Source of the DNA: Akkermansia muciniphila
Lineage (GTDB): Bacteria; Verrucomicrobiota; Verrucomicrobiia; Limisphaerales; SXTU01
Assembly: GCA_945874145.1 (NCBI GenBank)
Contig: CAMCFN010000040.1
Location: forward strand, 1-37,044
Length of the DNA: 37,044 nt
Direction of reading: 5' to 3'
The position numbers and the translations under genes were made by a program. The notes below the pieces were generated by a model. The model did not search any database. It was not told where the DNA came from and worked only from the letters and a program-made list of their open reading frames with translations. Shown in pieces: positions 1 through 37,044 of this stretch (position 1 is the stretch's first letter; each line of letters starts with the position of its first letter).

Positions 1-129
1 CCGCTGATGTATTGGTATGCCACCGAGCCCATCGTCGCCGCCGATCCTGCCAAGGGCGCGCTCTTCCTCGCCAAGGCCAAAATCCCCCTTGTCCGCGAAT
101 ACATCACCCGCCGCCTGACCGCGAAGTGA
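1..129 (+). CDS. C-terminal end of a PVC-type dehydrogenase/heme-binding protein (partial)
   Basis: Only the last 42 codons are present, open from the window edge to a TGA stop. The residues include LMYWYATEPIVAADPAKGAL followed by a KIPLVREYITRR stretch. This resembles the end of the large secreted PVC-type membrane-bound dehydrogenase or heme-binding proteins common in Verrucomicrobia and Planctomycetes, where a W-Y-x-x-E-P segment precedes a K-I-P-x-x-R-E-x-I-x-R-R terminus. The assignment is from memory of the family; no catalytic or heme motif lies in the visible part. Reading direction matches the SGNH hydrolase that follows after about 300 bases. Confidence 0.5.
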   Translation, partial: PLMYWYATEPIVAADPAKGALFLAKAKIPLVREYITRRLTAK

Positions 130-433
130 AGGAACAGCCCTAGCCCGGCAGCATGGAACGGCCGCAAACCGCGCATTGGGACCGTGAACCTGGGCCGGCG
201 ACTTGCAGTCGCCGCGTTGCGCGCCGATTACTCATCGCCTGTTCGAAATGCGGTTGCCCACAGACGGCGGCTGCAAATTGCCGGCACGGGTTCATGGAGC
301 GGGAGTCAGCGCGCCGACTTTCGCAGCCAACTTTGCCCTGCGGCTTTAACCGGCGTGAACGCCGCGCCCCCGTGCCCACTCCGCCGCGTTTGTCGCTTGC
401 CGGAAGCGGTCGCGGCCGGTTTCATCTGCCGCC
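130..433. repeat. Intergenic region with two copies of a short palindromic repeat
   Basis: No convincing gene is present in these 304 bases. Positions 195-214 form a near-perfect hairpin (CCGGCGAC TTGC AGTCGCCG). Positions 273-290 carry, in opposite orientation, an 18-base segment. The first copy matches 11061-11080 at 18 of 20 bases; the second matches 11055-11072 at 17 of 18. Another small hairpin (CCGGCG TGAA CGCCG) lies near 350-365. The open frames here are short, overlap on both strands and have compositions typical of GC-rich noise. Confidence 0.6.
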
Positions 434-1102
434 ATGAAGCTGCTCATTTCAGCCCGCTCGTTTCTTTCCATCCTCGTCACTTGCTCGCTCACCGCCACGT
501 TGCCGGCGGCTGAGTCCAAGCCCATCCGCGTCGCCTGCGTGGGGGACAGCATCACCTTCGGAGCGGGGGTGGAGCAGCGGGACGTGAACAATTATCCGAA
601 GGTGCTCGGCGGCCTACTGGGCGGGAAATATGAGACGCGCAATTTCGGGCGCAGTGGGGCGACGCTGTTGAAGCAGGGGGACTTGCCGTATTGGAAGACG
701 AAGGAGTTCGAGGGCGCGACCGCCTACCAGCCGGACATCGTGGTTATCAAGTTGGGGACCAACGATTCGAAGCCGCAGAACTGGGACAAGCACAAGGCGG
801 AGTTTGGGGCCGACGCCCGCGCGCTGGTCGCACATTTTCAGGCGCTGCCCAGCAAGCCCAAGGTGTTTGTCTGCCTGCCGGTGCCGGTGTATGAAACCAA
901 GTGGGGCATCAACGAGCCGGTGGTGAAGGGCGAGGTCATCCCGGTCCTGCAACAGGCGGCGAAGGAGCTGAAGTTGCCGACGATTGACCTTTACGTGGCG
1001 TTGAGCGGGAAGCCGGAAATGTTCCCAGACAAGATTCATCCCAACGCAGCGGGCGCGAAAGTGATCGCGGAGACGGTGGCCAAAGCGCTCGCAGGGAAGT
1101 AA
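434..1102 (+). CDS. Secreted SGNH/GDSL-type hydrolase
   Basis: This 222-residue protein begins with a signal peptide (MKLLISARSFLSILVTCSL, cleavage near ATLPAAES). The SGNH-hydrolase blocks are visible: block I VACVGDSITFGAGV with the nucleophile Ser39, block III KLGTNDSK with the conserved Gly and Asn, and block V DKIHPNAAG with the catalytic Asp199 and His202. Members cleave ester bonds in lipids, acetylated polysaccharides or glycans. The exported, sialate-O-acetylesterase-like architecture suggests periplasmic carbohydrate deacetylation, which is inference. The gene converges on the prepilin-like gene, with only about 30 bases between the stops. The start is the only ATG that gives a complete signal peptide. 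Confidence 0.85.
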   Translation: MKLLISARSFLSILVTCSLTATLPAAESKPIRVACVGDSITFGAGVEQRDVNNYPKVLGGLLGGKYETRNFGRSGATLLKQGDLPYWKTKEFEGATAYQPDIVVIKLGTNDSKPQNWDKHKAEFGADARALVAHFQALPSKPKVFVCLPVPVYETKWGINEPVVKGEVIPVLQQAAKELKLPTIDLYVALSGKPEMFPDKIHPNAAGAKVIAETVAKALAGK

Positions 1103-1132
1103 GGCTGGTGCGTGTGCCAGGTCGGCACAACC

Positions 1133-1846
1133 TCACTCGATGTCCCAGAGATTTCCGGGATTGCCAACCGGGAGGAAGTAGCCCACGCCGCTGGCTGCCA
1201 TGGTTTCGACGTGGCCATCCACCATGATGAGGTTGGTGCGCTTGAGGTGCCGGTTCACGATGCGGGTGGGATGAGTGTAGAAGGTGGAGTCGCCCACCGG
1301 ATCGTAGCGGAAGTGGATGCTGAGATTCCCGGGCGCTTCCGTGAACAGGTCGGGGTTGGTCTCGTTGGGGTTGCTGACGATGGCGGTGTCCGCGAAATAG
1401 ATGGTGGCGGAGGGTTTGCTGATGCGGGTTTCGGGAAAGAAGACGTTGGTCCAGCCGCCGCTGAGATTCAGGTTGATGCCGATGTTGAGGCGGGAGGTCT
1501 GCGGGTTGGCGGGGCAGTGGAAGACGTTGGAGTTGTTCGCGGCGTAAGGCACGAGGATGTCCGGCCAGCGGGTGACGACGGGATCGGGCACGAAGGATCC
1601 GGCGAGCGCGGGCTTGTCCACGGCGTAGGGGATGAGAATGCCATCGCGGTCGTCGGAGTAAAACCGAGCGGCGAGGCCGAGCTGCCGGGCGTTGCTCGCG
1701 CACTTGATGCTGGTGGCCTTGGATTTCGCCGTGGAGAGGGCGGGCAACAACATGCCGGCGAGGATCGCGATGATGGCGATGACGACCAGTAGTTCAATCA
1801 ACGTGAAGGCGAACGTGAGACGCGGGCTGCGGAGTAGCGCTTTCAT
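1133..1846 (-). CDS. Prepilin-type N-terminal methylation, H-X9-DG family protein
   Basis: The 237-residue protein starts at the ATG at 1846. A longer frame to 1987 exists, but its extra 47 residues are Cys/Trp-rich and overlap the upstream TPR gene. The N-terminus is a class III prepilin signal, [20 protein letters not shown], with the conserved Glu5 of the mature part followed by a hydrophobic helix. Near the C-terminus, [12 protein letters not shown] fits the H-x9-DG signature of the processing-associated protein family (TIGR04294) abundant in Planctomycetes and Verrucomicrobia. Such pseudopilin-like proteins are processed by prepilin peptidase; their roles are mostly unknown. It sits downstream of the TPR and ThuA genes on the same strand. 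Confidence 0.85.
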
Positions 1847-1883
1847 AGCCTGTGCGGCCACCGTAGGTCGACCCAATGGGGTG

Positions 1884-2420
1884 TCAAGGCTGGGGCCAGT
1901 CCGGGATTTCCGCGTGCAGCGGAGCCAGATCGGCATCGGCCAAGGCCATTTGCAGCAGCATGGCGCGGTGGTTGTTTTGCCCGGCAATGCTCAGCGCGCG
2001 CTGCAACCAGTGCCGGGCCACTTCCAGACGGCTTAACTGGCAGGCGTAACAGGCGAGATTGTAGGGGACCAGGCTTTCGTCCGGGAAGTGTTCCGCAGCG
2101 GGCAGCAGGGCTTCCCAAGCAGCGGTCAACCCGCCGCCCGTCATGCGCCGGGTGGCGTAGGCGCGGTGAATCCAGCCGGCAACCAGTTGGGGCGCAACGG
2201 CGATGAGTCGGTCGGCTGCGACGCAGGCGAGTTGCCATTCCGCGCCGGCAGCGTGTAGGTGCCAGCGGATTTCCAGCACGGCGGGATGTTCCCGCATTTC
2301 GGGAGAGAGTTGCGCCAACTCCACTTCGGCTTCATGGGGCAGGTGCAGCTCCAACCAGCCCTCGGCGGCACGCACCAAGTGGAGGTCGGGCGGCTCCAGC
2401 GGCGGCAGGTTCACTCGCAC
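1884..2420 (-). CDS. Tetratricopeptide-like hypothetical protein
   Basis: The 178-residue protein starts with GTG, 12 bases after the stop of the thuA-like gene, which suggests a shared transcript. It is helix-rich, and TPR-like features are visible: [29 protein letters not shown] and [27 protein letters not shown], the latter a typical TPR helix pair with the A-x-x-x-L-x-x-A-L rhythm. No signal peptide is seen, so it is probably cytoplasmic. TPRs mediate protein-protein contacts; no partner can be named. The ORF is clean and ends 37 bases before the prepilin-like gene. Confidence 0.75.
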
Positions 2421-2432
2421 GCAGGAGCGGTA

Positions 2433-3320
2433 TTACTCGCGCAGGCTGACCTTGTCGGCCGTGGGGAAATCAGCGGGAACTTTTTGCGTGACCTTGCCGG
2501 TGACCGCCCACTCGGCGCCCCGCTGAAACGTGACAATGAAGCCGACGCATTGCTGGGCCTCGCGCTTGCCACCACCGGCGTGGCCGAGGGCGGTGTGGAA
2601 GACGCGGCCTTTGCCGAAAGTGGTGGTCATCAGCATCGGCTCATGGCGGTCGGTGCCGTTCTTCTGTTTGTCGGCGAAGGCGGTGGCGAGCACGGTGAGG
2701 TTTTCCGCCGGGCCGCGCAGGCGGTCGTAGAGTTCGTCCTTGGCGTGCATCCACTTCGTCGGGAGGCCGGCCACAATGGGGTGGCTTGGTTCGCGGGTCT
2801 CGACCAGAAACTCATGCTGCGGGCCGTGACTGCCGCCGCGACCGGGGGCGATGTCTTTCACGACCTTCGCCGCCTTGGCTTCCCAATAGACATATGGACC
2901 GGACTTCTCGCTGCGCCCGCCCCAGCCGCCGAGGCCAATCATCTGGTTGTAGGCCGGCCAGTTGGGGAAGGAGTTGTTCGCCGCGTGGACACTGACGAAA
3001 GCGCCGCCGTTGCGGACAAATTCTTCGAAGGCCGCCTGCGTTTCCTTCGACCAGTCTTGGCCGTTGTAGTTGGAGACGACGAGTTGGTATTTCTTGAACT
3101 CGGGCTTGAAGGTGGACATGTCGCCCTTGTTGTCTGGTGTGGTGGCGACCTCCACCTCGAAGAGGCCGGTCGCCTCGAGATACTTCTTGAGGTGCGGGGT
3201 GGTGCCCTTCCAATCGTGGTTGTTCTGGCCGTCCACGATGAGCGCCTTCATGGCGGCTTGAGAGGTGGCGGCCAGCAGGGTGGCGCTGAGCAGGAGTGCG
3301 AGGCGAAGCGATGCTTTCAT
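2433..3320 (-). CDS. Secreted ThuA-domain protein
   Basis: The 295-residue protein starts at ATG 3320, giving the signal peptide MKASLRLALLLSATLLAATS. An upstream extension to 3620 overlaps the divergent leuC gene and is rejected. The mature part shows the ThuA (trehalose-utilisation, class I glutamine-amidotransferase-like) fold markers: ALIVDGQNNHDW, the GGAFVSVHAANNSF segment, a GGWGGR loop, HPIVAGLP, DELYDRL and a late GKGRVFHTALGHAGG. ThuA-like proteins are common in PVC bacteria, often beside sugar oxidoreductases. Catalytic activity is unproven for most members, so this is a family call only. It is divergent from leuC across about 110 bases. Confidence 0.88.
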   Translation of the reverse strand: MKASLRLALLLSATLLAATSQAAMKALIVDGQNNHDWKGTTPHLKKYLEATGLFEVEVATTPDNKGDMSTFKPEFKKYQLVVSNYNGQDWSKETQAAFEEFVRNGGAFVSVHAANNSFPNWPAYNQMIGLGGWGGRSEKSGPYVYWEAKAAKVVKDIAPGRGGSHGPQHEFLVETREPSHPIVAGLPTKWMHAKDELYDRLRGPAENLTVLATAFADKQKNGTDRHEPMLMTTTFGKGRVFHTALGHAGGGKREAQQCVGFIVTFQRGAEWAVTGKVTQKVPADFPTADKVSLRE

Positions 3321-3432
3321 GGGCGCGGAGTGTGACGGGAGGCAAGGCGCGCGGCAAGTGCCGCGCGCAGTCGGACGCCGTTTCTCCGATTGCACCGGCC
3401 TTGCCCTCCCGGTAACGTGCCGCCCCTGAATT
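3321..3432. promoter_or_regulatory. Divergent intergenic region thuA-like/leuC
   Basis: This 112-base gap separates two divergently transcribed genes, so promoters for both presumably lie here. I could not identify convincing -35/-10 boxes. The CGCGCGGCAAGTGCCGCGCG segment near 3349-3368 is a strong hairpin (CGCGCGGCA AG TGCCGCGCG) that could act on either transcript. No Shine-Dalgarno sequence is evident before the leuC ATG. Confidence 0.4.
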
Positions 3433-4809
3433 ATGACGCTGACTGAAAAACTTCTCGCCCGCGCCTCCGGCAAAGCTTCCGTCCAAGCGGGCGACAACAT
3501 CTGGGTCAAAGCCGACGTCCTCATGACGCACGACGTGTGCGGGCCGGGGACCATCGGTGTCTTCAAGCGCGAGTTCGGCAAGGCCGCCAAGGTCTGGGAT
3601 AAACAGCGCGTCGTCATCATCCCCGACCACTACATCTTCACTGCGGACTCGATGTCCAACCGCAACGTGGACATCCTCCGCGATTTCGTGCGCGAGCAGG
3701 AGTTGCCCTACTTCTATGACGTGATTGACGACCCGAACGGGCACTGGAAGTTCGACGCCTCAAAGGGCAACACCAAGCGCCAATACGGCTCCCAATATGC
3801 TGGCGTTTGCCACGCCGCCCTTCCCGCCAAGGGCCACACGCGCCCCGGCGAAGTGCTCTTCGGCACCGACTCGCACACCTGCATGGCCGGCGCGTTCAAC
3901 GAGTTTGCCACCGGCATCGGCAACACCGACGCGGGCTTCGTCATGGGCACTGGCAAACTGCTCATCAAGGTGCCGGAGACGATGCGCTTCCGCCTCGAAG
4001 GCAAGCTCCAGCCCGGCGTGATGGCGAAGGACGTCATCCTCCATTGCATCGGCGAAATAGGCTTCGACGGCGCGACCTACCGCGCAATGCAGTTCGACGG
4101 CCTTGGCATCGCCACCCTCTCGATGGACGACCGCATGACCATTGCGAACATGGCCATCGAAGCCGGTGGCAAGAACGCCATCTTCGAGTTCGATGCGCGC
4201 ACCGCCGAGTATGTCGAGGCTCGCACGCGCTTGAACGGCACTAAGACCAGCTACGAACCCGTGGAAGTGGATCGCGACCAGAAGTTCTGTTACGAGACCG
4301 TCATTGACCTCAGCAAGCTGGAGCCAACCGTCGCGTGCCATCCCGACCCCGGCCAGCGCAAGACCGCCAAGCAGATGAATGGCATGAAGCTCGACCGCGC
4401 CTACGTCGGCTCCTGCACCGGCGGCAAGACCAGCGACTTCATCGAGGTCGCGCGCGTGCTGCGCGGGCACAAGGTCGCGATTGACACCTTCGGCGTGCCC
4501 GCGACGCCGGAGATTGTCCACGAGCTCCAGACCACGCGTTGGGGTAACGAGACCATCTGGCAGATTCTCGAAAACGCTGGCGTCCGCATGACGGAAAACG
4601 CCGGTTGTTCCGCCTGCCTCGGCGGCCCGGTGGACACCTTCGGGCGCATGAACCAAGGCGGTCTCAAGTGCATCAGCGCGACGAACCGCAACTTCCCCGG
4701 CCGCATGGGCAGCAAGGAAAGCGAAGTCTATCTCGCCAGCCCCGCAACCGTCGCCGCGAGCGCCATCACTGGCCGAGTCACGGACCCGCGCGAGTATCTG
4801 GTGAACTGA
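3433..4809 (+). CDS. leuC: 3-isopropylmalate dehydratase large subunit (LeuC/homoaconitase family)
   Basis: The 458-residue protein has the aconitase-family catalytic domains throughout: PDHYIFTADSMSN near residue 60, GTDSHTCMAGAFNEFATGIGN near 140, LSMDDRMTIANMAIEAG near 230, and the cluster-binding segments GSCTGGKTSD (Cys328) and GCSACLGG (Cys392, Cys395). These three cysteines are the expected [4Fe-4S] ligands. Length fits LeuC (about 460). The enzyme isomerises 2- to 3-isopropylmalate in leucine synthesis, working with a LeuD small subunit. No leuD is adjacent or anywhere else in the window, so a related homoaconitase role cannot be excluded. A strong terminator follows directly, so it is probably a single-gene transcript. 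Confidence 0.85.
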   Translation: MTLTEKLLARASGKASVQAGDNIWVKADVLMTHDVCGPGTIGVFKREFGKAAKVWDKQRVVIIPDHYIFTADSMSNRNVDILRDFVREQELPYFYDVIDDPNGHWKFDASKGNTKRQYGSQYAGVCHAALPAKGHTRPGEVLFGTDSHTCMAGAFNEFATGIGNTDAGFVMGTGKLLIKVPETMRFRLEGKLQPGVMAKDVILHCIGEIGFDGATYRAMQFDGLGIATLSMDDRMTIANMAIEAGGKNAIFEFDARTAEYVEARTRLNGTKTSYEPVEVDRDQKFCYETVIDLSKLEPTVACHPDPGQRKTAKQMNGMKLDRAYVGSCTGGKTSDFIEVARVLRGHKVAIDTFGVPATPEIVHELQTTRWGNETIWQILENAGVRMTENAGCSACLGGPVDTFGRMNQGGLKCISATNRNFPGRMGSKESEVYLASPATVAASAITGRVTDPREYLVN

Positions 4810-4824
4810 GTGCTTTTAAGCCGA

Positions 4825-4860
4825 GGCCCCGCTCTGGCGACAGGGCGGGGCCTTTTCCGT
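4825..4860 (+). terminator. Rho-independent terminator after leuC
   Basis: A 12-bp stem with one G-T pair (GGCCCCGCTCTG / CAGGGCGGGGCC) and a GCGA loop is followed by TTTTCCGTTT, starting 15 bases after the leuC stop. This is a canonical intrinsic terminator isolating leuC from the PQQ-like gene. Confidence 0.85.
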
Positions 4861-4941
4861 TTCGTCACCCAGCGTGCCGGCGGGTTCGGCAATCTTTCGC
4901 TTGCACCGCCTGCGGGGCAGTTGGAACCTGCGGGCATTCGC

Positions 4942-6366
4942 ATGAATGCTTGCCGCCTGCTTGTCGCCCTGTGGTTCCTCACCTTTTCACTTCCAGCGGC
5001 GGAGTTGCTGGAGGACTGGCCCCAGTTTCTTGGCCCGCGCGGCGACAACACCTCCCGCGAAACCGGCCTGCTGGACAAGTTTCCCAAAGACGGCCCGCCG
5101 CTGGTTTGGGAACGGGATATCGGCGCCGGCTACAGCGCGCCGAGCGTGCGCGGTGAGTTGCTCGTGCTGCACCATCGGGTGAAAGACGAGGAGGTGGTAG
5201 AAGCCCTGCACCCCGCCACCGGCAAGCCGGTGTGGCGTCACGGTTACCCGAGTCGCTACCAAGATCCCTTCGGCTACAACAACGGCCCGCGCTGCACGCC
5301 GCTGCTCACGGAGGATCGCTGCTACACTTACGGCGCGGAGGGCAAGCTGCTTTGCCTCGAACTCAAGACCGGAAAGTTGGTCTGGGAGCGTGACACCGCG
5401 AAGGATTTTAATGTCCCGGAATCCTTCTTCGGCGTTGGCTCCACGCCGATCCTGGAAGGTGACAAGCTCATCGCCATGGTAGGCGGCCAGCCCAATGCCG
5501 GCATGGTTGCCTTCGATGCGAAAACGGGCAAGACGCTCTGGCAAAGCGTGGGCAAGGCCAACTGGACCGGAGTCACCACGCTGGGATGGCGCGCGGAGCA
5601 GCCTTACGAGTGGACCGGTCATGAGAAGCTGGCCAGTTACGCCTCGCCGGTGGCGGCCACCATCCACGGCCAGCGGCACATCTTCTGCCTGATGCGCCAA
5701 GGCCTTTGTTCCGTGAACCCGACCAATGGCGCGGTCAACTTCAGCCGGTGGTTTCAATCGTTTGCCAACGACTCGGTCAATGCGATGAATCCGGTGGTGC
5801 AGGGTGATCTCGTGCTGATCTCAGCAGCCTATTACCGGAGCGGCGCGGTGCTGTTCCGGGTAAAGCCGGATGGAAAATCCTTTGATGAAGTCTGGCGTGA
5901 TCCCGCCCGCCACCCGATGGACCCGGCTGATCGCGATCCCGCCACGGGCCGCTGGAAGGTGCCTGCGTTGGAGTTGCACTGGAACACGCCCATCCTGCTC
6001 GACGGCCACCTCTATGCCTTCAGCGGCCGCGATGAACCGGACGCGACCTTCCGCTGTGTCGAACTGAAGACGGGCAAGGTGAAGTGGAGCCGGGACGAGC
6101 GCTGGCAGAAGCATCCGCCGCACGGGACGAAGTTCCCCGTCTATGGGCGTGGCTCGGCCATCTTGGCGGAGGGCAAGCTGTTCGTGCTGGGCGAGGCGGG
6201 CCTGCTGGGGCTTTTCAAACCGAATCCCAAACAACCCGAGGAGCTGGGCCGCTGGCAGGTGCCGATGCTGGGTTACCCCACGTGGGCGGCACCGATTCTG
6301 GCGCATAAACGCCTCTACCTTCGCAGCGAAGACAAGCTGGTGTGCTACAAAGTGGCCAAACCATGA
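4942..6366 (+). CDS. Exported PQQ-like beta-propeller protein
   Basis: The 474-residue protein starts at ATG 4942, which gives the signal peptide MNACRLLVALWFLTFSLPAA. An in-frame GTG at 4810 would read through the leuC terminator. The mature N-terminus EDWPQFLGPRGDNTSRETGL is the typical W-P-x-F-x-G-P opening of verrucomicrobial and planctomycete outer-membrane-assembly-BamB-like propellers. Repeated blades end in motifs such as LVLHHRVKDEEVVEALHPATG, GKLLCLELKTGKLVWERD, GMVAFDAKTGKTLWQ and RCVELKTGKVKWSRDE (the A/C-x-D/E-x-x-T-G-K-x-x-W repeat). No quinone-binding disulfide is apparent, so it is likely a structural or sugar-related propeller rather than a PQQ dehydrogenase. It lies just upstream of the channel gene. 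Confidence 0.85.
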   Translation: MNACRLLVALWFLTFSLPAAELLEDWPQFLGPRGDNTSRETGLLDKFPKDGPPLVWERDIGAGYSAPSVRGELLVLHHRVKDEEVVEALHPATGKPVWRHGYPSRYQDPFGYNNGPRCTPLLTEDRCYTYGAEGKLLCLELKTGKLVWERDTAKDFNVPESFFGVGSTPILEGDKLIAMVGGQPNAGMVAFDAKTGKTLWQSVGKANWTGVTTLGWRAEQPYEWTGHEKLASYASPVAATIHGQRHIFCLMRQGLCSVNPTNGAVNFSRWFQSFANDSVNAMNPVVQGDLVLISAAYYRSGAVLFRVKPDGKSFDEVWRDPARHPMDPADRDPATGRWKVPALELHWNTPILLDGHLYAFSGRDEPDATFRCVELKTGKVKWSRDERWQKHPPHGTKFPVYGRGSAILAEGKLFVLGEAGLLGLFKPNPKQPEELGRWQVPMLGYPTWAAPILAHKRLYLRSEDKLVCYKVAKP

Positions 6367-6428
6367 GCTGGAAACGGAATTTCCCAGTTGCCGCCGGTTG
6401 ATCCGCTTCTGAGAATGTCGCAACAGGT

Positions 6429-7913
6429 ATGACCAATCTATTCTTCGTCCTCATTGTGGGGCTGCCGGTCTATGTGGTGATGGTGTTGCTGGGCCGCCAG
6501 CTGCGCACGCGCTGGGCCATGCGGCTGGGCGCGCCCTATCACTTCATCTGCATCGCCAATGCCGTGCTGGCCGCAGCTTACTTCATGATGCTCCCGCTGG
6601 AGACCTACCGCGTCATCATGGCGGCGGCCTACATGATGGATTCTTTCCTGATCCTGACGCTGTTCAACCGGCTCTATTGGGAAGGCTACTTCCAGAAGAA
6701 GCGCAACATCGTCGTCCCGCGCTTCTTCACGCACGCGACCCGGTTGGTCGGCATCACGGCAGCGGTGCTGCTGATCCTTCAGTTTGTCTTTGATGTCCGC
6801 GTCCCGGGCTTGTTCGCCAGCATCGCGGGCGGCGGCCTGGCTGTCGGTCTGGCCTTGCGGCCGGTCATTTCCAACTTGATTGCCGGCCTGACGATCCAGT
6901 TGGGCAAGCCGCTCAAGCAAGGCGACTGGCTGCTGATTGACAATCGCTTGGCCGAAGTCATGGAGCTGAACTGGCGCACCTCGCGGCTGCGCACGGTGGA
7001 TCATACCTACATCGAGATTCCGAACGTTGACCTCGTCAACGCACACCTCCAAAACTACAGCTACCCCACGCCCCATCACGCGGTGCGCCTCACCGTGCCC
7101 GTGGACTACAGCGCGCCGCCCAACAAGGTGCGCCGCATCTTGCTCCGGGCCACCGCCGACGTGGAAGGGGTGCTGAAAACTCCGCCCCCCGAGGTTTTCC
7201 TCAAGGAATTCGGCGACAGTGCCATCATCTACGAGATTAAATCATGGATCGAGCGGGACGAGCGGGTGGACCAGATTCTCGATGCCATCCGCACCGACGC
7301 TTGGTATGAGCTGCGCCGTGCTGGCGTTATCATGCCGCTCCCGCAGCGCGTCGTGCGCTACGAGCGGCCCGATGAAGATACGGACAAGCAGGCCAGGCAG
7401 ATCGCTGAGATTTTGAGCCGCAACATGGTGTTCTGCGTGCTGGACGAGGGCCAGCGCGAGAAGCTGGTCGCCGGAGCGCAGAAACAGTTGTTCGGCAAAG
7501 GGGAGCGCATCTTCCGGCAGGGTGAGGAAGGCAGCGCGCTTTACGTCATCTTGGAAGGCGAGGCCGAGGTGTTTGTCGATGCCGACGGTCACATGACCCG
7601 GGTGAATGTCGTCCGCGCAGGTGACTGCTTGGGTGAGTTCTCCCTGCTGACCGGCGAACGGCTCAGCGCCACGGTGCAGGCCACCAAGGACTGCGAGGTC
7701 GTCCTCATTGAGCGCGAGCGCATGGCCGACGTGTTGCGCGAGTCGCCGGAACTGGTGGAAAAGCTCAGCGAGATTCTGGCGCTCCGCCGTTTGGAAACCG
7801 AGGTCATCCTGGCTGAGACGCAGTTCCGGCGGAAGAATGATGAGCTGCCCAAGAGCCAGGAAGAATACGCCAACGACTTCCTCAACAAGATTAAGGACTT
7901 CTTCTCCGTTTGA
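6429..7913 (+). CDS. MscS-family channel with C-terminal cyclic-nucleotide-binding domain
   Basis: The 494-residue protein has four or five hydrophobic helices in residues 1-160. The pore-lining helix is Gly/Ala-rich (LFASIAGGGLAVGLALRPVI), followed by the MscS beta domain (KQGDWLLIDNRLAEVMELNWRTSRLRT, IEIPNVDLVNAHLQNYS) and an alpha-beta domain to about residue 320. A cNMP-binding fold occupies about 345-460 (GKGERIFRQGEEGSALYVILEGEAEVF). This is the architecture of bacterial cyclic-nucleotide-gated (bCNG) channels. In the phosphate-binding cassette LGEFSLLTGERLSATV, the position normally holding the phosphate-binding Arg is Leu412, with Arg411 one place earlier. A charged helical tail follows. 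Ligand identity and gating are therefore uncertain. Confidence 0.88.
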   Translation: MTNLFFVLIVGLPVYVVMVLLGRQLRTRWAMRLGAPYHFICIANAVLAAAYFMMLPLETYRVIMAAAYMMDSFLILTLFNRLYWEGYFQKKRNIVVPRFFTHATRLVGITAAVLLILQFVFDVRVPGLFASIAGGGLAVGLALRPVISNLIAGLTIQLGKPLKQGDWLLIDNRLAEVMELNWRTSRLRTVDHTYIEIPNVDLVNAHLQNYSYPTPHHAVRLTVPVDYSAPPNKVRRILLRATADVEGVLKTPPPEVFLKEFGDSAIIYEIKSWIERDERVDQILDAIRTDAWYELRRAGVIMPLPQRVVRYERPDEDTDKQARQIAEILSRNMVFCVLDEGQREKLVAGAQKQLFGKGERIFRQGEEGSALYVILEGEAEVFVDADGHMTRVNVVRAGDCLGEFSLLTGERLSATVQATKDCEVVLIERERMADVLRESPELVEKLSEILALRRLETEVILAETQFRRKNDELPKSQEEYANDFLNKIKDFFSV

Positions 7914-8085
7914 GGCGGTCGGCGGATCGGGTCAAAGGCGAAGGGGCGGCAAGGTATACACCAATTGCGAGCATCGACCGGTAAAATGGACCGGCCTAGC
8001 CTCGTGGCCGTTCTCCCTCAAGCCCGCCGTGCTCGAACCGCTGTTCCGCTTCAACCGCGACTTCTGAGTTTTCTAGCAGTTGGTA

Positions 8086-9480
8086 TTATTTGGCCGGGGT
8101 TGTGTCCTCCGGCAGGGCCCGCCCCTTGGTTTCAGGCAGGAAGAAAAGCACCACCAGCCCGAGCAGGAACACGGTGCTGACCCAGCAGCACGCGGTGCGG
8201 AAGGCGGCGAGCTTGGCCTCGGGAGAGGTGGCCCCAGCGGCTAGGGACTTGGCCAAAATACCCATGGTGAAAGGTCCGCTCGCCGCAATGAAACGCCCCA
8301 CGTTGTAGCAGAAGCTCACCCCCGTGCTGCGCAGGCGCGTGGGGAACAGCTCCGGCAGGTAGATGGCGAATCCGGCAAACAGCGCGAGCTGGCAGAAGCC
8401 CATCACAAAGCTCATCCAGATGTCGCCGGTGCCGTTAAACAGCTTGAAGTAGCCGACGGTGGCGAGGAACGCGCTCACGTAGCCGAGGGCAAACGCTGGT
8501 TTGCGCCCAACTTTCTGCGCCAGCTTGGTGAAAGCGATCATGCCGAAGAAGGCCCCGAGATTTTGCACGATCATGTTCACGCCGATCCAGTAGGTCTTCT
8601 GGCTGGCGATCTCGGCGTCCGGCAGCCCTTTGGCCTTGAGGGAATTGCCAATTACATCTCCGACCAGCTCCGGGCTGAAAAAGCCCACGCCCCACAGCCC
8701 CACCACGCCGGCCACGCACAAGACCATGCCTAGCAGTGCCGGTGTGCGCCACCGTTCCTCGCCGAAGAGCGAGGCGTAGGAGCCGAATTTGGCCCCGGTC
8801 AACTTGCCCTCTTCACGGGCCTTCACCCACTTCTCCGGCTCCTTCAGGCGCATCTGGAGGAACACGCAGAGAAAGGCCGGCAGCGCACCAATCCAGAACA
8901 TGTATTTCCATGCCTCGGCGGGGTTGATCACCTTGTCGCTGGCCAGCTTGCCCAGCCCCATGCTGATCAGGCCGGCGGTGATGTTGCCCACGGCGGAGAG
9001 CGCTTGCAGCGTCCCGAGCGCCCCGGTTCGGGACCGCTCGGGCAATCCATCCGCCACCAAGGCCACCGCCAAGCCAAAGACCCCGCCCACGCCCAGACCT
9101 GTCAGGAAGCGATACGCCGCGAAGTCCACCCAGCCCTTGGAAAAAGCCGACAAACCGGTGCAAACGGAGTAAATCAGCACCGTGAGGGTCAGCGTCTTGG
9201 CGCGGCCAATGCGATCGCCCACTGCGCCAAAAATCAACCCGCCCGTGGCCCAGCCCGCGACGAAGATGGCCGTGGCGTAGCCGGAGTATTCCTTCACATC
9301 CCAGCCCGCCGGCAGGAGCGCCTTCATCGCTCCCGCGCGTGCGATCAGGAAGAGCTGCTGGTCGAGGCAGTCGAAGAGCCAAGCCAGGCTGGCCATGGCA
9401 AAGACGAACCAGTGATACGGGGTGAGGTCTTGCCACCAGGGAGCCGTGGCGGACGTGGAGGCGTTGTCGGTGGAACTCAT
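8086..9480 (-). CDS. MFS transporter (sugar/aromatic-acid symporter type)
   Basis: The 464-residue protein has 12 predicted hydrophobic segments. The MFS motif A lies between helices 2 and 3 (GAVGDRIGRAKTL). LPERSRTGALGTLQ follows helix 4, and a second-half equivalent LAQKVGRKPAFALGY and LPELFPTRLRSTGVSFCYN (the P-E-x-x-P-T-x-x-R signature) follow later. The N-terminus WWQDLTPYHWFVFAMASLAWLFDCLDQQLF resembles the aromatic-acid/sialic-acid H+ symporter branch. Substrate cannot be assigned. It is an inner membrane protein, transcribed divergently from the M20 dipeptidase across about 200 bases. Confidence 0.88.
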   Translation of the reverse strand: MSSTDNASTSATAPWWQDLTPYHWFVFAMASLAWLFDCLDQQLFLIARAGAMKALLPAGWDVKEYSGYATAIFVAGWATGGLIFGAVGDRIGRAKTLTLTVLIYSVCTGLSAFSKGWVDFAAYRFLTGLGVGGVFGLAVALVADGLPERSRTGALGTLQALSAVGNITAGLISMGLGKLASDKVINPAEAWKYMFWIGALPAFLCVFLQMRLKEPEKWVKAREEGKLTGAKFGSYASLFGEERWRTPALLGMVLCVAGVVGLWGVGFFSPELVGDVIGNSLKAKGLPDAEIASQKTYWIGVNMIVQNLGAFFGMIAFTKLAQKVGRKPAFALGYVSAFLATVGYFKLFNGTGDIWMSFVMGFCQLALFAGFAIYLPELFPTRLRSTGVSFCYNVGRFIAASGPFTMGILAKSLAAGATSPEAKLAAFRTACCWVSTVFLLGLVVLFFLPETKGRALPEDTTPAK

Positions 9481-9680
9481 GGTTGCGCAGTGTTGCTGTC
9501 GGAAATCGGGGTGTTACCTACACGTAACGATTGGCCGCGCCAAGGCTTAATTCCCCGTCAGCCGATTCAGCCGACTAATCCGCCCTTTCCCAGTTTCCCA
9601 TCTGTGTTTGCCTGTGTGTATCTGTGGCCAAACTCTCGCCGCGATTGCCTTCCCGGCCCGGCTCCGCTTTCCTCTCCCCC
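9481..9680. repeat. Divergent intergenic region with a CACAGAT-type dispersed repeat
   Basis: The gap holds the promoters of the divergent MFS and M20 genes; no clear boxes were identified. Positions 9597-9630 read on the minus strand as GGCCACAGATACACACAGGC followed by AAACACAGATGGG, three 10-base units of a CACAGATNNA type. This resembles the widespread ACACAGATG/ACACGGATG intergenic repeats in PVC genomes, and a related tandem array lies at 12294-12325. A TTACCTACACGTAA partial palindrome lies at 9514-9527. Confidence 0.5.
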
Positions 9681-11051
9681 ATGCAACCGGTCCTCGACTA
9701 CCTCGCCGCCAACGAAGCGCGCTTTCTGCGCGAACTCTGCGATTACCTTCGCTTCCCCAGTGTCTCCGCCCAGCCGCAGCACAAGCCCGACCTTGAAAAG
9801 TGCGCGCAGTGGATCGCGGCACACTGCCGCTCGCTCGGCCTTGAGGTCGAAGTCTGCCCCACCGCCGGCAACCCCATCGTCCTCGCCCGCACGCCGCGCC
9901 GGGCTGGCGCGCGCAAGCCGCACTACGTTGTCTATGGCCACTACGATGTGCAGCCGCCCGAGCCGCTGGAGTTGTGGAAGTCTCCGCCCTTCGAGCCGCG
10001 TATCGAGGGCTGCAACCTCTTCGCCCGCGGCTCCTGCGACAACAAGGGCCAGCACTTCGCTCACTTGAAGGCCGTAGAGGCCTACTTGAAGACCGGCACC
10101 GAGCTGCCCTGCGATCTCACTTTCCTCATCGAGGGCGAGGAGGAGATTGGTTGCGAAAACCTTGCGCCCTTCCTGCGGGCACGGAAAAAGGATCTTCGCT
10201 GCGACGCCTTTGTCATCTCAGACAACGGCCTGCCCAGCAAGCGTCACCCCGCGCTCACCTATGCCTTGCGCGGCATCTTGGCGGTGGAAATCCGCCTCGA
10301 TGGACCGAACCGCGACCTGCACTCCGGCCTCTTCGGTGGCGCGGTGGACAACCCGGCGATGGCCCTCGCCCAAATGCTGGCGAAGCTGCGTGACAAAAAC
10401 GGCCGCATCACCATCCCCGGCTTCTACGAGGACGTTGTGCCGCTCTCGAAATACGAGCGCGCCATGCTGGCGAAGCTCCCCGGCACCGAGGAGTCCTTCC
10501 GCAAGCTCGTTGGCGCCCCGGCATTGTTTGGCGAGAAGGGCTTCACCAGCACCGAGCGCCGCGCCGCGCGGCCCACCTGCGAAATCAACGGCCTGACCAG
10601 CGGCTATCAAGGCGAGGGCAGCAAGACCATCGTGCCGGCTTGGGCGCGGGCGAAACTTACCTTCCGCCTCGTTCCCAACATGGACCCGAAGCGGGTGCAC
10701 AAGCTCATCGTGGCGCACTTGAAACAGCTCTGCCCGCCCAGTTGCAAACTGACCGTGGAGGCCGGCCACGCGGGTGAGCCGTATCTCGTCCAGCCCGACA
10801 GTCCACGCGCCCAAGCCGCGTTGCGCGCCCTGCGTGGGGCCTTCGGCTGTGAGCCGGTGCTCATGCGCGAAGGTGGTTCCATTCCGATTGTGAACGACTT
10901 CAAGCGCATCCTTGGCGTCGAGACGTTGCTCCTTGGACTTTCGCTGCCGGACGACAACGCGCATTCGCCGAACGAGAAGTTCGACCTCGACTGCTTCCGC
11001 GCGGGCATGCGCATGGGCGCGCTGCTCTGGCCTGAACTGGCGAAGGTGTAG
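9681..11051 (+). CDS. M20 family dipeptidase
   Basis: The 456-residue protein starts at ATG 9681; an upstream in-frame start at 9624 would add a low-complexity tail derived from repeat sequence. Metal-binding and catalytic M20 motifs are intact: GHYDVQPPEPLELWKSPPFEP (His87, Asp89), RGSCDNKGQ (bridging Asp), LIEGEEEIG (catalytic and metal Glu), a VISDNG segment, and a late DNAHSPNEKFDL (metal His). The dimerisation domain lies between. The length and the WKSPPFEP signature fit the CNDP/dipeptidase subgroup, which hydrolyses dipeptides with two divalent metals in the cytoplasm. It precedes a second M20 gene, separated by a hairpin repeat. Confidence 0.9.
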   Translation: MQPVLDYLAANEARFLRELCDYLRFPSVSAQPQHKPDLEKCAQWIAAHCRSLGLEVEVCPTAGNPIVLARTPRRAGARKPHYVVYGHYDVQPPEPLELWKSPPFEPRIEGCNLFARGSCDNKGQHFAHLKAVEAYLKTGTELPCDLTFLIEGEEEIGCENLAPFLRARKKDLRCDAFVISDNGLPSKRHPALTYALRGILAVEIRLDGPNRDLHSGLFGGAVDNPAMALAQMLAKLRDKNGRITIPGFYEDVVPLSKYERAMLAKLPGTEESFRKLVGAPALFGEKGFTSTERRAARPTCEINGLTSGYQGEGSKTIVPAWARAKLTFRLVPNMDPKRVHKLIVAHLKQLCPPSCKLTVEAGHAGEPYLVQPDSPRAQAALRALRGAFGCEPVLMREGGSIPIVNDFKRILGVETLLLGLSLPDDNAHSPNEKFDLDCFRAGMRMGALLWPELAKV

Positions 11052-11054
11052 GTG

Positions 11055-11086
11055 CCCGTGCCGGCGATTTGCCGTCGCCGGCACGG
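11055..11086. repeat. Perfect 12-bp-stem palindrome between the two M20 genes
   Basis: CCGTGCCGGCGA and TCGCCGGCACGG form a perfect 12-bp stem around TTTGCCG. It has no U-tract, so it is not a classical terminator. It shares 18 of 20 bases with 195-214 and 17 of 18 with the complement of 273-290, which marks it as a member of a dispersed repeat family rather than a gene-specific signal. Confidence 0.8.
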
Positions 11087-11138
11087 CCGATCCCCGGCTC
11101 GACACTTCGGGGCGTGCCGCCTACCTTCATCCCGCCCG

Positions 11139-12275
11139 ATGCCCATCACCGCTCAACAACTCCTGTGTGAACTCATCGCGCTGCCCAGTGTGAATCCCGC
11201 GTTTCTGCCCGGTCGGGCGGAGCTCACCGGCGAGCAGCGCGTCGCGGATTTTCTCGCCTTCACGGCGGATCGCGCCGGATTGGAACTGGAGTGGCAGGAG
11301 GTTCTCCCCGGCCGCTCCAACCTGCTTGTCCGGCTCATGCCCGCTGGCGGAAAAGTCCGTCGCCGCATCCTGCTCGCGCCGCACATGGACACCGTGGGCG
11401 TGGACAGCGAAGCGCGCTTCAAGCCGGTGGTGAAAGCCGGCCGCCTGCACGGTCGCGGCGCGTGCGACACCAAGGGCAGCATTGCCGCCTATCTCGCCGC
11501 GCTGCTTGAGCTCGCCGCCAACGGCCCGCGTCCGCGCGAGACCGAAATCATCCTCACCGCCCTTGTGGACGAGGAGAACAACCAGAGCGGCAGCCGGGCG
11601 TTGGTGAAGCGCGGGCTTCAGGCCGACCTCGCCATCGTCGGCGAGCCGACACGGCTGAAAGTCATCACCGCGCACAAGGGCGACCTCTGGCTCCGCCTCA
11701 CTACGCACGGCAAGTCAGCGCACGGCTCCAAGCCGCACCTCGGCAAGAACGCCGTCCACGCGATGGCCCGCGTCGTCGAGGAGTTGGAGACGAACTACGC
11801 CGCCACGTTGAAGCGCCGCACGCATCCACTGCTCGGCCACGCGACGGTGAACGTCGGCTTCATCGCCGGCGGCAGGCAGCCGAACATCGTGCCCGACCGT
11901 TGCGAAATCCTCATTGACCGTCGCACGCTGCCCGGCGAGACGGACGCTGCCGTGATGGCCGAACTCCGCGCGCTTCTGCGCAACCTCGGCGTGGACGCGG
12001 ACCTCACCGACACGAAGAACGCCCCGTGTCCCGCGCTGGAGACCGACCCGAACCTCCCGCTCGTCCGCCAGCTCACGCGCTGCGCCGGTCAGCGACGCGC
12101 GCTCGGCGTGGATTACTTCTCCGACGCGGCGGTGTTGGCGAACGGCGGCATCCCCAGCGTCCTCCTCGGCCCCGGCGACATCGCGCAGGCACACACGGCG
12201 GACGAGTGGGTGGAATTGGCGCAGCTCGAACGGTTGACGCGGCTGCTGGTCAAATTCCTGCGTGACCAGCCGTGA
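11139..12275 (+). CDS. M20 family peptidase/deacylase (ArgE/DapE-like)
   Basis: The 378-residue protein starts at ATG 11139. An earlier in-frame start would translate the repeat hairpin. Motifs are LLAPHMDTVGV (His82, Asp84), GRGACDTKGSIAAYL, a DEENNQSGS catalytic Glu pair, AIVGEPT, THGKSAHGSKPHLGKNAV in the dimerisation domain, and a C-terminal GDIAQAHTADEWVEL with the last metal His. This order is that of acetylornithine deacetylase/succinyl-diaminopimelate desuccinylase relatives. Without neighbouring arginine or lysine genes, the exact substrate is not assignable. It shares direction with the preceding dipeptidase and the following glycosyltransferase. Confidence 0.88.
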   Translation: MPITAQQLLCELIALPSVNPAFLPGRAELTGEQRVADFLAFTADRAGLELEWQEVLPGRSNLLVRLMPAGGKVRRRILLAPHMDTVGVDSEARFKPVVKAGRLHGRGACDTKGSIAAYLAALLELAANGPRPRETEIILTALVDEENNQSGSRALVKRGLQADLAIVGEPTRLKVITAHKGDLWLRLTTHGKSAHGSKPHLGKNAVHAMARVVEELETNYAATLKRRTHPLLGHATVNVGFIAGGRQPNIVPDRCEILIDRRTLPGETDAAVMAELRALLRNLGVDADLTDTKNAPCPALETDPNLPLVRQLTRCAGQRRALGVDYFSDAAVLANGGIPSVLLGPGDIAQAHTADEWVELAQLERLTRLLVKFLRDQP

Positions 12276-12293
12276 GAAGTTCATTCAGCCGCC

Positions 12294-12325
12294 GATGAAA
12301 CACGGATGGAACACGGATGAAGGAG
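12294..12325 (+). repeat. Tandem 11-mer repeat that carries a ribosome binding site
   Basis: GATGAAACACG and GATGGAACACG are followed by GATGAAGGAGT, three 11-base units with the third degenerate. The third unit contains AAGGAG at 12320-12325, seven bases before the GTG at 12333. The repeat therefore appears to supply the Shine-Dalgarno sequence of the glycosyltransferase gene. Confidence 0.7.
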
Positions 12326-12332
12326 TGCTGGC

Positions 12333-13358
12333 GTGAGTCCCCCCCTCGTCACCGTCATCATCCCGACGCGACCAGGGGACGAAGCGCCGCTCGCGCTCTC
12401 CGCCGCCCGCCAGCTCGATCATCCAGCCGACCGGCTTGAAATCATCGTCGCCCGCGGCAGGCAGCCGTCTGTGCAGCGCAACACCGCGCTGCGCGCCGCG
12501 AAGGGCGAGCTCATTTACTTTCTCGACGACGACTCGCTCCCGCCGCCGGACAACCTCCGCCGCGCCCTCGTCCACTTCTCCGACCCGAAGGTCGTGATGG
12601 TCGGCGGGCCGAACGTGTGTCCGGCGGACGCGCCGCCGCTGGAGCAAGCCTTCGCCGTCACGATGGGCACCTGGCTCGCCTTCGGCCCGAGTCGGGCGCG
12701 CTACACGCCCGTGGGCAAGGCGCGAGCGAGCGGGGAGAAGGAACTCATTCTCTGCAACCTCATCGGCCGCCGCGAAGCCCTGCTGGCCGCCGGCGGCTTC
12801 GACGAAGCGCTGTATCCGAACGAGGAAAACGCGCTGATGGACGAGCTTCAGAAGCGTGGCGGCACGTTGCTCTACGACCCAGAGTTCCTCGTCCACCGTC
12901 GTCCACGCCGCACGCTGGGCGCGTTCTGCAAGATGCTGATGAACTACGGGCGCGGGCGCGCGGAGCAGTTTCGTTTGCATCCCACGCTCGGCTCCGCGCC
13001 GAACTTCGTGCCGCCGCTGTTCCTGCTCTACCTCGTGCTGACGCCGTTCCTGCCGACACTGCTGCTGTGGCCGCTACATCTGTATGTCATCTCAGTGCTA
13101 GCGCAGAGCTTTGCCTCGGTAGTAGTTGATGTGAGGCGGCTCCGGGCAGATGCAGCATACAGAATACATGATGCCAAATTCGAGCAGAGTCCCCTGATTT
13201 TGGCTGCTCCCGGCGTAGGCTGGTCTCTCGTCCCGCCGCTCATCGTCGTGTCGCACGTCTTCTACGGACTCGGCTTTTGGAAAGGCCTCTTCACCCGCCC
13301 GCAACCCAAACCGCCGGAGCAGGTGCCGGTGACGCTGGAAACCATCCTTCCCGCATGA
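12333..13358 (+). CDS. Membrane-associated GT2 glycosyltransferase
   Basis: The 341-residue protein starts with GTG, chosen because it has the AAGGAG site and begins directly at the beta strand PLVTVIIPTRPGD. GT-A features are VQRNTALRAAKGELIYFLDDDSLPPP (the DDDS metal-binding motif), VGGPN, a GGFDE loop and ENALMDELQKRG. Two or three C-terminal hydrophobic segments (residues about 230-320) anchor it in the membrane. It probably transfers a sugar to a lipid-linked or surface glycan. Its stop overlaps the flippase start (ATGA), so the two are translationally coupled. Codons for about residues 255-295 are unusually AT-ending compared with the rest. Confidence 0.85.
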   Translation: MSPPLVTVIIPTRPGDEAPLALSAARQLDHPADRLEIIVARGRQPSVQRNTALRAAKGELIYFLDDDSLPPPDNLRRALVHFSDPKVVMVGGPNVCPADAPPLEQAFAVTMGTWLAFGPSRARYTPVGKARASGEKELILCNLIGRREALLAAGGFDEALYPNEENALMDELQKRGGTLLYDPEFLVHRRPRRTLGAFCKMLMNYGRGRAEQFRLHPTLGSAPNFVPPLFLLYLVLTPFLPTLLLWPLHLYVISVLAQSFASVVVDVRRLRADAAYRIHDAKFEQSPLILAAPGVGWSLVPPLIVVSHVFYGLGFWKGLFTRPQPKPPEQVPVTLETILPA

Positions 13359-14656
13359 GCGCCGACTCGGGACGACACTTCTTCAAGCAGGCCGGCTGGC
13401 TCGTCGCGGCGAACCTTGGCACCGGCGTGTTCATGTTCGCGGTGCATCCTATCTTGTCGAAGATGGACCCGGCGGAATACGGCGTGTTCGCCACGCTGCT
13501 GAAAGTCTTCCTGCTCCTCGGCGTGCCGGCGGCGGGCTTGCAGGCGGTGTTCGCGCTGCAAACGGCCACCGCGAAGGAGTCGGCGGCGCAGGCGGACCTC
13601 GCGGCGACACTCCAAGCGGTGCTGCGCGCTGCATTCGCCCTGTGGCTGCTGGTGCTGGCCGTGGGCTTGGTGGCCAGCGACGCAATTTGCACGACGCTCA
13701 AAATCAGCAACCCGGCTGCACTCTGGGCCACGCTGGGGCTGGGGTTAACCTCGCTCTGGCTGCCGGTGTTTCGCGGGACGTTGCAGGGGCGGCAAGATTT
13801 CGCGGGGTTTGGGTGGACGCTGATGATTGATGGCATTGGGCGTTTCAGCGCGGTGCTGGTGCTGGTGATTCTGCTGCACGGCCAGGCGGCCAGCGCGATG
13901 TCGGCGGCGCTGTGCAGCCAGCTCGCCGCCGTGGCGCTGGCGTGGCACGCGACGCGCGAGCTGCGCGCAGTGGCGGGCGGGACCTTCGTGTGGCGGCCGT
14001 GGCTGGCGCGCGTGTTGCCGCTGACGCTGGCGATGGGCGCGGTGGCCTTTATCTCCACGGCGGACGCGGTGTTCGTGCAAAGCCAGTTCCCAAAGGAAAT
14101 TACCGCGCTCTATCAGGCGGGCGTCATCGTCGGCTTCGGCCTGAGCCAGTTCACGCTGCCCATCGCGTCGGTGATGTTCCCGAAGATTGCCGGGGGCGCG
14201 GGCGGCGGGGCGGATGCGGCGCTGCGGCACACGTTGCTGGGCACGGCGGCGCTGGGCGGAGCGGTGGCGACAGTGTGCTCGTTGATGCCGACGCTGCCGT
14301 TGCGGGTCGTGTATTTCCGCAACCCGGATTATTTCCTGCAAGCCGCGCCGCTAGTGCCGTGGTTCGCGTGGAGCATCCTGTTCCTCGTGCTGGCGAATGT
14401 GCTCGTGCAAAACCTGCTCGCGCGGGAGCGGTTCGCCATCGTGCCGTGGCTGGTGCTCATCGCGGCGGGCTTTGCGGTCGGGTTGTGGTGGGTGCAGCCC
14501 AAGCTCGGCGGGATGGAGCCGATGGCAGCGTTCCGACTCGTGGTGCAGGTGCTCGGAGCCGCTTGCACGGCGCTGCTGGGGACAGCAGTTTGGTTCACGT
14601 TCCGCCGTTCTGGGTTGGGAGATTCGAGTTCCGAGGCGTCGCCTTCGACGCGTTGA
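13355..14656 (+). CDS. Polysaccharide/O-antigen flippase-like membrane protein
   Basis: The 433-residue protein starts at ATG 13355, overlapping the previous stop by four bases. It is very hydrophobic, with about 12 helices, beginning FFKQAGWLVAANLGTGVFMFAVHPILSKMDPAEYGVFATLLKV. The helix-1/2 layout and the P-x-E-Y-G-x-F loop are typical of the polysaccharide-synthesis (Wzx/RfbX-like, MOP superfamily) exporters. It probably translocates a lipid-linked glycan or works with the adjacent GT2. The last about 18 residues (RRSGLGDSSSEASPSTR) look low-complexity and may derive from a repeat. It is not PelG, whose N-terminal signature is absent. It converges on the next gene. Confidence 0.8.
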   Translation: MSADSGRHFFKQAGWLVAANLGTGVFMFAVHPILSKMDPAEYGVFATLLKVFLLLGVPAAGLQAVFALQTATAKESAAQADLAATLQAVLRAAFALWLLVLAVGLVASDAICTTLKISNPAALWATLGLGLTSLWLPVFRGTLQGRQDFAGFGWTLMIDGIGRFSAVLVLVILLHGQAASAMSAALCSQLAAVALAWHATRELRAVAGGTFVWRPWLARVLPLTLAMGAVAFISTADAVFVQSQFPKEITALYQAGVIVGFGLSQFTLPIASVMFPKIAGGAGGGADAALRHTLLGTAALGGAVATVCSLMPTLPLRVVYFRNPDYFLQAAPLVPWFAWSILFLVLANVLVQNLLARERFAIVPWLVLIAAGFAVGLWWVQPKLGGMEPMAAFRLVVQVLGAACTALLGTAVWFTFRRSGLGDSSSEASPSTR

Positions 14657-14695
14657 CTCAACTCGGAACCCAGAATCCAGAGCCCAAAACCCATT

Positions 14696-15508
14696 TCACT
14701 TCCGCTTCACGACCGGCGCGCGGAGCACGCGGTAGAGCCAGTCGCCCACCCAGCGGAGCGGTTGCAGGCGTTCGTAGAGCGGGGAATAGACCAGCCGCAG
14801 CCGCACGGTGGAGAAGAACATGATGGCCGAGGAGCGGAAGAGGGAGCTGGTGACCTTGCTGCCGAGCTTGTCGGTCCACTCGGTCGGGAGTTCGAGCACC
14901 TTGAAGTCGGCGTGCTTGAGCGAGTAGAGGAGGTTCACGTCGAACGCGAGATCGGCGATGCGGAGGTGGCTGTAGATGGTCTCGATGGCAGTGCGGTGCA
15001 CAATTTTCGCGGGGCATTGCGTGTCGGCGATGTCCATCCAGAAGAGGCTCTCCACGATGGCGTGGAAACAGCGGCTCGTGAAACGGCGGAACCACGGCTG
15101 CGCCTGGTGCAGCACCGCGCCGTCCAGCCAGCGTGAGCCAATGACGCAGTCGGCCCAGGCGGTGTGGCCGATGAGCCGGTGGAAGGCGGATGGCGGCGTC
15201 GCGCCGTCGGCATCCACGTAGCCGATGAGGTCCACTTTGGGCGCGTGGCGGAGACCCTCGATGAGCGCGCCGCCCTTGCCGATGGGCGCGGGGAAATTCT
15301 CGACCTGCACCTCGGGAAAATCTTTCGCGACGCGCTGCACGACGGCGAGCGTATTGTCACGGCAGCCGTTGAGCACGACGAGGATTTCAAAGCGCCCCTG
15401 GTAGTTCGCGCGAAAATACGCGGCATACTCGCGAAGGGTCGGCTCGATGCGTTCCTCCTCGTTGTAGGCCGGAATCAACAGCAGCACGCTGGGCGCTGGG
15501 GTGGTCAC
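14696..15508 (-). CDS. GT2 glycosyltransferase, dolichyl-phosphate glucosyltransferase-like
   Basis: The 270-residue protein is taken from GTG 15508, which places the start just before the first beta strand, PSVLLLIPAYNEEERIEPTL. A longer frame to 15664 translates hairpin repeats and is Arg-rich. Motifs are VVLNGCRDNTLAVV, APIGKGGALIEGLRHA, the metal-binding VDADGATPP, and IADTQCPAKIVHRTAI. These fit the ALG5/DPG-synthase branch of GT2 that loads a sugar on a polyprenyl phosphate. A C-terminal amphipathic or hydrophobic region (SSAIMFFSTVRLRLVYSPLY) may bind membrane. It converges with the flippase, with about 40 bases between stops. It may belong to the same glycan pathway, by inference. Confidence 0.85.
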   Translation of the reverse strand: MTTPAPSVLLLIPAYNEEERIEPTLREYAAYFRANYQGRFEILVVLNGCRDNTLAVVQRVAKDFPEVQVENFPAPIGKGGALIEGLRHAPKVDLIGYVDADGATPPSAFHRLIGHTAWADCVIGSRWLDGAVLHQAQPWFRRFTSRCFHAIVESLFWMDIADTQCPAKIVHRTAIETIYSHLRIADLAFDVNLLYSLKHADFKVLELPTEWTDKLGSKVTSSLFRSSAIMFFSTVRLRLVYSPLYERLQPLRWVGDWLYRVLRAPVVKRK

Positions 15509-15934
15509 GGGGCGGGTGAATAGCAGAGGCCGCGCGCCGTGCGAAGCGGAAAACGCAACCGGCGGCTGCTTGCGCAGCCGCCGGTGTCGGTTTCGGTCAG
15601 CGAGAAGCGGGCGGGAACGCCCGACTCGCGTCAGGGGATGGTTGTGGACTGTCCGTCGCCGCAAGGAGGGCGGCGACTGATGGGCATGCCGCGCGTCGCA
15701 GGGCGATGGGTAGCATGTTGAACACGCCAGCCTCTCAGTAGCGCGAGTGCCGAAGTCAGATTTCTGGGCAATTTCTTTGGAAATCTACGGAATAGTCCCG
15801 GCTTAGCACGACGGGACGCAGGCATTTTATGCGCGAAGTGGAAAAGGTGGGTTCCCACCGCGGCGAATCAGAGGGTCCGCCCCCGCCTCACTCGCAATCT
15901 TGCAAGGCGCTTCAGCCCGGCCTAACAAACGGGT
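15509..15934. repeat. Gene-free region with hairpins
   Basis: About 425 bases without a supportable gene. Positions 15558-15585 form a perfect 12-bp stem (ACCGGCGGCTGC / GCAGCCGCCGGT) with a TTGC loop. A smaller CGGGCG GGAA CGCCCG hairpin lies near 15609-15624. GGTGGG TT CCCACC lies at 15846-15859. Between them is a less GC-rich stretch (about 15735-15830) with no recognisable product. A basic open frame on the minus strand (15631-15858) is not supported by any family resemblance. Confidence 0.5.
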
Positions 15935-16123
15935 GTGCCGGAACCGAAGCCAGACCACACGCCCAGCCCAGTGCCCCCGCAACCGACGACAGGTGAAGCC
16001 GAGTCCGGCGCAGGCGAATACTGGAAGTGGTGTCCGCGCTGCGGGCATGAGCTGGAGAACCAGAAGTGCAAGTTCCGCTGCCCGCGCTGCCACTACTTCA
16101 TGAGCTGCTCGGATTTTGATTGA
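15935..16123 (+). CDS. Small zinc ribbon protein
   Basis: The 62-residue protein starts with GTG. It has a Pro-rich, probably disordered first half and a compact Cys-rich second half with two C-P-R-C knuckles (Cys33/Cys36 and Cys49/Cys52), plus Cys45 and Cys58, ending MSCSDFD. The CPRCGHELENQKCKFRCPRC pattern followed by a SCSDF end recalls very short zinc ribbon proteins annotated as hypothetical in PVC genomes (from memory). Function is unknown; nucleic-acid or protein binding is possible. Its 3' end overlaps the convergent thiD end by 31 bases. No RBS is obvious. Confidence 0.7.
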   Translation: MPEPKPDHTPSPVPPQPTTGEAESGAGEYWKWCPRCGHELENQKCKFRCPRCHYFMSCSDFD

Positions 16124-16989
16124 GCGAGGAGTGCCGGTCTCCGACCCGGCGTGTTCCATATTCGGCAGGTTTGCGCCGGGTCGGAGGCCGGCGCTCCGCT
16201 CGCGAACGGATTTAGGACGGAGTGATTCCCGGCGCGGAGGCTGCCTGCGATGGCACGGGTGATGAAGTCCTTGGCAAGCTGCACGGCGCGCGGGAGGTCG
16301 TGGCCGAGCGCAAGGTAGGCGGCGATGGCGGCGGAGTAAGTGCAACCGGTGCCGTGCGTCGAGACACCGCGCACAAAGGGGGCGGAAAGCAGCAACTCGG
16401 TCTTGCCGTCGAAGAAGATGTCCACCGCCTCGCGCTGACCGCGCAGGTGGCCGCCCTTCACCAGCGCGGCGCAGTGGAAGTGCTGGTGAATCGCTCGCGC
16501 GGCGGCCCGCAGGTCTTCCACTGACTTCAGCTTCGCACCGACGAGGATTTCCGCCTCGTCGAGGTTGGGCGTGACGAGTGTGCCGAGGGGCAGCAGTTGC
16601 TCCTGCATCGCACGGAGGGCGGCGGGCTTGAGCAGGCGCGCACCGCTGGTGGCAACCATCACGGGGTCCACAATGAGCGGCGGCTTCGGACCACGCAGCG
16701 CGCCGAAGAAGTCTGCGACTTCGCGGATGATGGCAGTATCGAACAGCATCCCCGTCTTCGCGGCGGCAGGGCGAAGTTCGGCGAAGACGGCTTCAATTTG
16801 CGCGCGGACGATGGCCGACTTCGCAGCTTGGATGGCGGAGACGCCCTTGGGGTTCTGCGCGGTCAGGCACGTGATGGCGCTGGTGCCGTGGACGCCGAGC
16901 GCAGCGAAGGTCTTGAGGTCCGCTTGGATGCCCGCGCCGCCACCGCTATCGGAGCCGGCGATGGTGAGGGCGATGGACAGCCGCTTCAT
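16093..16989 (-). CDS. thiD: Hydroxymethylpyrimidine/phosphomethylpyrimidine kinase
   Basis: The 298-residue protein begins ALTIAGSDSGGGAGIQADLKTF, the ThiD nucleotide and HMP-binding signature. VDPVMVATSGARLL, LVTPNLDEAEIL, VKGGH and the GVSTHGTGCTYSAAIAAYLALG anion-hole/catalytic loop follow. It phosphorylates HMP and HMP-phosphate in thiamine synthesis in the cytosol. Typical ThiD is about 265 residues; here residues from about 262 on (ASGAPASDPAQTCRIWN and onward) are encoded by a palindromic repeat and look non-native. It is the last gene of a same-strand run serA - parvulin - thiD, 57 bases after the parvulin stop. The kinase core looks intact. Confidence 0.92.
   Translation of the reverse strand: MKRLSIALTIAGSDSGGGAGIQADLKTFAALGVHGTSAITCLTAQNPKGVSAIQAAKSAIVRAQIEAVFAELRPAAAKTGMLFDTAIIREVADFFGALRGPKPPLIVDPVMVATSGARLLKPAALRAMQEQLLPLGTLVTPNLDEAEILVGAKLKSVEDLRAAARAIHQHFHCAALVKGGHLRGQREAVDIFFDGKTELLLSAPFVRGVSTHGTGCTYSAAIAAYLALGHDLPRAVQLAKDFITRAIAGSLRAGNHSVLNPFASGAPASDPAQTCRIWNTPGRRPALLAQSKSEQLMK
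16122..16204. repeat. Large imperfect palindrome (TCCGACCCGGCG type) at the thiD/zinc-ribbon junction
   Basis: The left arm 16129-16151 contains GTGCCGGTCTCCGACCCGGC and the right arm 16174-16197 contains CGCCGGGTCGGAGGCCGGCG, nearly perfect complements. The loop of about 22 bases reads GTTCCATATTCGGCAGGTTT. The element overlaps the stop of the zinc-ribbon gene and encodes the last part of ThiD. Confidence 0.8.
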
Positions 16990-17046
16990 TGAAAGTGGAG
17001 CAGGTTTGCGGGCAGGAGGGGCGCGCTTGAGTCCTGCCCTTCCCGA

Positions 17047-18090
17047 TCACTTGTATTTCGCGTCGAGAATTTCCACGCCGGCCTCCTGCTTCACCTTCTC
17101 CAAATACGCCGGCATCTGCTTGTCGGCGTCTTCCTGCTGCAAGGCGTCGCGGATGCGGTCCTTGACCTTCTCGAATTCCAGCTTCTTCGCCGGCGTGCGT
17201 TCGATGGTTTTGATGATGTGGTAGCCAAACTTCGTGCTGACCACGTCGCTGATCTGGCCGGGGCGCAGGGCGAAGGCCGCAGTTTCAAACTCCACCGCCA
17301 TCTGTCCGCGTGCGAAGACGTATTCGCCACCCCGGTCCTTGGAGCCGGGATCCTGGGAGAATTCCTTCGCCAGCTTGCTGAAGTCTTCCCCGGCACGGGC
17401 CCGTTTGAGCAGGGCCTGGATGAGGCCGAGTTGTGCTTTGCTCTTGTCCGGGGGGAGTTCCTGATTGGTGGTCAGGTCGCGGGTGGCCAGCAGAATATGC
17501 GCGGCCCGGACAGTCTCCGGCTGCTCGAAGCGGGTGGGGTTGTCGTCGTAAAACTTGCGAACGCGGGCGGGCGGGATGGCGATCTTGTCGCGCACCTCGC
17601 GGTTGACCACTTCCTCGACAATGGCGCGTTCAATGAACTGGGCGGTGAAGCCTTCGGCGGTCATGCCCATGGCTTGAACCTGGCGGCGGAAGGAGTCTTC
17701 GGAACCCGCCTGCTGGCGGATGTCGCCGAGCGTTTTCTCCGCAGCGGCGCGGCCTTTGGTCTTGTCGGCTTCGGTGGTTTTTTTGGACAAGACCTGCACC
17801 ACGATGAGGCGATCGAGCAGTTTTTTCTCAATTTCCAGCCGCTTGTCTTCGGGCGGTGGCGACTGGCCCCGGGACGCGGCGGCGGTGCGGAAGTTGAGGA
17901 ATGCCTCGTCAAGCTGCCGGCTGTTGATCTCGAAGCCCTTGCCCTTGGCCAGCACGGTCGGCGGGAAAAGGCTGTCGGTGGTGACGACAGGCTTGGGCGG
18001 CGGCGGTGGGGCTGCGGGTGATTTGGTGGTTTTCGGGTCTGCCGCCAGCGCGGCGGCGGCGAGGAAAAGGAGTGGAGCGATGGTTTTCAT
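17047..18090 (-). CDS. Exported parvulin-type peptidyl-prolyl isomerase
   Basis: The 347-residue protein starts at ATG 18090 with the signal peptide MKTIAPLLFLAAAALAADP; an upstream in-frame start would lose the signal peptide. An N-terminal SurA/PrsA-like helical segment covers about residues 50-185. It contains KLLDRLIVVQVLSKKTTEADK and a long charged helix. A PpiC rotamase domain covers about 190-300 (RAAHILLATR, DFSKLAKEFSQDPGSKDRGGEYVFARGQM, FALRPGQISDVVSTKFGYHIIKTIE). It likely assists folding of periplasmic or outer membrane proteins. It lies 38 bases after the serA stop and upstream of thiD, so all three may be co-transcribed; the functional link is not obvious. Confidence 0.9.
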   Translation of the reverse strand: MKTIAPLLFLAAAALAADPKTTKSPAAPPPPPKPVVTTDSLFPPTVLAKGKGFEINSRQLDEAFLNFRTAAASRGQSPPPEDKRLEIEKKLLDRLIVVQVLSKKTTEADKTKGRAAAEKTLGDIRQQAGSEDSFRRQVQAMGMTAEGFTAQFIERAIVEEVVNREVRDKIAIPPARVRKFYDDNPTRFEQPETVRAAHILLATRDLTTNQELPPDKSKAQLGLIQALLKRARAGEDFSKLAKEFSQDPGSKDRGGEYVFARGQMAVEFETAAFALRPGQISDVVSTKFGYHIIKTIERTPAKKLEFEKVKDRIRDALQQEDADKQMPAYLEKVKQEAGVEILDAKYK

Positions 18091-18128
18091 TGGCGTGCGG
18101 CGGGGTTGGGGGAGGGCAGGGGCCTGGT

Positions 18129-19727
18129 TCAAAGCTTGACCACCCGGACATTGCTGAAGACGGAATCACGGCGCAGTTCCTCAAGGACTTCTACCGGCGG
18201 CTCGCTGTCCACATGGAAGACCGAGAGCGCATGGCCGCCCGCATGGTCGCGGCTCAGGCTGAGGTTGGCGATGTTGACGCTGTGCTTGCTCAAGAGCGTG
18301 CCCACATAGCCGACGATGCCAGGCCGGTCCGAGTTGTTGAACATGAGGAAGACGCCGTGGATGGGGATTTCGAGCGGGTTGCTGAAGAGCCGGACGATGC
18401 GCGGGTTGTTTGACGAACCGAAGAAGGTGCCGCCGGCCGAGCCGACCTTCTCGTCGCCCTTGAAGAGCTGCACATGCAGCCATTCGTTGAACGTGACCGG
18501 CTCGTTCGAGCGCTTCTCCTCGACGCTGATGCCGAGCGTGCCGGCAATGCCGCGCACGTTGATGTGATTGAGGTCTTTCACCGCTGCGCGGGCGAGGAAG
18601 CCCATCAGCACCGAGCGCGTGATCGGGTCAATGTTCGGCAACTCCTGAGCCTTGCCGCCATAGGTGATGTGTGCGCGGTCCACCTGCTGCGGGACGACTT
18701 GCGCGAGCAGCTTGCCCAGCGCCTCGCCCAGGGCCATGTAGGGCTTCACCTGCTCGTAGGTGCGTGCGTCGAGGAACGGCAGGTTCACCGCGTTGCGCAC
18801 CTCGCCGGTGAGCAGATAGGCGGTGATGACTTCGGCCACCTCGATGCCGCACTTCTCCTGCGCCTCCTCGGAACTCGCGCCCAGGTGCGGCGTGAGGATG
18901 AGCGAGGGATGTTTGCGGAATGGGTGGTCGGCGGCGAGTGGCTCGACACAAAAAACATCCAGCGCGGCGGCGGCGACTTTCTTCGAGTCCAGCGCGAGGA
19001 GCAGGTCGTTCTCGGCGATGATTTCACCGCGCGCGCAGTTCACGATGCGCACGCCGGGCTTCATTTTGGAGAAGGCCGCCGTGTTCAGCATCCCGCGCGT
19101 CTGCTCCGTGACGGGCAGGTGGACGGTGATAAAGTCCGCGTGTTCGTAAATCGTGTCCACGTCCGAGGCCAGTTCAAAGCCTAGGGATTTGGCCCGGCTC
19201 TCGGTGAGGAAGGGGTCGTAGGCCAGCACGCGCATCCCGAAGGCCAGGGCGCGCTTGCCCACCTCGGTGCCGATGCGGCCCGCGCCGAGCACGCCGAGGG
19301 TCTTGCCGTGCAGTTCGACGCCCATGAACAGCTTGCGGTCCCACTTGCCCGCGACCATCGAGCCGTGCGCCTGCGGGACTTTGCGGGCGAGATTGAGAAT
19401 CATCGCGAAGCTGAGTTCCGCCGTGGTGAGCGTGTTGCCGGCGGGCGTGTTCATCACCACGACTCCGCGCTGGGTGGCGGCGTCCACATCCACGTTGTCC
19501 ACGCCTACCCCGGCGCGGCCCACGACGCGGAGCTGGGTGGCGGCTTCGAGGACTTTCTTCGTCACCTTGGTCTCGGAGCGGACAACCATCGCCTCAACAT
19601 CGGCAACGAGCGGCAGCAATTCCGCCTCGGAGAGCCGCTTGTCCAGCACCGTGACCTGAAACTCGGGACGCTGACGGAACAGCTCAATGCCCTTCGGCGA
19701 AATCGGGTCGCAAATCAAAACCTTCAT
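18129..19727 (-). CDS. serA: D-3-phosphoglycerate dehydrogenase, long form
   Basis: The 532-residue enzyme starts at ATG 19727 (MKVLICDPISPKG). The open frame continues 104 codons upstream, but those residues look like noise. Visible features are VGRAGVGVDNVDVDAATQRGV, the NAD-binding GVLGAGRIGTEVGKRA (about residue 150), catalytic Arg in VNCARGEIIAENDL, Glu in CVEPLA and His in LTPHLGASSEEAQ. An intervening ASB domain (about 320-440) and a C-terminal ACT domain (about 460-532, IHGVFLMFNNSDRPGIVGYVG) follow. This is the type I architecture, usually subject to serine control. It catalyses the first step of serine synthesis from 3-phosphoglycerate. Confidence 0.95.
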   Translation of the reverse strand: MKVLICDPISPKGIELFRQRPEFQVTVLDKRLSEAELLPLVADVEAMVVRSETKVTKKVLEAATQLRVVGRAGVGVDNVDVDAATQRGVVVMNTPAGNTLTTAELSFAMILNLARKVPQAHGSMVAGKWDRKLFMGVELHGKTLGVLGAGRIGTEVGKRALAFGMRVLAYDPFLTESRAKSLGFELASDVDTIYEHADFITVHLPVTEQTRGMLNTAAFSKMKPGVRIVNCARGEIIAENDLLLALDSKKVAAAALDVFCVEPLAADHPFRKHPSLILTPHLGASSEEAQEKCGIEVAEVITAYLLTGEVRNAVNLPFLDARTYEQVKPYMALGEALGKLLAQVVPQQVDRAHITYGGKAQELPNIDPITRSVLMGFLARAAVKDLNHINVRGIAGTLGISVEEKRSNEPVTFNEWLHVQLFKGDEKVGSAGGTFFGSSNNPRIVRLFSNPLEIPIHGVFLMFNNSDRPGIVGYVGTLLSKHSVNIANLSLSRDHAGGHALSVFHVDSEPPVEVLEELRRDSVFSNVRVVKL

Positions 19728-19932
19728 AAATAGGGGGCGGAGTCTAGGAGAGGGGATCGGGGTGGTCAAATGATCATCCAGCGCGGGCGCGGGCGGGCCC
19801 AGCCCCAGCCGTAGGTCATGGCGTGGCTCCGCCTCGTCCGGTTCGGTCAGCGGTGGCATGCGCGTGCGTGACCGCCGCAGCTGGTCTGCGACACGGCCGT
19901 GCTCCTGCGGCACCAATTGGTGCGACGGGCGG
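19728..19932. other. Intergenic region serA/protoglobin with a 14-bp palindrome
   Basis: No gene is seen. GCACCAATTGGTGC at 19910-19923 is a perfect 14-base palindrome just beyond the protoglobin stop. It could be a regulator site or part of a weak hairpin; there is no U-tract. The serA promoter must lie at or near 19728-19800, but no boxes are convincing. Confidence 0.4.
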
Positions 19933-20508
19933 CTACGCGGCCGCGTAGTGGCGGTTGATGAGGTCGTTTTGAAGCCAGAGCAGCTTGCTGAAGGCACGCA
20001 CGGCTTTGGCTTTGGCTTCAGCGGGGAGATCGGAGCCAAGGATGGTGGCGTTTACGGCATCAGCCACAAAACCCATGAGCACGTTCATTTGCACGAGTGG
20101 GATGTGGATCGCGGGGTTGCCAGCTTTCGGGGTGTGCATTTTGCCCACGAAGTCTAGGTATTGCACCAGCTTGCCGTCGTAAGGTGCGGTCACCAGTTTT
20201 TCCAGATAGCGGGCGAGGTGCTGCTTGCGGAACTGGATCTGGGGATGGTCCATGGTCAGTTCCTCCAGCTTTACCGGAATGCTGCCGGTGTATCCGTCCT
20301 GCCGGGGCACGAAATGCCGCCAGGTGGCATCATAAGCATTGAGCTTGGCGTAGACGGCATCCACCAGTGCCGGCACAAGTGGGGCGAGCAAGGCGGCTCC
20401 GCCGTGGATGGTTTGGATGTCCTCATCGCCAAAGCCCATGAATTCAGCGAGATACTGGAACCGGTAGGCGAGATCGGTTTCAAGGCGGGGTTCATCAATG
20501 TGTTTCAT
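19933..20508 (-). CDS. Stand-alone protoglobin-type globin
   Basis: The 191-residue protein starts at ATG 20508; the alternative 40-residue extension is not globin-like. Features of the protoglobin/globin-coupled-sensor fold are DLAYRFQYLAEFMGFGDEDIQTI at the N-terminus, TWRHFVPR, FRKQHLARYLEKLVTAPYDGKLVQYLDFVGKMHTP with the likely proximal heme His125 (G-x-x-H motif), and IPLVQMNVLMGFVADAVNATIL. No output domain (methyl-accepting, GGDEF, kinase) is fused, so it is a single-domain protein. It may bind O2, CO or NO; its role is unknown. It is divergent from the WG-repeat gene across about 125 bases. Confidence 0.82.
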   Translation of the reverse strand: MKHIDEPRLETDLAYRFQYLAEFMGFGDEDIQTIHGGAALLAPLVPALVDAVYAKLNAYDATWRHFVPRQDGYTGSIPVKLEELTMDHPQIQFRKQHLARYLEKLVTAPYDGKLVQYLDFVGKMHTPKAGNPAIHIPLVQMNVLMGFVADAVNATILGSDLPAEAKAKAVRAFSKLLWLQNDLINRHYAAA

Positions 20509-20633
20509 AGGTGGGCGATTGGATGATGTGGTGTCAATGGTGAGAAGACAGGGCTTGGCAGAAGCCAACCATTCCTTGCTTTGGCTGCGGATTTGGGGTT
20601 GCCGTTCACCGGGTGCCTTGCTACTCAACGCTT

Positions 20634-21113
20634 ATGAAGCCGCTGATTTTTATGGTCTTGCTTGGGGCGTTCCTGCTTGCGGAGGCTGCCGAACCGAAGT
20701 CGGCCGCGGAGCCGCCGGTGCCCTTTCCGCGCAAGGGAAAATATGGTTTCCGCGACGCGGCGGGGGCCTTCGTCATCGAGCCGCAGTTTGATTATGCCGG
20801 CGAGTTCTGCGAGGGGCTTGCTGTGGTGGGTTTGGGCAAGTATCCCGGCACGAAATGGGGCTTCATCAATCAGCGAGGCCAGATCGTAGTCCCAGCGCAG
20901 TTTGAGGGGGCGCAGGATTTCTCCGAGGGCATGGCTGCCGTGAATTTGGGCGGGAAGTTCGGTTACATTGACCGCGCTGGGAAGCTCATCGTGCCCCCGC
21001 AGTTCGATGAAGCGCAGAAATTTAACAGTGGACGCGCTCGGGTGCGCATCATCAAGAGCGGCTACGGCTACATCAACAAGCAAGGCGAGCTGGTGGTCCC
21101 GCTGGCCCTCTGA
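20634..21113 (+). CDS. Exported WG-repeat protein
   Basis: The 159-residue protein starts at ATG 20634 with the signal peptide MKPLIFMVLLGAFLLAEAAE; an in-frame GTG at 20613 is possible but less likely. Three or four WG (KWG/GYI) repeats are visible: GKYGFRDAAGAFVIEPQFDYAGEF, KWGFINQRGQIVVPAQFEGAQDF, KFGYIDRAGKLIVPPQFDEAQKF and GYGYINKQGELVVPLAL, each about 35-45 residues. WG repeats form beta-rich surfaces of unknown ligand preference. It is short compared with many members, and the last repeat ends at the C-terminus. Confidence 0.85.
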   Translation: MKPLIFMVLLGAFLLAEAAEPKSAAEPPVPFPRKGKYGFRDAAGAFVIEPQFDYAGEFCEGLAVVGLGKYPGTKWGFINQRGQIVVPAQFEGAQDFSEGMAAVNLGGKFGYIDRAGKLIVPPQFDEAQKFNSGRARVRIIKSGYGYINKQGELVVPLAL

Positions 21114-21178
21114 ATTCGTCCTAATTCAACCTTTACAGCGGTTCCGGCTTCATTACCCTCCGCACCAGTCAAACACCT

Positions 21179-21655
21179 ATGCGAATCTTGACCATGCTGG
21201 CCCTGTCATTGGCCACTGCTGCCCTCGTGGGCTGCGGCGGAATGGAACGAAAACTCGGGCGTGGCATGAACAACTCCATGGAGTTGTTTCGCGGCGGCGA
21301 GATGATGCGCTCGATTGAGCAGGCTGGCATCTGGGAGGGGGCTGATAGCGCGTTCACCACGGGCATGATCCGGGGCTTTAATCGCACCATGGCCCGGACC
21401 GCCATCGGCCTCAGCGAAATCGTGTCCGCTCCTTTCCCGCCCTATGACCCCTATCACTTCCCCGAGAAGTGGTTCATGGACCCCAGCACCCGGGTGAAAG
21501 CCGAGCCCTTCTCGAACACGCCGCCTTACCCCGACTCCTACAAGCCGCGGCTCTTCAGCGACATGATTTTCTCCACGGATGCGCGGGTGGGCTTCAGCGG
21601 CGGCGAGGTGATTCCGATCATCCCCGGCAGCCGCTTCCGCACCTTCGATTATTGA
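21179..21655 (+). CDS. Exosortase system-associated lipoprotein, TIGR04073 type
   Basis: The 158-residue protein starts with a lipoprotein signal (MRILTMLALSLATAALVGCGG; lipobox LVGC). It then has KLGRGMNNSMELFRGGEM, a Gly-rich hydrophobic segment, and MIRGFNRTMARTAIGLSEIVSAPFPPYDPYHFP. The K-L-G-R-G opening and the R-T-x-x-G-x-x-E-I-x-x-x-P-x-P motif are those of TIGR04073. That family is found in Verrucomicrobia and relatives whose genomes encode exosortase/PEP-CTERM sorting. The C-terminal part (after residue about 115) is longer than I recall for the family. Location is probably the outer membrane or periplasmic face. It is followed by ispE after 37 bases. Confidence 0.7.
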   Translation: MRILTMLALSLATAALVGCGGMERKLGRGMNNSMELFRGGEMMRSIEQAGIWEGADSAFTTGMIRGFNRTMARTAIGLSEIVSAPFPPYDPYHFPEKWFMDPSTRVKAEPFSNTPPYPDSYKPRLFSDMIFSTDARVGFSGGEVIPIIPGSRFRTFDY

Positions 21656-21692
21656 TCCGGGCAGATTCCCCACCGGTTGGCGCGTTTACGCT

Positions 21693-22568
21693 GTGAGCAC
21701 TGTCGTCCGCCAGTCGCCCTGCAAGGTCAATCTCCTGCTCAACATTTTGGGCAAGCGTGCCGATGGCTTCCATGAGTTGGAGACGGTCATGCAGCCCGTG
21801 CAGTTTTCGGATCGGCTGGCCGTGACCAAGGCGGCTGCCGGCCTCACTTTGTCGTGCAACCTGCCGAGCCTGCCAGTGGATAGCACCAATTTGGTGCACA
21901 AAGCGGCCACCGCCTTCTTCGAGGCCACCAAGATTTCTGACGGCGTCAGCATCCACCTTGAAAAGAATATCCCGCTCGCGGCCGGCCTCGGCGGGGGCAG
22001 CGGGAACGCCGCTCACACGCTGCTGGCGCTGAACGAGCTGTTTGATCTGCCGCTGGGAACTGCCCGGTTGCAGGAGCTCGCAGCGGCATTGGGGTCCGAT
22101 GTCCCATTCTTCCTCCAGTCCCAACCCGCCTTGGCCGTGGGCCGCGGCGAGCAGGTCCAGTCCCACGCCCCTTTTCCGGCCTTGCGGGGGTCGCACCTGC
22201 TCCTGATTCATCCGGGCTTTGGCATTTCCACGGCTTGGGCCTACCAATCGCTCGCAAAATATCCCGCCGCACTGAACGGCCAGCCCGGCCGGGCCCGGCA
22301 GCTCATCACACTGCTGCAAGGCACGGATCTCGCCGCTGCGGGCAATGCCTTTTACAACTCTCTGGAAGCTCCCGCCCTGCCGAAGTTTCCGCTGCTGGCG
22401 CTCTATCAGGAATTCCTGCGGGCCAATGGCGCGCCCGCCGTCCTCATGTCCGGCAGCGGTTCGACCACGTTCGCCGTCCTACCCGCCCGGGACATTGCCG
22501 AACGACTGCGCGAGCGCTTTCACTCCCGGTTCGGCCCCGGTGCCTGGACTGCGGTGGCCGCCCTCTGA
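21693..22568 (+). CDS. ispE: 4-diphosphocytidyl-2-C-methyl-D-erythritol kinase
   Basis: The 291-residue protein starts with GTG (SPCKVNLLLNILGKRADGFHELETVMQPV at the N-terminus, the typical IspE start). The GHMP-kinase ATP loop PLAAGLGGGSGNAAHTLLALN lies near residue 95, LGSDVPFFLQSQPALAVGRGE near 135, and a C-terminal VLMSGSGSTTFAVLP. It phosphorylates CDP-ME in the MEP isoprenoid pathway. Length is normal. It converges on metF with 18 bases between stops. The upstream lipoprotein gene may be co-transcribed, though no functional link is known. Confidence 0.93.
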   Translation: MSTVVRQSPCKVNLLLNILGKRADGFHELETVMQPVQFSDRLAVTKAAAGLTLSCNLPSLPVDSTNLVHKAATAFFEATKISDGVSIHLEKNIPLAAGLGGGSGNAAHTLLALNELFDLPLGTARLQELAAALGSDVPFFLQSQPALAVGRGEQVQSHAPFPALRGSHLLLIHPGFGISTAWAYQSLAKYPAALNGQPGRARQLITLLQGTDLAAAGNAFYNSLEAPALPKFPLLALYQEFLRANGAPAVLMSGSGSTTFAVLPARDIAERLRERFHSRFGPGAWTAVAAL

Positions 22569-22586
22569 GGCGCGGCCCTCCGTGTC

Positions 22587-23471
22587 TCACGCCAACTTCA
22601 GGCTCTGCACGATCCGCGTGGTGGAGTGCGCCTTGTTCAAGGTGTAGAAGTGGATGCCCTCCGCGCCATTTTTCAAAAGGTCCGCGCATTGCGCCGCAGC
22701 ATACTCAATCCCGAACTCCGCCGCCGCCGCATCGTCCGTTCCGCACTTGTCCAGCCCGGCGAGGAAAGGGGCCGGCAGTTGCGCCCCGCACAGCGAGGTG
22801 AAGCGCTTTACCTGTGTTCCACTCGACGCGGGCAGGATGCCGGGCACCAAGGGCACCTTCACGCCCTGCTTCACCAGATAGTCGCGAAACGCGTAGAAGT
22901 CCGCGTTGTCGAAGAACAACTGCGTGACCACGAAGTCCGCCCCACAATCAACCTTGGCCTTGAGCCGGTCCCAGTCCACTTGACGGCCCTCCTTGCACGC
23001 GATGTGGCCCTCGGGAAAACCCGCCGTGCCGATGCCAAACCCGCCCAGCTCCCGCAGGTAGGAAACGAGCTGATAGGAATACTCGAAGCCGCCGGGCGTC
23101 GCTTTGAACTCTCCGCCAGCGGGTGGATCGCCACGCAGGGCCAAGATGTTCTTGATGCCGCGCTGCCGCGCCTCCGCGAGCACCACCGCCAGCTCCTCCT
23201 TCGTCGCGTTGACGCAGGTGAGGTGCATCATCGTGGTCAGCCCGTGTTCGCGCTGGATGCGGTCCACGATGCCGATGGTCTTCTCGCGGGTGCTGCCGCC
23301 CGCCCCGTAGGTGACGGAGCAGAAATCCGGCCGGAGCTTCATCAGCTCTGGAATGTGCTTCTCAAACAGGTTCTTCTCGCCCTCTTCGGTCTTCGGGGGG
23401 AAGAACTCGAACGAGATGACCGGTTTGCCCTGGGCCCGTTTGGCCGCGTGAATGTCGCGGATGAATTGCAT
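22587..23471 (-). CDS. metF: Methylenetetrahydrofolate reductase
   Basis: The 294-residue protein starts at ATG 23471 (MQFIRDIHAAKRAQGKPVISFEFFPPKTEEGE). The MetF TIM-barrel motifs are in order: EFFPPKTEEGE, SVTYGAGGSTREKT, HLTCVNATKEEL, ILALRGDPPAGGEF, IGTAGFPEGH, VDCGADFVVTQLFFDNADFYAF and a C-terminal GIHFYTLNKAHSTTRIV. It uses FAD to reduce 5,10-methylene-THF to 5-methyl-THF for methionine synthesis. Length matches the short bacterial type without a regulatory domain. It is divergent from the antitoxin gene. Confidence 0.95.
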   Translation of the reverse strand: MQFIRDIHAAKRAQGKPVISFEFFPPKTEEGEKNLFEKHIPELMKLRPDFCSVTYGAGGSTREKTIGIVDRIQREHGLTTMMHLTCVNATKEELAVVLAEARQRGIKNILALRGDPPAGGEFKATPGGFEYSYQLVSYLRELGGFGIGTAGFPEGHIACKEGRQVDWDRLKAKVDCGADFVVTQLFFDNADFYAFRDYLVKQGVKVPLVPGILPASSGTQVKRFTSLCGAQLPAPFLAGLDKCGTDDAAAAEFGIEYAAAQCADLLKNGAEGIHFYTLNKAHSTTRIVQSLKLA

Positions 23472-23611
23472 GCGCGCGGAGAGTGGAGCGGAAGCCGGCG
23501 GGCGGCAAGTTTGCAGTGCGGACAATCCGCCCATGTTAAGCCTGCCAAATTTCCGCGACCTGATTGTGTTCTGACTATTGAGTTCCTAATGCAATTTCAT
23601 TCTTCTCTGGC

Positions 23612-23839
23612 ATGCCGATGACGCTCGACCAAGTGGTAGCGGAGACACGCCATTGGCCGCCTGGCCAAGTCGCGGAGCTGCTGGATCAGCTCACGACGGA
23701 GCTTCAGCCCGATGTGAAAGTTGAATCGGCGTGGCGCACGGAAACGCGGCGACGGGTCGCAGAAATTGAAAGTGGTCGGAGCGAAGGTGTCCCCGGCGAA
23801 ATCGTGTCCGCCCGCGTCCGGCAAATTGTCGGCTGGTGA
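23612..23839 (+). CDS. Addiction module component (unstable antitoxin family)
   Basis: The 75-residue protein starts at ATG 23612; a second in-frame ATG lies two codons on. The layout is typical of the PF09720/TIGR02574 antitoxin: helical PPGQVAELLDQLTTEL followed by AWRTETRRRVAEIESGRSEGVPGEIVSARVR, i.e. the conserved W-x-x-E-x-x-R-R-x-x-E-I-x-x-G core. Members neutralise a RelE/ParE-type toxin encoded immediately downstream. Here the stop overlaps a GTG that begins a broken toxin gene (23836-24130). It may be an orphan antitoxin or a relic. Confidence 0.85.
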   Translation: MPMTLDQVVAETRHWPPGQVAELLDQLTTELQPDVKVESAWRTETRRRVAEIESGRSEGVPGEIVSARVRQIVGW

Positions 23840-24130
23840 AGCCGCACGTCTTCCATCCCGATGCGGAGAAGGAATACACCGAGGCCGCGCGATACTAAGC
23901 GGGCGTTCAACCAAAGCTGGCCGGTCGTTTCCATCATGAGGTAAGTGGTTGGTCCGTGAGGTGCCTCGCAGCCGATGCGCTTCTGGCAGTTCGACCCGCC
24001 CTTGCGCCGGCATCGCTCCGCTGTGTTTTCATGCGCCGTCGCTTATCTGGAGCAATCGGACCGCATCTGGATTGTTGACGTCATGCACTGCAAGCGGAAG
24101 CCCGGCTACTGGCGGCAGCGGTTGGAGTGA
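23836..24130 (+). pseudogene. Degraded RelE/ParE-type toxin gene
   Basis: The frame starts at GTG 23836, overlapping the antitoxin stop (GTGA), and reads KPHVFHPDAEKEYTEAARY before a TAA at 23896-23898. Homologous-looking residues continue in other frames: AGRFHHEV, then LVREV near 23949 in a second frame. From 23972 a third frame reads PMRFWQFDPPLRRHRSAVFS, followed by VMHCKRKPGYWRQRLE and a stop at 24130. All three pieces line up in order with a RelE/ParE toxin (H-P-x-A-x-x-E-x-x-x-A, then H-x-R-x-P-x-Y-W). One premature stop plus two frameshifts make it non-functional unless they are sequencing errors. Confidence 0.8.
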
Positions 24131-24163
24131 TTGCGCGACTGGAGGTTGGTTGCTGAGTGAAAT

Positions 24164-25480
24164 TCAGTCACCGCGCAGGAACCGGCGTTGCGACTCGGGC
24201 AATTTGAGATTCCTCTCCGCAGTGTAGTAGAGGCTGTGCTGATTGGTGCTCATGATGGCGTGGAGAAGATTGGTCGGCATGGAGGGGTTGCTGCTTAGTC
24301 TGGTGCCAACCAATTGTAGATGCTCCCGCAGCATGGCCTCCAACACCGTCGGCGGCACTGTCGGGTTGCGGGCCAGATGCTCCATCGCGCTCCTTGTTAA
24401 ACCCGGCACCGACTGCCGTGGTTGAATCATTGCTGCGTGCCTCCGGAACGCGGCTGCGTCGCGGCCGGCGTCGAAGAGGACGAGGCAGTCGGCGGGCCGG
24501 GCTTGTCCAGGCATGAGATGCTCCAGCCCTGCCCACCACTCCGTCTGGACGTTGCGCACCATCCCCAGCGATGGATAGGGCGCGGCGGGCACGAACCGAG
24601 GCGACGCAATGAGCCGCGAGCCCGAGAGGTTGTGATGCGCGGCGCAGGTGAGTTCGTGCTTGCGCCAGTCGTAACTTACGGCCACCCGGGCAAAACGCTC
24701 CGGATCCCGCGATCGCAAATAGAGGAAGAAGCTCACTGGCCGGGCGGTTTTGGGCGGCGCAAAGAGCATCAAGCCCCGCTCATAGTGGTCCGCCGGGGCG
24801 TAGGGAAGCTCGTTGTCGCCGGCCCAAAACTCGGCGTGGACGCCCCGGAAGGTCAGGCGCGCTTTGAGAGGAAAACCCGGCTCTTGGAACAGTCGCAATG
24901 CAATGGAAAGCTGCGGACCAGTTCCTCTCTTTGAGTCGAACGCGCCCGCTCGCCAATCGTAAAACACCATCTGCTCGTCGTGAAGGTTGGTGACGACAAC
25001 AGCGGTTTCTTTCGCGGTGGCCAATTCCTCGCTGCTGGGGAACGGATACGCCATCACCTCCCCGATATCCGTCTCGACACCGTGAAAAACCTGCCTGGGA
25101 CCGGAGACGGATCCGGGGGCAAGCTTATGCACCGCTCGCCACGTTGAGGCCAGTCCCTGGTTTGGCTCCAGCCAGTGCCCCGTGTTCTCCAAACTGAGGA
25201 GCCTTAGATGCTCCTTCGAAAACGGAAGCCGGAAGGTTCCGTTCGTGTCGGTCTTGGCGCTGACTTTGTCCCTCGCCGTGTAGGTAGGACCTTCAGGAAT
25301 GGGAACCAGCCAACGCATCTCCGAAGCCTCGAAGACCAGCTTCGCCCCGGTGATCGGCTTACCCTCTACGTCCACCAGACGGCCGGTCAAACTCGGCTTG
25401 GGGGCGGCATTCAGCACCGTTGCCAAGGCCAGCAAACATCCGGCAAGCAGGAGCAGGAATGGGGTAGTGCGAGGTATCAT
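24164..25480 (-). CDS. Exported hypothetical protein with carboxypeptidase-like N-domain and LRV-like C-terminal repeats
   Basis: The 438-residue protein has a signal peptide (MIPRTTPFLLLLAGCLLALATVLNA). A beta-sandwich-like start follows: SLTGRLVDVEGKPITGAKLVFEA with TDTNGTFRLPF, as in carboxypeptidase-regulatory-like domains. The middle (about 130-370) is not recognised. The end, LARNPTVPPTVLEAMLRE then LSSNPSMPTNLLHAIMS, has the x-x-N-P-x-x-P-x-x-x-L rhythm of leucine-rich-variant repeats. No function is proposed. It lies 10 bases downstream of mutS on the same strand and is less GC-biased at third codon positions than its neighbours. Confidence 0.75.
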   Translation of the reverse strand: MIPRTTPFLLLLAGCLLALATVLNAAPKPSLTGRLVDVEGKPITGAKLVFEASEMRWLVPIPEGPTYTARDKVSAKTDTNGTFRLPFSKEHLRLLSLENTGHWLEPNQGLASTWRAVHKLAPGSVSGPRQVFHGVETDIGEVMAYPFPSSEELATAKETAVVVTNLHDEQMVFYDWRAGAFDSKRGTGPQLSIALRLFQEPGFPLKARLTFRGVHAEFWAGDNELPYAPADHYERGLMLFAPPKTARPVSFFLYLRSRDPERFARVAVSYDWRKHELTCAAHHNLSGSRLIASPRFVPAAPYPSLGMVRNVQTEWWAGLEHLMPGQARPADCLVLFDAGRDAAAFRRHAAMIQPRQSVPGLTRSAMEHLARNPTVPPTVLEAMLREHLQLVGTRLSSNPSMPTNLLHAIMSTNQHSLYYTAERNLKLPESQRRFLRGD

Positions 25481-25490
25481 TTACGTCAGT

Positions 25491-28196
25491 TCACCCAAAC
25501 AAATCCATCTGCGGGTTCGCTTCGACTAGCTTGAGCTTCTCGCGGTCTTGCTGACGGCGCGAGGTCTGGCGCACGGTGCCTTCCGGCGTGAGTTCGCTGT
25601 CTTCGAGGTTGCGGAGGATGACTTTGGCACGCTCCAGAACTTCCTTGGGCACGCCGGCGAGCCGGGCGACTTGGATGCCGTAGCTCTTGTCGGTGCCACC
25701 CTCGACGATTTTGCGCAGGAAGATGATCTGGTCGTGCCACTCGCGGACGGCGACGTTGTAGTTGCGCAGGCGCGGCATCCGCGCGGCGAGTTCGGTCAGC
25801 TCGTGGTAGTGCGTGGCGAAGAGGGTCTTCGCGCCGACTTGGTTGTGCAGATGCTCGACGATGCTCCACGCCAGCGACAGGCCGTCGAAGGTGCTCGTGC
25901 CGCGCCCAATCTCATCGAGGATGATGAGGCTGCGGGCGGTGGCGTTGTTGAGGATGTTCGCGGTCTCGCTCATCTCGACCATGAAGGTGCTCTGCCCGCG
26001 CGCGAGGTCGTCGCTCGCGCCGATGCGGGTGAAGATGCGATCCACGAGGTCCACGCGCGCGGACGCGGCGGGAAGGAAGCTGCCGGTGTGCGCGAGCAGC
26101 GCGAGCAGCGCGACCTGGCGGATGTAGGTGGACTTGCCGGCCATGTTTGGGCCGGTGATTAACCCGATCTGAGGGAATGAGGGATGGGGGATGGGGGATG
26201 GCGCGGCCGGAGCGCGGCCTTCAGGCCGCTTCAGCGCACTTTCGCCGACGGACGTTGAAGCGGGCTGAAGCCCGCGCTCCGAGGTCACAGCGGCCAACTC
26301 GGTGTCGTTCGGCACGAAGCGCTCTTCGGTCAGGGCTTGGTCGAGGACGGGGTGGCGTGCGTCGCGGAGGATGATCTGGCCAGCGTCGCAGACTTCGGGG
26401 CGGGTGTAGTTGAAGTGGCGCGCGGTCTCGGCGAAGCACGCGAGCACGTCAAGGTTTGCAAGTGCGGCGGCGGTTTGCTGGATGGCGGCGAGGCTGCCGA
26501 TGACTTCCTCGCGCACGCGGAGGAACAGCTCGTATTCCAGCTTCATTGCGCGCTCCTCCGCGCCGAGGATTTTGCCCTCCATCGCCTTCAACTCCGGCGT
26601 GATGAACCGTTCGCCGTTCGCGATGGTCTGCTTGCGGATGTAGTCGGGGGGGACCTTGTCGAGGTTCGATTTGGTGATTTCGATGTAGTAGCCGAAGACG
26701 GAGTTGAACCCGACTTTCAGCGACGCGATGCTGGTGCGCTCGACTTCCTTCTGCTTGAGCTGGGCAATCCAATCCTTGCCGCCGCGAGATGCGGCGCGGA
26801 GTTCGTCGAGGTTCGGATCAAAGCCATCGCGGATGACTCCGCCTTCCTTCAACGCCAACGGCGGCTCGTCCAAGATGGCGCGGGCGATGAGCTCGACGAG
26901 CGCGGGGAGTTCGGTGAGCTGGGCGGTGAGTTCCGCAAGTAGGACAGGCGTCCCGCCGGTCTCTCCATCTGACTTCGCTTCCGCCAAGGCGGGGAATGAA
27001 GACGAAAAGTTAGAACGCAGGCTGGAAGCCTGACCTACTTGGAGGAGCGTCGCTTTCAACGCAGGGATCTGCTCCATCGCCAGCCGCAGCGCGTGGAGGT
27101 CGCGGCCGTTGCCGGTGCCGACGGAGAGACGGCTGACGGTGCGTTCGAGGTCGCGGACTTCGGCGAGCTTCACGCGGAAAGCTTCGAGCGCCGCACCGTT
27201 CGCAAGCCACGACTGCACGGCGGCTTGTCGGCGGCGAATCGGTTCCACGGCGGAGAGCGGCTGCGTGAGCCAGTTGCGCAACAGCCGCGCGCCCATCGGC
27301 GTGACGGTGCGGTTCAGCGCGCCGTAGAGGGCCGTGTTCCTAGGGGCATCGCGGTGGAGTGGTTCGAGGATTTCCAGGTTCCGAAGCGTGGTGCTGTCGA
27401 GCACGAGGAAATCGCGGCATTGATAGAACGTGATGCGCGTGAGGTGCTTCACGTCGCGGCGCAGGTGCTGCGTGAGGTAATGCAACGCCGCACCCGCCGC
27501 GCCCGTGGCGGCCACGCGGCCCTTCAAGCCGAAGCCATCGAGCGCCGCGACCTTGAAATGCTCGCGCACGGTGAAGATGGCCGTCTCCGGTGCGAAGACC
27601 CAGTCGTCGTGGCCGATGAGGATGCCTGGCGCGCCCTGCAGCAACGTGCGGAGCGAAGAGGTTTCGCCAGGGTAAATCGTTTCCGCCGGACGCAGGCGCT
27701 CCAGTTCGGTGAGCAGCTCGGTGTCGCTCTCGGTCTCCGTGGTGCGGAAATCGCCGGTGGTCAGGTCCACGACTGCGATGCCGGTGACTTTTCCGGTGGG
27801 ATACACGGCGGCGAGGAAGTTGTTCCGCTCCGCGGCGAGCAGGCGCTCATCGAAGTGCGTGCCGGGCGAAAGGATTTGCGTGACCTCGCGTTTGACTAGC
27901 TGGCCGGGGCGGGCTTCCTCGACCTGGTCGCACACGGCGACCTTGCGGCCCGCGCGGAGGATGCGCGCGACGTAGCTGTTGAAGGCGTGGTGCGGGATGC
28001 CGCACATCGGGATGACGCCGCGTTTGGTGAGCGCGACGTTGAGGAGCTGCGCGCCGGCGATGGCGTCGTCGAAAAACATTTCGTAAAAATCGCCGAGGCG
28101 GAAAAGCAGCAGCGCGTCCTTGGGCAGCTCGCTTTTGATGCGGCGATACTGCGCCATCATGGGCGTGAGCTGTGGTTCAGGAGCGTCGGTGGACAT
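25491..28196 (-). CDS. mutS: DNA mismatch repair ATPase MutS with two in-frame repeat insertions
   Basis: The 901-residue protein keeps the mismatch-contact motif GDFYEMFFDDA near residue 35. The connector and core are intact, as is the ATPase: Walker A ITGPNMAGKST near residue 685, then GASDDLARGQSTFMVEMSETANIL, Walker B IILDEIGRGTSTFDGLS and FATHYHELTEL. It ends QMDLFG. It detects mispairs and recruits MutL; no mutL is in the window. It is about 50 residues longer than E. coli MutS (853), mostly because of two segments that read as dispersed repeats: residues about 386-420 (GQASSLRSNF...GETGGTPVL) and about 637-675 (ERGLQPAST...SPIPHPSF). The rest of the frame is uninterrupted. Confidence 0.95.
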   Translation of the reverse strand: MSTDAPEPQLTPMMAQYRRIKSELPKDALLLFRLGDFYEMFFDDAIAGAQLLNVALTKRGVIPMCGIPHHAFNSYVARILRAGRKVAVCDQVEEARPGQLVKREVTQILSPGTHFDERLLAAERNNFLAAVYPTGKVTGIAVVDLTTGDFRTTETESDTELLTELERLRPAETIYPGETSSLRTLLQGAPGILIGHDDWVFAPETAIFTVREHFKVAALDGFGLKGRVAATGAAGAALHYLTQHLRRDVKHLTRITFYQCRDFLVLDSTTLRNLEILEPLHRDAPRNTALYGALNRTVTPMGARLLRNWLTQPLSAVEPIRRRQAAVQSWLANGAALEAFRVKLAEVRDLERTVSRLSVGTGNGRDLHALRLAMEQIPALKATLLQVGQASSLRSNFSSSFPALAEAKSDGETGGTPVLLAELTAQLTELPALVELIARAILDEPPLALKEGGVIRDGFDPNLDELRAASRGGKDWIAQLKQKEVERTSIASLKVGFNSVFGYYIEITKSNLDKVPPDYIRKQTIANGERFITPELKAMEGKILGAEERAMKLEYELFLRVREEVIGSLAAIQQTAAALANLDVLACFAETARHFNYTRPEVCDAGQIILRDARHPVLDQALTEERFVPNDTELAAVTSERGLQPASTSVGESALKRPEGRAPAAPSPIPHPSFPQIGLITGPNMAGKSTYIRQVALLALLAHTGSFLPAASARVDLVDRIFTRIGASDDLARGQSTFMVEMSETANILNNATARSLIILDEIGRGTSTFDGLSLAWSIVEHLHNQVGAKTLFATHYHELTELAARMPRLRNYNVAVREWHDQIIFLRKIVEGGTDKSYGIQVARLAGVPKEVLERAKVILRNLEDSELTPEGTVRQTSRRQQDREKLKLVEANPQMDLFG
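26172..26286. repeat. Double-hairpin palindrome plus GGGGATG tract inside mutS
   Basis: Arms at 26209-26233 and 26256-26280 are 25-base inverted repeats differing at two positions. Each arm is itself a hairpin (GCGGCC TTCA GGCCGC and GCGGGCT GA AGCCCGC). Next to it, 26172-26200 is a G-rich GGGATGGGGGATGGGGGATG tract. The element is read through in frame by mutS just upstream of the Walker A loop. Confidence 0.85.
26937..27040. repeat. 104-bp element with 13-bp terminal inverted repeats inside mutS
   Basis: The ends AAGTAGGACAGGC (26937-26949) and GCCTGACCTACTT (27028-27040) are inverted repeats with one mismatch. Internal CAGGCT TCC AGCCTG forms a hairpin on the minus strand. It is read in frame by mutS as GQASSLRS...GETGGTPVL. 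Similar GTAGGTCAGGCTTCCAGCCT sequences are common intergenic repeats in this lineage (from memory). Confidence 0.8.
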
Positions 28197-28371
28197 CGCG
28201 GACGCGACGATACCGGCAAAAAAAAATCGCGCGAAGTGAAACTTTGTCGTGACGCGATGGGGGCGAATCAGCTAATTCATTGGCCATCAGCCAACATTCA
28301 CAACGTGTTCGCCAGATTTTCGGAACTTATTCCAACGCACGCTTGCGTGCGTTGAAGGGAGGTGAGTAGCA
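28197..28371. promoter_or_regulatory. Divergent region mutS/microgene, with 5' hairpin and strong RBS
   Basis: The region separates the divergent mutS and the 22-codon gene. AACGCACG CTTG CGTGCGTT at 28334-28353 is a perfect 8-bp hairpin. Directly after it comes GAAGGGAGGTGAGTAGCA, with an AGGGAGGTGA Shine-Dalgarno about 7 bases before the ATG, stronger than any other RBS noticed in the window. A poly-A run lies at 28218-28226. No clear -35/-10 pair was found. Confidence 0.65.
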
Positions 28372-28440
28372 ATGGCCGCCAAGAAACCTGCAGCAAAAAA
28401 GCCCGCCGCGAAGAAACCCGCAGCGAAAAAGAAGAAGTAG
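28372..28440 (+). CDS. 22-residue Lys/Ala/Pro-rich microprotein (histone H1-tail-like)
   Basis: ATG 28372 opens a 22-codon frame ending TAG: MAAKKPAAKKPAAKK, then PAAKKKK. It consists almost entirely of a PAAKK pentamer repeated three times, as in histone H1 tails and chlamydial Hc-like or AlgP-like proteins. Evidence that it is real: a near-perfect Shine-Dalgarno seven bases upstream, a 5' hairpin, a 7-bp hairpin right after the stop and a strong terminator at 28463-28498, all fitted to this frame. It would be about 2.2 kDa and strongly basic, so nucleic-acid or polyphosphate binding is a reasonable inference. It is too short for usual gene-calling cut-offs. Alternatively the transcript acts as a small RNA. 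Confidence 0.75.
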   Translation: MAAKKPAAKKPAAKKPAAKKKK

Positions 28441-28459
28441 TCATTTCCCTGTGAAATGA
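28441..28459 (+). other. Hairpin directly after the microgene stop
   Basis: TCATTTC CCTGT GAAATGA is a perfect 7-bp stem whose first base follows the TAG. It may protect the 3' end or act with the terminator just downstream. Confidence 0.6.
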
Positions 28460-28462
28460 AAG

Positions 28463-28498
28463 GCCCCGCCGGGCATCGCCCGGCGGGGCTGTTTTTTT
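28463..28498 (+). terminator. Strong rho-independent terminator after the microgene
   Basis: A perfect 12-bp stem (GCCCCGCCGGGC / GCCCGGCGGGGC) with an ATC loop is followed by TG and seven T residues (28492-28498). It ends the microgene transcript and may also act on the convergent agmatine deiminase transcript. Confidence 0.92.
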
Positions 28499-28562
28499 GG
28501 TCAGTCTCCGGCCTGGAGCACGGACAATTGACACTCAGCGAGCCGGGGCCATGGCCCCAATC

Positions 28563-29621
28563 TCAAGCTGGCTCCTGCTGGCTGATGCAGTGGAAGCTGC
28601 CGAGTCCCCAGATGAGTTCGGTGGAGTCAATGCCCACGACGCGGTGTTTGGGAAATTCATGCTGCAGGATGTCCAGCGCTCGCTGGTCGTTCGCGTGGCG
28701 GTAGGTGGGCACACAGACGAGGCCGTTGGCGAGGTAGAAGTTCGCGTAGCTGGCGGGCAGGCGCTGGCCGTCGTATTCCACGCGGCCGGGCATGGGCAGT
28801 TCGACCACGCGCAACGGCTGGCCATCCTGATCCTTCATCGTGCGGAGGCGATGCAAGTTCTCCTGAAGCAACTTGAAGTTCTCGTCCGCCGGATCTTCCT
28901 CGATCACGGTCACGACGGTCGTGGGGCTGACGAAGCGGGTGAGGTCGTCAATGTGGCCGTCGGTGTCGTCGCCCACGATGCCATCGCCGAGCCAGAGGAT
29001 GTGAGTGACGCCGAGGAAGTCCTTCAGGTGTTGCTCAATTTGCGTTTTGGTGAGGTGTGGGTTGCGGTTGAGGTTGAGCAGACACGCTTCCGTCGTCAGC
29101 AACGTGCCGCAGCCGTTCACTTCGATCGAACCACCTTCCATCACGATGCCGGGCGAGAAGAGCGGCAGGCCGCGCAGCTTCGCGACGTGCTGAGGAACGG
29201 CGTCGTCGAGGTCGAAGGGCGGATATTTGTTGCCCCACGCGTTGTAACCCCAGTCCACGATGGCACGCTCGTGTTTCCCGCCGTGCTCGCGCGTCAGGAA
29301 GATCGGCCCGTGGTCGCGGCACCACGGCTCGTAGGCGGGGGAGTGGTGGAAGCGCACGCGGTCGAGCGGCACCTTGCGGTCGACGAGGAGGCCACGCACC
29401 CAGGCCTCCTTCTCGGCGTTCCAGACGTTGATGTTGACTTCCTCCACGGTGACGAGGTGGCGGATGAATTCGGCATAGACATCTGGCACGGTCTCGTATT
29501 TGTCCGGGAAGCTGATACCCTCGGGGCGCGGCCATGTAAGCCATGTGGAAACGTGCGGTTCCCACTCGGCGGGCATGCGGTAGCCAAGGGCGGCGGGCGT
29601 GGAGGCGGTTGCGATAGCCAT
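28563..29621 (-). CDS. aguA: Agmatine deiminase / peptidylarginine deiminase family
   Basis: The 352-residue protein begins YRMPAEWEPHVSTWLTWPRP, the typical opening of this guanidine-modifying family (PF04371). Catalytic elements are PWCRDHGPIFL (Asp), MEGGSIEVNG, GDDTDGHIDDLTRFV (catalytic His) and the C-terminal GSFHCISQQEP with nucleophile Cys345. It hydrolyses agmatine to N-carbamoylputrescine in polyamine synthesis. No carbamoylputrescine amidase gene is in the window. Length is standard. It is divergent from the pelC-like gene across about 120 bases. Confidence 0.92.
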   Translation of the reverse strand: MAIATASTPAALGYRMPAEWEPHVSTWLTWPRPEGISFPDKYETVPDVYAEFIRHLVTVEEVNINVWNAEKEAWVRGLLVDRKVPLDRVRFHHSPAYEPWCRDHGPIFLTREHGGKHERAIVDWGYNAWGNKYPPFDLDDAVPQHVAKLRGLPLFSPGIVMEGGSIEVNGCGTLLTTEACLLNLNRNPHLTKTQIEQHLKDFLGVTHILWLGDGIVGDDTDGHIDDLTRFVSPTTVVTVIEEDPADENFKLLQENLHRLRTMKDQDGQPLRVVELPMPGRVEYDGQRLPASYANFYLANGLVCVPTYRHANDQRALDILQHEFPKHRVVGIDSTELIWGLGSFHCISQQEPA

Positions 29622-29744
29622 CGTGGCGGCAGCCTAGCGTGTCCGCCCGGCTCAGGACAACTCCGGCGCGTGCGAGCAGCGTGCGCTGGCCAAGCCTGCT
29701 CTTGCAATTTGGCGGTTGCTTCTGGAAGCTCCGCCCCGATTTCT

Positions 29745-30452
29745 ATGCGCCAATCTTGGTCGAAACTCTTCGGGGTGGGGCTCTTGGCAGTGGGCCTGAT
29801 GGGCTGCGTATCCTCAGAGGTCCGGCACAGTGGTCAGCGCACGCCGCTGGGTGCGGTAGGCCGGCTCTTGCTTGCTCCGCTGCACAATGCGACGCCGGAT
29901 GAAACTGCTGGCCGGGCAGTCACCGAGCTGGCTGCCACCACGTTGCTGGCTTACGGCATCCCGTTGGCGCAGACGGAGGACTCCCTGCTGCGCGCGCGCG
30001 CGCTGGTGGAGGAGGGGAAGGAAGCCCAGTTGATCGAATTTGCCCGCTCGCTGCAATGCACGCATGTCCTGTTCGGCACTGTCACCGAGTATCGTTACAA
30101 GAGTGATTTGGATGGTTCGCCCATTGTGAGCGTCACGATGCGCATGGTGGACACGACCGACGGGGCGACTCTCTGGCAAGGCACGAGCACCAAGATGACC
30201 CAATACTTCGGCAGCCTCAGTCGCACGGCCCAGGTGGCCGTGGACAATCTCGTCCAGCAAATGTCTGGCAAGGCCAAGGCCGGCCGCCAACCGCCGGCCT
30301 TGGCTTATCCCGCCGCTCCCGGAGCGGCATCCGGGGCGGCATCCGGCGGGGCGCCGGCTTCCACTTATGCCCCGCCCTCCGCTGCCCCGCGACCCATTCG
30401 GGGTAAATACGAACCAGAGGTGGAGCAAATCCGCCGGCGCGGGGACCAATGA
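29745..30452 (+). CDS. pelC: PelC-like outer-membrane lipoprotein
   Basis: The 235-residue protein starts at ATG 29745. The lipoprotein signal MRQSWSKLFGVGLLAVGLMGC ends in a lipobox cysteine. The PelC/LpoB-type fold shows in GRLLLAPLHNATPDETAGRAV, ARSLQCTHVLFGTVTEYRYKSDLDG, VSVTMRMVDTTDGATLWQG and GSLSRTAQVAVDNLV. PelC forms a ring in the outer membrane that helps Pel polysaccharide leave the cell. The C-terminal about 60 residues are a Pro/Ala-rich tail not found in the P. aeruginosa protein (172 residues). Identity rests on fold-level motifs and on the pelD, pelE and pelF genes that follow, so the symbol is provisional. Confidence 0.7.
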   Translation: MRQSWSKLFGVGLLAVGLMGCVSSEVRHSGQRTPLGAVGRLLLAPLHNATPDETAGRAVTELAATTLLAYGIPLAQTEDSLLRARALVEEGKEAQLIEFARSLQCTHVLFGTVTEYRYKSDLDGSPIVSVTMRMVDTTDGATLWQGTSTKMTQYFGSLSRTAQVAVDNLVQQMSGKAKAGRQPPALAYPAAPGAASGAASGGAPASTYAPPSAAPRPIRGKYEPEVEQIRRRGDQ

Positions 30453-30585
30453 ACTCGAGCCGTCGCGCATCGTTGAGCTTTCCGGTTCGTGTTCTTGAAC
30501 CCGGCGCGGGAGGGCGGGCCTGTCCTCAGCGCGCCGCTGAAGCACGCGAACGCCCTGCCAGCTTTCAGTTGGGAATTTCGCCCCG

Positions 30586-32055
30586 ATGGACTTCCTGAAC
30601 AGACTCACGCCCAAGCATGGTTGGATCGACCTCACGGTCATCGCCGGGCTGCTCTTGGTCGTGAACGGGTTCTTTGCCCCGCGCGATCTGGGCTGGACGC
30701 ATCTGCATCCCACCCCATGGCTCTTGGTGCCGGTGCTGATGGGCTGCCGCTATGGCTTCGCTTCCGGCATGGCGGGAGCAGCGGTGGCGGTGGCGGTCGT
30801 CGCGCTGGGCTTCTTTCAGCAAACTGAAATCCACTCTCCCAACTCGGCCGCGCAGACCCGCAGCGTGTTGGAGCAGCGCGCTGACCAAGTGGCCATCGTG
30901 GTGTTGGACGGCCGCGCGGCCCAAGGGCGTCCGTCACTCCAGAATCAGCCAGTGGACGTGCTGCTCGGCGTTTTGCTGCGCCACCATGGGTATTTGTTTG
31001 CCGCGCTGTTCGCGGCGGGCGGCATCTGCGGTCAGATCCAGCGGGGCTTCCGGGCGCGGGAGATTCTGGTCACCGCCCAGTCCGACCGGGCCGCCGACCG
31101 GCTCAAAAAACTGGACACTGATCTCTTCCTGCTGCGCGAAGCCAAGGCGGAACTGGAGCGCCTGCTGGCCACGCGCGATGCGGAGTTGTCCACGCTCGAC
31201 GCCGAGATCCGCCGACTCTTCGACAGCGAGGGGGATGAACTCTGGCAGGATATTCTCTTGCTCCTGAATCGTCAGGCCCGCGTCAGCGACGCGGCAGTTT
31301 ACAAGCTGGCCGACGGCGGGCAGACCCTTGTGCGCACGGGCTTGATCGGCAGCGCCAAATCGCTGGATCCGCGCCTCAAGGTGAAGGACGTGGAGATGGT
31401 TGGGCTAGCGATCAAGAGCAAGTCAGCAGTGACCATCCCTGAGTTTTGGGAGCGTGCGGTGGGCGAGCAACGCGACTATCTCATGGTGGTGCCGATTCTC
31501 GATTCCGGCGATCAGCCTCTCGCCGTGCTGATCGTCACCGGGATGCCGTTCATCTCGCTCACGAAGAAATCGGTCTATCTCATTGCGCTCATCTGCCGCT
31601 GGTCTGCGCGCGTTGCGGAGGTTGAGGCTCAGGCCCAGACTACCAGCCGGGTGATTGAGGGGATTGAAGGCCAGCGGGTGTTCACCGAGCAGTTCTTCCG
31701 GCAGAGCGTCCAGCTCGCTTTCGACTCCGCGCGGCAGCACGGACTGCCCTCCGCCGTGGTGCTTTTTACCGCTGCCCGACTGCCCAAGGCGAAGCAGGCG
31801 AAGCTGGAGGCGCTGATCATGGCCAGCATCCGCGGGGGCGATTTCCCGGCGGAAATCAGCCTGCCCATTCCGCATCTGGCCGTGCTGTTGCCGCTCTGCG
31901 GTGAGCGCGGGGTGGGCATTTTTGCCGAGCGCATTTTGGCCGCCTGCCGCAAGGACGCTGAGATTGGGGCGCATCTCCAGTCTCACGTCGTGAACCTCGA
32001 TACGGTGACCAGCCTGGACCAACTCTGGGCCGACCTGACGCGACATGTGGCGTGA
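30586..32055 (+). CDS. pelD: PelD-like c-di-GMP receptor
   Basis: The 489-residue protein has hydrophobic helices at about 14-30, 44-75 and 125-147. A coiled-coil follows (AADRLKKLDTDLFLLREAKAELERLL), then a GAF domain (about 190-340) and a degenerate GGDEF domain (about 370-489). This is the PelD order. In the last domain ASIRGGDFPAE supplies an RxxD inhibitory-site motif (Arg416-Asp419). The GGDEF signature is replaced by SLPIPHLAVLLP, so it should bind but not make c-di-GMP. PelD activates Pel polymer synthesis on binding c-di-GMP. It is followed by pelE-like and pelF-like genes on the same strand. Confidence 0.82.
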   Translation: MDFLNRLTPKHGWIDLTVIAGLLLVVNGFFAPRDLGWTHLHPTPWLLVPVLMGCRYGFASGMAGAAVAVAVVALGFFQQTEIHSPNSAAQTRSVLEQRADQVAIVVLDGRAAQGRPSLQNQPVDVLLGVLLRHHGYLFAALFAAGGICGQIQRGFRAREILVTAQSDRAADRLKKLDTDLFLLREAKAELERLLATRDAELSTLDAEIRRLFDSEGDELWQDILLLLNRQARVSDAAVYKLADGGQTLVRTGLIGSAKSLDPRLKVKDVEMVGLAIKSKSAVTIPEFWERAVGEQRDYLMVVPILDSGDQPLAVLIVTGMPFISLTKKSVYLIALICRWSARVAEVEAQAQTTSRVIEGIEGQRVFTEQFFRQSVQLAFDSARQHGLPSAVVLFTAARLPKAKQAKLEALIMASIRGGDFPAEISLPIPHLAVLLPLCGERGVGIFAERILAACRKDAEIGAHLQSHVVNLDTVTSLDQLWADLTRHVA

Positions 32056-32186
32056 CGAGGAACGAGTCGATGCCCCGGTAGCCACCGACGTGAAGCGGCG
32101 GAAGCCGAGCGCGGGTGGCAGGCTGCGGAGGGTGTTGGAATGCCGTCTCGCACACTGCACGGAACCCAAAATACGAAACACGCTGC

Positions 32187-33260
32187 GTGGCCAGTAAGCG
32201 CCGAAACCAACCACCGTCTCCCGCGCCCGCCCCGGCAGCGGAGGTCAGTGGCGCGTCGTTCGTCAAACTCCTTAACCTCGCCGCCATCCCCGGTGCTATC
32301 CTTGCTGTGGGACTGGAATTCCTCTCCGTCCGGGCGCTGCTGGCGGGCGACCCCGCAGCTTTTGCGGTGCTGGGCTTTCACTTCCTCGCGCTACTTTGTG
32401 CCGTGCCCGCCTTACGGCTGGTTTTCCCGGAGACTTATCGCCAGTTGCCGTGGACCTTCAGCGCGCTGGTGGTGGGCTGTGCGTTGCCGTTGCCCTTGGT
32501 GGGCCTGTTGTTTTTGGGCTGTTATCGCCTGCTCCTCACCCTGGAACCCGCGCGGAATGTGGACAGCAAATACGTGCTCGGCACCACGCAATACCTGACG
32601 CTGCCCCGGCATGAGTTGATCTCGGAAGAGGAGCCGCGTTCCGTGGCCGAGATTCTCAACGGCAAGGACAACGTGGCCCGCCGTGCGGCTATTCTCGCCC
32701 TGCGGGTCGTGGAGCCGAAGAAGGCGCTGCCACTGCTGCAGAAGGCGATTCAGGACAGCGACGAGCAGGTGCGCCTCCTGGCGCAGACGCAGTTCAACCA
32801 GATCATTGCCGGATTGGAAGGCCGGGTGAAGGTGCTCGAAGCTGAACTCGCAATCCCGCCGCGTCATTTGAACAAGCTGCTGCCGCTCGCCGAGCAGTAT
32901 CACGAGCTGGTGTATCTGGGGCTGGCGACCGACGAAACGCAGACCATTTATCTCGGTCGGGCGGTCGAGCTGCTGGAGGAGGCCGCCCAGCTTGCGCCAG
33001 AGAGCACGGCTGTTCACTTCCTCCTGGTGAAGTGCGCGTTGAAGTCCGGCCACCTCGACGAGGCGCGGACGGGCATTCAGTTCCTGCGCCAGAAAGGCTG
33101 GCAACCGGAAGTGCTCATCCCTTGGGAGGCGGAAATCGCCTTTCTCGAACGTGACTGGCCAAAGCTGGCCAACACGTTGGGCGGCCTTGAAGCCACCGGC
33201 GCAACGCCCAACGTCCTGCGGGCCGCCACGGAGTTTTGGCTGCGGCCGGCCAAAGGGTGA
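32187..33260 (+). CDS. pelE: PelE-like membrane TPR protein
   Basis: The 357-residue protein is taken from GTG 32187 (MASKRRNQPPSPAP); the open frame extends to 32115 with repeat-like residues. A hydrophobic N-terminal region (about 25-140) has three or four membrane segments, then ARRAAILALRVVEPKKALPLLQKAIQDSDEQVR and TPR-like helices (ETQTIYLGRAVELLEEAAQLAP, AVHFLLVKCALKSGHLDEAR). PelE in P. aeruginosa (329 residues) likewise has N-terminal helices and TPRs and interacts with PelD and PelG. The N-terminal choice is uncertain. Its stop immediately precedes the pelF start, suggesting coupling. Confidence 0.75.
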   Translation: MASKRRNQPPSPAPAPAAEVSGASFVKLLNLAAIPGAILAVGLEFLSVRALLAGDPAAFAVLGFHFLALLCAVPALRLVFPETYRQLPWTFSALVVGCALPLPLVGLLFLGCYRLLLTLEPARNVDSKYVLGTTQYLTLPRHELISEEEPRSVAEILNGKDNVARRAAILALRVVEPKKALPLLQKAIQDSDEQVRLLAQTQFNQIIAGLEGRVKVLEAELAIPPRHLNKLLPLAEQYHELVYLGLATDETQTIYLGRAVELLEEAAQLAPESTAVHFLLVKCALKSGHLDEARTGIQFLRQKGWQPEVLIPWEAEIAFLERDWPKLANTLGGLEATGATPNVLRAATEFWLRPAKG

Positions 33261-34913
33261 ATGATGCAGCCCGCCCCCAAATCCGAACCCGTCGCCGATG
33301 TAACGCTCTTTCTGGAGGGCACGTATCCTTACGTCCTCGGCGGGGTGTCGGCCTGGGTGGACCAGATCATCAAGGGCCTGCCCGAACTTAAGTTCTCCCT
33401 GTTCTACATTGGGGCGAAGCATGATCCGAAGGCCAAGCAGCACTACAAATTGCCGGAGAACGTCCTGACGTTGAAGGAGATCTACCTCCATCAGGAGCTG
33501 TCCAAGCGCGAACAGAAGCGCCGTTACATCCCCGCGGAACTGCGCCTCGCACTTTACGACGTGCTGGGAAAGTTTTATCTGGCGAAGAACGAGGCCGATC
33601 GCATGGCCTCCTTCTGGGCGGCGCTGGAGGGCTTGCAGGAGCTTGAGAAGCGCTTTCGTTTTGGCAATCTACTCCGCGATCAGGAGATGTGGGACATCCT
33701 GGTCGAAGCCTACACGGAGTTCTGCCCGGACGAGTCGTTCATTGACTTCTTCTGGACCGCGCGCTTCCTGCATCTGCCGCTCTGGAATCTCTGGAAAGCC
33801 CGCGACCTCGTGCCGCCCGCGCGCGTCTATCACAGCGTCTCGGCGGGCTACGCGGGCTTCATCGGCGCGGTCACGGCGCGGCGGCGGCGCGCGCCGTTTT
33901 TCCTGACCGAGCATGGTATTTACACGAAGGAACGCATCGCCGAGATCAGCCAGGCGGACTGGATTTATGAGCCGGACCGTTTTCAGATCAACTTCAGCGA
34001 GGGGCTCGGCAAGCTAAAGCAGCTCTGGATCAATCTCTTCATGTTCCTTGGCCAAGTATCCTACGACCAGGCGGCCAAGATCATCACGCTCTACTCGGGC
34101 AACGCCGCGACCGAGATCGAGTTTGGGGCCGATGAAAAGAAGATCTCCATCATTCCCAACGGCATTGAACCAACCCGTTTCAACGCCATCTACCAGCAGC
34201 ACATGGCGCGCTGGCAGACCAGCCCGGACAAGAAATACGTCGGCTTCATCGGACGCGTGGTGCCCATCAAGGATGTGAAGACCCTGCTCCGCGCGGCGCG
34301 CGTCGCCTGCGAGCGAATGCCCGAGGTGGAGTTCCTCATCGCCGGGCCCTACGCCGAGGATCCGACCTACTTCGACGAGTGCTCCAAGATCGTGAAGCTC
34401 CTGCATATCGAGGAGAAGGTGCATTTCCTCGGCATGAGCAAGATCATGGACGTGTTGCCGCGCATGGACGTGCTGGTGCTCACCAGCATCAGCGAGGGGT
34501 TGCCGCTCGTCGTGCTGGAAGGCATGGCCGCCGGCAAGCCCAACGTGTGCAGCGACGTCGGCGCCTGCCGGGAACTCCTGTTCGGCCGGACGCCGCCCGA
34601 CAAGGCGCTGGGGCGCGCCGGCCGGCTCACGAAGATCATGTCCCCCGCCGAGACGGCCCACGCGCTCATCGCCATCCTGTCGAATCCCGAGACCTGCGTG
34701 AAGATGGGCGTGGCCGCCCGCAAACGCGCCGAGCAGTTCTACAGCATGACGGCGATGCTCGGGGACTACCGGGGCCTTTACAATGAACTCGCCGGCAATA
34801 AGCCGGCGGCCCGCACTCAGCCAGTTCCTGCGCCGATCGCCCCGACAGCGGCAACCCTGGCTCCAGCCCCCGCCAACGCGCCGTCCCCGCGCCGTCCGAA
34901 AGGCCTGCCGTGA
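33261..34913 (+). CDS. pelF: PelF-like GT4 glycosyltransferase
   Basis: The 550-residue protein starts at ATG 33261 (the second codon is also ATG), abutting the pelE stop. The N-terminal signature DVTLFLEGTYPYVLGGVSAWVDQIIKGLPEL is strongly PelF-like. The GT-B fold continues with FFLTEHGIYTKERIAEI, KYVGFIGRVVPIKDVKTLLRAA and the E-x7-E donor-binding motif ISEGLPLVVLEGMAAGKP (Glu412, Glu420). PelF is the cytoplasmic polymerase using UDP-GalNAc in Pel synthesis. The last about 40 residues are a Pro/Ala-rich tail not needed for the fold. PelG, its usual partner, does not follow. Confidence 0.9.
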   Translation: MMQPAPKSEPVADVTLFLEGTYPYVLGGVSAWVDQIIKGLPELKFSLFYIGAKHDPKAKQHYKLPENVLTLKEIYLHQELSKREQKRRYIPAELRLALYDVLGKFYLAKNEADRMASFWAALEGLQELEKRFRFGNLLRDQEMWDILVEAYTEFCPDESFIDFFWTARFLHLPLWNLWKARDLVPPARVYHSVSAGYAGFIGAVTARRRRAPFFLTEHGIYTKERIAEISQADWIYEPDRFQINFSEGLGKLKQLWINLFMFLGQVSYDQAAKIITLYSGNAATEIEFGADEKKISIIPNGIEPTRFNAIYQQHMARWQTSPDKKYVGFIGRVVPIKDVKTLLRAARVACERMPEVEFLIAGPYAEDPTYFDECSKIVKLLHIEEKVHFLGMSKIMDVLPRMDVLVLTSISEGLPLVVLEGMAAGKPNVCSDVGACRELLFGRTPPDKALGRAGRLTKIMSPAETAHALIAILSNPETCVKMGVAARKRAEQFYSMTAMLGDYRGLYNELAGNKPAARTQPVPAPIAPTAATLAPAPANAPSPRRPKGLP

Positions 34914-35004
34914 ACAGGCGCAGCTACCCCGGAGCGCGGCCCGCTGAGCCGCTTTGCGCGCAGGAGGGGAAACTGCGATTGAGCAGAACTGTTAGGCTGC
35001 CTTC
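34914..35004. repeat. Short gap with a partial GGAGCGCGGCC repeat arm
   Basis: GGAGCGCGGCCCGCTGAGCC at 34931-34950 resembles one arm of the double hairpin at 26209-26233 inside mutS (both begin GGAGCGCGGCC and continue to GCCGCTT). It appears to be a degenerate relative. No terminator was seen after pelF. Confidence 0.45.
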
Positions 35005-35445
35005 ATGATATTCGCTCCTGAGCTTCAACTGCCTTGGTATCTGGTGAGCCTGTCCATGACACGCTCTGACCGCGTGTCTATACGTCTTGGGGTTTCCTCA
35101 AAAATTGAAATGCCCGGGCCACTGGGACGCCACGGCCGTGATGTTCTCTCCTATCCCACGATCTACAGGGATGCGTGTGAAGCTACCTTCGAGTTTAACG
35201 GCTGCTTGCTGGTGCGCATCTGCGAGGAATTCTCCCTTCCTCGAAACGAGCTTGGTGCGTTTGAAGGCAGCACCTTCCGACGCAGCTGCGACTCGGCATT
35301 ACTCCAGTCTCAGCGTGAGTGCCGACCGGACGTGGACGCGCTCCATCACTACCAGTTGGTCTGCCCCAATGAATTCATCGACATCGTCTGCTTTCGGCCA
35401 CCAAGCATTTCACTCCGTCACTTTTCAAATGCGCCAACGGCCTAA
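35005..35445 (+). CDS. Hypothetical protein, atypical codon use
   Basis: This is a 146-residue open frame from ATG 35005. No family is recognised and no signal peptide is seen. Composition looks protein-like (YRDACEATFEFNGCLLVRIC and a VCPNEFIDIVCF segment), with six cysteines. Third codon positions are far less GC-biased than in pelF and the serine hydrolase on either side, suggesting recent acquisition or a non-coding stretch. It ends 32 bases before the next start. A partial repeat arm lies just upstream. Confidence 0.5.
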   Translation: MIFAPELQLPWYLVSLSMTRSDRVSIRLGVSSKIEMPGPLGRHGRDVLSYPTIYRDACEATFEFNGCLLVRICEEFSLPRNELGAFEGSTFRRSCDSALLQSQRECRPDVDALHHYQLVCPNEFIDIVCFRPPSISLRHFSNAPTA

Positions 35446-35477
35446 TGTGCAATTCTGCGAACCCCGCCATCTACAAC

Positions 35478-36617
35478 ATGAAACCTACCCTGTTCCTCCC
35501 GCTCCTCCTTGCCACGCTGCACGCAGCCGCCGCGGCCTCGCCCATCGCTGAGGCGCTCAAGCCTTTCGTCGAAAAGGAGGAGATCGCCGGTGCCGTGGCG
35601 CTTGTGGCAAACAAGGACAAGGTGCTCGCCGTCGAGGCCGTTGGCTTTGCCGACCGAACAACCAAACGGCCCATGAAGACCGACGCGCTCTTCTGGATTG
35701 CCTCGCAGACCAAGCCCATCACCGGCACCGCGCTGATGCTGCTCGTGGACGAAGGCAAGCTGACGCTCGACGACGCGGTGGAGAAATACCTGCCCGAGTT
35801 CAAGGGCCAGAAAGTCTTGGATGGCAAGCATCCCGATGGGTCTCTCATCCTCAAAACTCCGGCTCACCCCATCACCGTTCGCGAAATCCTCAACCACACC
35901 AGCGGCCTGCCGTTCAAGTCCAAGGCCGAGGAACCCACCCTCGACATCCTCCCGCTCCGCGATGCCGTCCACAGCTACGCCGCCGCGCCGCTCGGTTCTG
36001 AGCCGGGCACGAAATACCTCTACTCCAACTGCGGTATCAACACCGCCGGCCGGCTCATCGAGGTCATCTCCGGCATGAGCTACGAGGCGTTCATGGACGC
36101 GCGCCTGTTCAAGCCCCTCGGCATGAAGGACACCACGTTCTGGCCCACCGCCGAGCAGCTCACGCGCCTCGCCGCCCCGCACAAGCCCAACGCCGCCAAG
36201 ACCGGCCTCGAAACCAACGCCATCGTCTATCTCCGCTACCCGCTCGACGACCGCACCAAGCGATTCCCGATGCCCGGCGGCGGTCTCTTTTCGACCGCCG
36301 CCGACGTCGCGAAGTTCTGTCAGATGGTGCTCAACGGCGGTGAGTTGAACGGCAAGCGCTACCTCTCCACGAAGGCCGTGAAGGAGATGACCAGCCGCCA
36401 GACCCCTGCCGGCATGAAGGAAAACTACGGCGTCGGCTGGGCCACCGGCCCGACCTTCGGCCACGGCGGCGCGCTGGCCACGAACATGAACATTGACCCC
36501 GCCCGCGGACTCATCTTCGTCTGGCTCGTGCAGCACTCCGGCTTCCCCGGCGAGGGCAACAAGGCCCAAGGAGTCTTCAAGAAGACGGCGGAGGAGATGT
36601 TTGCGAAGAAGCCGTAA
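35478..36617 (+). CDS. Secreted serine hydrolase, beta-lactamase class C-like
   Basis: The 379-residue protein starts at ATG 35478 with the signal peptide MKPTLFLPLLLATLHAAAAA. Class C/esterase motifs are FWIASQTKPITGTALM with the S-x-x-K pair Ser76 and Lys79, LYSNCGINTAG (Y-x-N, Tyr182), LLNHTSGLP-like ILNHTSGLP, and FGHGGALATN (H-G-G, His329, in place of K-T-G). This is the beta-lactamase/transpeptidase-like family that includes esterases and D-aminopeptidases. It is not evidence of drug resistance. It probably acts in the periplasm. It is followed by the DUF1552 gene. Confidence 0.88.
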   Translation: MKPTLFLPLLLATLHAAAAASPIAEALKPFVEKEEIAGAVALVANKDKVLAVEAVGFADRTTKRPMKTDALFWIASQTKPITGTALMLLVDEGKLTLDDAVEKYLPEFKGQKVLDGKHPDGSLILKTPAHPITVREILNHTSGLPFKSKAEEPTLDILPLRDAVHSYAAAPLGSEPGTKYLYSNCGINTAGRLIEVISGMSYEAFMDARLFKPLGMKDTTFWPTAEQLTRLAAPHKPNAAKTGLETNAIVYLRYPLDDRTKRFPMPGGGLFSTAADVAKFCQMVLNGGELNGKRYLSTKAVKEMTSRQTPAGMKENYGVGWATGPTFGHGGALATNMNIDPARGLIFVWLVQHSGFPGEGNKAQGVFKKTAEEMFAKKP

Positions 36618-36700
36618 GTCTCGCGATGAAGCTGTTCTTGCCTTGAGCGTCTGTCCACAAGTCCGGGCGCATGCGACCGAACGTTGAACCAAATGACACG

Positions 36701-37044
36701 ATGAATACCCCCTACGTCATCACCCGCGCCCCGCTTTCCCGCCGCACCTTCCTCCGCGGCACGGGCGTCGCGCTCACGTTGCCGTTCCTGGATGCCATGC
36801 GGCCTGCGTTCGGAGCTGCGGCCAGCGCCACCACCACGCCGCGTCGCATGGTGTGCATCGAGACGAACATGGGCATCCTCCCGCAGTTCTTCTTCCCCGA
36901 GAAGGCTGGCAAGGATTATGCGCCCAGCCCGTATCTGGAGCGCCTCGCCGCGCACCGCCAGCAAATGACCATCCTCTCCGGCACGAGCCATCCCGGCGTC
37001 ACCGGCGCGCACGCTGCGGAAAAGTGTTTCCTCACCGGCACGCC
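36701..37044 (+). CDS. Tat-exported DUF1552 protein (N-terminal part)
   Basis: 114 complete codons are visible before the window ends. The N-terminus carries a twin-arginine signal (SRRTFLRG, Arg14-Arg15) and GVALTLPFLDAM, then RMVCIETNMGILPQFFFPEK and a MTILSGTSHPGVTGAHAAEK segment. This is the usual DUF1552 opening, a family almost confined to PVC bacteria and often next to cytochrome/DUF1592-type proteins. Function is unknown. The stretch with the H-P-G-V-x-G-x-H sequence is characteristic. The gene follows the serine hydrolase after 83 bases. Confidence 0.9.
   Translation, partial: MNTPYVITRAPLSRRTFLRGTGVALTLPFLDAMRPAFGAAASATTTPRRMVCIETNMGILPQFFFPEKAGKDYAPSPYLERLAAHRQQMTILSGTSHPGVTGAHAAEKCFLTGT

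Follow-up and report, generated by a model that had tools for sequence, protein, structure and literature searches.

A micro-gene in the gap beside mutS

The window, meaning the whole 37,044-nucleotide stretch of DNA analyzed here, is a single contig from a draft genome of 4.58 Mb and 82% completeness. On its minus strand lie mutS (25491–28196), which encodes MutS domains I–V, and a gene of the PF04371 family (Porphyromonas-type peptidyl-arginine deiminase; 28563–29621), presumably an agmatine deiminase gene. The window's MutS is 73% identical to that of an uncultured Verrucomicrobia subdivision 3 bacterium, the best named match among records from which very near relatives may be absent. Alone in the 366-nt gap between these two genes, on the plus strand, is a micro-gene of 22 codons and a TAG stop (28372–28440). 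Its divergent neighbor is mutS; the deiminase-family gene reads towards it and lies outside the unit.

The frame opens with an ATG at 28372, closes with the TAG at 28438–28440 and is conserved in relatives; upstream of the Met it stays open for V-A only. The product, MAAKKPAAKKPAAKKPAAKKKK, has 22 residues, 10 of them lysines, and after the first Met contains only Lys, Ala and Pro, laid out as AAKK, three PAAKK units and a final KK. A codon listing shows that its repeat units use different synonymous codons. Profile searches with the peptide return no Pfam or NCBIfam match, which makes it plausible that standard annotation misses the gene.

The frame is enclosed by expression signals on the same strand. 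A Shine-Dalgarno sequence, GGAGGTGA (28358–28365), ends 6 nt before the ATG and matches the complement of the 16S rRNA 3ʹ end over an 8-nt run. Just upstream of it is a perfect 9-bp hairpin, CAACGCACG-CTTG-CGTGCGTTG (28333–28354), with a CTTG loop. Directly after the stop comes a 7-bp hairpin, TCATTTC-CCTGT-GAAATGA (28441–28459), followed by an intrinsic terminator (28462–28498; terminator scoring) with a stem of 12–13 bp at 28462–28490 and seven T at 28492–28498. The original prediction had described a tiny peptide of three PAAKK units with a Lys tail, together with a near-consensus Shine-Dalgarno, a perfect 5ʹ hairpin with a CTTG loop, a hairpin immediately after the stop and a 12-bp terminator with seven T; the peptide and each of these signals are borne out, and the observation as a whole is confirmed.

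The terminator stem also scores on the minus strand, with a weaker tail, and in that direction might end the deiminase-family transcript. Since the plus-strand open reading frames farther upstream (e.g., 27987–28355) lie antisense to mutS, the terminator on the plus strand probably serves the micro-gene. Between the mutS start and the micro-gene, a 26-bp block, GCGCGAAGTGAAACTTTGTCGTGACG (28229–28254), is nearly identical in an alignment of nine close copies of the locus. No sigma-70-like promoter is recognized around this block or the micro-gene; the block is a probable promoter or operator region of mutS, the micro-gene or both. An inverted repeat, GGAA-CTTA-TTCC (28322–28333), is located just before the 5ʹ hairpin and could form a second stem or an operator. 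The same or a similar repeat is seen in several close copies, one of which has AGAA/TTCT in place of GGAA/TTCC.

Conservation of the reading frame within the genus

The window's family is represented by 11 genomes, all of one genus. DNA searches and the start pattern place the unit beside mutS in all eight genomes in which mutS is readable (8/11 overall), and in each of the eight the MutS match starts on the opposite strand, 152–177 nt before the ATG. The encoded peptides, among them MAAKKAAAKKPAAKKPAAKKKK, MATKKAPAKKAAAKPAAKPAAKKAAAKKGK, MAAKKKAAKKKKK and MAAKKKAAKKTAKKK, have 22 residues in G000 and G004, 30 in G005, 15 in G009 and G010, 14 in G001 and 13 in G003 and G007. A ninth close copy, encoding MAAKKKAAKKKGKK, comes from G460, a genome of another family. 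In G002, G006 and G008, two of which are more than 90% complete, no MutS N-terminus was found; either there is an assembly gap or mutS has truly been lost along with the micro-gene.

Differences among the nine close copies fall largely on third codon positions. Over 36 pairs and 477 aligned codons, positions 1, 2 and 3 carry 34, 31 and 208 differences, and a peptide-guided alignment, which in low-complexity repeats favors low pN, gives pS 0.66, pN 0.073 and pN/pS 0.11. Seven further groups give ratios of 0.06, 0.05, 0.11, 0.00, 0.17, 0.00 and 0.29, the eight groups having been chosen by the author out of the loci. Ungapped pairs of equal length behave similarly, with differences by codon position of 1/0/9 (window and G004), 0/1/9 (G003 and G007) and 0/0/3. 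The third-position excess is weaker in a DNA-guided alignment beyond codon 5 (80/66/135) and slight in ungapped pairs with shifted repeats (5/5/6 for L183/L185; 21/20/30 for L176/L177).

Neither loss of the frame in relatives nor conservation of an RNA without its codons, the outcomes against which the original prediction was to be checked, is seen: frame and amino acids are kept in these alignments, and synonymous sites vary freely. Judged by these comparisons, 28372–28440 is a genuine protein gene, conserved in many related bacteria. This bears on whether the frame could have arisen by chance in an intergenic gap that happens to hold a terminator. Five other short open reading frames of the window also have a Shine-Dalgarno run of at least 7 nt (six with the micro-gene), so a strong Shine-Dalgarno is by itself no proof of a gene. 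However, a chance frame would not be expected beside mutS in 8/8 genus genomes with its amino acids kept and its third positions free, and this explanation, rejected on conservation and codon evidence, is the least probable of those considered here.

Distribution across the order

The search of relatives finds the same kind of peptide encoded across the order. In the 320 genomes of the order that were searched, the start pattern occurs at 80 places in 79 genomes, and its reversed form in 2/320, which agrees with the earlier claim that such a density of signals is unlikely by chance. Lys-rich proteins are encoded at 68 of these places (67 genomes); the other 12 are not Lys-rich (11, together with L170, which was judged a miss). 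Matches number one per genome, G697 excepted, and extra Lys-rich matches to a looser pattern were left out of the counts.

The neighboring genes provide a second route to the gene. For mutS and for a PolB-type 3ʹ-5ʹ exonuclease (PF10108), 30 genomes each were chosen, nearly all from the 241 pattern-negative ones. MutS was matched in 25 of the first 30, and the gene is present at mutS in 5 (three with GTG starts); at 19 of the 25 loci, mostly in pattern-negative genomes, no gene was found there, and one more is cut by a contig end. Some genomes with an empty mutS locus carry the gene elsewhere. Exonuclease loci of 29 pattern-negative genomes hold the gene in 7, of which 6 are new and one had been counted already.

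Family f2 of the order had seemed from the first patterns to lack the gene, a view overturned by later searches in which 12/49 genomes have peptides of 20–36 residues, such as MATKKAKKPAAKKPAAKKKK. For these peptides, putative orthologs of the micro-protein, the start was taken as the last ATG before the motif, and 30 of 36 places were read. Altogether, at least 90 of the 320 order genomes have a similar gene (67 by pattern, 5 at mutS, 6 at the exonuclease and 12 in f2); in the remaining 230, these searches do not demonstrate it. In a wider sample of the phylum, the pattern occurs in 9/387 genomes, the window's included. Of the eight other matches, L108 (81 aa) and perhaps L110 were judged alike. 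L110, on the reverse strand of G239, reads MATKKKAVKKCTKGKCGSKKKK, a similar micro-protein with a strong Shine-Dalgarno and two cysteines.

Two sets of sequences underlie the figures given below. The 70-locus set consists of 63 pattern places, the 5 loci found through mutS, L108 (same phylum, other order) and L031 (a named record). It omits the Lys-rich L149, L152 and L153 (masked bases) and L156 and L164 (composition filter), as well as L029, which is near-identical to L175. The 68-protein composition set is without L108, L031, the duplicate L188 and four open reading frames cut by contig ends, gains five exonuclease-side peptides, and excludes the f2 peptides and G543.

Across the 70 loci, mutS is located just upstream in 34 and the exonuclease gene downstream in 44, with both in 24; 16 have neither of these nor the deiminase gene, some of them on short flanks. 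The named record L031 encodes an 82-aa protein between mutS and the exonuclease gene, and L029 a 25-aa protein placed, by eye, in the same way. In the window's genome, the PF10108 gene is on another contig, its place after the micro-gene being taken by the deiminase gene. Shared neighbors on both sides, with one match per genome, speak for a single orthologous gene whose length varied although its location did not. The 22-codon form is a short version of a gene whose products span 13 to 134 aa and whose neighbors recur. At eight loci with no mutS nearby (L119, L120, L124, L130, L131, L138, L139 and L142), the product of the co-directional upstream gene begins like MNLD.LYSELTLKT.AKL.LVVLDGLGD; we take this protein to be a cofactor-independent phosphoglycerate mutase.

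Conservation of the expression signals

Shine-Dalgarno runs measure 5–11 nt in the 70 loci (8 in the window), compared with 2–5 for the window's 21 large open reading frames, whose starts were set mechanically and may be wrong. The form GG[AG]GGTGA is found at the same place in 9/9 aligned close copies, the window's included. This conservation is partly built in, as the search pattern required GGTGA and fixed residues 1–5 for 63/70 loci; among the 11 non-f2 genomes found through neighbor genes, 10 have a GGTGA-type Shine-Dalgarno, the exception being G543, whose start is ambiguous. The 12 f2 peptides (L297–L323), unlike the 70 loci, have A-rich leaders without a Shine-Dalgarno, and the idea of a strong Shine-Dalgarno as the conserved core was dropped.

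RNA folding is likewise strong in the window and uneven beyond it. A 206-nt stretch folds better than 200/200 shuffles (z −3.8). In the nine close copies, the 5ʹ hairpin has 89.2% of alignment cells paired and three pairs changed on both sides, a covariation equaled by 9/500 shuffles (without kinship correction). Only the window's copy among the nine beats 95/100 shuffles by itself, so support for the hairpin within the genus rests on these compensatory changes. A clearly stable 5ʹ fold is found in just 21/70 loci, and the hairpin was rejected as a family-wide feature. The post-stop hairpin is absent, by eye, from some genus copies. In 61/70 loci, the 90 nt 3ʹ of the stop are more stably folded than at least 95/100 shuffles; five of the nine others had too little sequence.

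These structures raise the question of whether the RNA is the product: a regulatory small RNA, equipped with the 5ʹ hairpin and the terminator, in which the frame is secondary, as in a dual-function RNA. A compact 5ʹ hairpin, a second hairpin, a terminator and the compensatory changes just described, uncorrected for kinship, would all suit such a molecule. However, Rfam gives no match at gathering scores in the window, conservation acts at the level of codons, the 5ʹ region is strongly folded in only the 21 loci and members reach 134 codons. Moreover, the f2 leaders bear little resemblance to the others although the type of peptide is the same, which suggests that the peptide rather than the RNA signals is kept and that the function sits in the peptide. 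An RNA product is therefore very unlikely, and as the sole product it was rejected.

A leader peptide, whose run of lysine codons would stall ribosomes or sense charged tRNA-Lys, is slightly less likely again. It would account for a strong Shine-Dalgarno followed by dense AAA/AAG codons, yet the micro-gene has its own terminator, the next probable gene runs in the opposite direction, and by sequence no co-transcribed gene lies downstream. Nor do the long Ala/Pro/Lys forms, which reach 134 codons, resemble leader peptides, and translation-linked control of this kind was rejected on these grounds.

Length, composition and a minimum of basic residues

The 68 proteins of the composition set range from 13 to 134 aa, with 42 at no more than 25 and 45 under 30. 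Lysine makes up 46% of residues, alanine 35% and proline 7%, and in 66/68 proteins two adjacent basic residues close the chain or stop one residue short of its end. No protein of the set has fewer than 7 basic residues (Lys/Arg): all 21 proteins of 13–16 aa hold 7–10, with a mean of 8.5. Shorter proteins are richer in lysine (length against basic fraction, Spearman −0.52, p 4.5e-6, without kinship correction), and the five proteins above 90 aa are as basic as the shortest (0.58). In the 45 proteins of at least 20 aa, an average 15-residue window contains 6.5 basic residues, and the last 15 residues and the richest window contain 7.8 each. The lysine excess of the short forms is therefore small, 8.5 against 7.8. 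Together, these figures lend moderate support to the view that a minimum number of charges is kept by selection.

Work on oligolysines gives a sense of scale. According to the accessible part of one study, K8 forms complexes with plasmid DNA, but K16 and longer chains form more stable ones, and the same oligolysines give no stable packaging of siRNA (PMC4991294). As far as that text goes, eight lysines would lie close to the minimum for packing DNA, and a 13-residue peptide would bind weakly.

Proposed function

The micro-gene most probably encodes a stand-alone polycation of the histone H1-tail type that binds DNA or another polyanion, as a small and abundant nucleoid component beside HU; we put this reading at roughly 60%. 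A short mRNA would start in the mutS intergenic gap, carry the 5ʹ hairpin and the strong ribosome-binding site, encode 22 residues with 10 lysines and end at its own terminator. The very basic peptide, presumably disordered or loosely helical, would bind DNA by charge with no sequence preference, possibly also RNA or polyphosphate, and probably covers DNA or some other anionic polymer. It is the composition of the peptide that suggests binding to DNA or RNA. Free gain and loss of repeat units would account for the spread in length (13 to 134 aa), with the number of lysines held above a minimum.

A different partner than the chromosome is an unlikely alternative that deserves weight: polyphosphate granules, or the ribosome or RNA, to which the product would attach as a very small, basic accessory. 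The composition gives no means of distinguishing one polyanion from another, the genus already has ordinary HU, and AlgP, an H1-like protein with KPAA repeats, associates with polyphosphate granules according to the accessible text of PMC9239181. Against this, the recurring neighbors are mutS (34/70) and the PolB-type exonuclease (44/70), though neighbors need not share a function, and free variation in length from 13 to 134 aa argues against a fixed position on the ribosome.

If the nucleoid polycation reading is correct, a protein of the H1-tail type has been whittled down to 13–22 residues and still has its own gene across many species. Because such genes are short and of simple sequence, gene callers and similarity searches probably miss them, and part of bacterial chromatin or of the handling of polyanions may have gone unnoticed. 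A literature search, mainly of titles and abstract openings and with subscription papers mostly outside its scope, returned no description of such peptides. The lengths from 13 to 134 aa would also form a natural series on which to measure the charge requirement of a disordered basic tail. A bolder proposal, which we put forward tentatively and would sooner doubt than accept, is that these order-wide minimal polycations, down to 13 residues and 7–8 lysines, act as the smallest known stand-alone proteins of chromatin type, a gene-encoded counterpart to polyamines in which the number of charges is kept rather than sequence or length.

Comparison with known basic proteins

Mono-cistronic genes for small proteins are familiar in bacteria, with a short mRNA and their own ribosome-binding site and terminator. 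The micro-protein differs from their products: it is a polycation of low complexity, free to vary in length but with a minimum of lysines. HU proteins with lysine-rich tails have a basic tail composition like that of the micro-protein. However, the micro-protein contains no HU domain (PF00216; no Pfam match), and separate HU genes are present in 11/11 genus genomes.

The micro-proteins share lysine-rich, length-variable repeats with chlamydial Hc2 (hctB, PF07382) and the Hc2-like proteins of Bordetella, Burkholderia and others. In Chlamydia trachomatis, Hc2 measures 165–237 aa and varies in length by gain or loss of units, according to the accessible part of PMC2848022, whereas members here measure 13–134 aa and 45/68 are under 30. 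The 68 proteins have the Lys/Ala-rich, length-variable repeats that mark the Hc2/H1-like families (PF07382, NF038052, NF038053), and none of the members searched reaches the curated cut-offs of these profiles. An 84-aa member scores below threshold, at 16.9 bits against a cut-off of 40 for Hc2 (PF07382) and at 17.7 against 80 and 10.5 against 135 for the NCBIfam H1-like models, including that of Burkholderia; an 82-aa member and the window peptide give no match. Because the sequence is of low complexity, it does not decide whether there is common descent with the Hc2 and AlgP families.

AlgP of Pseudomonas aeruginosa has, in the part of PMC9239181 available, KPAA-type repeats and an H1-tail-like composition, as do the micro-proteins. 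Its repeat region of 154 aa belongs to a C-terminal domain that follows an N-terminal one (PMC9239181, same portion). Here, by contrast, the tail stands alone, as a 22-codon frame preceded by V-A only and with no N-terminal domain. By analogy, the micro-protein would work like Hc2 or the AlgP tail, yet it passes no family model of either.
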